Of a DNA stretch of 42,100 bases, positions 1-42,100 are shown in pieces. Source of the DNA: a virus. Within the stretch, counting starts at the first letter, position 1; each line of letters begins with the position of its first letter. Under the pieces are notes generated by a model, which saw only the letters and a program-made list of their open reading frames with translations, did not search any database and had not been told where the DNA came from. The stretch lies in the IMG/VR virus record IMGVR_UViG_3300024999_000199, positions 1-42,100 of that record, one strand, 5' to 3'. Made by a program: the position numbers and the translations under genes.

Positions 1-9
1 CCTTTCTGT

Positions 10-25
10 TTACGCGAGTTACGCG
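10..25. other. Tandem TTACGCG repeat upstream of terminase; possible cos/packaging site
   Basis: TTACGCG occurs at 10-16 and again at 19-25, in a GC-rich patch just upstream of the small terminase gene. Packaging sites of cos-type phages commonly lie directly upstream of terS. No cohesive-end sequence can be proven here, so this is only a candidate. Confidence 0.25.
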
Positions 26-60
26 CGCATGAGGGGGTGTAGTGGGGAGGTGATAAAACT

Positions 61-444
61 ATGAAAAACAATTCTCAAGATTTAACCAAAGAAGAGAGGA
101 TTAAGAAAGAGATCCAGAGACTTAAACGACTTTTTAAAAATATGCCTAAAGATACCATGAACAGAGTTTTGTCACTGATCAACAACGCTGCATTCATGAC
201 TGTGACGCTCGAAGATTTACAGGAAACCATTAACCGCGAAGGTACCGTTTCAGAATATCAAAACGGAGAAAACCAACACGGGACAAAGAAGTCTCCTGAA
301 GTCGAAATATATAATACCATGATAAAAAACCACATGGGCATAATCAAGCAGCTGACAGATCTAACACCCCAAGGACCTCCGCCAAAAGCGCCGGAACTTG
401 ATGCCTTTGAGAAAATAAACCAAAGGCGCGGTAAAATTGGCTAG
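61..444 (+). CDS. terS: Terminase small subunit (P27-like), probable
   Basis: A 127-aa basic, mostly helical protein placed directly before the large terminase gene, which starts 8 nt before this gene ends. Small terminase subunits recognise the phage DNA packaging site and deliver it to the ATPase/nuclease subunit. Size, charge, the helical N-terminus and the C-terminal segment with PPPKAPELDAFEKI fit the P27-type small subunits paired with HK97-type large subunits. The start is supported by GGAGGTGAT 8 nt upstream of the ATG. Family identity rests mainly on position and general character. Confidence 0.7.
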   Translation: MKNNSQDLTKEERIKKEIQRLKRLFKNMPKDTMNRVLSLINNAAFMTVTLEDLQETINREGTVSEYQNGENQHGTKKSPEVEIYNTMIKNHMGIIKQLTDLTPQGPPPKAPELDAFEKINQRRGKIG

Positions 445-2194
445 GCCTAGAGTAGAATTACCGGAGTACATTAAGAGCTGGCATGATTATGTTGAGAGAG
501 AACCGAAGAAACATTGTAAAGATATTAAACAGCTAAAGAAGCTTATTGAAAACTTACTGAAAAACTCAAAGGTCTTCTACGACGATACCGACGTAGAGGC
601 CTTTATTGATTTTTGTAAATTAGTAAAACACAAAGAAGGTCGATGGGCCGGACAACCATTCGAATTGTCCATAGAGCAGAAGTACATATCTGCTTGCATA
701 TTCGGATTCAAGATATACGACATTGAGCTAGAAATGGATGTCAGGTACTTCAAAGAACTTATATTATTCGTCGCCAGAAAATGGGGCAAGTCAACTTTTA
801 TTTCTGCAATCGCGGACTTTCTCCTAATGGCCGATGGTGAACCGGCTGCTCAGGTGTGGTGCTTAGCCACTATGAAGACACAAGCAGCCATTGTCTATGA
901 AGCAGCAAAGTCATTTCTTCAGACAAGCGATGTCCTTACACCGAAAGACAATCCAAGGAAACACTGGCGAACCAAGAGAGATAAAGACAACAGTGAAATG
1001 ATCTTGTTTCCGGCAACGAATTCATACATGAAAGCTGGTAGTAAAAACAGCGAAGGGCAGGATGGTTTGAACCCTCACGGTGTTGTGATCGATGAGCTTC
1101 ACGCTATTAAAAATCGCAACACTTACGATGTATTCTCATCAGCTCAAGGGGCTAGGGCCCAGCCGCTGAATGTCATTATCTCGACCTTTGGATTTGTCCG
1201 CGAGGGAATCTTTGATAGTATCTTCAAGCGATGTCAAAAAGTATTAAGCGGAAAAAGTAAAGAGCGCGTCTTCCCGATGATCTTCCGAATTGACGATGAT
1301 GACGATCCAGCGGACAGGAAGTGCTGGATAAAGGCTAACCCAGGAAATGAGGAAGCTAGGCCAACCACAAGCTACCTCGAGGGAGAATATCAAAAAGCGG
1401 TCGAAGATCCTGCACAAATGCCCTCTTTTTTGGCTAAGCACTTAAACCGCGCAAGTTCGCTGAGCGTAATCTACTTCGATCTTCTGATGGTTGATAAATG
1501 CGCCATTGATATGGATATGGATATCATTCAAGATGCATATGCGGTAGGAGCTGCCGACCTTTCAGAGACCACAGACTTATGTTGTGCGTCAGCATTGATA
1601 CCTAAAAACGGAAAACTGCATTTATTTCAAAAATACTTTATTGCCAGACAAAGACTTGAGCAGAACAGCAAGGCAGACAAAATGGCCTATGAGAGCTTTT
1701 GCCATACTGGGGCGCAAGACATCCTCAACGATGAATTAATGTATATCTGCGAAGGTAGCATGGTGAGTCGGAAGGATGTCACACAGTGGTTTGTTGAGTT
1801 GACAGAAAAGTATGGAGTGGTTTTTTGGAAAACAGGTGGAGATAGGTGGCACTTTAAGGATTGGTCAGAAGATATGCAAATGAATGGATTTCCCATTGAG
1901 GACAAAGATGGAAGAGGAGTTATGTTTGAGGTTGCAATGGGTCCAAAAAGCTTATCTGAGCCAATGAAAGAATCTAAAGCTTTGTTTGAGGATGGGATTA
2001 TACAATTTAGTCGGCACAATGGTTTATTCCGCTGGTGTACCACGAATACAGCCGCAAAAATAACTCCAGCAAATAATGAGATACAGCCTGATAAAGCGAA
2101 GTCTAATGGACGGATCGATGGATACGTAAGCTTCCTAATGTCTTACGTCGCTTATAAAAAGGTCAAGGATATGTTCGATGAGTACCAACCGTAG
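437..2194 (+). CDS. terL: Terminase large subunit
   Basis: A 585-aa DNA-packaging motor: an N-terminal ATPase translocates DNA into the prohead and a C-terminal RNase H-like nuclease cuts genome units. The Walker A-type motif RKWGKST lies at about residues 114-120, Walker B VVIDE at 216-220, and an acidic nuclease-type motif (ADLSETTDL) near residue 374. Length is normal for the HK97/Terminase_1 group. A TTG start at 437 overlaps the end of the small subunit gene, implying translational coupling. Confidence 0.95.
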   Translation: MARPRVELPEYIKSWHDYVEREPKKHCKDIKQLKKLIENLLKNSKVFYDDTDVEAFIDFCKLVKHKEGRWAGQPFELSIEQKYISACIFGFKIYDIELEMDVRYFKELILFVARKWGKSTFISAIADFLLMADGEPAAQVWCLATMKTQAAIVYEAAKSFLQTSDVLTPKDNPRKHWRTKRDKDNSEMILFPATNSYMKAGSKNSEGQDGLNPHGVVIDELHAIKNRNTYDVFSSAQGARAQPLNVIISTFGFVREGIFDSIFKRCQKVLSGKSKERVFPMIFRIDDDDDPADRKCWIKANPGNEEARPTTSYLEGEYQKAVEDPAQMPSFLAKHLNRASSLSVIYFDLLMVDKCAIDMDMDIIQDAYAVGAADLSETTDLCCASALIPKNGKLHLFQKYFIARQRLEQNSKADKMAYESFCHTGAQDILNDELMYICEGSMVSRKDVTQWFVELTEKYGVVFWKTGGDRWHFKDWSEDMQMNGFPIEDKDGRGVMFEVAMGPKSLSEPMKESKALFEDGIIQFSRHNGLFRWCTTNTAAKITPANNEIQPDKAKSNGRIDGYVSFLMSYVAYKKVKDMFDEYQP

Positions 2195-2206
2195 GGAGGT
2201 AGTTGA

Positions 2207-2491
2207 ATGAAAAGATTGATTGGATTACTATCACAAATGGACAAAAACTCAAAATTAATTACCAGCACCAGGGACAAAAGACAAAGGGAAGCATTAATAA
2301 GCGAAGATAATTTTACTAGGCATGAAGCACTAAGTGAGGTTTGCAGACTGTATCGTAACGGAGCCATTCAAAAGGCAGATGAATTATTGAATGGAAAAGT
2401 TCTCATAGGTGTTGACTTAGCAAGCGGACCAGATGAAACAACTTACTCGAGAAGAAATAAAGATTCTGGCGAAATCGAAAGAGCTGAATAA
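2207..2491 (+). CDS. Hypothetical protein between terminase and portal
   Basis: A 94-aa protein of unknown function. It is charged, with a basic helical N-terminus and a C-terminal segment reading VLIGVDLASGPDETTYS. A good ribosome binding site (GGGAGGTAG) precedes the ATG. It sits between terL and the portal gene in the packaging/head operon, so a minor role in packaging or head assembly is possible. No domain is recognised with certainty. Confidence 0.65.
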   Translation: MKRLIGLLSQMDKNSKLITSTRDKRQREALISEDNFTRHEALSEVCRLYRNGAIQKADELLNGKVLIGVDLASGPDETTYSRRNKDSGEIERAE

Positions 2492-2527
2492 AGTCTTTTT
2501 ATTTTGTCATAGAGAGGTGGTGATAAT

Positions 2528-3757
2528 TTGGGATTCCTGAGATACGTAGTAGATTACTTCCAGCCAAACAAGGTAACGGTGTCAAAAATAATTGACCTAT
2601 TGAACAAAGGATACTCACTTACACAAATATTCGGCGGTAACATTTACAATATCCCTGAGATCAGGACAGCAATTAATTTTATAGCCGAAAAAGTTGCGAG
2701 TATTCCGTTCTATCACATCCGTGCAGACACAGAGGGAAACATGAAGCAAGTATACGACCGCTTGGGATTTGTGTTGAAGGTCAGGACAAATCCTTATCAA
2801 TGCCCACAAGTGTTTTGGACACACTGCATCACAATGGCACTACTGACGAATAACTGCTACATTATGCCAGAGTGGGATGACGATAGTGGAAAGCTAAAAT
2901 GGCTCTGGCCATTGCCTTTTACGAGAGGTGTGTTTAGTCAGGATGATGAAGGCAGAGTAATTATCACGCTCGGAGGTAGTTACCCGTTTTTTTATGATGA
3001 CTTGATTCATTTGCAACGTTTCCCCGACGGGAAGCAAGGAGCCGCTAAACAAGCAACTGGAAATTATGTAGAGATCGTTAATACCATGCAGAGCCAAGCG
3101 GTTAAGGACAGTGTGGCTTCAGGCAGAATTGCCGCCCTTCTCCAGGTAAAGTCTCAGCTTAAGGGCAGTGACATGAAGAAAAAGCTGGATGAATTCAAGG
3201 ATCTTTTTCTTACTGCTGAAAACACAACGGGCTTTGGTATGATCGGCGCAGAATACGATATCCACAAGTTAGACATGAAACTCAATCCACTCGATACAAA
3301 GCTCATGGATGACATCACGAGAAAACTATATAACTACTTCGGGGTAAGCTATGAAATCATTAACGGTACGGCTTCAGAGCTCCAATTTGAGCAGTTTATC
3401 GACAACAGCATAAAGCCATGGGTGTGGCAAATCGAAGAAACATCTACGTATGGCCTGTTCAGCGAGACTGAAATATATCACGGTAATTGCGTCCAGGCTG
3501 AACTTGTAGACTTGGAAATCAGTACACTGGCTGCCAAAACAGCATTCTACAAAGAGATGGTATACGGCACCATCATGAGTAGAAATGAGATCAGGAAGCG
3601 CCTTGGATTGACAAAAGGCCCGCCTGAGCTTGATAAGTTCTTAGAGAATAAGAACTTTCAGGTGCTTGGTGCTGGAAGCTATGTTGTCGAGGAGAAAGGA
3701 GGAGAGATAGATGAGCAAGGAACAGGAAAAGAAGTCCCCGTTGAACCAGCAATCTAA
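2528..3757 (+). CDS. Portal protein, HK97 family
   Basis: A 409-aa portal protein, expected to form the dodecameric ring at one capsid vertex through which DNA enters. The N-terminal segment with AINFIAEKVASIPFYH, the central LLTNNCYIMPEW region and the NYFGVSYEIINGTASE stretch are typical of phage_portal family members, and length is normal. The TTG start at 2528 is preceded by GAGGTGGTGATAA, a spacing reused by other TTG-started late genes here. Its end overlaps the protease gene by 47 nt. Confidence 0.93.
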   Translation: MGFLRYVVDYFQPNKVTVSKIIDLLNKGYSLTQIFGGNIYNIPEIRTAINFIAEKVASIPFYHIRADTEGNMKQVYDRLGFVLKVRTNPYQCPQVFWTHCITMALLTNNCYIMPEWDDDSGKLKWLWPLPFTRGVFSQDDEGRVIITLGGSYPFFYDDLIHLQRFPDGKQGAAKQATGNYVEIVNTMQSQAVKDSVASGRIAALLQVKSQLKGSDMKKKLDEFKDLFLTAENTTGFGMIGAEYDIHKLDMKLNPLDTKLMDDITRKLYNYFGVSYEIINGTASELQFEQFIDNSIKPWVWQIEETSTYGLFSETEIYHGNCVQAELVDLEISTLAAKTAFYKEMVYGTIMSRNEIRKRLGLTKGPPELDKFLENKNFQVLGAGSYVVEEKGGEIDEQGTGKEVPVEPAI

Positions 3758-4331
3758 AAAGCGTATGCTCTTTGACGATGATCGCTCAAAATTTAGAGCA
3801 ATTACCGAAGAAGTTGATGGCCAAAATGTAAGGAGATTGCGTGGGTACCCAATACTCTTCGACACACCTGGTCGACCATACCGAGGGAGCAAGTGGATAG
3901 AGAAGGTAGACAAAAAAGCTTTGGAAGGCGTTGATCTTTCGAAGCTTGTTTTATTGTGGGACCATTCAACTTCATGGGTACTTGGTCGATCCGGAAAGAA
4001 CATGAGGACGGTCGTTGATGAGACTGGTTTATTCATAGAGGTAACACTGGGCGGCACATGGATTGATGATTACGTATTTGACCGGGTTGCCAATGAGATT
4101 GTTGACGGGATGTCGTTTTGGTTCGATAACAACGCCATGATCGCAACCGATTGGGAAAACAAAATCGACGTAATCCTTAAAATTAATGATGTCTATGAGG
4201 TGAGTATTGTCGTTTTCCCGGCGTATGAAGAAACGGTTATTATCACAGAAGAACAGACCCCTGAGCCACCAGCACCAGCTGAAGATGAGGCCGTGAAATT
4301 GGCCTTGATGAACCTTATTAGCCAATTGTAA
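3711..4331 (+). CDS. Prohead maturation protease, HK97/U35 family
   Basis: A 206-aa serine protease expected to cleave the capsid delta domain during maturation. The catalytic His is likely in WDHS (residue 85) and the catalytic Ser in GMSFWF (residue 135), with the conserved DVYEVSIVVFPAY strand after it. It starts inside the portal gene with an SD (GGAGG) just upstream and is followed by the major capsid gene: the classic portal-protease-capsid order. Confidence 0.93.
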   Translation: MSKEQEKKSPLNQQSKKRMLFDDDRSKFRAITEEVDGQNVRRLRGYPILFDTPGRPYRGSKWIEKVDKKALEGVDLSKLVLLWDHSTSWVLGRSGKNMRTVVDETGLFIEVTLGGTWIDDYVFDRVANEIVDGMSFWFDNNAMIATDWENKIDVILKINDVYEVSIVVFPAYEETVIITEEQTPEPPAPAEDEAVKLALMNLISQL

Positions 4332-4363
4332 ATTTAAAAACAAATTACGAGGAGGAAAAGATC

Positions 4364-5584
4364 ATGAAATTAACCCAAAAGGAAGCAGCAGAACTCCGTA
4401 GAGAAAAATCTGAGGTAGAGCAAAAAAGGTTGGAACTTAAAAGCAAGGTCAAGAATCACCGGGACATGTCAACCGAAGAAATGAACGACGCTGCCGACAA
4501 TTTAAGAAGTATGTCTGAAAGATTGGATGAAATTAACGAAAAGCTCCAGGATGCTCCGGAGCCTGAGAAAAGAGGGGGAGGATTCATGTCCAAGCCAAAC
4601 GCTAATGATTTGACCGAAGAAAACTATCGTTCAAGTGCCAAGTACCGCGATGCTTTCTACAGAAGCTATCTGAACAACAAAGTAAGCGAATCTGATGCTG
4701 AAGTTATGGCATTTGGTAAGCGCGCAATTACTGATGTTAATGGTGGGAGTGTAACCAGCGGTGGAGAATACCTTGTCCCACAAACAACTTTAGATAAGGT
4801 GTATTCGGTTGTTCAGCAATACGGAAGGCTTTACTCAGCGATTACGAAGTTCGGCTTTACAGGGGACGTTACCTTACCAATTGGCACAACTGGGGCCCCA
4901 ACTGAGAATCCAGATGGAACAGTGACACTTAACTTCTCATTTACTGAGGTGAAGATTTCTCAACAGGCTGTCGTCGCGACCATTACAACTAAGAACTTGT
5001 TGCTAAGAAATAGTATCCCAGCTTTTGAACAGTATCTCGCAATGGAAATTGGGAAATATATTGGTCTACTCTGCGAGAACTATGTACTTAATGGGGCTGT
5101 CGACACTTCTACTTTCCAAGGTGTTATCGCAGCTATCAAAATTGCTCCTTCTGCAGCTAAAACATACTCGATCATGGACTGGCAACAAATCGCCGATATT
5201 CTTGCAGAAGTTGAAAGCCCATATGGAGACAATGGTACATGGGTTATGAAGAGAAGTACATTCTTTAAGAAGTTCTTTGCGCTTACGGATGCCGCAGGAA
5301 AGCCGCTTGTATCCACGATACCTGTTCAAGGAGGCCCTGGTCAATCAAATTACCTAATTGCAGGAATGCCTGTAATTTTCACATCACAAATGCCTGACAC
5401 TGATTCAGTTCTGTATGGCGACCTTAGCACATACATCGTAAATGAATCAGAATCCTTTGTAATTGAGTCCAATTCTTCCGAGAAATTCTCTGCTGATGAA
5501 ACCGTTTGGAGAGGTAAGCTCTATTCTGGTGGTAAGCCTCTATTTGCCAAAACTACATTCACTTACTGGTCGTATTCTGAGTAA
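4364..5584 (+). CDS. Major capsid protein, HK97 fold
   Basis: A 406-aa capsid subunit. The first ~70 residues are a highly charged coiled coil (delta/scaffolding domain) ending in a basic GG-rich region near residues 72-78 that is the probable maturation cleavage zone. The remainder matches the HK97 fold style (GGEYLVPQTTLDKVYSVV, VTLPIGTTGAPTE). GAGGAGG lies upstream of the ATG. A terminator-like hairpin follows, as expected for a gene expressed in excess. Confidence 0.95.
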   Translation: MKLTQKEAAELRREKSEVEQKRLELKSKVKNHRDMSTEEMNDAADNLRSMSERLDEINEKLQDAPEPEKRGGGFMSKPNANDLTEENYRSSAKYRDAFYRSYLNNKVSESDAEVMAFGKRAITDVNGGSVTSGGEYLVPQTTLDKVYSVVQQYGRLYSAITKFGFTGDVTLPIGTTGAPTENPDGTVTLNFSFTEVKISQQAVVATITTKNLLLRNSIPAFEQYLAMEIGKYIGLLCENYVLNGAVDTSTFQGVIAAIKIAPSAAKTYSIMDWQQIADILAEVESPYGDNGTWVMKRSTFFKKFFALTDAAGKPLVSTIPVQGGPGQSNYLIAGMPVIFTSQMPDTDSVLYGDLSTYIVNESESFVIESNSSEKFSADETVWRGKLYSGGKPLFAKTTFTYWSYSE

Positions 5585-5585
5585 T

Positions 5586-5614
5586 GAGAGAGGCTTAGGC
5601 CTCTCTTGTTTCTT
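5586..5614 (+). terminator. Hairpin with T-rich tail after the capsid gene
   Basis: GAGAGGC (5588-5594), loop TTAG, GCCTCTC (5599-5605), then TTGTTTCTT. It immediately follows the capsid stop codon. Since essential late genes continue downstream, it is probably a partial terminator or mRNA 3'-end stabiliser. Confidence 0.65.
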
Positions 5615-5643
5615 AATTTTAGATGAAATGGAGGATGAAAAAG

Positions 5644-6252
5644 TTGAGTAGATTTTTCCCTAAATTCGATAACCACATCCCTTGTGACGTAAGAGGGAAA
5701 CGAATAGAAAGATCATATCCTGCTCACTTTCAAGTAGCCGCAGCTAAAGCTACCGTAGCAAGTACCACAGGTATTCATGCGGCAATAACCTGTAGCGCTA
5801 CAGAGGTTACTGCAGTTACAACCGCGATAACTAATCCATCGGTACCTCGAAATATTACGGCTACAGCCGGAGGTACGGCTGGGAGTATTAAAGCGGTGCA
5901 GGTTACAATCACCGGCACCAACTACGCAGATGAAGTTATCACAGAAGACTTGCCGGCATTCACCGTTGACACAGTTGGAACAGTAACCGGAAACAAGGCC
6001 TTTAAAACTGTTACAGGCATTTCAATTCCGGCAATGGATGGCGCTGGTGCGACAGTAGCCATTGGATTTGGCGAGAAGCTAGGTTTGCCTTACAAGCTTG
6101 CTCACAATACAGTCTTATTTACTTTTTTAGATAACGTAAAAGAGGGGACCGCTCCGGCCGTGGCAACCAGTGCAACGGCCTTAGAATCAAACACTATTGA
6201 CTTAAATAGCGCACTGGACAGCAAGGTAGTTGACGCTTACCTGCTTGTTTAG
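5644..6252 (+). CDS. Probable head decoration/accessory protein, Ig-like
   Basis: A 202-aa protein very rich in Thr, Ala, Val and Gly, with alternating beta-strand patterning resembling an Ig-like or decoration domain, after a short N-terminus SRFFPKFDNHIPCDVRGKR. It sits between capsid and head-tail connector genes, the usual place of capsid decoration proteins. The TTG at 5644 is preferred because GGAGG (5630-5634) is 9 nt upstream; the ATG at 5635 directly abuts that SD and is too close. Function is inferred from composition and position. Confidence 0.7.
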   Translation: MSRFFPKFDNHIPCDVRGKRIERSYPAHFQVAAAKATVASTTGIHAAITCSATEVTAVTTAITNPSVPRNITATAGGTAGSIKAVQVTITGTNYADEVITEDLPAFTVDTVGTVTGNKAFKTVTGISIPAMDGAGATVAIGFGEKLGLPYKLAHNTVLFTFLDNVKEGTAPAVATSATALESNTIDLNSALDSKVVDAYLLV

Positions 6253-6260
6253 GTGGCGTT

Positions 6261-6545
6261 ATGACGAATGAAGAATTACTGGTAAAAGTTAAATCTGGAT
6301 TAGGAATCACTGGAGAGTACACTGATCCAACGCTCTTAATCAAAACGTCGGCAGTAAAGCAATATATGCTAAATGCTGGCGTGACAATTGAAAACGTCGA
6401 AACCGAGCTAGGAATTGCAACGCTGACTGTGGGCGTGAATGACCTATGGGACTTAAAAAGTGGAGAAGTGAAGTTTAGTTTTGCTTTTGACGTTCTCATG
6501 ACCCAACTCAAAGCGATTAGTATACCAGAGGTGATCTTGTTATGA
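6261..6545 (+). CDS. Head-tail connector protein (gp6-like)
   Basis: A 94-aa, mainly helical protein with the pattern of HK97 gp6/SPP1 gp15-type adaptors that dock beneath the portal ring: an N-terminal helix, a long helical middle (SAVKQYMLNAG) and a C-terminal FDVLMTQL helix. SD AGGTGG precedes the ATG. It overlaps the next gene by ATGA, indicating coupled translation in the head-completion block. Confidence 0.75.
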   Translation: MTNEELLVKVKSGLGITGEYTDPTLLIKTSAVKQYMLNAGVTIENVETELGIATLTVGVNDLWDLKSGEVKFSFAFDVLMTQLKAISIPEVILL

Positions 6546-6853
6546 GTAGACCAGACCAAGCCATATTCATGATTAGCGTTACCTATACCGAAAATGATAT
6601 GGGCGATTCCATTAAAGTTTATACCAAGCGCCTAGTATTTGCCGAAAAGAAATCCATACGTCATAGTGAGTTTTATCAAGCTCAATCGACCGGCCTGCAA
6701 CCAGAACTAGAGTTTGTAGTATGGACCAGCGAATACAGCCAAGAGCCCATGATCGAATTTGACAGCAAGGAATACAACATCATTCGTACTTTTGACCGAG
6801 CAGATGGGCGTACCGAGCTCACCTGTCAAGGCATAGTAAACAGGGTGATGTAA
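6542..6853 (+). CDS. Head-tail adaptor / head closure protein
   Basis: A 103-aa beta-rich protein with the pattern of the phage head-tail adaptor family (SPP1 gp16-like stopper): an N-terminal VTYTENDMGD strand pair, a KRLVFAEKKSIRHSEFYQA segment and a C-terminal YNIIRTFDRADGRTELTCQG. It overlaps the connector gene (ATGA) and is followed by the gp10-like gene within a nucleotide, matching conserved head-completion synteny. Confidence 0.78.
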   Translation: MSRPDQAIFMISVTYTENDMGDSIKVYTKRLVFAEKKSIRHSEFYQAQSTGLQPELEFVVWTSEYSQEPMIEFDSKEYNIIRTFDRADGRTELTCQGIVNRVM

Positions 6854-7366
6854 ATGGCAAGCGTAGCGCAAAACGTAATTATGAACGGAACGGGTCAACT
6901 TGATCGGTACAACAGAGCAGGCGTTGTCTATATCTCTAGAACTGAAGATTGTAAGGAAATGATGACCGAGCTTGAACGTGCTGCGCTTAAAGAAGTCGCT
7001 AAGTTTCTGCGTAAAGAGGTTAAGCGAAGGGTACCAGTAAAAGAAGGAATCCTAAAGCGAAATGTGGGAACCTGGGTAAAGACACTTGGAAAGCGAGTTA
7101 AAGGGCAAGGAAAAGGCACTCCTATCCTGCAAGTAGGAATCTATGATCGTGCCAGGGCAAGGAGAAAAGGTTATAAGTACGCTTTTCATGCACACCTCAT
7201 TGAGTTTGGGACAGTCAGGGCGGCAGCTCAACCATTTCTAAGGCCTTCAGTGTTTGAAAACATCGATCAAATCCGGCTGATTCAAGGCAAATACCTGAAA
7301 GCGATTGAAGACGAGAATAGGGCTAAAGGATTAATCAATGAGGAAGAAGAGATTGCCGACAATTAA
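6854..7366 (+). CDS. HK97 gp10-like tail-joining protein
   Basis: A 170-aa protein. From about residue 37 it matches HK97 gp10 style: an amphipathic helix (ELERAALKEVAKFLRKEV), KRRVPVKEGILKRNV, and the hallmark HLIEFGTVRAAAQPFLRPS followed by a helical tail. These proteins act at the head-tail interface or tail completion. The first ~35 residues are not typical, so the true start could be internal (Met36 or Met37). It ends just before an antisense cassette that separates it from the next tail gene. Confidence 0.82.
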   Translation: MASVAQNVIMNGTGQLDRYNRAGVVYISRTEDCKEMMTELERAALKEVAKFLRKEVKRRVPVKEGILKRNVGTWVKTLGKRVKGQGKGTPILQVGIYDRARARRKGYKYAFHAHLIEFGTVRAAAQPFLRPSVFENIDQIRLIQGKYLKAIEDENRAKGLINEEEEIADN

Positions 7367-7368
7367 AG

Positions 7369-7394
7369 AAGAGCTACTTATTTCGGTAGCTCTT
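7369..7394. terminator. Hairpin between convergent genes
   Basis: AAGAGCTAC (7369-7377), loop, GTAGCTCTT (7386-7394): a perfect 9-bp stem located where the plus-strand head-tail gene and the minus-strand cassette converge. It overlaps the stop of the minus-strand gene. Flanking T/A runs are weak, so terminator strength is uncertain. Confidence 0.5.
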
Positions 7395-7545
7395 GGCTTA
7401 TTGGTTGCATCTTACTTATGACTCTTCTATAAAGCGTGCAAATAAGTTTGTAATTAATCCAGTATTTCTTCCTTACGCAGTCGCCTTTTGCAGCGCACTC
7501 TTTATGGAATCCGCAACAACTGAATCTTTCGGTAGAAAAATCCAT
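7378..7545 (-). CDS. Small Cys-rich protein of antisense cassette
   Basis: A 55-aa protein encoded antisense within the late operon. The N-terminus has a compact Cys/His cluster (SCCGFHKECAAKGDC: Cys at residues 10, 11, 17 and 23, His14) suited to metal binding, then a basic Trp/Tyr-rich helix (RKKYWINYKL). The ATG is preceded by GAGGTG, which overlaps the stop of the upstream ribbon-helix-helix gene, so the two are co-translated. Function unknown. Confidence 0.72.
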   Translation of the reverse strand: MDFSTERFSCCGFHKECAAKGDCVRKKYWINYKLICTLYRRVISKMQPISQELPK

Positions 7546-7551
7546 AATCGA

Positions 7552-7698
7552 TCACCTCTTCTTAGAATATTTCTTTAACAGATCTTCAATTGCCTCATCC
7601 ATTAGTTTTGACTGGGGAATACGTGTTTCTTCTGAAAGCTTAATTAATTTTTCTTTGAGACTTGAGTCAATCTTAGTTGAAAAGGGCTCTCTTGCCAC
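7552..7698 (-). CDS. Ribbon-helix-helix (CopG/Arc-type) DNA-binding protein
   Basis: A 48-aa protein with a GTG start and the sequence character of a minimal ribbon-helix-helix regulator: a beta strand PFSTKIDSSL, then helix EKLIKLSEETRI, turn PQSKL, and helix MDEAIEDLLKKYS. Such proteins bind short inverted repeats as dimers. SD AAAGGAG lies 9 nt before the GTG. It heads a two-gene unit with its own promoter, whose spacer contains small palindromes, so autoregulation is likely. Confidence 0.82.
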   Translation of the reverse strand: MAREPFSTKIDSSLKEKLIKLSEETRIPQSKLMDEAIEDLLKKYSKKR

Positions 7699-7723
7699 AT
7701 TAAACAACTCCTTTATGTGATCT

Positions 7724-7753
7724 AGTATATCATTACAAGTAATTACATGTCAA
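7724..7753 (-). promoter_or_regulatory. Promoter with embedded palindromic operator for antisense cassette
   Basis: On the minus strand, TTGACA (7753-7748), an 18-nt spacer, and TATACT (7729-7724). The spacer contains ATTAC-AA-GTAAT (7732-7743) and the overlapping perfect palindrome GTAATTAC (7739-7746). A bound ribbon-helix-helix dimer here would occlude RNA polymerase. Confidence 0.75.
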
Positions 7754-7779
7754 TACATTTTAGGGGGTAAAAATATGTA

Positions 7780-8205
7780 ATGATTGAACTTAGAAAAGCC
7801 TTGAAAGCATATCTAAAATCCATTCATCCTAATGTCGCAATAGATGGGAAAAGTGTTAGTAGGGTTCACTTTCAAGCTGCCCCTGAGAATGCGCCGTTTC
7901 CGTATCTTGTTTATGACTTTCCTAATATTTCACCTGATGGCGAGTCAATGGATTTGGCAATGGTTGACATCGATGGGTGGGACAGTCCAACAAATGGTGA
8001 TACAGCTGCACTTGAGACGCTCATGGCCCTAGTTAACGGCAATGGGAATTTGATTAGCCCAACTGGTTTAGACAAAGCAACGTTATTCACTGAAGCCATA
8101 GCTGTTACCTTTTATTTAGACATCAAAATCCCCTTAAGAGACGATGACCCAAGGATACGAAGACGCAAATACATCTATCAAGCGAAACTATTTAGGAGAG
8201 GGTGA
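7780..8205 (+). CDS. Tail terminator / minor tail protein (gp17-like)
   Basis: A 141-aa alpha/beta protein resembling phage tail-completion proteins of the SPP1 gp17 type: helix IELRKALKAYLKSIHP, the PFPYLVYDFPN strand, the GDTAALETLMALV helix and the C-terminal RRRKYIYQAKLFRRG strand. It lies directly before the tail tube gene, the normal position. The SD (AGGGGG, 7761-7766) is 13 nt from the ATG, which is rather long. Confidence 0.75.
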   Translation: MIELRKALKAYLKSIHPNVAIDGKSVSRVHFQAAPENAPFPYLVYDFPNISPDGESMDLAMVDIDGWDSPTNGDTAALETLMALVNGNGNLISPTGLDKATLFTEAIAVTFYLDIKIPLRDDDPRIRRRKYIYQAKLFRRG

Positions 8206-8210
8206 TAAAC

Positions 8211-8768
8211 TTGCCGGAACTAACAACCGAACAACTCGAAAATATCCAAATCGACTATGGCCTAATATATACCAACTATGGCGAATTGGACTCCGCATTG
8301 CTTGGCCCGACTCGTGGCGGTGGGGAATTCAAGGCTAACGCAACAGTGAGGCAAATCGAATTTGATGGACAAAAGGGAATGACCAAGGGAACGAAGGTTG
8401 TTGAAGACATCAACGCCGCCTTAACTGTCGTTACCCTCGACACAACGATGAAGACCTTGGCGATGGCAATGCCTTGGGCGACATATGATGATGTGGGTGG
8501 CACTATCACCTGCAAAACAGCAAATATTGGAATCATACCAAGCACTAGCTACCTAAAAAACGTCACCATGTTTGCAAAAACAATTAAGGGTGAATACAGG
8601 AAAATCACACTTTACAACGCTATGTCGGAAAAAGAATTCTCTTTAGCCGCAAAGCCCAAAGGTGAGGGTGAAGTGAGCCTAGAAATCAACGCTCATTGGG
8701 ATGCTACCGATGACACTGCAAATCTGTTCAAGGTTGAAACCGTGGCAGACTTAACGCCACCAGTATAA
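8211..8768 (+). CDS. Major tail (tube) protein
   Basis: A 185-aa protein that should polymerise into the siphovirus tail tube. It shows the tube-like pattern GLIYTNYGELDSALLGPTRGG, FKANATVRQIEFDG, then a beta-rich middle and a C-terminal domain with GEGEVSLEINAHWD. The TTG at 8211 is preferred over the GTG at 8202 because GAGGG (8198-8202) is 8 nt upstream and the gene then begins PELTTEQLEN, mirroring other TTG starts in this operon. A strong hairpin terminator follows. Confidence 0.85.
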   Translation: MPELTTEQLENIQIDYGLIYTNYGELDSALLGPTRGGGEFKANATVRQIEFDGQKGMTKGTKVVEDINAALTVVTLDTTMKTLAMAMPWATYDDVGGTITCKTANIGIIPSTSYLKNVTMFAKTIKGEYRKITLYNAMSEKEFSLAAKPKGEGEVSLEINAHWDATDDTANLFKVETVADLTPPV

Positions 8769-8770
8769 AA

Positions 8771-8800
8771 GGCGGGGAGAGATCCCTGCCCTAATTTTTT
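8771..8800 (+). terminator. Intrinsic terminator after tail tube gene
   Basis: GGCGGGG (8771-8777), loop AGAGAT, CCCTGCC (8784-8790; one G-U pair), followed by CTAATTTTTT. It probably trims transcripts so that tube protein is overexpressed relative to downstream tail genes. Confidence 0.75.
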
Positions 8801-8813
8801 AGGAGTGAAAAAT

Positions 8814-9140
8814 ATGCTAACCACAGAGAAAGCCTTCGATATGCTCCCTGCAGTAGTGGACCTCTATGATAAATTAGATATTGATGGCTACAGGAAAAAG
8901 TTTGCCGAAGAGAACAAGGGTAAGAAATTAGACGAAATGACAAAGGGAATCGATCTATTTAAGTTTATCCTTAAAAACTCAGGAAAAGTAAAGGACGAAG
9001 TTTTTGAAATCGTCGCAGTCTTCGAGGATAAGCCAATCGAAGAGATTAAAGCTCAAAACTTCATGATAACAGCCAAATCGCTCAAGGAAATCTTTTCCGA
9101 CAAGGAAGCAATGGAGCTTTTCAAGTCGGCCGTGAAATAG
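8814..9140 (+). CDS. Tail assembly chaperone, upstream frame (G-like)
   Basis: A 108-aa acidic/helical protein between tail tube and tape measure, the invariant place of tail assembly chaperones. The ATG at 8814 is chosen because AGGAG (8801-8805) lies 8 nt upstream. It ends in KSAVK at 9140 and is followed, in the -1 frame, by an open frame with no ribosome binding site. This matches the lambda G/GT arrangement, where a minor fraction of ribosomes shift to make a longer fusion. Confidence 0.8.
   Translation: MLTTEKAFDMLPAVVDLYDKLDIDGYRKKFAEENKGKKLDEMTKGIDLFKFILKNSGKVKDEVFEIVAVFEDKPIEEIKAQNFMITAKSLKEIFSDKEAMELFKSAVK
9117..9122 (+). other. Candidate -1 ribosomal frameshift site
   Basis: The downstream frame is open back to about 9050 and the upstream gene stops at 9140, so a -1 shift must occur between them. 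CTTTTC at 9117-9122 is the best visible slip point, because tRNA-Phe can move from TTC to TTT. A similar CTTTTC occurs at 9092-9097. Neither is a canonical X-XXY-YYZ heptamer, so the exact site is unsettled. Confidence 0.4.
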
Positions 9141-9460
9141 GCTATGCTCGCGTATTGAACCTGTTACACGGCCATTACGGAATTAACGGATCGAGCAAGG
9201 TTAAGGTCAAGGACATCAACAAGTTATTGATCGGGGCTATCAAAAAAGAATCCGAGGATAGCCTTTGGGACCGATGGATTAGGTTGTGCCCATATATGGA
9301 GCTAGGCCAGATAAAGTTCATTGCCTTTGAGGATTACAAAAAGGCTTTGATCGAGTCGAGAGTTAAAGCGTCCGAAAAGACCTCGGAGGAGATAATAGCT
9401 GAGTTGATGCCAGTGATTAAGGCACATGAAACGACACAGAACAAACGCTCTTTAGACTAA
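9119..9460 (+). CDS. Tail assembly chaperone, downstream frame (T part of GT-like fusion)
   Basis: This frame encodes the C-terminal extension of the chaperone fusion, passing through GYARVLNLLHGHYGING and a helical domain (LWDRWIRLCPYM, FEDYKKALIESRV). A TTG at 9155 exists but lacks any ribosome binding site, so expression by -1 frameshifting from the upstream gene is far more likely. The extension recruits tail tube subunits in lambda-like systems. The start coordinate marks the assumed shift point, not a start codon. Confidence 0.72.
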   Translation, partial: FQVGREIGYARVLNLLHGHYGINGSSKVKVKDINKLLIGAIKKESEDSLWDRWIRLCPYMELGQIKFIAFEDYKKALIESRVKASEKTSEEIIAELMPVIKAHETTQNKRSLD

Positions 9461-9475
9461 GGGGCGTTTTTTATA
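9444..9475 (+). terminator. Hairpin terminator before tape measure gene
   Basis: AACGCTCT (9444-9451) pairs with GGGGCGTT (9461-9468) using two G-U pairs, followed by TTTTA. It overlaps the end of the chaperone frame. Confidence 0.6.
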
Positions 9476-9501
9476 TGCCGTTGAAAGTGAGGTGGTAATA
9501 A

Positions 9502-11394
9502 TTGGAAATCTTTAAATTGTTCGGCTCGATTATGGTTAATAACGATGCGGCCAACCAAGCGATCGACGATACTGACAATAAAGCTCAAAAAACATCCAAG
9601 ACATTCGGCGAAATGCTAGGCAGTGCTGCAAAAGTCGGCGCAGGAATAGCCATGGCGATGGGGGCTGCCGTCGTAGCGGTTGGAGGTCTTGCGGTTAGCC
9701 TTACGGATGATCTACAAAAGTCGCTTAACGGTGTACAGGCGGCGACAGGTGTCACCGACGATGCGATGATCGGTATGAAAGATACCATGTTGGCCATTTA
9801 TAACAACAACTTTGGTGAGAATTTTGAAGAAATAGGCACCGTAATGGGTATAATTGCCCAACAAACTGGTCTGGCTGGAGAAGAATTGCAAAAGATGACC
9901 GAAGGTGCGTTTTTATTGAGGGACACATTCGAGATGGATGTAGCGGTGTCAGTGGAAACAGCCGGAGTTATGATGAAAAACTTTGGACTTAGCTCCGATG
10001 AGGCATACAACATGATCGTGCAAGGTGCCCAAAACGGCTTAAATAAACAGGGCGACTTACTCGACATCTTGAAAGAGTACGGACCTCACTTTGCGTCATT
10101 GGGATTCAGCGCCGAAGAGGCCATGAATATGCTTGTCAATGGGGCAGAGGGTGGAGTTTTTTCTGTCGATCAATTAGGTGACGTAGTCCATGAATTCGGA
10201 CGGAAAATGCGGGAAGAAGACTTGTCTGAACCCTTGCAACAGCTTGGATTGGATAGCAAAAAATACACAACTATGGTCGCCCAAGGTGGGGAAACGGCCA
10301 AGCAAGCATTTGGAGAAATAGCTCAGAAGATAGCCGCAATAAAAGACCCTGTACTACAGAACCAAATAGGTATAGGTATCTTTGGGGACATGATGGGCGA
10401 GGTTGGAATCAAAGGTGTCTTGGCTATGTCCAATACTCAAGGGGCCATAAGCGCAACGACAGATGCCCTTGGTAAGATCAACGAAGTAAAATACGACACC
10501 TTCGGCGAGGCTATGCAGGGCATAAAACGTAACCTTGAAACGGGGTTATTAATCCCTTTGGGCGAGTCGATCATGCCAGCGCTAAATGGTATGGCGGGGT
10601 GGATTCAGACAAACATGCCAGTCATTCAAAACGAAATTGAATACGCAATGGGGCTCGCTGGGGATGCAATTGACGATGTTGGTGTTGCGATAACCGAGAC
10701 GAAGGAATTTTTCGAGGAACACTGGGCAGTAGTTGAACCGATCCTTGCAGGGATAGGAGCAGGGGCAATCACAGTCGGAACAATGACGTTAGCTATAAAA
10801 GCATGGAATGTCGTTACCGCTTTAGCCACAGCGGCACAGACTGGCCTTAACGTAGTAATGAATCTAAGTCCATTTGCTAAAGTAACACTACTTATTGGAC
10901 TACTCGTGACAGCAGGAGTTGCCCTATACCAAAACTGGGACACAATAAAGCTAAAAGCAAAAGAATTGTGGACAGCAATAGACGTTGCCTATAAAACAGG
11001 TGTCAATGGCGCTATTGATATGATTAACAGCCTAATCAAAGCCATCAACAAAATCCCCGGGGTCAATGCACCGTTGATTGCAAGAGTCAAAATAATCACT
11101 GAAAATAAATCAAGCGCAAAAACGATAAATGACAGACTCGGCAACAACGCGCAAGGAACCGATTACTGGCGTGGCGGATTAACATGGGTTGGAGAGCAAG
11201 GGCCGGAGATTGTAAACCTTCCGCGTGGATCTCAAATATACCCTAATGGCGAATCAATGAGGATGGCGAGTGTTGGAGCAACACCAGGAGGCGTAACTGT
11301 CAACATCAACGGAGCCAACATCATGGACGATTACGGTGTGGATCGCCTCATGGATCGAGTAATGGATCGACTGGCACTCAAAGGGGTGAGGTAA
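9502..11394 (+). CDS. Tail tape measure protein
   Basis: A 630-aa protein that sets tail length. The N-terminus has a helix (MVNNDAANQAIDDTDNKAQK), then an Ala/Gly-rich hydrophobic segment at about 45-66, a conserved tape-measure core (GVQAATGVTDDAMIGMKDTM through VGIKGVLAMSNT) and further hydrophobic segments near 410-480. It is short for the family, predicting a short to medium tail. TTG start at 9502 behind GAGGTGGTAATAA. The stop overlaps the next start (TAATG). Confidence 0.92.
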   Translation: MEIFKLFGSIMVNNDAANQAIDDTDNKAQKTSKTFGEMLGSAAKVGAGIAMAMGAAVVAVGGLAVSLTDDLQKSLNGVQAATGVTDDAMIGMKDTMLAIYNNNFGENFEEIGTVMGIIAQQTGLAGEELQKMTEGAFLLRDTFEMDVAVSVETAGVMMKNFGLSSDEAYNMIVQGAQNGLNKQGDLLDILKEYGPHFASLGFSAEEAMNMLVNGAEGGVFSVDQLGDVVHEFGRKMREEDLSEPLQQLGLDSKKYTTMVAQGGETAKQAFGEIAQKIAAIKDPVLQNQIGIGIFGDMMGEVGIKGVLAMSNTQGAISATTDALGKINEVKYDTFGEAMQGIKRNLETGLLIPLGESIMPALNGMAGWIQTNMPVIQNEIEYAMGLAGDAIDDVGVAITETKEFFEEHWAVVEPILAGIGAGAITVGTMTLAIKAWNVVTALATAAQTGLNVVMNLSPFAKVTLLIGLLVTAGVALYQNWDTIKLKAKELWTAIDVAYKTGVNGAIDMINSLIKAINKIPGVNAPLIARVKIITENKSSAKTINDRLGNNAQGTDYWRGGLTWVGEQGPEIVNLPRGSQIYPNGESMRMASVGATPGGVTVNINGANIMDDYGVDRLMDRVMDRLALKGVR

Positions 11395-12803
11395 TGCGGA
11401 CATACACAATAGCCGGAAACACTGTCATGGCCCAGAAGAACTCCCTCAACTACATGGATACCCTGAACGATAGGACTACCTGCTCATTCATTGTCATTGA
11501 ACCAGCATTTGAGATTGACATCGGCATGGAGGTAATAGTCCAGGAGGACGCGGACGTCATCTTCGCCGGTACCGTGGATAACTCAAGCGAAAGCGGGGAT
11601 AAGGTTGTCTATGTCTCAGTCGCTTGCGTGGACTTCTCCCAACTCATCGACAAACGGATCATTGCAAACAGCTACGAAAACGAGCTTGCAGGTGACATTG
11701 TAAGGCATTTTATCTCAACCGTTTTTACCGAGGAAGGAATCACGGAGGGCAACGTCCAAGACGGTCCGCTGATCTCTAAGGCAGTATTCAATTACGACAA
11801 CGGCAATGTGGGCATGAATTATCTTGCAGAAACAACCGGTTTTAACTGGGAGATTGATAATCTCAAACAACTCAACTTTTTCGACAGGGGAACATATACA
11901 GCACCCTTCGCCTTGACGGATACTAGCCATAATTACCAAGGTCTAACGGTCAAGAAATCCCGATCAGACTACCGCAATAGGCAGTATATCAGAGCCGGAA
12001 CAGACACAACGGCAGAGCTACCACTCGAAAAGCCCACGCCAAAACCTGACGGAGTAAGCAAGACGTTTGTTGTTCGATTGCCAATCGCTCAAAAGCCAAG
12101 GATTTTTTTAGACTCGGTAGAAGTTAATCCTGCTGACATCGGGGTTAATGGCTTAGACAGGGATAAAAAATATTACTTCAGCTATGGTTCGAACGCCATC
12201 ACTCAAGATACAAATACAACAACCTTACTCGACTCCCAAACCCTAGAAGTGACATACAAGGGCCTCTATCCGCTATTGGTTGTGTCTGAACTGCCAACGC
12301 AGGTAATCGCAAGGAAAGCCGTCGAAGGTGGCTCTGGAGTCCACGAGAACATCATACAAGAAGGAAACCTCGACACTCGACAGGCGGCCCTAGAATTCGC
12401 TCAGGGCAAGCTTGAAAAGTACGGGATTATTCCCAAGTCTGTGACATTCAACACTTACGAGAAGGGCCTCAAGGCGGGTCAGCTCTTGTCAATCACGAAC
12501 GCTAAACACAACCTAAGCGGAACGTTTTTGATCGACTCAGTATCGGCCAGAAATGATGGGGTATTAACGTTGTATTCTGTCCGATGCCTTGACGGTGCAA
12601 GTGTTGGTGGCTGGGAACAATTATTCAAGACGTTACTACAGGGCAACAGGAAGATAGTTATCAGGGAGAATGAGGTTGTGGTTAGGTTGATAACCTTCAC
12701 GGATGAATTTGTTAATCTCAGCATGGAGGATGAAATGACGTATCATCTTCACCAGTATCATTTGTGTGGTCAAATAATATGTAGTCCGGGGGTGATCTTG
12801 TGA
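11394..12803 (+). CDS. Tail hub / baseplate protein (Tal-like)
   Basis: A 469-aa protein directly after the tape measure. The first ~200 residues have the pattern of phage hub proteins (gp27/gp44-like beta domains: GNTVMAQKNSLNYMDTLNDRTTCSF, then IGMEVIVQEDADVIFAGTVDN), followed by a central insertion and a C-terminal domain with LEFAQGKLEKYGIIPKSVTF and GLKAGQLLSIT. Such proteins cap the tail tip and organise receptor-binding proteins. No peptidase motif was seen. There is no separate Dit gene, which is somewhat unusual. Confidence 0.75.
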   Translation: MRTYTIAGNTVMAQKNSLNYMDTLNDRTTCSFIVIEPAFEIDIGMEVIVQEDADVIFAGTVDNSSESGDKVVYVSVACVDFSQLIDKRIIANSYENELAGDIVRHFISTVFTEEGITEGNVQDGPLISKAVFNYDNGNVGMNYLAETTGFNWEIDNLKQLNFFDRGTYTAPFALTDTSHNYQGLTVKKSRSDYRNRQYIRAGTDTTAELPLEKPTPKPDGVSKTFVVRLPIAQKPRIFLDSVEVNPADIGVNGLDRDKKYYFSYGSNAITQDTNTTTLLDSQTLEVTYKGLYPLLVVSELPTQVIARKAVEGGSGVHENIIQEGNLDTRQAALEFAQGKLEKYGIIPKSVTFNTYEKGLKAGQLLSITNAKHNLSGTFLIDSVSARNDGVLTLYSVRCLDGASVGGWEQLFKTLLQGNRKIVIRENEVVVRLITFTDEFVNLSMEDEMTYHLHQYHLCGQIICSPGVIL

Positions 12804-13135
12804 GCGCAACAGATGGGGTTAGAGCACTGATCCTAACCTCCACGATTGCAACGAGTATTGATAATATCGATATTCTGAGCGTCAAAACAATTGCAGGGGA
12901 GTTGGAGAGATTCCCGCCACAGAACATCGTTATAGTTAGCCAAACGGAGCGGAAATATGAATTTTACTTAACCGAACTAGAGGCGATTGGTGATCTAATC
13001 GGGATGTCGTTATATGGTAACGGGGCAACTGTAACCCTTGGCGATGGGACGGAGATGGCAACGCAAGTTGTAGCTATTTCCAAAACAGGGACACAGAGCC
13101 TGTTGATTTATTGGATTGTGAGGGTGGTGGTATAA
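12800..13135 (+). CDS. Hypothetical tail-region protein
   Basis: A 111-aa protein starting with GTG and overlapping the hub gene by 4 nt. Alternating hydrophobic patterning (LILTSTIATSIDNIDILSV, VTLGDGTEMATQVVAISKTG) suggests a small beta protein. Its place between the hub and fibre-like genes suggests a tail-tip accessory role. Family not recognised. Confidence 0.65.
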   Translation: MSATDGVRALILTSTIATSIDNIDILSVKTIAGELERFPPQNIVIVSQTERKYEFYLTELEAIGDLIGMSLYGNGATVTLGDGTEMATQVVAISKTGTQSLLIYWIVRVVV

Positions 13136-13855
13136 ATGGCTTATGATCCAACGATTTGGGTGGATGATGTAACGCCCGTGAGCGCGCTGAAAATGAATAA
13201 GATCGAGCAGGGGATAGCTGATGGGGAAAAGATAATACCTGCTGTGCTTACGAAAGACCCAGTCTTGCCATACCCTGATTTTGTCCCGTGGAAGAGGTCA
13301 GACTTTCCAACAGATACGTACAGAATGTATGTTAATGGGCAAAAGTATACGTTTAATATGGCTACAATCATTGGTGCTAGCGCGCTAGCACCACACTTTG
13401 AAGGTTTTATCTACAAAGATGGAGTAAACTATGTTGAGTTTCTGGAATACTCAAATGGTGGCGATGGGGGCACAACAGAAAACGATACAAGCGTAACATT
13501 TGGCGCGTCATATATCACCTTGTCGCTTTCTTACAATGATGATCCAGCATACACCAATGATGTTTACATTAGGACTGTATCTTCATTCGATCTCTCGTCA
13601 ATTAAGGAGATAAGAATTGACTGGGAAGGGACACTCAGCGCTGCTGATACCGACTTCCCAATGACGCTTGAAGTGGGCAATGGCGTCAAGGCATTAGCTC
13701 ACGTAGAGACTTTTACCAGAAGAATCGAGACGCTAAGCATTGCCGATTTATTTGATAGCAATTACTTATACGTACGAGCTGAAGACAATGCGAATTGGAA
13801 AGGGCGAACTGTGACTGTCAAGGTTTACTCGATAGAGTTAGTCCCTTTTAGTTAG
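13136..13855 (+). CDS. Tail fibre-like structural protein
   Basis: A 239-aa protein. The N-terminus PTIWVDDVTPVSALKMNKIEQGI is a motif seen at the start of many Gram-positive phage tail appendage proteins. The C-terminal ~130 residues are beta-rich (VTFGASYITLSLSYNDD, ITVSS-like repeats, LYVRAEDNANWKGRTVTVKVYSIEL), resembling a jelly-roll or carbohydrate-binding domain. It is probably part of the tail tip that contacts the cell surface. Confidence 0.72.
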   Translation: MAYDPTIWVDDVTPVSALKMNKIEQGIADGEKIIPAVLTKDPVLPYPDFVPWKRSDFPTDTYRMYVNGQKYTFNMATIIGASALAPHFEGFIYKDGVNYVEFLEYSNGGDGGTTENDTSVTFGASYITLSLSYNDDPAYTNDVYIRTVSSFDLSSIKEIRIDWEGTLSAADTDFPMTLEVGNGVKALAHVETFTRRIETLSIADLFDSNYLYVRAEDNANWKGRTVTVKVYSIELVPFS

Positions 13856-13872
13856 AGAGGAGGGTGTGCTTC

Positions 13873-14130
13873 ATGTGGTTAACCCTAGATAAGGATAGCA
13901 AAGTAATATCAATCCATGACCAGTTACCAGTGACGGAAAACGAAGTTATCGAGCTAGAGGGAAGTTGGACAAATGACTACCTTGTGGAGAACGATGTGTA
14001 TTTAAGAAGTCGGTCGCCGATGTCTTTTCATATTGAAAAACGTAAGGTGCAGGCGCCACCAGAGCCCAATCAAGACGACTACCTACTGGACCTAGACTAT
14101 CGCCTATCGATGACCGAACTAGGATTATGA
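13873..14130 (+). CDS. Hypothetical small tail-region protein
   Basis: An 85-aa acidic protein. The ATG at 13873 is chosen because GAGGAGG lies 9 nt upstream; an in-frame GTG at 13864 abuts that site. Sequence pattern MWLTLDKDSKVISIHDQLP is reminiscent of small phage proteins that precede XkdX genes. Function unknown. Confidence 0.65.
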   Translation: MWLTLDKDSKVISIHDQLPVTENEVIELEGSWTNDYLVENDVYLRSRSPMSFHIEKRKVQAPPEPNQDDYLLDLDYRLSMTELGL

Positions 14131-14143
14131 GGAGGAAAAGAAA

Positions 14144-14296
14144 ATGTTAACTTACATCTATTGCAAAAAGGTCATCGCAAACGGAACCTACGGGCTCAAG
14201 GAAGACATGATGATGAAGCTCGACGTGTTTTTGCTCAACAATCGGATCACGCAAGAGCAGTACACGGAGTTAGTCGGATTACTAAACGCCGCCTAA
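14144..14296 (+). CDS. XkdX-like small phage protein
   Basis: A 50-aa protein starting MLTYIYCKKVIANGTYGLKE and continuing with an LDVFLLNNRITQEQY segment, the recognisable pattern of XkdX family proteins found near tail fibre and lysis genes of Bacillota phages. GGAGG lies 9 nt upstream of the ATG. Its precise function is unknown. The stop codon lies inside a terminator hairpin. Confidence 0.82.
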   Translation: MLTYIYCKKVIANGTYGLKEDMMMKLDVFLLNNRITQEQYTELVGLLNAA

Positions 14297-14309
14297 AGGG
14301 CGTTATTTT
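14285..14309 (+). terminator. Intrinsic terminator after XkdX-like gene
   Basis: AACGCC (14285-14290) pairs with GGCGTT (14299-14304), followed by ATTTTT. Downstream tail genes continue on the same strand, so termination is likely partial. Confidence 0.65.
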
Positions 14310-14329
14310 TATGAGAAAGAGGTGCTCAC

Positions 14330-14665
14330 ATGGCAAAGACAAGAGATGAACTATTAACAACACCTAAGGGCCAGATCGTTGGCAAGCATCAGCTATACGC
14401 ATTACTGGTCGATGATGCAGGAGTGGCCATTCTCGATGCGGCAGGAAACGAGCAGGTAATCGAGATAAAAGCAGGGACAGATGGAAAAATTCAGACATCT
14501 TCTACCGTTGTTGGGAGTTTACCGAAGTCTGAAATGGAGGGATATGGTGCCGGAACTACCCTACGACCTTTAGTAGCAAATGTGCCCATTGGCTATATTT
14601 GGGTGGACGTTACTAATCAAGTATTTTATCAGAGTGACGGTGTGAATTGGGTGGTGGCCTTATGA
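14330..14665 (+). CDS. Tail appendage protein, hypothetical
   Basis: A 111-aa protein beginning MAKTRDELLTTPKGQIVGKHQL, then short strand-forming stretches ending YIWVDVTNQVFYQSDGVNWVVAL, the kind of fibre-tip or appendage strand motif seen in phage structural proteins. SD AGAGGTG precedes the ATG. It overlaps the SGNH-hydrolase gene by ATGA, so the two are probably co-translated and may form one appendage. Confidence 0.65.
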   Translation: MAKTRDELLTTPKGQIVGKHQLYALLVDDAGVAILDAAGNEQVIEIKAGTDGKIQTSSTVVGSLPKSEMEGYGAGTTLRPLVANVPIGYIWVDVTNQVFYQSDGVNWVVAL

Positions 14666-15888
14666 GTATCTTGAATTTTTTAAGAGCAAAAAAATATACC
14701 GATCAAGTTACTGGCGGTCTTGCTGAAACATTATTTAATGTGGAGTCTGTATCATACACAAGAAATTTATTTAACCCATTAAATTTTTTGACAGATTCAG
14801 AACTAAGTGGATCTACAGGAGAAGTTATTAGCGCATCTGGTGCTGGAGTTTCGGATTTTATTGCAGTTGACAGTGGGAAATCTATATACTTTTCTAATAA
14901 CGGTGCATCATTAGTTGCATATAAGCTTTACTTCATTTACGAATATGATACAAGAAAGAAATATATTAAAAGAGTAAACGCATCAACCGCAGGATATTTG
15001 TATGTTGTACCGGACAATGTCAGGTATATAAGAGTATGTATACATGAGTCAGTTTTTAATGCGTTTCAAGCGGAATACAATCAGATAACCTCTTATATCT
15101 CACGTTATCCCTTGGTTAAAGACAAACTTAATGGAATTCTATCATCTGATTTATCGGATAATCCATTGGAAAATATATTACCCAACCCTGGTTTTATGTC
15201 AATTTTCCTGAATGTTGGTTGTATTGGTGATAGTTTGGCGAGTGGCTGCTCCGTGTATAAAGACGGCGAATCTAGCATTGGCGTGGATTTGTATCAATAT
15301 TCATGGGGGCAGTATCTTGCAAGAATAACAGGAAACAAATACTATAATTGGTCAGCAGGTGGCAAAACAACTGCTACATGGCTTGCTAGTGCTTACGCTA
15401 CAGAGTGCTTTGATGGACTCCATCTTTGTGAAGCTTATATTATTGGTTTAGGGCAAAACGACAAAAACATAGATGCAGTTATTGGAACATCAGAGGATAT
15501 TGATATAAGTAATTATAACAACAATGCTGACACTTATTATGGGAGATATGCGAAAATAATACAAAAAATAAAAGAGGTTCAACCGAAAGCTAAGATATTT
15601 ATATGTACTGACCCTCTCGATTTAGTGGAAAATGCAGGATACAACACTGCTGTCAGAACGATTTCAACTATGTTCAGCAATGTGTATCTTCTTGATTTCT
15701 TTAATTACGGGACAAATCTTTATATAACAGGATTATTGGGGGTAAATAGGAGATACGCGCATTATAATGCAGTCGGGTATTACATTATAGCGTTGATAAT
15801 GGCTACCTATATTGATTGGTATATACGCAAATATCCAGAGGAATTCCTAGAGGTCGAATTTATCGGGACAGGCTATTCCTATTATTAA
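14662..15888 (+). CDS. Tail protein with SGNH/GDSL hydrolase domain
   Basis: A 408-aa protein. Residues ~1-180 look structural; from ~185 it has SGNH hydrolase blocks: GDSLAS (nucleophile Ser191), NWSAGGKT (Gly of block II, ~229-236), GLGQND (262-267, block III Asn) and YAHYNAVGY (catalytic His367). SGNH enzymes on phage tails usually de-esterify or trim surface glycans during adsorption. The gene is visibly more AT-rich than the preceding tail genes, suggesting recent exchange of the receptor-contact module. Start ATG 14662 overlaps the preceding stop. Confidence 0.85.
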   Translation: MSILNFLRAKKYTDQVTGGLAETLFNVESVSYTRNLFNPLNFLTDSELSGSTGEVISASGAGVSDFIAVDSGKSIYFSNNGASLVAYKLYFIYEYDTRKKYIKRVNASTAGYLYVVPDNVRYIRVCIHESVFNAFQAEYNQITSYISRYPLVKDKLNGILSSDLSDNPLENILPNPGFMSIFLNVGCIGDSLASGCSVYKDGESSIGVDLYQYSWGQYLARITGNKYYNWSAGGKTTATWLASAYATECFDGLHLCEAYIIGLGQNDKNIDAVIGTSEDIDISNYNNNADTYYGRYAKIIQKIKEVQPKAKIFICTDPLDLVENAGYNTAVRTISTMFSNVYLLDFFNYGTNLYITGLLGVNRRYAHYNAVGYYIIALIMATYIDWYIRKYPEEFLEVEFIGTGYSYY

Positions 15889-15920
15889 ACCTTCGTTAAA
15901 GATACAAAGCTCTTTGACCC

Positions 15921-15948
15921 AACAAAAAAGCCCCCAATTAAGGGGGCT
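15921..15948 (-). terminator. Intrinsic terminator of the XerD-like island
   Basis: On the minus strand, AGCCCCC, a TTAAT loop and GGGGGCT followed by TTTTTG (plus coordinates 15948-15922). It lies just beyond the recombinase stop and has a T run only in the minus direction. Confidence 0.85.
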
Positions 15949-15953
15949 CTGCA

Positions 15954-16781
15954 TCAGTTTACCAAAAACTTATCGTACATCCTAGCCATCTCTGACCCGT
16001 TAATATTTGTGTACCTGCGAGTCGTTTCTGTACTGTGGTGTCCGAGTAACCTAGCTATAAAATCAATATCCGCGCCCTGCTCATACATCCCTGTAGCAAA
16101 TGTATGACGGAGCATATGAGGTGTTACCTTGTCCTTTATCCCTGCCTTCTTAGCCTGGTCCTTGATCTGCATCTCGATGCTTCGGATCGTCAAGCGTTCG
16201 CCGTATTTATTGACAAGCAGGGCAGGGTTATCATCTTTCCGAGTGTTAAGGTAACTGATAATGCAAAATTTCGCAATCGGTCCAAAAAAGACAAGTCGCT
16301 CTTTATTTCCCTTGCCCGTAACTCTTATCTGGCGATTGGCCATGACTAAATCATCGCGGTTTAGTTTTACGAGTTCGCCAATCCTCATACCTGACGATAC
16401 GAGCAACTCCATGATAGCTTGATTGCGAGGTGATTTAGGATGCCAACGTAGCAATTCTACATCTTCATGGCTAAGATTACGTGGTAGCATATCCGGTTCC
16501 TTTGGCGTTTTTATTTTCCTCATTGGATTTTTCTCGAGATACTCCTCTTCTACCAACCAGGTGTAGTATGCCTTAAGGGTTGATATCTTGCGGTTGATAC
16601 TGCGTTGTGCCATCTCATTGAATTGAGTTAAGTAACCACGCAAGTCATTGGTCGTAACATAGACGGATGGCTTGTCCAAGTATTTTGCAAACTTTTTTAG
16701 CTCCATTCTGTATTGATCCATGGTCCCATCAGCTAAGCCCTCTAGCTTTCTTGCAACTAAAAATTCCTCGACATATCTCAT
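15954..16781 (-). CDS. XerD-like tyrosine recombinase
   Basis: A 275-aa tyrosine recombinase of XerC/D size and organisation: SAM-like N-terminal core-binding domain (~1-90), then the catalytic domain. Catalytic residues appear complete: Arg133 (SGMRIGE), Lys157 (GKGNK), His222/Arg225 (HMLRH), His248 (LLGHHS), Tyr257 (RRYTN). It lacks an arm-binding N-terminal domain, unlike the integrase at 30350. Possible jobs are multimer resolution of a circular form, or mobility of its own island. SD GAGGAG precedes the ATG. Confidence 0.88.
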   Translation of the reverse strand: MRYVEEFLVARKLEGLADGTMDQYRMELKKFAKYLDKPSVYVTTNDLRGYLTQFNEMAQRSINRKISTLKAYYTWLVEEEYLEKNPMRKIKTPKEPDMLPRNLSHEDVELLRWHPKSPRNQAIMELLVSSGMRIGELVKLNRDDLVMANRQIRVTGKGNKERLVFFGPIAKFCIISYLNTRKDDNPALLVNKYGERLTIRSIEMQIKDQAKKAGIKDKVTPHMLRHTFATGMYEQGADIDFIARLLGHHSTETTRRYTNINGSEMARMYDKFLVN

Positions 16782-16833
16782 CTCTCTATCGCTCCTCTTT
16801 CTTTAGACCGGAGCGCCGTGGTATAATAACCAT

Positions 16834-16847
16834 GACACTCCGGTGTC
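16834..16847. repeat. Perfect short inverted repeat upstream of recombinase
   Basis: GACAC-TCCG-GTGTC in the 93-nt gap between the 73-aa gene and the XerD-like gene. It could be an RNA hairpin, an operator or a recombinase binding site. A TATAAT-like sequence lies nearby (16822-16827) but no good -35 was seen. Confidence 0.4.
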
Positions 16848-16874
16848 GTTATAAGCACTCGTTCGGCCGGCAAG

Positions 16875-17096
16875 CTATGGACGGGTGCTTTCCTGTTCGT
16901 ATTTTGACATTCTGCTATTTATCCATTTTGCAGATTGCTCGTAGGCACTAGCTCTTCCATCATGCCATCCGTTATCGTTTCCTATCTTGGCATTTCGTCT
17001 AGAGACCTCGGCACACTCGGCGATAAAATCAACCTCAAACTTGATATCGCTTAAGATTTCGACGAGTTGATCTTTGGTTAGGTTTTCAAATATCAT
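16875..17096 (-). CDS. Hypothetical small protein
   Basis: A 73-aa acidic, helical protein (MIFENLTKDQLVEILSDIK..., EVSRRNAKIGNDNGWHDGR). The leader contains AAGGAGG at normal spacing and, 2-3 nt further upstream, copy A of the repeated pseudoknot-like element. It precedes the XerD-like gene in the same orientation. Function unknown. Confidence 0.62.
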   Translation of the reverse strand: MIFENLTKDQLVEILSDIKFEVDFIAECAEVSRRNAKIGNDNGWHDGRASAYEQSAKWINSRMSKYEQESTRP

Positions 17097-17112
17097 ACTT
17101 ATTCCTCCTTAC

Positions 17113-17137
17113 GCCGGTATTGTGGCCCCGGCTGGCC
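17113..17137 (-). promoter_or_regulatory. Pseudoknot-like 5' element, copy A
   Basis: Read on the minus strand: GGCC, then stem GCCGG / CCGGC enclosing loop GGCCACAATA. The upstream GGCC can pair with GGCC in the loop, forming an H-type pseudoknot. It ends 2-3 nt before the Shine-Dalgarno of the 73-aa gene. It is related to copies B (17744-17768) and C (29953-29978). Confidence 0.6.
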
Positions 17138-17144
17138 GTGTTGG

Positions 17145-17315
17145 CTATTCCAACGTTTTCTTTCGGACATAATCGCTTGCGGTGAGATCCACTGACTTAG
17201 CTTTTTTCTTGACCTCCTCCCATTCTGTGTCAGTAAACTTAATCGAACGATTCTTTGCATTGACTCCGGCGCGAGGTTTAGGCCCAGCTCCTTCACGTTT
17301 TCCGCCTTTATTCAT
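17145..17315 (-). CDS. Ribbon-helix-helix protein, MobC/Arc-like
   Basis: A 56-aa basic protein with N-terminus NKGGKREGAGPKPRAG, strand NRSIKFTDTEWEEVKKKAK and helix VDLTASDYVRKKTLE. This pattern is common in small ribbon-helix-helix proteins, including MobC-like relaxosome accessory proteins. The ATG at 17315 (SD AGGTGG) overlaps the end of the upstream gene. A longer upstream frame exists, but its added residues merely shadow the neighbour. It probably regulates the island or binds its DNA. Confidence 0.72.
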   Translation of the reverse strand: MNKGGKREGAGPKPRAGVNAKNRSIKFTDTEWEEVKKKAKSVDLTASDYVRKKTLE

Positions 17316-17526
17316 ATTTTCCCACCACCTTTTTAAGTATGAACCTAAAGGGCATTCCCTCCCACATTTCACTATAATATTCGCTAAGCTCCAGGACTGA
17401 CCAATTATAAACATTTTCAATCTTGACATCTTCAATAATCGAAGCCTTGCGTACTAGTTGAGATAGTAGAAGCGCGATGTCTATGTTGGTTAACTCTAGC
17501 TCTAATCCTGAGGAATTATTACTCAT
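17308..17526 (-). CDS. Hypothetical small protein
   Basis: A 72-aa protein, MSNNSSGLELELTNIDIALL..., with a C-terminal EMWEGMPFRFILKKVVGKYE. The ATG at 17526 follows GGAGGCAAAC; an upstream ATG would extend into the neighbouring gene. It overlaps genes on both sides, consistent with one polycistronic message. Function unknown. Confidence 0.58.
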   Translation of the reverse strand: MSNNSSGLELELTNIDIALLLSQLVRKASIIEDVKIENVYNWSVLELSEYYSEMWEGMPFRFILKKVVGKYE

Positions 17527-17728
17527 GTTTGCCTCCTCCGTATTCCTCATACATCTTCATTGTGTCCCTTCCGCTAGATGCCATCAGAACAGTTCTACTC
17601 GCCTCAGTCGCAACAGACTCACCACAGAATGGACATTGCAACTCATCCAGGTTCACCTCTTCCTCGTTTGGGATGTAGTAATCATGGCCACTCTCGCAAG
17701 ACAACAAAGTAAGTTCTACCAAATGCAT
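17519..17728 (-). CDS. Small zinc-ribbon-like protein
   Basis: A 69-aa acidic protein with Cys11, His15 and a CPFCGES knuckle (residues ~32-38), suggesting one zinc site (Cys-x3-His plus Cys-x2-Cys). AAGGAGG lies 6 nt upstream of the ATG, with pseudoknot-like copy B directly upstream of that. It overlaps the next gene by 8 nt. Function unknown; zinc-ribbon proteins of this size often act in protein or nucleic acid contacts. Confidence 0.65.
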   Translation of the reverse strand: MHLVELTLLSCESGHDYYIPNEEEVNLDELQCPFCGESVATEASRTVLMASSGRDTMKMYEEYGGGKHE

Positions 17729-17743
17729 AACAATCCTCCTTCT

Positions 17744-17768
17744 GCCGGGTATTGGCTCCCGGCTGGCC
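17744..17768 (-). promoter_or_regulatory. Pseudoknot-like 5' element, copy B
   Basis: On the minus strand: GGCC-A, stem GCCGGG / CCCGGC, loop AGCCAATA. GGC upstream can pair with GCC in the loop. The element ends 3 nt before the AGGAGG of the 69-aa gene. The loop is identical to copy C although stem bases differ in a pairing-preserving way. Confidence 0.65.
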
Positions 17769-17774
17769 TATCGA

Positions 17775-17939
17775 CTAGTTGCTCCACATCTTACGGTCGA
17801 GTTCCGCTTCCTCTCTTGAGAGCCATTCACCCTGTGAGATGTAGCAAGCAGAAACCGGAGACCATACCATTACCGAGTAGATACCTTCTGAGTATTCAAC
17901 CTTGGCTCGGTTCGTTGGGAAGTTGATTATCTTTGCCAT
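17775..17939 (-). CDS. Hypothetical small protein, first gene of the XerD-like island
   Basis: A 54-aa protein, beginning MAKIINFPTNRAKVEYSEGI and ending with an EEAELDRKMW helix. It directly follows a consensus promoter and GAGGGGG ribosome binding site. It is the first gene of the minus-strand island and is separated from the next by the pseudoknot-like element. Function unknown. Confidence 0.65.
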   Translation of the reverse strand: MAKIINFPTNRAKVEYSEGIYSVMVWSPVSACYISQGEWLSREEAELDRKMWSN

Positions 17940-17945
17940 TTGCGT

Positions 17946-18001
17946 TTCCCCCTCGTTTTTTGATCTTAACTTATTATACCTCTATACATTGAATATGTCA
18001 A
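17946..18001 (-). promoter_or_regulatory. Consensus sigma-A promoter and shared leader of the XerD-like island
   Basis: On the minus strand, TTGACA (18001-17996), 17-nt spacer, TATAAT (17978-17973). From the -10 box onward, 33 nt (17978-17946) are identical to the promoter/leader at 29568-29600, including the GAGGGGG ribosome binding site. A TTGA-N5-TCAA palindrome (17989-18001) overlaps the -35 box and could be an operator. Confidence 0.85.
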
Positions 18002-18035
18002 CACGTAATCAATATATAAACAAACATATTCCTCA

Positions 18036-18059
18036 ACCGTCAATCGACGGTATTTTTTA
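18036..18059 (+). terminator. Intrinsic terminator upstream of lysis cassette
   Basis: ACCGTC (18036-18041), loop AATC, GACGGT (18046-18051), then ATTTTTTA. On the plus strand it would stop late transcripts that read through the antisense XerD-like island just before the lysis genes. Confidence 0.7.
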
Positions 18060-18097
18060 TGGGTAGCAACGAATAGGGGTGAAAAGGCGGTGTGCTA

Positions 18098-18331
18098 ATG
18101 AGTGATACTGAAGTAAAAGGTTTAAAAGAAGACGTAACGGAGATAAAGTCGGATGTAAAAGATATTCATAATACATTAGGCGATTTGAAGGTACTTATTG
18201 CAGGGAATTACGTAACCAAAACTGAGTTTGAAAAACATAAGTTGGAGGCAACCAACGCTCTTAGATGGTGGGCAGGGTACGTTATCACAGCAGCAGGGCT
18301 AATTATGGCGATACTAAATTACTACAAATAG
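18098..18331 (+). CDS. xhlA: XhlA-family haemolysin-like lysis protein
   Basis: A 77-aa protein with an N-terminal coiled coil (VKGLKEDVTEIKSDVKDIHNTL), a short linker and one C-terminal membrane segment (WWAGYVITAAGLIMAILNYY). This is the XhlA organisation, a holin-associated protein in Bacillus PBSX-type lysis cassettes. The start at 18098 is the ATG nearest the SD; a GTG two codons upstream is less likely. It is followed by amidase and holin genes. Confidence 0.83.
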   Translation: MSDTEVKGLKEDVTEIKSDVKDIHNTLGDLKVLIAGNYVTKTEFEKHKLEATNALRWWAGYVITAAGLIMAILNYYK

Positions 18332-18342
18332 GAGGATTCCCA

Positions 18343-18966
18343 ATGCCAAGGATTTATATTTCCCCCAGCACCCAAGAGCGAAACATCGGTGTCGGGTCGT
18401 TTGGGTCCGAAGAATCACAGATGAATAAGATTGCCGATCTACTCATGCCGTTACTTGCCAAGGATGGCAGATTTACAACGCTCAGAAATTCCCCCTCTAT
18501 GGAGGTTGAGCAGATCGCCGCGGACTCCAATAGATTTAAGGCAGACATCCATATACCTATCCACAGCAATGCAGGAGGTGGCGAGGGAACAGAAGTCTAT
18601 GCCTACGGCCCAGGGACCAACAGTGAGCGATTAGCAAGGGCGCTCTATAATCAGATTGAACCACTTAGCCCAGGTAGGGATCGTGGGGTTAAGTATAAAA
18701 AAACCTTAATTGAGGTTGGCGATTTGGTCAGTGCAACATCGGCCTTGATTGAGCTAGATTTCCACGACAGCGCATCAGGAGCGGCGTGGATAGCCTCCAA
18801 CCACAAAGCAATAGCCGAGGCGCTTTATAAGGGCATTTGTGACTATTATAGTTATGACTATAGGGCTTTGGTTGTTACGCCTCCCGTATCGCGTTCTGAG
18901 CCTGCCGATAAGGTGGCTCAGGCCATCGCGCTATTTGAACAGGGTATTAAAATATTGAGAGGATGA
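18343..18966 (+). CDS. N-acetylmuramoyl-L-alanine amidase (endolysin)
   Basis: A 207-aa Amidase_3-type endolysin that cleaves the bond between N-acetylmuramic acid and L-alanine in peptidoglycan. The pattern is ISPSTQERNIGVGSFGSEESQMNKIAD, DIHIPIHSNAGGGEGTEVY (zinc ligand His) and ALIELDFHDS (catalytic Glu region). The N-terminal zinc-ligand His usual in GHGG-type relatives is not obvious, as in other SPSxQ-type phage amidases. The C-terminus (~180-207) is a short low-complexity tail, not a clear wall-binding domain. SD AGGAGG precedes the ATG. Confidence 0.9.
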   Translation: MPRIYISPSTQERNIGVGSFGSEESQMNKIADLLMPLLAKDGRFTTLRNSPSMEVEQIAADSNRFKADIHIPIHSNAGGGEGTEVYAYGPGTNSERLARALYNQIEPLSPGRDRGVKYKKTLIEVGDLVSATSALIELDFHDSASGAAWIASNHKAIAEALYKGICDYYSYDYRALVVTPPVSRSEPADKVAQAIALFEQGIKILRG

Positions 18967-18971
18967 TTGAA

Positions 18972-19151
18972 ATGCAAAACCGTCTTAGATCGTGGGCCAC
19001 ATGGCTTGCAGTTGCCTCGCTAATCGCGTTTATTTCCAAAACCTACCTAGGGTATGAGATCCCCGAGTTCGATAAGCTAGTCGAGCTTATTCTGGTGGCC
19101 TTAACTGGTTTTGGGATACTCAACAATCCAACTGATAAATATAATTTTTGA
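18972..19151 (+). CDS. Holin
   Basis: A 59-aa protein with two hydrophobic helices (about 9-24 and 35-50) and an amphipathic segment YLGYEIPEFDKL between them, ending GFGILNNPTDKYNF. This matches small phage holins that permeabilise the membrane and release the endolysin. It starts directly after the amidase gene, with GAGAGGATG as SD; an ATG at 18963 overlapping the amidase stop is an alternative start. Confidence 0.83.
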   Translation: MQNRLRSWATWLAVASLIAFISKTYLGYEIPEFDKLVELILVALTGFGILNNPTDKYNF

Positions 19152-19160
19152 CATAGCAAA

Positions 19161-19192
19161 AGCCCTCTCCTAATTGGAGGGGGCTTTTTTGT
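19161..19192. terminator. Strong terminator at the end of the late operon
   Basis: AGCCCTCTCC (19161-19170), loop TAATT, GGAGGGGGCT (19176-19185), then TTTTTTG on the plus strand. It also overlaps the end of the minus-strand helix-turn-helix gene, so it may serve both directions, though the minus-side T run is weaker. Confidence 0.85.
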
Positions 19193-19385
19193 TTTGTCCG
19201 AATACTCGCTCCATACCTTGCCGGGTAATGATCCAATACTTACCGGTTTGCCGCGCTTCGTCGGGCAGAAACTTCCCATCTTGGCAGTATCGTTTTACCT
19301 TTGTCTCAGAAATTTCCCAGGCCCTTGCCGCCTCGGGGCAGGAGAGGACATCCGAGAATAGGATCCTTTTTTCTTTAGTTGTCAT
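19170..19385 (-). CDS. Small helix-turn-helix (MerR/excisionase-like) protein
   Basis: A 71-aa protein with a winged-helix DNA-binding pattern: DVLSCPEAARAWEISETKVKR, then GKFLPDEARQTGKYWIITRQGMERVFG. Similar proteins occur as excisionases or accessory regulators. AGGAGG precedes two adjacent ATGs (19388 and 19385); the second has better spacing. The start overlaps the stop of the methyltransferase gene, so it is the last cistron of the long accessory operon. A regulatory role for that operon is possible. Confidence 0.72.
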   Translation of the reverse strand: MTTKEKRILFSDVLSCPEAARAWEISETKVKRYCQDGKFLPDEARQTGKYWIITRQGMERVFGQNKKAPSN

Positions 19386-20041
19386 CATTTATCCTCCTTT
19401 AACTCGTAGGTAAAACCATTTTTTGATAAATTCTCAAGCAGGACGGACAATCGCTTGTGATTTAGCTCGGTACCGACAAACCGTTTTCCGTTTTTGTGTG
19501 CATTTATGCCGACCAATCCGCGCCCCATGCACAGATCCCCAATGCAACCATAGTCCTCATTTTCACAGATCCACTTGATAATATCCTCTTCATCCATGTA
19601 GTCGAGAGGTAATTTCTTTCGCTTTGCGCTACCCCTGATCACATAGCACATGTTTTCCTTTTTGTGATAATAACTACTGTTATAAAAGGTTACGTGTTTG
19701 TAAATGGCTTTCATCTCCTGAATAAATTCGCTCAGAAATTCCTTACCTACTTCGACATAGCAAACCGTTGGTTTAGTCTCACTGATACATTCAAAGAGTC
19801 GCTTATAAAACGTTGTAAAGCTATCTTGGTAGTCCTGCCGCTCAGCTTTAGTATAGAATGTGTTCAGATTTCCGAGGTTCCATGGTGGGTCCGCGAAAAT
19901 CAAGTCTGCATACGTCATAAAAGAGGGGAGAGGGTCGAAAATATTGTGAACTTTGACCGCGCTGCCATCATCAAACACTGCTGTCTGGTTATCGGCTATG
20001 GGGTATCTTATATAAGCATCGCCATAATTCCACTTAGCCAA
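19385..20041 (-). CDS. DNA methyltransferase, DPPW type
   Basis: A 218-aa putative amino-methyltransferase. Motif IV DPPW lies at about residue 55 (ADLIFADPPWNLGN), and an SAM-binding-like motif (GDLCMGRGLVGINA...FVGTELN) is near the C-terminus, the permuted order of beta-class/MT-A70-like enzymes. It probably methylates adenine (or N4 of cytosine). The TTG at 20041 has GGAGG 9 nt upstream and starts inside the IbrB-like gene. No restriction endonuclease partner is adjacent, so it looks like an orphan or a component of this operon. Confidence 0.82.
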   Translation of the reverse strand: MAKWNYGDAYIRYPIADNQTAVFDDGSAVKVHNIFDPLPSFMTYADLIFADPPWNLGNLNTFYTKAERQDYQDSFTTFYKRLFECISETKPTVCYVEVGKEFLSEFIQEMKAIYKHVTFYNSSYYHKKENMCYVIRGSAKRKKLPLDYMDEEDIIKWICENEDYGCIGDLCMGRGLVGINAHKNGKRFVGTELNHKRLSVLLENLSKNGFTYELKEDK

Positions 20042-20570
20042 CGTCTTCGACCTCCTGCATTTCCCACGACTTCGAGTAGATCTGGTTCTTAAACAGTTCT
20101 GCAATCCCTGTGATTTGCTTGAGACGAAAGACCTCCTCAATTTCCATACCCAGTTTTTGTGCTACTTCCTCGTCGGGTACACCTTGCTCAACAAGCGCTT
20201 GCACGAGATCTCCCATGAGTTCGACTTGGTGGACTCCACGAGCGCGGTTGAATTGCACTGTGGCCTCCATGCGCTTTGTGATGTCGTGCTCCAGGACGAT
20301 GATTGGGATCTGCCTAGCTTGCAATCTGTCTCTGAACTCCATGTATCGGTGATCGCCATCGACGACAATATACTTCTCAAGATCGGGGTCCCAAACTGTG
20401 ACAACCGCGAAACAAAAACCATTAGACATGATTGATTCCTCGAGGAGATCCATATTTTGAGATGATACGCTATTCGGGTTGTAGGTGTTTGATTGGACCT
20501 TGTCTATATCAACAATGATCGGATTCATACACGGGAGTTTAATTGGCCCTTTTTTAGATTCTATAATCAT
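20034..20570 (-). CDS. IbrB-like ParB/Srx-fold protein
   Basis: A 178-aa protein with a ParB/sulfiredoxin-fold N-terminal half: VDIDKVQSNTYNPNSVSSQ, EESIMSNGFCFAVVTVW, VVDGDHRYMEFRDR, and then helical HQVELMGDLVQALVEQG...EEVAQKLGMEIEEVFRLKQ. Together with the adjacent PAPS-reductase-like gene this is the IbrA/IbrB arrangement described on an E. coli phage and common on mobile elements. The ATG at 20570 overlaps the ibrA-like stop (ATGA), with GGAGGG 6 nt upstream. Molecular function is not established. Confidence 0.8.
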   Translation of the reverse strand: MIIESKKGPIKLPCMNPIIVDIDKVQSNTYNPNSVSSQNMDLLEESIMSNGFCFAVVTVWDPDLEKYIVVDGDHRYMEFRDRLQARQIPIIVLEHDITKRMEATVQFNRARGVHQVELMGDLVQALVEQGVPDEEVAQKLGMEIEEVFRLKQITGIAELFKNQIYSKSWEMQEVEDVG

Positions 20571-21694
20571 AGCAATTCCCTCCATTTCTTGATCGTGGCT
20601 TCTCGTGGGTCTGGCTTGTTATCTACAGGCAAATTGTTCTCGTAGTCATTCAGGACCAGCTGCCTGCACTGCTGGCGAGCGACATGAGGATTATTTAAGT
20701 GCTTGCCGAATCGCTTAACAAAAATAGCTTTTTTGGTATCATCAGGGTAAGTCTCTAGTAAGAAATCTCTATAATCAATCCATGTCTTAAAGTTCTTCGG
20801 CAACTTCTGGACCTTGAGCATCTTAGTGTCTTTGCCGTATAGATTGCCGATACTGATGCCCTTGACGCGTTTTAGTAATTTATTATAAGTGCGCGGTTCA
20901 AACTCTGGTAGTTCCACGAGGGATTTAAAAGACTTCTCGTGGATGAGGCTTGATACTCTGATCTCTTGTATGCCCATGCCTTTCTTGTACATATAGTCAT
21001 AGATTTTCGAGTACTTCAGCCCGGTATCATAGATATATTTCCAGATGTCGTGGAAGTTCCAATCGTAGAGCGGATACATAGACACGTTGTTATTCTTCAT
21101 CCTGGTGCACCAAAACACATTCTTGTACCCGGGATTCTTCGCAACCGCCCGCCATCGGTTAGGGCTTTCTGTGGCTCTCAGACCAACAAGGAAGGCTGTG
21201 TTCTCCCGGGAGTTTTGGAAGTTCTCAAGAGCATCATAAAAGCCGAAGCCCTTGTTCTTGTCTCTAACTGTTTCTTTTTCGATGGCCCATGGGTTGTGCT
21301 GGATGGAGTCTTTCTGCTTCGAGCGGAGCCAAATCTTGTGTTTGCCTGCTTCCCAGCATATAAGCTGCCCCTCGGTTAAACTGGATGCATTAGTAAGCTT
21401 AAACTCAATCTGATACCATAAGCGGATTGTGTTCTCGGGATATAAGCTCATGATGTACTCTATTTGCTTAATCGTACTATCGTAAACAACTTCTTCGTCC
21501 AAGAAAAATATACCGACTTTTCGGCCTCGTTTGTTTGCCTCCAAGAGCGCAAGGTGAGCTAATACTGTGCTATCTTTTCCGCCGCTTATCGAGACGACGA
21601 TATTCTCAAACTCATCGAAGATATAGGCCATACGCTCCTTTGCTGAGTCCAAGACAGTTTTATTTATATAGACTTGCTTGAGCATAGATTGCAT
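20567..21694 (-). CDS. IbrA-like PAPS reductase/ATP-pyrophosphatase family protein
   Basis: A 375-aa PP-loop protein. SISGGKDSTVLAH (residues ~34-46) is the pyrophosphatase P-loop, followed by GIFFLDEEVVYDSTIKQIEYIM, GLRATESPNRWRAV and WNFHDIWKYIYDTGLKYSKIYD, matching the IbrA/DUF3440-like branch of the PAPS reductase superfamily. Such enzymes adenylate a substrate to activate it. The substrate here is unknown, and sulfate assimilation is unlikely on a phage. Paired with the ParB-fold gene by ATGA overlap. Start taken at 21694; Met at 21685 is an alternative. Confidence 0.85.
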   Translation of the reverse strand: MQSMLKQVYINKTVLDSAKERMAYIFDEFENIVVSISGGKDSTVLAHLALLEANKRGRKVGIFFLDEEVVYDSTIKQIEYIMSLYPENTIRLWYQIEFKLTNASSLTEGQLICWEAGKHKIWLRSKQKDSIQHNPWAIEKETVRDKNKGFGFYDALENFQNSRENTAFLVGLRATESPNRWRAVAKNPGYKNVFWCTRMKNNNVSMYPLYDWNFHDIWKYIYDTGLKYSKIYDYMYKKGMGIQEIRVSSLIHEKSFKSLVELPEFEPRTYNKLLKRVKGISIGNLYGKDTKMLKVQKLPKNFKTWIDYRDFLLETYPDDTKKAIFVKRFGKHLNNPHVARQQCRQLVLNDYENNLPVDNKPDPREATIKKWRELL

Positions 21695-22535
21695 CTAACC
21701 TCGCTTTCCACTTTGAGAATTCCGTGATAATTACATTATCGATCGAGAGGATCGTGCTCAGGTATTTGATCTTTGTCATACGCGTTATTTTGAGAAAATC
21801 GTTGAAGTTGATCCGTCGGTAGTGGGTGTCAATGATGATGTAGCTTCCTTGCTTGTTAATCTCGTCATAAGTCATGACGTTATCGAACTTAAACCGCTTA
21901 TTCCTAGCGATGTACATTTCCCCCGGGATAATAGCCTTCTTTTTGAGATCCCCGACAAAGAGCTGCAGGTTTCGCGGTACGGTTTCAGGGTCCTTTTCTC
22001 CAAGGTTATCAAAGAGCTGGTCGCGTTTCTTCTCGTATCGCTCCTTATCCTTATCAGTGATCTCGACGTTAATTGGCTCCAGTTTGACTCGGAAGGGCTT
22101 TATTTTAATGTCTTCAGCTTGCAGAAATACATAGTCGAATGCCTTTCCTTTATACTTGCCCTTGTTCTCGAAATCAAGTAGGATCATGAAATCGTTCTTA
22201 TCCTCGATGATCGGGAAGAACTCGAAGATGATCTTATGGGGCGTTTGGTTTAAGTAGTGGTGAGCGCAGTTATAAATTAACTCGCTCCGGTTCTGCGTTC
22301 TCATGCACTCATCCATGATTGTGAGCGATTTATCGTTGATTTCCTCAAGTAGACGATAGAAAAACTTATACATTTCGATATCAGCGTACTCGATATATTC
22401 TATTTCAACCGGCACGTTGTACTTGGAAGGATATTTCTTGAAGTAGAAGCAGTAGATCTTCTTAATTTCATTTTCCTGCAAATAGGCATCAATCACTTTT
22501 TGTTTGTCGCGACTGTTTAGTCCGATTCTGATCAT
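21660..22535 (-). CDS. Hypothetical protein linked to IbrA-like gene
   Basis: A 291-aa charged protein rich in Lys, Tyr and Phe, alpha/beta in appearance (IRIGLNSRDKQKVIDAYLQENEIKKIYCFYF; LTIMDECMRTQNRSELIYNCAHHYL). No motif is recognised with certainty. It overlaps the helicase stop by ATGA and the IbrA-like gene by 35 nt, so it is co-translated with both and probably acts in the same process. Confidence 0.7.
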   Translation of the reverse strand: MIRIGLNSRDKQKVIDAYLQENEIKKIYCFYFKKYPSKYNVPVEIEYIEYADIEMYKFFYRLLEEINDKSLTIMDECMRTQNRSELIYNCAHHYLNQTPHKIIFEFFPIIEDKNDFMILLDFENKGKYKGKAFDYVFLQAEDIKIKPFRVKLEPINVEITDKDKERYEKKRDQLFDNLGEKDPETVPRNLQLFVGDLKKKAIIPGEMYIARNKRFKFDNVMTYDEINKQGSYIIIDTHYRRINFNDFLKITRMTKIKYLSTILSIDNVIITEFSKWKARLDAIYAQASLYK

Positions 22536-23944
22536 AGATTCTTAATCAACTCCTTTAGTTTATTTTTATTGCCGATATTCTTCTCAACCTCCTGCCTGAA
22601 CGATGTAGCGGCATCTTCCTTGTCGGATAGCGCCTTATTTATCCGGTCGTCAATACTCCCCGAGCAATAGATATCAATGTAGGTGACGGGGTACTCTTGC
22701 CCAATACGGTGGTTACGATCCTCCGCCTGTATTCTCTCGCTGTACTTAAATCCATTGTTGTAAAATATAACATAGTGCGATTCGTTCAGGGTCAAACCAT
22801 GCCCGCCACAGCTGGGAGTTGAGATGAAGAAACGCGCAGGTCCTCGGAATAGTTCGACTTGCTTTACGCGCTCCTTCTCAGATATTCCGCCATGAAAGAG
22901 CGCAATAGAGTCTTCGCCGTACTGGCTAGATAGGGCTTTGGCGATGTGATTAATGTCATAACGGAACTTAGCCCAAATGATGATCTTCTCCCGTTCGGGG
23001 ATATCAACGATCGTGTCCATTAAGGTTTCCATGCGGTAATGCCTAAACTCAATCAATTCAAATTTTCGTCTCACTCGGCGATTCCAGAAACCGCAGGTGA
23101 TCTCCTGTAAAACGGTGAACAGGCGGAATATAACCGTCGAATCCCAATCCTCTTTTTCTAGCTCGGCGAGAATCTCCTCCTTGGCGACATAATACATGTG
23201 CCCCTGTTCGTCGGTAAAGTGGAAATATCGTGTTTCATAGAGTTTTTTCGGTAGGTCTAAGCACTCCTCCTTTGTGATCTGGTAGACGTAAGGCTTTACC
23301 TTTGCCGCTAGATATGCCGTGTTGTGGCTCCTGACGATGCGACCGGGGAACTTTTCAGAGTACTCAAGGTGATTCGCCGCGAAAGAATAAAACGAATTGT
23401 ATCCGAGAATCTTGGGGCTCAAGAATCGCATCTGTGCGTATAGGTCCACAACGCCTTGAGAGAGCGGAGTTCCAGTTAGAATGAGCCTATAGCGTGCCTT
23501 TTTGCCCAATGTCGTGATTCGCAAGGTCCGCTTTGAGTCGTGCCCTTTAATGTAGCTTGATTCGTCCAGGATAACCATAGTCCTCGTGGTAATGAGTTTG
23601 CTCGCCGCTAGGACCATTCGCGTGCTACTGCTCATCGACTCGATACCGACAATATACCACAAGACTTTGGGGGTTGATCGCTCCCGCGTCTTACTCCCAA
23701 AAACGTATATGTCAGCGTCAGTACAATCGGTGTGCTTAAGTATCTCCTGCCTAACGGTTTCCTTGAGACTGACGGGGCAAAAGTATACCACTTTGTCAAT
23801 CTTATTAATTCGGCGCGAGACGAGTTCGAACGATATCCTCGTCTTGCCTAGCCCCATGTCGATCAGCAAGCCGCCAATAGTGGTTCGAATCATTTCCTCG
23901 ACCGCTGGTACCTGATGGGGAAGGAGATCAGTCCTTAAATTCAT
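22532..23944 (-). CDS. SNF2/DEAD-like superfamily 2 helicase
   Basis: A 470-aa SF2 ATPase. Motifs: MGLGKT (I), ILDESSYI (II, DExx-type), LTGTPLS (III), IIWAKFRYD and STPSCGGHGLTLNES (IV-V), QAEDRNHRIGQ (VI). This motif set is typical of SNF2-like translocases encoded by phages. The true start is most likely Met at 23944, within the end of the preceding gene; residues read upstream of it are arginine-rich shadow sequence. It may translocate on DNA for the accessory operon or for replication. Confidence 0.88.
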   Translation of the reverse strand: MNLRTDLLPHQVPAVEEMIRTTIGGLLIDMGLGKTRISFELVSRRINKIDKVVYFCPVSLKETVRQEILKHTDCTDADIYVFGSKTRERSTPKVLWYIVGIESMSSSTRMVLAASKLITTRTMVILDESSYIKGHDSKRTLRITTLGKKARYRLILTGTPLSQGVVDLYAQMRFLSPKILGYNSFYSFAANHLEYSEKFPGRIVRSHNTAYLAAKVKPYVYQITKEECLDLPKKLYETRYFHFTDEQGHMYYVAKEEILAELEKEDWDSTVIFRLFTVLQEITCGFWNRRVRRKFELIEFRHYRMETLMDTIVDIPEREKIIIWAKFRYDINHIAKALSSQYGEDSIALFHGGISEKERVKQVELFRGPARFFISTPSCGGHGLTLNESHYVIFYNNGFKYSERIQAEDRNHRIGQEYPVTYIDIYCSGSIDDRINKALSDKEDAATSFRQEVEKNIGNKNKLKELIKNL

Positions 23945-24371
23945 CGGCGATCTCCACGTTTTCTGGCACTTCCAATACCGTCGGCTTATCACAGACAACG
24001 GCACGCTCCATTTTCTTTGGCGCAGTGGGGCTGGCAACGATGGCGTTATCCCTTAGTTCTTCAGCCTTTTCGACAATCCTTTTCGCTCCGTCTGACAGCT
24101 CGAACTTATACATCTCTGCAAAGTCCAGCACCTCCTCAAAGTGCTCCGGAGAGACAACAACATTTGGCTTATCGTATTTGGCGCCAGTGATTGCTTTAGC
24201 CTTGCGATAGAGGTCTTCATCTCGACTCCATGATATCGATAACCAGCCCTCGTATTTACCATCGGTGCGCGACATAACCCAACGCGTGCATTCTGGTTTG
24301 TAGTCTGCACTGATTGCCTTCTCGCGGATCTCAGCGTCGAATATCCGGATGGAATAACCGGCATAAAGCAT
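23928..24371 (-). CDS. C-terminal part of a frameshifted accessory-operon protein
   Basis: A 147-residue frame (LYAGYSIRIFDAEIREKA..., TRWVMSRTDGKYEGWLSISW, VVVSPEHFEEVLDFAEMYKFELSDGAKRIVEKA). It reads as a natural continuation of the protein encoded upstream in the +1-related frame, whose own continuation becomes low-complexity arginine-rich sequence. There is an ATG at 24371 but no ribosome binding site. It is therefore probably the 3' part of one gene interrupted near 24372 by an indel or a recoding event. Confidence 0.65.
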   Translation of the reverse strand: MLYAGYSIRIFDAEIREKAISADYKPECTRWVMSRTDGKYEGWLSISWSRDEDLYRKAKAITGAKYDKPNVVVSPEHFEEVLDFAEMYKFELSDGAKRIVEKAEELRDNAIVASPTAPKKMERAVVCDKPTVLEVPENVEIADEFKD

Positions 24372-25081
24372 TTGTTTCCAGCTTCGGCGGCGCGATCCTC
24401 GATGGAGCCTTGCTTAATAGCAATACGACGTTTCCAACCATCAGACCATATCATACTTAACTCAGACTTAACGATCTCGCGGAAGCCTTCATGTTTCTCG
24501 GGGAAGCGGATCTCAAGAATGTCGTCGAGGATACGGATCTCTGCCACTGTTTCAGTGATGGGATTCTCGGGCCTGACGGTTGACTCGGCTAAGGTATCGA
24601 TAACAGTTTCGTTTTTAGGAGCGGCGACTTGATTAACTCCCAAAGATTCATACTCCTTAGTCATTAATTCCTCAAGCTCAAAATCTCCCTTGATATAACG
24701 ACGATCAATCCACCAGTGAGCTGTTGTTTTATTGCGTATAGCCTGATAGGCCTCTTGGATCGCAAGCTCATTACGGTTCTTATTGTTGCGTTTGTTGTAG
24801 ATTATTGCGTCCAAATCGGCCATGATTCGCTGGCGAATTGTTTCAGCCCAGGGAATTTGCTTCTCGGTTCCGGTTAGTACTGGGTAGTTATTTTCCTTCG
24901 CAACTTCAGCGGCTTCGCGGTTTGCTTCTTCGCGTTTCCGCTGGAGATCAATCTGATAGCACTCTGAGCAAAGCTTATAGGGTTCAACGCTTTCTAGTCG
25001 CCATTCGCGGTCTTTAGTCTTGCCGACTAGGGCCACGGTTTCCTCGTGGCCACAGGAGCGGGTTACTGTGTACTTAGCCAT
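24053..25081 (-). CDS. N-terminal part of a frameshifted zinc-finger protein
   Basis: This frame runs for 342 codons, but only the first ~237 (25081 to about 24372) look genuine. They hold a zinc-binding N-terminus (SCGHEETV...LCSECY), a charged helix (QRKREEANREAAEVAKEN) and LEIRFPEKHEGFREIVKSEL...WKRRIAIKQG. After EDRAAEAGNK the frame turns into Ser/Arg-rich shadow sequence while the -1 frame carries the plausible continuation. GAGGAGG precedes the ATG. Function unknown; it is the second cistron of the accessory operon. Confidence 0.65.
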   Translation of the reverse strand: MAKYTVTRSCGHEETVALVGKTKDREWRLESVEPYKLCSECYQIDLQRKREEANREAAEVAKENNYPVLTGTEKQIPWAETIRQRIMADLDAIIYNKRNNKNRNELAIQEAYQAIRNKTTAHWWIDRRYIKGDFELEELMTKEYESLGVNQVAAPKNETVIDTLAESTVRPENPITETVAEIRILDDILEIRFPEKHEGFREIVKSELSMIWSDGWKRRIAIKQGSIEDRAAEAGNKCFMPVIPSGYSTLRSARRQSVQTTNQNARVGLCRAPMVNTRAGYRYHGVEMKTSIARLKQSLAPNTISQMLLSLRSTLRRCWTLQRCISSSCQTERKGLSKRLKN

Positions 25082-25104
25082 TAAAATCTTCCTCCTCGCC
25101 AGAA

Positions 25105-25389
25105 TTAAGGTAAGTAAACGTCTGAATGCTCTCCTTCGATGTAAGGGATAGGGCTCTTGCTGATAGAGAGGGGATTACTCTCGTAATAAGACTTTCTTTT
25201 CAAAACGAATTTTATATCAGAGTTAATAGTGATGAAGGCCTTTTTGCCTTTAGGATCTACTGATGTTACGGTACCTTCTTCGAAATTGAATTCACCGCCA
25301 TTCTGATTAAAGAGAACCTTCATGCCGACCTCAACATTTTCAGCAGTAACCATTACGTGACTTGCTATGAATTCTTGAATATTAATCAA
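25105..25389 (-). CDS. Hypothetical first protein of the Ibr/helicase operon
   Basis: A 94-aa protein starting with TTG. The pattern VEVGMKVLFNQNGGEFNFEEGTVTSVDPKGKKAFITINSD resembles a small beta-barrel (KOW/SH3-like), but the family is not certain. GAGGA lies upstream of the TTG, and a promoter with a large inverted repeat lies 38-78 nt upstream. As first cistron it could be a regulator or a structural partner of the operon products. Confidence 0.65.
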   Translation of the reverse strand: MINIQEFIASHVMVTAENVEVGMKVLFNQNGGEFNFEEGTVTSVDPKGKKAFITINSDIKFVLKRKSYYESNPLSISKSPIPYIEGEHSDVYLP

Positions 25390-25426
25390 CTCGCGTTCCT
25401 CGCTTTCAACTCTTTATCTTAATGCT

Positions 25427-25467
25427 ATTATAGCACGACAACGACCACAATGCAAGCGTTGTCGTGC
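25427..25467 (-). promoter_or_regulatory. Promoter and 11-bp inverted-repeat operator of the Ibr/helicase operon
   Basis: On the minus strand, TTGCAT (25455-25450), 17-nt spacer, TATAAT (25432-25427). GCACGACAACG (25433-25443) and CGTTGTCGTGC (25457-25467) form a perfect 11-bp inverted repeat with a 13-nt spacer. One arm fills the -35/-10 spacer and the other lies just upstream of -35. A bound repressor would silence the operon. Confidence 0.82.
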
Positions 25468-25480
25468 AGAAATAAAACAC

Positions 25481-25518
25481 AAAAAAGCCCTCGGCCTTAA
25501 TTGGTCGGGGGCTTTTTT
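25481..25518 (-). terminator. Terminator after the membrane-anchored protein gene
   Basis: GCCC-CG-CC style stem (25487-25495 with 25502-25512) around TTAATT, flanked by A6 on one side and T6 on the other, so it can act in both directions. It lies immediately after the 215-aa gene on the minus strand. Confidence 0.82.
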
Positions 25519-25523
25519 GTGTT

Positions 25524-26171
25524 TTAATCATTCTGGGATATTATCGTAATGGTATTAGTTTTGTAATCCGCCTTAGCCGTTACGTTCTGCAGGATCAGTC
25601 CACCGAACGCGTTTTTTGCTCTATATGTCATTTTGACTATCAGGTGATCCTTCATATCTTTGTAAGTCGTTTCCTCGTGATCAAAACTTTTCGGATCATT
25701 TAAGTTTTTCTTGACCAAGTCCACCAACCCTCTGTGCGATCCGTCCCACGCGCTAAACTGCTCCTTGATCCATGCCTGGTATTTCTTTTGTGCGTATAGC
25801 CTTTCAAAGTCTGTTTTAACCTCAGCCTTTTCGGCATCTGTTAAATGGTTGAAGTACTTATCCTCGATTTCGCCGAATTGCTTGAGCTCATCTTCAGTAA
25901 ACAATTTATACTGATTCTTTATCATTAACGCCTTGTCTGCATCGGTAATCTTAACTACCTCTTTTTGTTGATCAACATCGGTGGTCGTTGGGGTAGATGG
26001 AGTGGATGGACTTGACGGCATTGAAACCGCAACGATGAAACCAACGAAACAAATAGTAACACCGGCCGCCCACCTCTTTGTCTTTCCTGTCTTCTTAATT
26101 GCTGAGACAACGACCATTACTACACAGATTAAAAACCCGAGAACTGAACCTAATCCTAATAAGACATCCAT
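25524..26171 (-). CDS. Membrane-anchored protein with extracytoplasmic domain
   Basis: A 215-aa protein with two hydrophobic segments (about 3-25 and 34-51), a Pro/Ser/Thr linker (MPSSPSTPSTPTTT) and a C-terminal domain containing SAWDGSHRGLVDLVKKNLNDPKSF and RAKNAFGGLILQNVTAKAD. That last segment recurs in Gram-positive phage and host membrane proteins of unknown function. Anchored surface proteins near prophage ends often act in lysogenic conversion or superinfection exclusion; that role is an inference here. Confidence 0.75.
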   Translation of the reverse strand: MDVLLGLGSVLGFLICVVMVVVSAIKKTGKTKRWAAGVTICFVGFIVAVSMPSSPSTPSTPTTTDVDQQKEVVKITDADKALMIKNQYKLFTEDELKQFGEIEDKYFNHLTDAEKAEVKTDFERLYAQKKYQAWIKEQFSAWDGSHRGLVDLVKKNLNDPKSFDHEETTYKDMKDHLIVKMTYRAKNAFGGLILQNVTAKADYKTNTITIISQND

Positions 26172-26235
26172 TTAATCAAACTCCTTTACTTTTTAGTTAG
26201 CTTGGTATCGACTTCCTCCTTTTCTAATTTGTCTG

Positions 26236-26244
26236 ATTATATCA
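26236..26244 (-). promoter_or_regulatory. Extended -10 promoter candidate for membrane-anchored protein gene
   Basis: On the minus strand, TGATATAAT: a consensus -10 with an upstream TG. No good -35 was seen. It lies 65 nt upstream of the 215-aa gene and may give it expression in the lysogen. Confidence 0.4.
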
Positions 26245-26247
26245 CAA

Positions 26248-26475
26248 TCACCAGAAATGATGTTGGTGAATAAGTGAATCGTATGGTTGGTGGACCTCGA
26301 ATCTTCGAGGCTGCATAGCCTCAATTCTCGCGTCTTCGTCGGCAATCTTTAATGACTTATTCCACCGCCTAACTTCTTCTTTTCGCTCTTTTCGCATTTG
26401 ATCGTAGATTGGTTTCATTGCGATCCCAACTATTCCGTACGTGGCTTTTGTAACCACCTTCTCCAGTTTGCTCAT
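26248..26475 (-). CDS. Hypothetical small basic protein
   Basis: A 75-aa protein: a short hydrophobic segment (ATYGIVGIAMKPIYDQM), then a highly charged helix (RKERKEEVRRWNKSLKIADEDARIEAM). AAGGAGG lies before the ATG, which begins 2 nt after the stop of the replication-relaxation gene. Function unknown; co-transcribed with the FtsK-like module. Confidence 0.6.
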   Translation of the reverse strand: MSKLEKVVTKATYGIVGIAMKPIYDQMRKERKEEVRRWNKSLKIADEDARIEAMQPRRFEVHQPYDSLIHQHHFW

Positions 26476-26477
26476 AA

Positions 26478-27146
26478 CTACCTCCTTAATAATCCGTACA
26501 CATCGCTCTGTATCTGATCCATGGGGGCGACAATTATATTAAGATCACTCTTAATGGTGAGATCCGCATCGGTGACGATTAGGATAGTGGGGAATATGGC
26601 GGTATTTCCTTTAATCACAGACCATTCCTCGTGTATCCAATCCGCATCATAAACCTTTTGATATTGCTCTGGCTTATCGAATCGCTTACTGGGGTTTCGT
26701 TCCACCTCAATAAACACAACCTTTCGACCCTTGCGATCCGGATCAGTGTAGATGGTCGCCATTGCATCAGCAACTACCATGCCGCCAAGGATCTGATAAT
26801 TCCACTTCCACTCGATTACATACCAGGGTTTTTTCTGTGCAAGCAGGGCACAATAAATATCATTGACGAGTAAAACATGATCTAGTTGCTTTGGTTTCCT
26901 CGCGTAATAAATCGTTGGCAGCTGAGGGGAACGGGACCACTTCTTGATCCGCTCCTGTTTACATAATCTCGCCAGGGCATATTGAGCGATCCGCTTCGAC
27001 GACTTACGATTAGTAAACACAACTTGCTCTATTTGCCTCCTAGTGAGCGCTGTCCCTGCTTGGATTAGCTTTACTATGCGTTCATCCCTGCTTTGTCCGT
27101 AGGCTACGCAATTTGTCCCTGCGAACCGTTTTAGATGCTCGTTCAT
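26478..27146 (-). CDS. Replication-relaxation family protein
   Basis: A 222-aa protein with an N-terminal winged-helix pattern (DERIVKLIQAGTALTRRQIEQVVF) and a nuclease-like C-terminal half (HVLLVNDIYCALL, WKWNYQILGGMVVADAMATI, VFIEVERNPSKRFDKPEQYQKVYDA). This matches the replication-relaxation family found on plasmids and integrative elements, often next to an FtsK-like gene, as here. The biochemical role is not well defined; it may initiate or regulate replication of a circular form. Confidence 0.82.
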   Translation of the reverse strand: MNEHLKRFAGTNCVAYGQSRDERIVKLIQAGTALTRRQIEQVVFTNRKSSKRIAQYALARLCKQERIKKWSRSPQLPTIYYARKPKQLDHVLLVNDIYCALLAQKKPWYVIEWKWNYQILGGMVVADAMATIYTDPDRKGRKVVFIEVERNPSKRFDKPEQYQKVYDADWIHEEWSVIKGNTAIFPTILIVTDADLTIKSDLNIIVAPMDQIQSDVYGLLRR

Positions 27147-27153
27147 CCTTCTG

Positions 27154-28557
27154 TCACTCCTTCGCTGATTTCCTCACAGCGGTATTCGCCCCCAGTGGTT
27201 GTACCAAGCGTAAATTTCCCCTTTGTATCTGATCTTCGTGGTCATCGGGGTCGCATAACTGCCCTTTCCTACTCTCTTTTCTTATCTCCTCCTTTATAAT
27301 GGTTTCGCGCGGTGATTTAGTTACCTTTTTCACAACCTCAGATTGTGCCTTTTGTGGCTTTTGGTAGGCTGACATGAGGTCCTTAATTACCTTGTTATCA
27401 ATGTACGGGACCTGTATTAAGACTTGGTCTTTGAACGAGAATAACGCTCTGCCCTCGACATCTGGATCAATCATGCTGGCCGCCTTATAATCCTCCTCAT
27501 CTTCGCCGAGTAGGACCCTTGCCGATACAGCGTTACATCTAAAAGCCACTACAGCACTAAAATTATTTTTCATTGTGCCAGACACAAGATTTGCGGTGGG
27601 GCGGTGGCAGGAGATAATAACATGGACTCCTGAGCCCCTAGATTCCCCTGTTACCTTGGTCATTTTTTCGCGTGCCACTTTGAATTCCTTGCCCTCCAAC
27701 TTTGTCATTTCATCGACATAAACCACGATTCGAGGAAGTCGTTTCTCGGGGAATTCCTCATTGTAAGCTGCCAAATCATCGCATTCATGTTGCTTGAATA
27801 GATCGTATCTCTCGCCGATAATCTTGGATAGATCATCCATCATTTGTTCTACTTCCTCGGCATCGGAAATAGTTCTGTCTACAAGGATAGGGTCCTTCCC
27901 TAACCTTGCTGTCCCATTGCCATGTTTAAGGTCGCACAGCCACAAACGGCAATCGTCACGAGTATATCTGATGTGCAGGGCCGCCATGATCAGTCTGCCT
28001 AAGATCGACTTTCCACCGCCGGTAGCTCCTCCTATCATAAGGTGAGGACTATTACTAGACGCTAGATTTAACTGTTCTAGACCGCGCCTTGACCATCCTA
28101 GGGGAATCCATAGCCCTTTGTCTTTTGGCACGCTCTGGGCCTCGTTGGTGTAGTTGATGCGGTCGAGTAGCTTGCCCGATAGGACTGTGAGTGAGAAGTG
28201 GGCTTTAGGATCATTTTCGAGTCTCTTGAATAAGACTTCGCGCTTGAGGTCGAACTCAATATCCATCAAACTCTTGATTAATTTACTGCCACTCAGACCG
28301 GTTGGGATCTTATACTTAAATACTCGATTATGGCCCTTCCAACCCTTGTCTATTAGGCGAGGGTATTCTTTCGTTACATAGTCCTTGCCGCGTTCCTTGG
28401 TCTCGACACAGACATCATTACGCTTCCAGGCGAGCATGATTCGCCCCGGGTGCGAGTCGCTTTCTTTTCCGATGTGACGCAATGCGAATCTGACGACCTT
28501 GACAATTGATGAGGAGATGAGGCCAAGGATGTCTGGGGTTGTTGCTTTATCACTCAT
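27154..28557 (-). CDS. FtsK/SpoIIIE-like DNA translocase
   Basis: A 467-aa single-polypeptide motor without N-terminal membrane segments. Walker A GGATGGGKS at residues 176-184, Walker B IVVYVDEM at 277-284, then a conserved GSGVHVIISCHRPTANLVSGTMKNNF stretch. Plasmid and ICE FtsK-like proteins move DNA during transfer or segregation. The ATG at 28557 follows GGGAGG; an upstream ATG would cross the promoter/operator region. It heads an operon with the replication-relaxation gene. Presence on a tailed phage suggests a plasmid-like maintenance stage. Confidence 0.88.
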   Translation of the reverse strand: MSDKATTPDILGLISSSIVKVVRFALRHIGKESDSHPGRIMLAWKRNDVCVETKERGKDYVTKEYPRLIDKGWKGHNRVFKYKIPTGLSGSKLIKSLMDIEFDLKREVLFKRLENDPKAHFSLTVLSGKLLDRINYTNEAQSVPKDKGLWIPLGWSRRGLEQLNLASSNSPHLMIGGATGGGKSILGRLIMAALHIRYTRDDCRLWLCDLKHGNGTARLGKDPILVDRTISDAEEVEQMMDDLSKIIGERYDLFKQHECDDLAAYNEEFPEKRLPRIVVYVDEMTKLEGKEFKVAREKMTKVTGESRGSGVHVIISCHRPTANLVSGTMKNNFSAVVAFRCNAVSARVLLGEDEEDYKAASMIDPDVEGRALFSFKDQVLIQVPYIDNKVIKDLMSAYQKPQKAQSEVVKKVTKSPRETIIKEEIRKESRKGQLCDPDDHEDQIQRGNLRLVQPLGANTAVRKSAKE

Positions 28558-28598
28558 GGTTATTCCTCCCTTCGCGAACTCCTTCGCTGTGATATACA

Positions 28599-28618
28599 AT
28601 ATGGTCGATCATCCATAT
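28599..28618. promoter_or_regulatory. 20-bp operator upstream of FtsK-like gene
   Basis: ATATGG-N8-CCATAT, a perfect palindromic pair. The same half-sites and spacer length recur at 28909-28928 on the other side of the XRE gene. It lies in the promoter region of the FtsK-like operon. Confidence 0.72.
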
Positions 28619-28630
28619 TTATTCCTAAAA

Positions 28631-28665
28631 TAAAATAAAAAAATAGCCCAACTCTTCAGTTGGGC
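28631..28665 (-). terminator. Terminator of the XRE regulator gene
   Basis: On the minus strand, GCCCAACT, loop GAAG, AGTTGGGC, then TATTTTTTTATTTT. The stem overlaps the last codons of the regulator gene and separates it from the FtsK-like operon. Confidence 0.88.
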
Positions 28666-28847
28666 CACAAATAGTCTATTCCAAATCCTAGTGCATCCGA
28701 TATTTTTCGGGCTGTCTTGAGCGTTATTTCCTTTTTCTCGTTGATTATCTTGCTTAGGGTCCCTTGATCAATGCTTACTTCTTCTGCCAGTTCTTTCTGC
28801 GTGATCCCCTTCTTTCTCATCACTTCACGAATTCTGTTCATTTTCAT
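28656..28847 (-). CDS. XRE-family helix-turn-helix regulator
   Basis: A 63-aa repressor-sized protein consisting of one XRE domain: IREVMRKKGITQKELAEEVSIDQGTLSKIINEKKEITLKTARKISDAL. The start is taken at Met 28847 (Met at 28841 also possible); upstream in-frame residues are hydrophobic and non-homologous. Matching ATATGG-N8-CCATAT operators lie upstream of it and at the FtsK-like operon promoter, making it the likely regulator of that module. Confidence 0.85.
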   Translation of the reverse strand: MKMNRIREVMRKKGITQKELAEEVSIDQGTLSKIINEKKEITLKTARKISDALGFGIDYLWPN

Positions 28848-28908
28848 CACCACATAAAAAGCATTCAAGAAATACCATAAAAATCCTGCTTTTTGCAAGA
28901 TAATGCAA

Positions 28909-28928
28909 ATATGGATTCTTGACCATAT
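28909..28928. promoter_or_regulatory. 20-bp operator upstream of XRE regulator gene
   Basis: ATATGG-ATTCTTGA-CCATAT, the same palindrome geometry as 28599-28618. A second inverted repeat, TTGCA-N6-TGCAA (28893-28908), lies between it and the gene. Confidence 0.72.
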
Positions 28929-29017
28929 CTTCACATTTGTTCGACCTTTTTTTGACGATTTCGACTAATCAAGAGGTGTATGCTCGGACCATAGGTAGCA
29001 TCGGGGGGGGAGAGTAT

Positions 29018-29206
29018 TTGCAATATTCGTTGCCTGAAATTAGAAAATTTATAGGGTTAACCGAAGAATCTGTTTCTAAGCTCCATGATATTCCCCTAGA
29101 ACAAATAAGGGAATTCGCCGACGACCCTGGTCGAATGTCTGTGAGTTGGGCGCTTAAATGGAGAAAATCCACAGGAGTACCGATCGACTATATAAAAGTT
29201 CAGTAG
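29018..29206 (+). CDS. Small helix-turn-helix-like protein beside attP
   Basis: A 62-aa protein starting at TTG 29018 behind a G-rich SD (GGGGGGGGAG). Its sequence, LPEIRKFIGLTEESVSKLHDIPLEQIREFADDPGRMS...TGVPIDYI, has the order of an XRE-type domain but lacks a strong canonical turn motif, so it may be a diverged Cro-like protein. It is divergent from the XRE gene and is the last gene before attP. An excision or regulatory role is possible. Confidence 0.6.
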   Translation: MQYSLPEIRKFIGLTEESVSKLHDIPLEQIREFADDPGRMSVSWALKWRKSTGVPIDYIKVQ

Positions 29207-29212
29207 GGCAAA

Positions 29213-29230
29213 TACACACATTTTACACAC
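29213..29230. repeat. Left pair of integrase arm-type sites (attP)
   Basis: TACACAC at 29213-29219 and 29224-29230, spaced 11 bp start to start. A matching pair lies right of the tRNA core. The integrase at 30350 has an N-terminal arm-binding-type domain consistent with such repeats. Confidence 0.65.
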
Positions 29231-29254
29231 ACGACACCTGTTTTATCTAAAATA

Positions 29255-29270
29255 ATTTCATATGTGAAAC
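29255..29270. promoter_or_regulatory. CI/Cro-type operator copy O5 beside attP
   Basis: ATTTCATATGTGAAAC, the reverse-orientation match to the 16-bp operators at the repressor/Cro region. It lies between the left arm sites and the tRNA core, 2.5 kb from the repressor gene. Confidence 0.65.
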
Positions 29271-29353
29271 GAAACTAAACTATCGAAAACGATACCTATA
29301 CACTATAGTAGAAAACAGGAATCCGCCTATACCAAGTGTCGTAAGTGGAACGA

Positions 29354-29416
29354 GCGCTAGATTCAGGTTCTAGTGAGGGAAACCTTGTGAGTGTTCAAAT
29401 CACTTCGGCCGCACCA
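29354..29416 (+). other. attP core: 3' fragment of tRNA-Leu(CAG)
   Basis: The sequence contains the anticodon arm CTAGA-TTCAGGT-TCTAG (anticodon CAG), a long variable arm, a T arm with TTCAAAT, and a 3' acceptor strand ending CGGCCGC-A-CCA. The matching 5' acceptor (GCGGCCG) is absent upstream; only a degraded D-arm-like stretch (29337-29353) precedes it. This is not a functional tRNA but the expected attachment core of a phage that integrates into the 3' end of tRNA-Leu and restores it. Confidence 0.82.
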
Positions 29417-29430
29417 CTTAAAAAACATTG

Positions 29431-29449
29431 TACACACCAAAATACACAC
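29431..29449. repeat. Right pair of integrase arm-type sites (attP)
   Basis: TACACAC at 29431-29437 and 29443-29449, spaced 12 bp start to start, in the same orientation as the left pair. Together they flank the tRNA-derived core. Confidence 0.65.
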
Positions 29450-29472
29450 GGAATAAAATACAATTTATAATT

Positions 29473-29497
29473 AGACCGCTAATGGCGGTCTTTTTTA
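29473..29497 (+). terminator. Intrinsic terminator downstream of the tRNA-derived core
   Basis: GACCGC (29474-29479), loop TAATG, GCGGTC (29485-29490), then TTTTTTA. After integration it would sit just behind the restored tRNA-Leu gene, insulating phage genes from tRNA transcription. Confidence 0.82.
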
Positions 29498-29544
29498 CAT
29501 ATCATCACCTATGAAAATATATTTAAAAATAGTCAATTTACCTA

Positions 29545-29600
29545 TTGCATAACCTAACCGCTTAGGTTATAATAAGTTAAGATCAAAAAACGAGGGGGAA
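29545..29600 (+). promoter_or_regulatory. Promoter, palindromic operator and shared leader
   Basis: TTGCAT (29545-29550), 17-nt spacer, TATAAT (29568-29573). The spacer is filled by AACCTAA-CCGC-TTAGGTT (29551-29568), a perfect inverted repeat. From the -10 box, 33 nt are identical to the leader of the XerD-like island promoter (17978-17946). Confidence 0.85.
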
Positions 29601-29606
29601 TAAACC

Positions 29607-29945
29607 ATGCTTAACAAGATCATTGAAACCATCAACAAACTTCCTGAGGTTCAATCCAATAAAATCTATAGCGAGCAAGCAATCTCGGATGCAACACAAA
29701 TGTTTACAAACGGTTGGAACACTTTAGAAGACGGATTGGTAGTAAGCTACAAGGGAAATCAAGTCGCAGTAAAAAATGGCAACACAATAATAATCAACAT
29801 GATGAATGATTTTAGTATCAACCTTGGCAAGATAAACGGCAACGTAGATCATCAGGTAAAAATCATGGAAATTCCAGAGGCTAAAAAAGAAGCCTATCTC
29901 GCTCAAGCGATAATCACTAAATACTACACCCTGAAAAAAGCGTGA
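29607..29945 (+). CDS. Hypothetical protein next to integrase
   Basis: A 112-aa protein (MLNKIIETINKLPEVQSNKI...) with a beta-rich middle (GLVVSYKGNQVAVKNGNTIIINMMNDFSINL) and a helical C-terminus (EAKKEAYLAQAIITKYYTLKKA). Ribosome binding site GAGGGGG is shared with the XerD-like island leader. First gene of a two-gene operon between attP and integrase. Function unknown. Confidence 0.68.
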   Translation: MLNKIIETINKLPEVQSNKIYSEQAISDATQMFTNGWNTLEDGLVVSYKGNQVAVKNGNTIIINMMNDFSINLGKINGNVDHQVKIMEIPEAKKEAYLAQAIITKYYTLKKA

Positions 29946-29952
29946 CCTTAAA

Positions 29953-29978
29953 GGCTAGTCGGGAGCCAATACCCGACT
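29953..29978 (+). promoter_or_regulatory. Pseudoknot-like 5' element, copy C
   Basis: GGCT (29953-29956), stem AGTCGGG (29957-29963) / CCCGACT (29972-29978), loop AGCCAATA. GGCT can pair with AGCC in the loop, giving an H-type pseudoknot. It ends about 3 nt before the SD (AAAGGA) of the following gene. The loop is identical to copy B; the stem has a C-G to U-A compensatory change. Confidence 0.68.
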
Positions 29979-29994
29979 CGAAAGGATGATTATC

Positions 29995-30333
29995 ATGAAA
30001 TTAAATAAAGCTGAATTGAAGGAACTGGCTGAGATGGTCGAAAGAAGTATAATCAATGAATCCAAACTATGGGACGACAATAAATTATACCAACAAACCG
30101 ATTTGTACAAATTCAAATCTAGCATATATGTCAAAATACAAAGTGAGTATTTTGGAAATCCGGTCACGATAAACGAAGAATCCATAGCAGGATTGTTGGA
30201 TATTGAATTTGGAGTTAGTCAAGCTGCTAGTGCGCTGGGTAAGATTGGCGGGTCTGCCAAGACAGAAGCCAAGTCCAGCGCATCCCGCGAAAATGGCAAA
30301 AAGGGCGGTAGGCCAAAGAAGGTTCAAGAGTAA
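29995..30333 (+). CDS. Hypothetical protein with basic GGRP tail
   Basis: A 112-aa protein: helical N-terminus (MKLNKAELKELAEMVERSI), an aromatic middle (YVKIQSEYFGNPVTINEESIAGLL) and a basic C-terminus with ASRENGKKGGRPKK, a tail seen in several small phage DNA-associated proteins. The ATG at 29995 fits the AAAGGA ribosome binding site; an ATG at 29986 is too close. It ends at a bidirectional terminator shared with the integrase gene. Function unknown. Confidence 0.68.
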   Translation: MKLNKAELKELAEMVERSIINESKLWDDNKLYQQTDLYKFKSSIYVKIQSEYFGNPVTINEESIAGLLDIEFGVSQAASALGKIGGSAKTEAKSSASRENGKKGGRPKKVQE

Positions 30334-30334
30334 C

Positions 30335-30368
30335 AAAAAAGCCGAGGGATTAACCCCCGGCTTTTTTG
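30335..30368. terminator. Bidirectional terminator between small gene and integrase
   Basis: A6, GCCGAGGG (30341-30348), loop ATTAA, CCCCCGGC (30354-30361), T6. The A6/T6 flanks let it act for both convergent transcripts. Confidence 0.9.
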
Positions 30369-31453
30369 TTTATAAAAATATCTTCCAGTACATTGGACGC
30401 CTCGTTGTCCATATCTGGCAAAACGTGCTGATATATCTCCCTTGTGATTTGCACTTGGCTATGACCTAATCTTTCGCTTGCTATCTTGTCGGGTACTCCA
30501 TATCTCATCATCAGCGTGGCGTTGAAGTGGCGGAGGTCGTGGAATCTAATATGGGGGAGTTCGTTGTCTTCGAGGAGTTTTTTAAAGTGCTGGGAATAAG
30601 CACTAGGTTTATACTGCCCGCATATTCGCTCAGGAACAACTTTGAGCGATGTTAGGTATTCACTGATTACATCGATAACAAACCTAGGAATCCTTATCCT
30701 CCTCTGACTCGTTTCTGATTTTGGAGGCTTGATGATCCAATCTCCATTCATCCTGACCATTGTTTCCACGATGGAGATTTTGCACTCCTTAAAATCAATG
30801 TCTCTAAGTCTTAGCCCAAATATCTCACCGCGCCTCAGACCACATACCCCCGCGAGCAGGATGCAGACCTCGTCGAATGTTCCCTTAGCTATCATTAGCA
30901 ACTTATTAAAGTTTTCCTCGTTGTAGATCGTAGGTGTGAACTTCTTGCCCTTTGGCTTATCAACTCCATCGCAGGGATTGTATTTGATGAGCCTATTCTT
31001 CATCGCGTCCTTGAGGACCATGTTTAAAAATGCGTGTAGTTTACCAACGGACTTACCAGATAAACCTTCTGACTTGCGATTATAAAACTCCTGCAGTTGG
31101 ATCGGCATGATCTTCTTGATCTTCAATGCTCCGATCTCATCGGGAATTATATGCTTGTCCATGTAGATTTTGTAGAGCTGTTTTGTTGTCTCTTCGAGAT
31201 CCGCTGTGTACGCCTTATACCATTCTTCCAAATACTCTTCGAGAGTGGCGTTTGACTCGTTTGCGTAGAGGTTATTTTTGATCTCATACTCAAGGGCGTT
31301 GACCCTTGACCATAATTCCTTTTCTTGCTTGGAATCGCTTAGATTTGTTTTGCCGTAGAATGTTTTTTGTTTCCTCTCTCCATTGCGATCCTTGGGGAGT
31401 TCGACCACGCCACGCCATCGACCTGTCTTTTTGTCCTGGTACACACTGCCCAT
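30350..31453 (-). CDS. int: Phage integrase (tyrosine recombinase)
   Basis: A 367-aa integrase with an N-terminal arm-binding AP2-like domain (GSVYQDKKTGRWRGVVELP), a core-binding domain (~70-165) and the catalytic domain. Catalytic set: Arg207 or 208 (GLRRGE), Lys245 (PPKSE), His305/Arg308 (HDLRH), His331 (RLGHS), Tyr341 (REIYQHV), all present. It should recombine attP (29213-29449) with the host tRNA-Leu gene. It is transcribed with the repressor, which ends 4 nt upstream. Confidence 0.95.
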   Translation of the reverse strand: MGSVYQDKKTGRWRGVVELPKDRNGERKQKTFYGKTNLSDSKQEKELWSRVNALEYEIKNNLYANESNATLEEYLEEWYKAYTADLEETTKQLYKIYMDKHIIPDEIGALKIKKIMPIQLQEFYNRKSEGLSGKSVGKLHAFLNMVLKDAMKNRLIKYNPCDGVDKPKGKKFTPTIYNEENFNKLLMIAKGTFDEVCILLAGVCGLRRGEIFGLRLRDIDFKECKISIVETMVRMNGDWIIKPPKSETSQRRIRIPRFVIDVISEYLTSLKVVPERICGQYKPSAYSQHFKKLLEDNELPHIRFHDLRHFNATLMMRYGVPDKIASERLGHSQVQITREIYQHVLPDMDNEASNVLEDIFINKKAGG

Positions 31454-31457
31454 TCTA

Positions 31458-31778
31458 TCACTCCCTATTTTTTATGAATTCTATAAAAGCGATAACTTCA
31501 AGTTGCTTCTGTACAGGTAGTCCTTCGAGCGGGTTATCCGTATTAATCGGTGTCCGATCCTTAGCGAAACCAAACAGCCAATCGAGGGACACGCCGTAGT
31601 ATTTTGTCAACTTGCTTAATGCCCTTAGCCCAGGATCGACTAAGCCACGTTCGTACCTAGACAAGAGGGACTTAGACACGCCAGTTTCCCTTGCTACATC
31701 CTCAAGTGACACGTCCTTTTCGATCCGCAATTCATGGAGTTTCCTCCCAATTTCCTCAATCGCCTTGACCTCATCCAT
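31458..31778 (-). CDS. CI-like XRE repressor
   Basis: A 106-aa repressor with an XRE domain (LHELRIEKDVSLEDVARETGVSKSLLSRYERGLVDPGLRALSKLTKYYGV) and a short C-terminal helix region. Start at 31778 because GGAGG is 7 nt upstream; the ATG at 31784 abuts it. It diverges from the Cro-like gene across a region with three 16-bp operators. It lacks a LexA-type peptidase domain, so induction by self-cleavage is unlikely. Confidence 0.9.
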   Translation of the reverse strand: MDEVKAIEEIGRKLHELRIEKDVSLEDVARETGVSKSLLSRYERGLVDPGLRALSKLTKYYGVSLDWLFGFAKDRTPINTDNPLEGLPVQKQLEVIAFIEFIKNRE

Positions 31779-31806
31779 TAACATTCCTCCAATTTGGATT
31801 AGTTAC

Positions 31807-31834
31807 ATTATAACTAAAAAGTTTCAGATGTAAA
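31807..31834 (-). promoter_or_regulatory. Leftward promoter for repressor/integrase
   Basis: On the minus strand, TTTACA (31834-31829), 16-nt spacer, TATAAT (31812-31807). Operator O1 overlaps the -35 box and part of the spacer. Confidence 0.72.
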
Positions 31835-31836
31835 AC
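31821..31836. promoter_or_regulatory. CI/Cro-type operator O1
   Basis: GTTTCAGATGTAAAAC, a 16-bp imperfect palindrome overlapping the leftward promoter. Confidence 0.68.
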
Positions 31837-31851
31837 ATAATCTTATAATTT

Positions 31852-31867
31852 GTGTCATATATGCAAC
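31852..31867. promoter_or_regulatory. CI/Cro-type operator O2
   Basis: GTGTCATATATGCAAC, 8 bp upstream of the rightward -35 box. Confidence 0.7.
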
Positions 31868-31875
31868 GAAAGTGA

Positions 31876-31904
31876 TTGACAGAACCTTTTTTGTAATATA
31901 TATT
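31876..31904 (+). promoter_or_regulatory. Rightward early promoter
   Basis: TTGACA (31876-31881), 17-nt spacer, TATATT (31899-31904), driving the Cro-like gene and early operon. Flanked by operators O2 and O3. Confidence 0.82.
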
Positions 31905-31908
31905 TAGA

Positions 31909-31924
31909 GTGTCAGATATGGAAC
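31909..31924. promoter_or_regulatory. CI/Cro-type operator O3
   Basis: GTGTCAGATATGGAAC, starting 4 bp after the rightward -10 box, so a bound repressor would cover the transcription start. Confidence 0.72.
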
Positions 31925-31951
31925 GCCGAAAGAAAGGGTGGTGAATATAGT

Positions 31952-32161
31952 ATGGCCAACAAAGCAAAAAAAATACCCTACGCCAGATTAAAGGGCTTGA
32001 GGGCGGAACGAGGATTAACCATGGCAGATATGGCCAAAATCGTTGGTATCAGCGAGGGCGCGTATCTGCATAAGGAGAACAATAAGCGCGATTTCTTGGT
32101 GAGCGAAATGTTGATTCTGCGGAAGTATTTCAAGACGACCTTGGATGAGCTTTTTTTATAG
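31952..32161 (+). CDS. Cro-like XRE regulator
   Basis: A 69-aa single-domain XRE protein: IPYARLKGLRAERGLTMADMAKIVGISEGAYLHKENNKRDFLVSEMLILRKYFKTTLDELF. The size and divergent position relative to the CI-like repressor are typical of Cro. It is the first gene of the rightward early operon and probably binds the same 16-bp operators. Confidence 0.88.
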   Translation: MANKAKKIPYARLKGLRAERGLTMADMAKIVGISEGAYLHKENNKRDFLVSEMLILRKYFKTTLDELFL

Positions 32162-32168
32162 GCTTTGC

Positions 32169-32184
32169 GTTCCATATGTGAAAC
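32169..32184. promoter_or_regulatory. CI/Cro-type operator O4
   Basis: GTTCCATATGTGAAAC, reverse orientation of the O1-O3 consensus, just after the Cro-like gene and before the next early gene. It may control a second early promoter or act as a roadblock. Confidence 0.68.
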
Positions 32185-32225
32185 GGTTTGTGAAAAAGAT
32201 GGTTAATGAGAGAAGGTGAAAAACG

Positions 32226-32642
32226 ATGAAGGAAACAGGATTTACCCCAGACGAGATATCCGCACTAGCTAAAGCTAAAGATGAAAACCGCCTTGTGATC
32301 CTACCTTCCAAGAGTGACGAAATCATCCGCATCGTAGAACGTGCATTACACATTACGCTCTACGATTGGCAAAAGGCATATATCACTGGTGTCGCTGATT
32401 ATGTGATGCCCGGAAGAGCATCGGGGAAAACAACCGCTTATATGGTCAAGCTCTGCATATCAGAGGGCGAGCCGATTGACTTGTCAAAGCGAAGTGAAGT
32501 CGAACGTTATGTAGATGGCTATCACAGTCATAATTATCCCGATTGGTTTAAGCATGAATTATGGAACGTATACCGCGAGCTTGAACGAATCGGCGGATTG
32601 AGGCTCAGAACGATTATTTTTGCTAAACCGAAAGCGAGGTGA
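32226..32642 (+). CDS. Early protein with P-loop-like motif
   Basis: A 138-aa protein. HITLYDWQKAYITGV resembles a Q-type motif and GRASGKTT (about residues 63-70) is a Walker A-like loop, as at the N-terminus of helicase or terminase ATPases, but no later ATPase motifs follow. It may be an isolated nucleotide-binding domain. SD GAAGGTG precedes the ATG. It is the first gene after the Cro-like gene and operator O4. Function unknown. Confidence 0.7.
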   Translation: MKETGFTPDEISALAKAKDENRLVILPSKSDEIIRIVERALHITLYDWQKAYITGVADYVMPGRASGKTTAYMVKLCISEGEPIDLSKRSEVERYVDGYHSHNYPDWFKHELWNVYRELERIGGLRLRTIIFAKPKAR

Positions 32643-32647
32643 ACCAG

Positions 32648-33034
32648 ATGATGGAAATATATTTTCCCGAAAATGAGCCGGACGAGATTAAATCCCTCAA
32701 ATCCGAAAACGCCCGCCTAAAACTCCAACTCGATAAAGTCCTAGAGGCTTTCGATGTCGATGCGGATGTCCCTTGTCCGAGCAATGTCGGGCTGAATGAT
32801 TCGCTTGAGTGTGGTATAGGAACCGAATGTCGGCAATGTTGGCGTGATGCGTTGGGGAGTGTAGGGGAGGTGGTGAAAACCATGGACGATGTTATTGAAA
32901 TTCATCCAGACGGTTCGTTGTGTTCTGAGACAGTTGCAGAAATGCACCTCGACGGAACGCTCTGCGAGCAGTGCGGGGAGTATCTCGGGGAGGCGGTAGG
33001 GTATCCGAGGTTGTGTAAGGGGTGTGGGGATTAA
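32648..33034 (+). CDS. Hypothetical protein with coiled coil and zinc knuckles
   Basis: A 128-aa protein: a leucine-rich coiled coil at ~10-40 (IKSLKSENARLKLQLDKVLEAF), a Cys cluster (VPCPSN...ECGIGTECRQCW) and a C-terminal zinc ribbon CEQCGEYLGEAVGYPRLCKGC. ATG 32648 is chosen by the GAGGTG site. Early operon; likely protein or nucleic-acid binding. Function unknown. Confidence 0.65.
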   Translation: MMEIYFPENEPDEIKSLKSENARLKLQLDKVLEAFDVDADVPCPSNVGLNDSLECGIGTECRQCWRDALGSVGEVVKTMDDVIEIHPDGSLCSETVAEMHLDGTLCEQCGEYLGEAVGYPRLCKGCGD

Positions 33035-33038
33035 GTTT

Positions 33039-33281
33039 ATGAAAATATCAGTCGAAATCAATGCCCCAGATGGCGAGTTTTGCAAAGGGTGCGACCTTTG
33101 GTGGCGGAGTGAGGACAAGAAACGCTGTTACTGTTTACTTTTCGGCATGGTAGAGCTTAACCAAAGGTATAGAGAAAACGTGACCGGAACAGATATTGTG
33201 AAATGTGAGCAGTGCAAAGCAGCGATGGGGTGTAGACCAATTATCTACGCAGAATGGAGGGAAAGCCATGACAAGGGATGA
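33039..33281 (+). CDS. Hypothetical Cys-rich protein
   Basis: An 80-aa protein with seven Cys residues (CKGCDLW, CYC, CEQCKAAMGC), probably binding zinc. Pattern MKISVEINAPDGEFCKGC...CYCLLFG is common among small Bacillota phage proteins. The ATG at 33039 is preferred over an upstream start inside the previous gene. It overlaps the next gene by 14 nt. Function unknown. Confidence 0.68.
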   Translation: MKISVEINAPDGEFCKGCDLWWRSEDKKRCYCLLFGMVELNQRYRENVTGTDIVKCEQCKAAMGCRPIIYAEWRESHDKG

Positions 33282-33651
33282 GATTTTAGCCATGGAGCCC
33301 GGGAGAGAACTGGATGCGTTGGTGGCTGAAAAGGTGATGGGTTGGGCATGGGGAGATATGGATAGTGGATTAGAGGGATTATTACCACCGCAAGACTTTA
33401 GAGTTTATGGGCTAACGCCATTGCTGATATTTGATGACTTAGGACATTTGCACGGAATGCCCAATTATTCAACCGACATATCCGCAGCATGGGGAGTGGT
33501 CGAGAAAATGAATTCACCCTACATCATTGCCAGCACTGAAGATGGAGATCAAAATTGGGTGCATTTTGGAAACGAGGGAAATGTTGCCGTAGGGGAAGTC
33601 GCCGAAGCAATCTGCAAAGCCGCGCTAATCGAGAAATTAAGTATTGATTAA
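33268..33651 (+). CDS. Phage ABA-sandwich domain protein
   Basis: A 127-aa protein: MTRDEILAMEPGRELDALVAEKVMGW, then YSTDISAAWGVVEKM and C-terminal VGEVAEAICKAALIEKL. These are hallmarks of the small phage ABA-sandwich domain found in many Bacillus and Clostridia phages. The ATG at 33268 follows GGAGGG. Function is unknown, though it is common in early regions. Confidence 0.8.
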   Translation: MTRDEILAMEPGRELDALVAEKVMGWAWGDMDSGLEGLLPPQDFRVYGLTPLLIFDDLGHLHGMPNYSTDISAAWGVVEKMNSPYIIASTEDGDQNWVHFGNEGNVAVGEVAEAICKAALIEKLSID

Positions 33652-33667
33652 GTGAGGAGGACAAGCC

Positions 33668-33910
33668 ATGAGCAAGGGGATGCCAAAACAAATGGTCCCA
33701 ACCTGTATTTGTGGTCAACTCATGTACTTTCCTGCAGGTGAAACCAAGTTCAGATGTCCGAAATGCAGGGCTAGGTGGGAGCAGGGGCCAGAGGGGTATT
33801 GGGCGTTAGGCGTTGCTAGGATTGCATTTACGCCAATTTTCACTAAGCGGAAGTTGAACCACTACGAGCGGTATATGGCGTGGAGAAACGGAAAGGCGGG
33901 GAGACGATGA
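33668..33910 (+). CDS. Small zinc-ribbon protein
   Basis: An 80-aa basic protein with a zinc ribbon formed by CICGQ (Cys13, Cys15) and CPKC (residues ~30-33), followed by a basic tail (KRKLNHYERYMAWRNGKAGRR). GAGGAGG precedes the ATG. It overlaps the next gene by ATGA. Function unknown; a nucleic-acid-binding role is plausible. Confidence 0.68.
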   Translation: MSKGMPKQMVPTCICGQLMYFPAGETKFRCPKCRARWEQGPEGYWALGVARIAFTPIFTKRKLNHYERYMAWRNGKAGRR

Positions 33911-34377
33911 GTCGGTACGTTGTGTTCAAGGGCGAAACTTTAGTTAGGGCAATGGTAATTGGCGCCTTTGACACGAAAAAGGAATGCATTCCGGTCGCAA
34001 AGGGAACTGTGGGAGCCGTAATTGCCGATACCATTGATTGCGTAATACTGGATTACAAGGGGAGGAAAATTAGGAACCTATCCCAACTTTCACGGGATAT
34101 CCTGTACTCCCTTAAAACAAATAATTATATTCGTGGTGCAGAGATAATTGGAATGGACAGGCCTGGCGTTAAGCCAGAGTGGCAGAAAACCATCCAAGAG
34201 AAAATCGAGGAGTACGAAATCTCCGATGACATATTCGGCCCTCTTGAGAAATCAATGCATCGTAACGCAATAGAGGGAGCCTTAATGCTAGGAAAGCCCG
34301 TGCCGCAAGAAGTCTTGGATTGTTACCCCGAACTCCTAGAGGGCCAAAAACACACAAACGAGGAGGAAGTAAATTGA
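33907..34377 (+). CDS. Hypothetical early protein
   Basis: A 156-aa protein: an N-terminal alpha/beta part (MSRYVVFKGETLVRAMVIGAFDTKKECIPVAKG) and a charged C-terminal helix region. The start at 33907 has GGGGAG upstream; the in-frame ATG at 33880 lacks one. It overlaps the AbrB-like gene by 4 nt. No family recognised. Confidence 0.6.
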   Translation: MSRYVVFKGETLVRAMVIGAFDTKKECIPVAKGTVGAVIADTIDCVILDYKGRKIRNLSQLSRDILYSLKTNNYIRGAEIIGMDRPGVKPEWQKTIQEKIEEYEISDDIFGPLEKSMHRNAIEGALMLGKPVPQEVLDCYPELLEGQKHTNEEEVN

Positions 34378-34634
34378 GAAAATCAACAGGCATTGTAAGA
34401 AAACTTGATGAATTAGGCCGCGTGGTCTTGCCTATCGAATTACGCAGAACCCTATCACTCGCAGAGGGTGACGGCCTTGAGGTATTTGTTAATAACGGTG
34501 ACGAGATCGTCCTGAGGAAGTATCAACCAGGCTGCGTGCTGTGTGGGAGCATGGAGGACCTATGTAAGCATCCGAACGGAACGTCAGTCTGCTCAGGGTG
34601 CGTGGATGTATTGTCGGCGACTAAGCCATGCTAA
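34374..34634 (+). CDS. AbrB/SpoVT-like transcriptional regulator
   Basis: An 86-aa protein starting at TTG 34374 (SD GAGGAAG). Residues 1-45 are a swapped-hairpin AbrB domain: STGIVRKLDELGRVVLPIELRRTLSLAEGDGLEVFV...IVLRKY. The C-terminal 35 residues add a Cys-rich knuckle (CVLCGSMEDLCKH...CSGC), as in AbrB-like transition-state regulators of Bacillota and their phages. It probably controls phage early genes or host stationary-phase genes. Confidence 0.87.
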   Translation: MRKSTGIVRKLDELGRVVLPIELRRTLSLAEGDGLEVFVNNGDEIVLRKYQPGCVLCGSMEDLCKHPNGTSVCSGCVDVLSATKPC

Positions 34635-34873
34635 AAAAACTAAAGGACACTATCCGCAAGCAACTACTCAAAATCCAATGGATCCGGCGCGAAGTCGAGG
34701 CGTACAGGCTTGAGCAAGCCAAGCGAGAGCATCATGAGCAATGGTCGCAGTTGATGCGGAGTAGCGATACGATTCGCTCGGAGATGGTGGTTGATTATCA
34801 GGATACGAGGATGGTCGGGCAGAGGGCTGTGCAGCCGGTTTATGTGGATAGTGTGAATTGGGGCATTAAGTGA
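34628..34873 (+). CDS. Hypothetical small basic protein
   Basis: An 81-aa basic, helical protein (LKKLKDTIRKQLLKIQWIRREVEAYRLEQAKREHHEQW). It starts inside the AbrB-like gene and is followed within 1 nt by the next. Function unknown. Confidence 0.55.
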   Translation: MLKKLKDTIRKQLLKIQWIRREVEAYRLEQAKREHHEQWSQLMRSSDTIRSEMVVDYQDTRMVGQRAVQPVYVDSVNWGIK

Positions 34874-34874
34874 G

Positions 34875-35123
34875 ATGTCACGCTGTGTTGAGGAAAACTA
34901 CTATGCTTTATGTATTTGCGTCCTGACTGAACGAATACCAGAAGAGGCCTTTCGAATCATGGACGGTAAACCTGTAGAATTCGACAGTAACACTGTTGAG
35001 GATATTTTGAGGTATAAAAAAACTCATACATGGAATCAGGTTGCAGAGCGATACGGAACAACCGCTGACGCAATTAGGAGGCGCGTTGTCCGATTTCAGA
35101 AACGCATAGAAAGGGAGGGGTAA
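34875..35123 (+). CDS. Helix-turn-helix-like early protein
   Basis: An 82-aa protein whose C-terminal half (VEDILRYKKTHTWNQVAERYGTTADAIRRRVVRFQKR) is a homeodomain-like helix-turn-helix. The N-terminus is Cys-containing (ENYYALCICVL). Probably DNA binding; its target is unknown. Confidence 0.65.
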   Translation: MSRCVEENYYALCICVLTERIPEEAFRIMDGKPVEFDSNTVEDILRYKKTHTWNQVAERYGTTADAIRRRVVRFQKRIEREG

Positions 35124-35125
35124 TC

Positions 35126-35284
35126 ATTCCTAAGCACGGACGCAAGCCAACTCGCAAGCAGAAGGACAAAATGAAGTCTCTGCCAGCTCCGAAGAACTGG
35201 CTAGTTGAAAGAGATTTACCGAATTGCTTTCGAGTTATCCATAAGGACAGTGGTGAGATTAGGACGTTGGGGGTGACTAAATGA
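35126..35284 (+). CDS. DUF6906-like protein with probable ATT start
   Basis: A 52-aa basic protein: PKHGRKPTRKQKDKMKSLPAPKN, then WLVERDLPNCFRVIHKDSGEIRTL. This is the characteristic pattern of a small phage family whose N-terminus is KHGRxPTRxQK. No ATG, GTG or TTG precedes the conserved N-terminus in frame after the SD. An ATT at 35126 lies 7 nt after GGAGG (35114-35118) and is the likely start. The stop overlaps the next gene (ATGA). Confidence 0.75.
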   Translation: MPKHGRKPTRKQKDKMKSLPAPKNWLVERDLPNCFRVIHKDSGEIRTLGVTK

Positions 35285-35532
35285 AGAATTCTTTAGGTGA
35301 TCTTAATAACCATCTATTCGCTCAGCTGGAGCGACTCGGCGACGAGGACCTCAAGGGCGAAAAGCTGGTAGAGGAAATCGACAGAGCAAAGGCGATTAAT
35401 CAAGTTGCGGCTCAGATCATTTCGAATGGCAAATTGGTGCTCGATGCGGTAAAGGCGAAGGATGAGTATTTGGGCGGTGACGCAAAGAAAGTGCCGGCAA
35501 TGTTACGCGAGGCATTTGTGCAGGAGGGTTAG
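35281..35532 (+). CDS. Hypothetical phage protein
   Basis: An 83-aa helical, acidic protein: SLGDLNNHLFAQLERLGDEDLKGEKLVEEIDRAKAINQVAAQIISNGKLVLDAV. This pattern is widespread in Bacillota phages directly upstream of HNH endonuclease genes, as here. Function unknown. Its start overlaps the stop of the preceding gene. Confidence 0.75.
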   Translation: MKNSLGDLNNHLFAQLERLGDEDLKGEKLVEEIDRAKAINQVAAQIISNGKLVLDAVKAKDEYLGGDAKKVPAMLREAFVQEG

Positions 35533-35534
35533 TT

Positions 35535-36140
35535 GTGCATTACTTCACATCTGAGCAAGCTGAATTTTTGAAAGAGCACGTTTGTGGACGTGGGAATGTC
35601 GAGCTTACTGAGATATTTAACGCTCACTTTGACTTAAGTCTTGGACTCAATCAAATCAAGGCTTACAAAAAGAATCACAAGTTAGATAGTGGCCTTGATG
35701 GTAGATTTCCCACTGGGCATGTTCCTGCTAACAAGGGCGTTAAGGGTGCAGGAGGATGGGAGCCTACGCAATTCAAAAAAGGGGGTATGCCTTGGAACTA
35801 TAAACCAGTCGGGTCTGAGAGGGTCAACAGTGAAGGTTATGTCGATATCAAGATTGCGGACCCGAACAAGTGGAGAGCAAAGCATGTATTGGCTTGGGAG
35901 GATGCAAACGGACCAGTTCCGAAGGGGCACGTTTTAATCTTTGGGGATGGTAACAAATTTAATATCGAGCTTAATAATCTCATCTTGGCATCCAGAAAAC
36001 AGCTCGTGAGATTAAATCAACTCAAGCTAATTGGAGACAACACCGAGCTAACGAGGACAGGGGTTATTATCGCGGATATTTGTAATCGGATTGGAGAGAG
36101 GAAAAGGGCCACATGTAGAAAGGAGAACATCAATGCCTAG
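35535..36140 (+). CDS. HNH homing-type endonuclease
   Basis: A 201-aa protein starting at GTG (SD GGAGG). The N-terminus is a helical DNA-binding part; the catalytic HNH motif is WRAKHVLAWEDANGPVPKGHVLIFGDGNKFNIELNNL (about residues 113-150), with His, Asn and His in order. This is the common phage HNH_3-type endonuclease. It could be a free-standing homing enzyme in the early operon. Confidence 0.87.
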   Translation: MHYFTSEQAEFLKEHVCGRGNVELTEIFNAHFDLSLGLNQIKAYKKNHKLDSGLDGRFPTGHVPANKGVKGAGGWEPTQFKKGGMPWNYKPVGSERVNSEGYVDIKIADPNKWRAKHVLAWEDANGPVPKGHVLIFGDGNKFNIELNNLILASRKQLVRLNQLKLIGDNTELTRTGVIIADICNRIGERKRATCRKENINA

Positions 36141-36546
36141 AAAAAACTGGTTCATCGACCTAGAAACCAAAGCCCAAATGAATACGAACGCCATCGGAAT
36201 CATCGAGGAGATCATGGGCAATATTCACACCACGGCCGAAGAGAAGGTTGTTGGAATTGCACAGACCTTACAGGGCTTAAATCAAGCCCGGAACATGAAA
36301 AAGGACTCCTCGCCACAAGGAGCCCCAAAGGAAACTATACAACCTCAGTGTAACATAGATTTGGCCCGAGTGGAATCGCTGGTTGATATGCCACATGGCG
36401 GCCCGGGGTGTCTGAAGTGCGATTTTTTTAAGTGCAAAAACCTTTCTAGTTGCCACATCATGTTCCCGACGACATTGTATCACTGCGATAACAAATGCGG
36501 TGGGTTTATGGGTATTACGAATTGCGGATACAGGTCGAAGTCATGA
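36133..36546 (+). CDS. Hypothetical protein with Cys/His cluster
   Basis: A 137-aa protein: helical N-terminal half (NAIGIIEEIMGNIHTTAEEKVVGIAQTLQGL) and a C-terminal Cys/His cluster (CLKCDFFKC, CHIMF, CDNKC) likely to bind zinc. ATG 36133 is preferred because of AAAGGAG upstream. It overlaps genes on both sides. Function unknown. Confidence 0.62.
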   Translation: MPRKNWFIDLETKAQMNTNAIGIIEEIMGNIHTTAEEKVVGIAQTLQGLNQARNMKKDSSPQGAPKETIQPQCNIDLARVESLVDMPHGGPGCLKCDFFKCKNLSSCHIMFPTTLYHCDNKCGGFMGITNCGYRSKS

Positions 36547-36773
36547 ATGCCGAGCGTCCAAGATATGCAAATCGGGCAATGAAGAATGCGAAGACTAAGT
36601 ATAAAACGCCGTGCAGGTGCTTGACTTGCTTAAAGCCAGAGCGAGAGGAATTCGAGGGGTTGACGATGTTGGTTTGTGGCGATGAGGCTTGTTTTATGGA
36701 TTGTGAGAGGTGTACGGATCGACCGATTACGACTTATTGCTATGTAGCGGAGTTGGAGGTGATGAGCGGATGA
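36543..36773 (+). CDS. Hypothetical Cys-rich protein
   Basis: A 76-aa basic protein with three Cys clusters (CRCLTC, CGDEAC, CERC), a probable zinc-binding protein. It starts by ATGA overlap with the preceding gene and overlaps the next. Function unknown. Confidence 0.6.
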   Translation: MNAERPRYANRAMKNAKTKYKTPCRCLTCLKPEREEFEGLTMLVCGDEACFMDCERCTDRPITTYCYVAELEVMSG

Positions 36774-37348
36774 AGCGCGATGAGTACAGACAGGGTATAC
36801 CAGCTGATATCCGAACGGTACTACCAAAAGGCGAAACAAAACCTTGTATGCGTGGTGTGCTTGACCTAGATTTGTATAACAAGACTGGCAGGGTCGAGAT
36901 GATTGAACCATTCGAGGAGTTTGTGTCGCCAGTCAGTACGGATGATGATGCGGTGGAAATTGACAGGATGGTAAAGGGAAGGATGAGGATATTGAACCCC
37001 AATAAGCCGAAGAAGGAAGCTTTAGAACGACACCTAAGGGCTGGCATGACAGCTCCGGAGATCGCCGAAAAATACGATGCGTCAACAGCTACCGTGTATA
37101 ACTGGATCAGGGGGTATGGATTGCAGGGGATTAAGGGGCAGAAGTTACCGAAGGTCGAGACAACAGTAACTGATCCAATGAAGCCAATTGTCAAGGGGTT
37201 GTGCCTTGATGAGGGTGGCCAATTTGTCGAAATCGAGAAAGTCCATACAGAGCCCGAAGTGCAGGAGTTACCAAGGGTCGGGATGGTTCCCGCGATACAG
37301 TCGAGGGCTACACGCACAATGAGCATAAGGTCGAAACCATTGGCATGA
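36770..37348 (+). CDS. Helix-turn-helix protein, unknown role
   Basis: A 192-aa protein. Residues ~82-118 (LERHLRAGMTAPEIAEKYDASTATVYNWIRGYGLQG) form a clear homeodomain-like helix-turn-helix. Flanking parts are uncharacterised. The ATG at 36770 follows GGAGGTGATG. Probably binds DNA, perhaps the origin or early promoters. Overlaps the following gene by 4 nt. Confidence 0.72.
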   Translation: MKRDEYRQGIPADIRTVLPKGETKPCMRGVLDLDLYNKTGRVEMIEPFEEFVSPVSTDDDAVEIDRMVKGRMRILNPNKPKKEALERHLRAGMTAPEIAEKYDASTATVYNWIRGYGLQGIKGQKLPKVETTVTDPMKPIVKGLCLDEGGQFVEIEKVHTEPEVQELPRVGMVPAIQSRATRTMSIRSKPLA

Positions 37349-37539
37349 CCGCCGAGGAGAACATGTCAGATGCTGAATGGGAGGCTAATAAAACCATCGA
37401 CGAGGCGTGGAGGAATATTCGTTCAGGCATAGGAGCTCTCGAGTGCTTGTATGTGACTGAAGCTAAGAAATCATTCCGGGAGCGATTGCGCAAGATGCTG
37501 ACTGAAGTGGTTGAAGGATTAGAGGAGGAAAAAGAATGA
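37345..37539 (+). CDS. Hypothetical small acidic protein
   Basis: A 64-aa acidic helical protein (MTAEENMSDAEWEANKTIDEAWRNI...). It overlaps both neighbours by ATGA, so it is translationally tied to the recombination ATPase gene that follows. Function unknown. Confidence 0.58.
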   Translation: MTAEENMSDAEWEANKTIDEAWRNIRSGIGALECLYVTEAKKSFRERLRKMLTEVVEGLEEEKE

Positions 37540-38852
37540 GTATTAAGATTAATCGACTCGAAATCGAAAACGTGAAACGAGTGAAGGCTGTCAAGATTGA
37601 GTTTACCCAGAACGGTCTAACCGTAATTGGCGGCAAAAACAAGCAGGGTAAAACGTCTGTGCTGGATGCAATTGCTTGGGCTTTGGGAGGGGAAAAGCAC
37701 CGACCGTCTGATGCACAACGTGATGGATCAGTTATCCCACCCAATCTAAATATTGTGCTATCAAATGGCTTCGTCGTTGAGAGGAGGGGAAAAAACAGCG
37801 ACTTAAAAGTCATTGATCCCAATGGCAAGAAGGGAGGTCAGCAATTACTTAACGAGTTTGTCGAACAATTAGCGTTAGATCTACCTAAGTTTATGCAATC
37901 ATCTAGTAAGGAAAAGGCCAACACTCTCTTACAGATTATTGGCGTTGGCGACAAGCTCTTTGAATTGGAAAAGCAAGAACAAGAAGTGTACAGTCGGCGC
38001 AAAGCCATTGGCCAGATTGCGGATCAGAAGCAGAAGTTTGCCAAGGAAATGACCTACCATCCGGACGCTCCCAAGGAGCTTATTTCAGCTGGTGACCTAA
38101 TCAAGCAGCAGCAGAACATACTCGCTAAGAATGGCGAGAATCAGAGGAAACGATCTCAAGTATTCTTTTATCAAGATTCTTTACAACTTGCCAAGCAACA
38201 AGCAGTAGATATGGAAAATAAATTAAAAGAGATTCAGGAGAAATTGATTCAAGCTCAAGAGAAATTAGTTCAAGCGCAAGAGGATCTCGAAATTGCCCAG
38301 AAATCAACCCTAGATCTCCATGATGAGTCCACGGAAGAACTGGAGAATAATATCAACAACATTGAAACGATCAATATCAAGGTAAGGGCCAATCTAGACA
38401 AGGACAAGGCTGAGCAGGACGCCCTCGAGTACAGCAATCAGTACAACGCGCTTACTGCCCAGGTTGAAAGCGTTAGGAAAGAAAAGACTGATCTACTCAC
38501 GAATGCCGACCTCCCTCTCCATGGGCTATCCGTAGTGGATGGCGAGTTGACTTATAACGGTAAGAGATGGGACGGGATGAGTGGATCTGAGCAGTTGCAA
38601 GTATCAGTGGCCATCGTCAGAAAACTTAATCCGAATTGTGGCTTTGTTCTCATGGACAAGCTGGAGCAGATGGATATGGATACGCTAAACGAGTTTGGCC
38701 AGTGGCTAGAGGCTGAGGGTCTTCAAGCGATTGCGACCAGAGTATCAACAGGCGAAGAGTGCTCAATCATTATCGAAGATGGCTATGTCAAGGGAGCAGA
38801 CGAACCGGTTCAGGTTCAGGAAGCTCCTAAATGGAAAGCGGGTGAATTTTAA
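37536..38852 (+). CDS. SMC/RecF-like AAA ATPase of recombination module
   Basis: A 438-aa ABC-type ATPase: N-terminal Walker A GGKNKQGKTS (32-41), a central coiled coil (~140-330, with repeated KLIQAQEKLVQAQEDL), an ABC signature-like MSGSEQLQVSVAI and Walker B region FVLMDKLEQMD. It resembles RecF/SMC-type phage ATPases found with single-strand annealing or RecA-like proteins. The Walker B region has Lys where a catalytic Glu often sits. It overlaps the Sak4-like gene by 1 nt. Confidence 0.85.
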   Translation: MSIKINRLEIENVKRVKAVKIEFTQNGLTVIGGKNKQGKTSVLDAIAWALGGEKHRPSDAQRDGSVIPPNLNIVLSNGFVVERRGKNSDLKVIDPNGKKGGQQLLNEFVEQLALDLPKFMQSSSKEKANTLLQIIGVGDKLFELEKQEQEVYSRRKAIGQIADQKQKFAKEMTYHPDAPKELISAGDLIKQQQNILAKNGENQRKRSQVFFYQDSLQLAKQQAVDMENKLKEIQEKLIQAQEKLVQAQEDLEIAQKSTLDLHDESTEELENNINNIETINIKVRANLDKDKAEQDALEYSNQYNALTAQVESVRKEKTDLLTNADLPLHGLSVVDGELTYNGKRWDGMSGSEQLQVSVAIVRKLNPNCGFVLMDKLEQMDMDTLNEFGQWLEAEGLQAIATRVSTGEECSIIIEDGYVKGADEPVQVQEAPKWKAGEF

Positions 38853-40006
38853 TGCAAATATCACGCGGAGTTGTGAAGAGGGCTCAAAAGGTTGTTGTAT
38901 ATGGCCCCGAGGGCATCGGGAAGTCTAGTTTCTTGGCGAAGTTCCCTGGTATTATTTTCGACGACACAGAGGGTAGTACGCTTCACATGGATGTTGCCAG
39001 GACCCCCAAGTCTAGCAGTTGGACATTACTCCTTGAACACGTCAGATACTTCATAAAGAATCCTCACGAATTAAATACTTTTGGACTCGATACAGCGGAT
39101 TGGGCAGAGAAGTTATGCGCCATAGAGCTATGTGCAAAAGCTGGCAAAGATGGCATAGAAGGGTTTGGATATGGAAAAGGGTACACCTATCTGTCTGAAG
39201 AGTTCGGAAAATTACTAAACTTATTAGAAGAACTTGTTGAAGCTGGAGTAAATGTTGTAATAGCGGCTCATGCTTTTACGAGAAAGTTTGACCAGCCAGA
39301 CGAGATGGGATCATACGACAGATGGGAATTGAAGCTTACAAAGTATGTGGGGCCATTGGTTCGAGAATGGGCAGACATGGTCCTGTTCGCCAACTACGAG
39401 ACCTATGTTGTCAAAACTGATGATAAAAAGAACAAGGCCCAAGGCGGCAAGCGAATCATGCATACAGCCCATCACCCATGTTGGGATGCTAAGAATAGGC
39501 ATGATCTAGGCATTAAATTACCTTTTGATTTCAAGGAAATTGCCCACTGCATTCCGATTAAGGGCGAATCGGCTTCACCAAAGCCACCTGTCAAATATTT
39601 AGACTTAGACGATCAACCAGCCAATACACCAGAACCGAAGACATCCGAGCAACCTAAGGAAAAACCCAAGGAGCAACCTAAGCAGGATCTGCCACCTGAG
39701 TCACAAAATGTTGCAGCCTTAGACAATTACCTTGCTCAAGAGGCTAAGGAAAAGGAGCAACCAGGGCAATCGCAAGAGACACCAAAGCAAGACCTTACGG
39801 GTGTGCCGAAACCATTGGCCGACCTGATGACCACAAATAATGTCACAGTAGAAGAAATTCAACAGGCTGTCTCCAGTAAGGGATATTACCCAAAGAATAC
39901 GCCGATTGAAAATTATGATCCAAATTTTACTAACGGGGTTCTAATTGGCGCATGGGTTCAGGTGTTCCAGATGATCAAGGACTTTAGGGATGACGTGCCA
40001 TTTTGA
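38852..40006 (+). CDS. Sak4-like RecA-fold ATPase
   Basis: A 384-aa protein. Residues 1-230 are a RecA-like core: GPEGIGKSS (Walker A, 18-26), GIIFDDTEGS, then VNVVIAAHAFTRKF (Walker B strand) and WADMVLFANYETYV. The remainder is a Pro/Glu/Gln-rich linker and a small C-terminal domain (PLADLMTTNNVTVEEIQQAV). This is the arrangement of phage Sak4-type recombination ATPases, which work with an SSB. A small hairpin (CCGAC/GTCGG) lies just after its stop. Confidence 0.83.
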   Translation: MQISRGVVKRAQKVVVYGPEGIGKSSFLAKFPGIIFDDTEGSTLHMDVARTPKSSSWTLLLEHVRYFIKNPHELNTFGLDTADWAEKLCAIELCAKAGKDGIEGFGYGKGYTYLSEEFGKLLNLLEELVEAGVNVVIAAHAFTRKFDQPDEMGSYDRWELKLTKYVGPLVREWADMVLFANYETYVVKTDDKKNKAQGGKRIMHTAHHPCWDAKNRHDLGIKLPFDFKEIAHCIPIKGESASPKPPVKYLDLDDQPANTPEPKTSEQPKEKPKEQPKQDLPPESQNVAALDNYLAQEAKEKEQPGQSQETPKQDLTGVPKPLADLMTTNNVTVEEIQQAVSSKGYYPKNTPIENYDPNFTNGVLIGAWVQVFQMIKDFRDDVPF

Positions 40007-40060
40007 TGCCGACCTTTATGTCGGGTGCAAAGTTTAAATAAAAATTAGGAGGAAAAAGAC

Positions 40061-40525
40061 ATGAGTGAGGGACGCGAATTAGGCTGGGACGATCAAATAG
40101 AACATGATGGTGCGGATTTTGTAACTCTTCCGGAAGGTGATTATGATTTCGAGGTTATTGATTTTGAGAGGGCTCGTCATGGTGGTAGTGAAAAACTACC
40201 GGCTTGCAACAAGGCTATTGTTCACATTAAGGTCCAAGGAGTTCAGGGTATCACCGTAATCAAGCATCAACTCTTTTTACACTCTATCACTGAGGGGTTA
40301 TTGTGCGCCTTCTTTACGGCCATCGGTCAGCGGAAGAAGGGCGAAAAAGTAACTATGAACTGGGGCGCTGTGATCGGATCGGGTGGTAGGGCTAAAGTTG
40401 GAATCCACAAATGGACAAGTGAAAAATCTGGGGAAACACTTACCAGGAATGAAATTAAAAAGTTCTATGAGCCTGCAGAGGGGCCACAAAATAGCAAAGT
40501 AGGATTTACGGCTGGGAGCTTTTAG
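40061..40525 (+). CDS. DUF669-like SSB-type protein
   Basis: A 154-aa protein with a beta-barrel-like pattern (FVTLPEGDYDFEVIDFERARH, AIVHIKVQG, MNWGAVIGSGGRAKVGIHKW) typical of DUF669 proteins, thought to act as single-stranded DNA-binding partners of phage recombinases. It follows the Sak4-like gene and precedes a helicase, as in many Bacillota phages. GGAGG precedes the ATG. Confidence 0.78.
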   Translation: MSEGRELGWDDQIEHDGADFVTLPEGDYDFEVIDFERARHGGSEKLPACNKAIVHIKVQGVQGITVIKHQLFLHSITEGLLCAFFTAIGQRKKGEKVTMNWGAVIGSGGRAKVGIHKWTSEKSGETLTRNEIKKFYEPAEGPQNSKVGFTAGSF

Positions 40526-40527
40526 TT

Positions 40528-42100
40528 ATGAAATTAAGGCCATATCAGGAATCAGCAAAAGCAGCTGTATTTGAGCAATGGGATAACGATATTCTCAAGA
40601 CTCTCCTAGTGCTGGTAACAGGCGGGGGGAAGACAATAGTTTTTTCTAAGATTGCCGAAGAGTGCGTTAGAAATGGTGAGCGAGTTTTAATACTCGCCCA
40701 CCGCGGTGAATTGCTGGATCAGGCAGCTGACAAGATGATGAAAGCGACAGGGCTCGGATGTGCGGTAGAAAAAGCGGAAAATTCTTGCCTAGATAGTTGG
40801 TACCGAGTGGTTGTCGGATCCATTCAAACGCTCATGAGAGAAAAGAGACTCATGCAGTTTCCGCCCGACTACTTTGATACGATCATCGTCGATGAGGCCC
40901 ATCACTGCATATCGGATAGTTACCAGAAAGTACTTAATTACTTCGATAAGGCAAAGGTGCTAGGAGTTACTGCAACCCCTGACAGGGGCGACATGAAAAA
41001 CCTCGGGCAATATTTTGAAACATTAGCCTATGAATACACGTTACCAAAAGCAATTAAAGAAGGTTATTTGTGCCCCATCAAGGCACAGACCATACCGCTT
41101 AAGCTAGACTTAACGGGCGTAGGCACACAGGCGGGGGATTACAAGACTGCCGACTTAGGGACAGCGCTTGATCCATATCTCCACCAAATAGCAGACGAAA
41201 TGGCGAAGTGCTGCATGGATCGCAAGACGGTGGTATTCCTACCGTTAATTAAAACGAGTCAGAAATTCAGGGACATTCTAGAATCTCGAGGGTTCAGTGC
41301 GGCGGAGGTCAATGGTACCAGTGATGATCGGACAGAAATCCTTAAGGATTTCGATGAAGGAAAATACAACGTTTTATGCAATTCCATGTTGCTAACCGAG
41401 GGTTGGGATTGCCCGTCTGTGGACTGTATTGTCGTGCTTAGGCCCACTAAGATGAGAAGTCTTTATGTGCAGATGGTGGGTCGCGGAACTCGATTATTTC
41501 CCACTAAAGACCACCTTCTTCTATTAGACTTTTTATGGCACACAGAACGACTAGAACTGTGCCATCCAGCCCACTTAATATGTTCATCCCCCGAAGTGGC
41601 TCAGATCATGACTGAGAATATCGAAGAAGCTGGGAGTCCTATAGATATTCAAGAGGCTGAAGTTAAGGCGGCAGAGGATGCAGTTGCTGCACGAGAAGAA
41701 GCTTTGGCCAAGCAACTCCAGGAGATGAAGCATCGTAAGCGTAAGCTCGTAGATCCACTGCAGTTCGAAATGTCCATTCAGGCTGAAGACCTGGCAGGAT
41801 ATGTCCCGGCGTTCGGTTGGGAAATGGGGCCACCTTCTGACAAACAAGTTCAAACGCTTGAGAAATTAGGGATATTCCCTGATCAAATTGAGAGCGCAGG
41901 TAAAGCAGGAAAGATCCTTGATAGACTTGATAAACGCAGATCTGAAGGATTAACCACACCAAAGCAGATAAGGTTCTTAGAATCTAAGGGATTTCATCAC
42001 GTTGGAACATGGCAATTTGAACCAGCGAAGAAACTGATCGACCGGATCGCGGCAAATGGATGGCGGGTACCGCATGATATTGCTCCACATGAATATAAGC
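40528..42100 (+). CDS. DEAD/DEAH-box helicase (3' end beyond window)
   Basis: An SF2 helicase open for 524 codons to the window edge. Motifs: VTGGGKTIV (I), IIVDEAHH (II), VTATPDRG (III), STxxLTEGWDCPSVDCIVVLRPT-type motif V, QMVGRGTR (VI), followed by an acidic helical region and a C-terminal part rich in KQ repeats (TPKQIRFLESKG). It resembles phage replication/repair helicases beside SSB-like genes. The ATG at 40528 lies 2 nt after the previous stop, with GGGAG upstream inside that gene. Confidence 0.9.
   Translation, partial: MKLRPYQESAKAAVFEQWDNDILKTLLVLVTGGGKTIVFSKIAEECVRNGERVLILAHRGELLDQAADKMMKATGLGCAVEKAENSCLDSWYRVVVGSIQTLMREKRLMQFPPDYFDTIIVDEAHHCISDSYQKVLNYFDKAKVLGVTATPDRGDMKNLGQYFETLAYEYTLPKAIKEGYLCPIKAQTIPLKLDLTGVGTQAGDYKTADLGTALDPYLHQIADEMAKCCMDRKTVVFLPLIKTSQKFRDILESRGFSAAEVNGTSDDRTEILKDFDEGKYNVLCNSMLLTEGWDCPSVDCIVVLRPTKMRSLYVQMVGRGTRLFPTKDHLLLLDFLWHTERLELCHPAHLICSSPEVAQIMTENIEEAGSPIDIQEAEVKAAEDAVAAREEALAKQLQEMKHRKRKLVDPLQFEMSIQAEDLAGYVPAFGWEMGPPSDKQVQTLEKLGIFPDQIESAGKAGKILDRLDKRRSEGLTTPKQIRFLESKGFHHVGTWQFEPAKKLIDRIAANGWRVPHDIAPHEYK

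Follow-up and report, generated by a model that had tools for sequence, protein, structure and literature searches.

An IbrA/IbrB core in a phage operon, linked in related loci either to a SNF2 translocase or to type IV-B Csf genes

Introduction

IbrAB pairs recur among the unexplained "auxiliary metabolic genes" of phages. The experimental precedent, cited to Sandt et al. (2002), is transcriptional activation of eib. The question raised by the locus described here is what an IbrA/IbrB pair does when it is packed together with a SNF2-family helicase and an amino-methyltransferase. The locus is in virus record IMGVR_UViG_3300024999_000199, whose positions 1 to 42,100 (42,100 nt) constitute the window analyzed. 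A core shared with related loci may help explain these genes.

Operon organization

Eight closely packed, mostly overlapping cistrons can be read from the minus strand at positions 19158–25467 (Table 1). Every gene named in the original prediction was found where it had been placed, and most junctions overlap. ORF94 is separated from gene B by a gap of 23 nt. The other junctions are overlaps of 17 nt between B and the helicase (the helicase ATG is at 23944 and the B stop codon ends at 23928), 4 nt (ATGA) between the helicase and the 291-aa protein, 35 nt between the 291-aa protein and IbrA, 4 nt between IbrA and IbrB, 8 nt between IbrB and the methyltransferase, and 4 nt between the methyltransferase and the helix-turn-helix (HTH) protein. 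The start positions of IbrB, the methyltransferase and the helicase are revised from the earlier assignment. IbrB likely starts at the ATG at 20570 and not at 20585, and the methyltransferase likely starts at the TTG at 20041, which follows AGGAGG, and not at the upstream TTG at 20140.

Table 1. Features of the operon and its flanking control elements
Feature	Position	Strand	Basis
Candidate promoter, TTGCAT-N17-TATAAT, TG-extended -10	25455-25427	-	read from sequence
Promoter with overlying perfect 11-bp inverted repeat	25427..25467	-	sequence; function putative
ORF94, small protein, TTG start	25105..25389	-	ORF calls
Gene B (split)	23928..25081	-	comparison with relatives; phrog_16123
SNF2-family SF2 helicase, 470 aa	22532..23944	-	Pfam SNF2-rel_dom 3.6e-21, Helicase_C 8.8e-13; phrog_62
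291-aa protein, predicted SNF2/SF2-like pseudo-helicase	21660..22535	-	AF2 model and PDB fold search
IbrA-like PP-loop ATP-pyrophosphatase, PAPS-reductase fold and DUF3440	20567..21694	-	Pfam 4.4e-16, 8e-12; phrog_2302 8e-89
IbrB-like ParB/Srx-fold protein	20034..20570	-	phrog_2159 2.3e-48; weak SerK, Spo0J matches
Small amino-methyltransferase, 218 aa	19385..20041	-	Pfam N6_N4_Mtase 5.6e-7 (weak)
HTH_59 excisionase-like small DNA-binding protein	19170..19388	-	Pfam 6.1e-20; phrog_2655 excisionase 1.3e-12
Terminator-like hairpin at operon end	19158..19188		sequence analysis

Transcription from a single promoter, also proposed originally, is plausible. A candidate site is present, but a generic promoter scan showed no excess over shuffled sequences and passed over this site. 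A perfect 11-bp inverted repeat at 25433–25467 covers the promoter; it was found once, with no occurrence in 100 shuffles, and is the probable operator of the operon. A terminator-like hairpin (25484–25498) precedes the promoter.

ORF94 and the HTH protein showed no match in any of the related loci compared at this stage, thus the conserved unit consists of B, the helicase, the 291-aa protein, IbrA, IbrB and the methyltransferase. B is the partner gene of the SNF2 helicase. The open reading frame earlier listed as a second uncharacterized protein is present, but its boundaries did not hold, as frames B1 (24053–25081) and B2 (23928–24371) are parts of one gene cut by a 1-nt deletion near position 24370. 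In relatives, B1 and B2 form one open frame of about 375–410 aa, with an N-terminal Cys-containing region (CGH...CxxC) and a conserved C-terminal half. A programmed frameshift is a less simple explanation than a deletion or a sequencing error, as no canonical slippery heptamer was seen by eye and the gene is intact in relatives. Since B is broken in this record, this copy of the operon may be impaired. A HARP (SMARCAL1) domain, suspected in B by eye, gave neither a Pfam match nor a significant PDB fold match, and the AF2 model of the B homologue from locus L003 (pLDDT 87) yielded no significant match in a PDB search.

Predicted properties of the core proteins

The helicase retains Walker A, DExx, motif III and motif VI; its conserved catalytic motifs read MGLGKT, LDES, LTGTP and QAEDRNHRIGQ. 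It matches Sulfolobus SNF2 (1z63, 1.3e-25) and RapA is a weak match. Its family, phrog_62, is a large family of phage SNF2 helicases filed under DNA metabolism.

The 291-aa protein showed no family match in profile searches. However, its AF2 model (pLDDT 91.2) finds SNF2 ATPases in the PDB with E-values down to 8.7e-7, a match of SNF2/SF2 fold that has a high rmsd over the two lobes. An hhalign comparison with the helicase family gave E = 2e-4 and 46% probability, as against 0.08–0.64 for unrelated families. There is no GK[ST] Walker A sequence, with only G5 and K11 at the N-terminal end, and motif II is degenerate (DECMRT/NECMRT). The protein is thus predicted to be a pseudo-helicase, with a SNF2/SF2 fold and degenerate ATPase motifs. 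It is collinear with a helicase of ~400 aa linked to IbrAB, from which it likely descends, the hhalign similarity (E = 0.005–0.007) being weak by sequence.

The PAPS-reductase-fold and DUF3440 protein adjoins the ParB-fold protein, as in other IbrA/IbrB pairs; IbrB lies close to IbrA in 78 of 80 IbrA loci. The ATP-pyrophosphatase loop SGGKDS of IbrA is conserved in the family alignment. IbrB displays the motifs ANxYNPN, VDGxHR and NRARGxH. The methyltransferase, a predicted amino-methyltransferase of DNA, carries DPPW catalytic and SAM-binding motifs. Motif IV (DPPW) precedes motif I (GDLCMGRGLVG); the motifs are conserved in 38 relatives and there is no obvious target-recognition domain.

Conservation of the core in related loci

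A comparison of gene neighborhoods shows that the linkage of the 291-aa protein with IbrAB is conserved in 45 distinct loci and is not limited to this genome. These loci contain IbrA (43), IbrB (40) and the methyltransferase (41) in a core gene order that is nearly always one and the same, and the absences are mostly at contig ends. The SNF2 translocase, pseudo-helicase, PP-loop enzyme, ParB-fold protein and amino-methyltransferase are conserved together in overlapping frames. Among 80 other IbrA loci, SNF2 is found beside IbrA-IbrB in 30; this adjacency is also seen in Streptococcus, Fusobacterium and Flavobacterium phages. About 50 of the 80 show no detectable SNF2 or Csf partner, thus the motor is not obligatory for IbrAB.

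Exchange of the helicase for type IV-B genes

The SNF2 helicase is present in 34 of the 45 core loci and Csf genes in nine; none has both, and the two are also exclusive at the level of whole records, in a comparison that included a control. The Csf-type loci lack the helicase cassette, and the same core is accompanied there by Csf1, Csf3, usually Csf2/Cas11, and CysH. PADLOC/NCBIfam type IV models confirm the Csf genes. The type IV-B gene set is present in relatives L014, L015, L019, L039 (a Caldicoprobacter prophage locus) and L043, and partly present in L009, L053, L065, L075 and L076. None of csf1, cas11, csf2, csf3 or cysH is in the operon of the window. In L043 the core is situated inside a csf operon, in the order csf1-291aa-ibrA-ibrB-mt-cysH-cas11-csf2-csf3. 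CysH was counted from open reading frames distinct from IbrA, with Pfam/NCBIfam checks of two examples; the iterated cysH profile also took in some IbrA members.

When the Csf label is placed on the tree, four changes are needed, at least three of them forced by supported branches; this tree replaces one with distant outgroups, whose branches were long and whose rows were too few. Type IV-B genes also adjoin IbrAB of a second lineage (L089/L114, L101 and L106). Most phage type IV-B loci in a Csf2 scan are without IbrAB. No CRISPR arrays were found beside the Csf-core loci L014, L015 and L039, while L053 and L065 have short tandem repeats only. The coupling of one core to either partner, never to both, suggests that the SNF2 motor and the type IV-B complex serve the same problem, which would be bringing IbrAB to nucleic acid.

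Proposed function and alternative explanations

Our preferred reading, held tentatively and drawn from the sequence, is that the operon encodes a DNA-directed, ATP-driven modification module of the phage, built around IbrA and IbrB, with interchangeable targeting engines. The exchangeable part, either the SNF2 motor with B or a Csf ribonucleoprotein, would carry the core to nucleic acid and the pseudo-helicase would act as a structural adaptor between this part and the enzymes. IbrB would bind NTP, as a ParB-like clamp or a kinase. IbrA would split ATP to AMP and PPi, adenylating a group, and would place a non-sulphur modification on DNA or on DNA-bound RNA. At the same or neighboring sites the methyltransferase would add N6-methyladenine (or N4-methylcytosine). 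The outcome may be marked phage DNA that escapes host restriction, or altered host promoters. The original prediction of a DNA-directed system carried as lysogenic cargo is thus retained in part: a DNA-directed role is favored by the intact motifs of the SNF2 motor and by conservation of the DPPW methyltransferase, but carriage as lysogenic cargo is only a candidate reading, since in other phages IbrAB genes are near replication/recombination or packaging genes. A broader claim, possible but on the doubtful side, is that IbrA-IbrB and the pseudo-helicase form an unrecognized nucleic-acid-modifying system of phages, delivered by the SNF2 translocase or the Csf ribonucleoprotein. Type IV-B in these phages would then serve guided modification and not be an immune effector.

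It is unlikely, by our estimate, that IbrA-IbrB are transcription co-activators and that the SNF2 motor works in the manner of RapA, remodeling RNA polymerase or nucleoid proteins and thereby switching phage or host promoters in host takeover. The activation of prophage eib genes and the PHROG category of the IbrAB families, host takeover, agree with such a role, and SNF2 proteins include RapA, although the match here is weak. However, eib activation could be indirect, and a simple activator needs neither a methyltransferase nor a PP-loop enzyme whose catalytic residues are invariant; the replacement by Csf plus CysH is also left unexplained.

Superinfection exclusion, in which the motor or Csf ribonucleoprotein recognizes competing phage or plasmid DNA, IbrB damages it as a ParB-type nuclease and the methyltransferase protects self, appears quite improbable. 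The helicase does resemble the defense helicases ZorD, DpdE and DrmD, type IV CRISPR systems have been linked with competition between elements (PMC11656645), and ParB-family nucleases exist (PMC12839542). But the helicase likeness is generic to SNF2, profile searches gave no nuclease family match in any operon gene, and the related genes in Streptococcus and Flavobacterium phages are beside ordinary early or packaging genes. There is also little probability that a replication/recombination pair of B and SNF2 merely sits beside separate IbrAB-methyltransferase cargo, co-transcribed by early-gene packing only, for although phage SNF2 helicases are a large DNA-metabolism family and many IbrAB loci have no helicase, the adjacency in overlapping frames extends across many phage lineages and hosts, helicase and Csf occur together in none of 43 loci, and the L043 core is embedded in a csf operon.

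Comparison with known systems

The helicases of DISARM, Zorya and Dpd (DrmD, ZorD and DpdE) share the SNF2 fold with the operon motor, but no other component of these systems is in the operon and the scores reflect the common helicase fold only. Of the BREX, DISARM and Zorya signature components, PglZ, BrxC, DrmA/B and ZorA/B gave no match, and only generic helicase, methyltransferase and PP-loop matches were found.

Dnd/Ssp phosphorothioation and type 4 BREX share with the operon a PP-loop enzyme, a ParB-family protein and helicase-type ATPases, and DndC/BrxP are weak matches. They differ in that the operon is without cysteine desulphurase, DndD/E, PglZ and BrxC; profile searches found no match within it to DndA/IscS desulphurase, DndD or DndE. 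The PP-loop enzyme of Dnd has conserved sulphur-carrying cysteines, whereas IbrA keeps SGGKDS but shows no invariant cysteine among 16 diverse IbrA sequences (best column 13/16). Thus Dnd-like thiolation by IbrA, which followed from an analogy in the original prediction, is unlikely and was dropped as the leading idea.

The ibrAB genes of E. coli ECOR-9, which activate eib, belong to the same two families (phrog_2302 and phrog_2159), also overlap and are phage-borne. The IbrAB pair of E. coli phage PhiR5_2 has no adjoining helicase or methyltransferase, unlike the pair described here, which is packed with a SNF2 helicase, pseudo-helicase and methyltransferase.

A further comparison is with type IV-B, whose csf genes are absent from the window itself but whose set is carried by relatives of this core in place of the helicase. 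The published IV-B loci that were found are not described with IbrB, the 291-aa protein or this methyltransferase. A literature search that did not extend to the type IV survey of Pinilla-Redondo 2020 turned up nothing linking IbrAB with type IV-B, so an earlier mention is possible. CasCysH of type IV-B resembles IbrA in having the PP motif without the catalytic Cys (PMC8175902), and type IV-B papers name CysH as the likely key to type IV-B function. The coupling of one core to either motor or Csf makes IbrAB and type IV-B controls for each other.

Conservation of the core

The 291-aa protein of the window operon has no relative in 50,697 deposited phages (tblastn); scans of IMG/VR and GTDB genomes give many, including loci in Pelotomaculum, Clostridium, Anaerobacterium, Caldicoprobacter and a Desulfobulbales bacterium. 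With duplicates dropped, 45 loci are left. The original prediction joined this protein to an IbrA/IbrB pair and a methyltransferase (MTase), and neighbourhood comparison bears out the linkage with IbrAB outside the window genome: IbrA is found in 43/45 loci and IbrB in 40/45, with the MTase in 41/45. Where one is missing, the gap is mostly at a contig end. The usual gene order is 291aa-IbrA-IbrB-MTase; in a few deep members (loci L070, L075 and L076) an MTase-like gene precedes the 291-aa gene. ORF94 and HTH_59 show no conservation in related loci.

Exchange of the helicase and Csf genes

An SNF2 helicase, usually with gene B, lies upstream of the core in 34/45 loci. In nine the helicase is absent and csf1, cas11, csf2, csf3 and a CysH-like PP-loop gene adjoin the core, with some subunits undetected in some of these loci. 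Helicase and Csf genes occur together in none of the 45 (nine of nine Csf loci without helicase, p ~2e-9 under random pairing, shared ancestry ignored). Whole-record searches show no orthologous helicase in viral Csf records, where the ATPase matches are all weak or distant, and no Csf3 across 14 helicase records; the positive control recovered 6/8 Csf records. On a tree made by a quick method with SH-aLRT support only, the helicase/Csf state has to change four times, and supported branches force three or more of these changes.

Independent type IV profiles identify the genes of the Csf locus L015 (Csf1_0_IV 1.6e-37, Cas11_0_IV 2.1e-36, type IV Cas7 7.4e-81, Csf3_0_IV 1.4e-53). Matches of the Csf genes to TIGR03114/03115/03116 are significant, yet under the strict cut-offs of these models. 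In locus L043 the core sits within the csf operon, and in the Caldicoprobacter contig L039 phage-type genes, identified by eye, follow the locus. No CRISPR array is seen adjoining L014, L015 or L039, which is typical of type IV-B (PMC8175902). Short tandem repeats, not CRISPR arrays, lie upstream of two Csf-type cores, and one type IV-B-like locus carries two adjacent csf3-like genes (Table).

The window genome and operon

The 42.1-kb window, an IMG/VR virus record, comes from a temperate, siphovirus-like phage and encodes a terminase, portal, head and tape measure proteins, an endolysin, two integrases and an FtsK-like protein. The FtsK-like ATPase adjoins a replication-initiation-like protein, suggestive of a phage-plasmid arrangement. 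The minus strand from 25467 to 19158 looks like a single transcription unit. As read from the sequence, its putative promoter is of the extended -10 type, overlaid on a perfect 11-bp inverted repeat; eight cistrons follow, overlapping by 4 to 35 nt beyond the first, and a terminator-like hairpin ends the operon. Gene B, a single uninterrupted frame in relatives, is disrupted in the window, where one base is lacking at GGAAACAAA-TGC in the nucleotide alignment with the related locus L003.

Table. Operon genes of the window and features of the window and related loci
Feature	Locus	Positions	Strand	Family or remark
ORF94	window		minus	none matched
Gene B	window		minus	phrog_16123
SNF2 helicase	window		minus	assigned by profile search
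291-aa protein	window		minus	none matched
IbrA	window		minus	assigned by profile search
IbrB	window		minus	assigned by profile search
DPPW methyltransferase	window		minus	assigned by profile search
HTH_59 protein	window		minus	assigned by profile search
Integrase genes	window	15954-16781; 30350-31453	minus	tyrosine recombinase
FtsK-like ATPase and replication-initiation-like protein	window	26478-28599	minus	
Tandem repeats	L053	4965-5171		15- and 24-nt units
Tandem repeats	L065	4808-4900		12-nt units
csf3-like genes	L065	14924-16341		
Ectoine synthase-like cupin	L145; L149; L163; L170	7467-7841; 7287-7754; 7308-7700; 7296-8237		by eye
~130-aa LTN..NR.AWLGQAA-like protein	L121; L142; L177; L182	5396-5809; 1082-1564; 5303-5695; 1991-2362		none assigned
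ParB-like and queuine tRNA-ribosyltransferase genes	L081	10742-12462		Fusobacterium phage phiFN37

Motifs and predicted folds

Across 16 diverse members, IbrA keeps its SGGKDS loop along with several D, E, W and R residues, and no cysteine is invariant; thus IbrA is likely to act as an ATP pyrophosphatase and unlikely to transfer persulphide. IbrB has a ParB/Srx fold with motifs VDGxHR and NRARGxH. Its closest solved relatives, by weak matches, are Spo0J and free serine kinase, so NTP binding is likely, and IbrB may be a nuclease, a kinase or a clamp. The AlphaFold model of the 291-aa protein (pLDDT 91) matches SNF2 ATPases in the PDB (E ~1e-6, TM ~0.3-0.66, high rmsd), and its top viral relative is an unnamed 297-aa phage protein (TM 0.80). 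Its catalytic motifs are degenerate, a putative pseudo-helicase. The MTase motifs DPPW and GDLCMGRGLVG are kept in 38 relatives.

IbrAB in other loci

A broad IbrA scan yields 80 loci, of which 78 have IbrB and 30 have an SNF2 helicase, either alone or together with B; the 291-aa protein, window-type MTase and Csf are found in none. Among deposited genomes, phages of Streptococcus, Fusobacterium and Flavobacterium carry, adjoining IbrAB, a ~400-aa SNF2 protein; it is a homologue of the window helicase, with ~25% identity and E values between 1e-28 and 1e-36. Thus helicase-IbrA-IbrB is a recurrent association, of which the pseudo-helicase and MTase are markers of one clade. A Csf2 scan gives further viral type IV-B loci, the majority without IbrAB; in L089/L114, L101 and L106 a different IbrAB lineage adjoins csf-cysH genes, with the 291-aa protein absent.

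In several phages a cupin resembling ectoine synthase, seen by eye, lies between IbrA and IbrB or is fused to them, a possible clue to IbrAB chemistry. Many helicase-less phages have a ~130-aa protein immediately before IbrA. In phiFN37, ParB-like and queuine tRNA-ribosyltransferase genes lie ~3 kb from the IbrA-IbrB-helicase genes.

Proposed function and relation to known systems

Composition, conservation, motifs and helicase/Csf exchange are observed in these loci; for chemistry, substrate and benefit we infer a DNA-directed enzyme core with swappable delivery, either SNF2 motor with B or Csf ribonucleoprotein with CysH. The pseudo-helicase would serve as adaptor and the MTase as a base methylase, accompanying or downstream; IbrA would be the enzyme that adenylates, and IbrB a clamp or kinase that depends on NTP. 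Rival explanations are transcriptional takeover, inter-element conflict and the mere packing of early genes.

Among the open-access papers searched, none links IbrAB to type IV-B CRISPR or describes the window operon. A glacial phage with IbrA/B and type I-E CRISPR has been reported (PMC4490671). For CasCysH a review reaches the verdict given here for IbrA, with ATP-pyrophosphatase chemistry likely and persulphide transfer unlikely (PMC8175902). The protein families are all known ones; what appears to be new is the composite, together with the helicase/Csf exchange. We place the window operon among the IbrAB phage modules.
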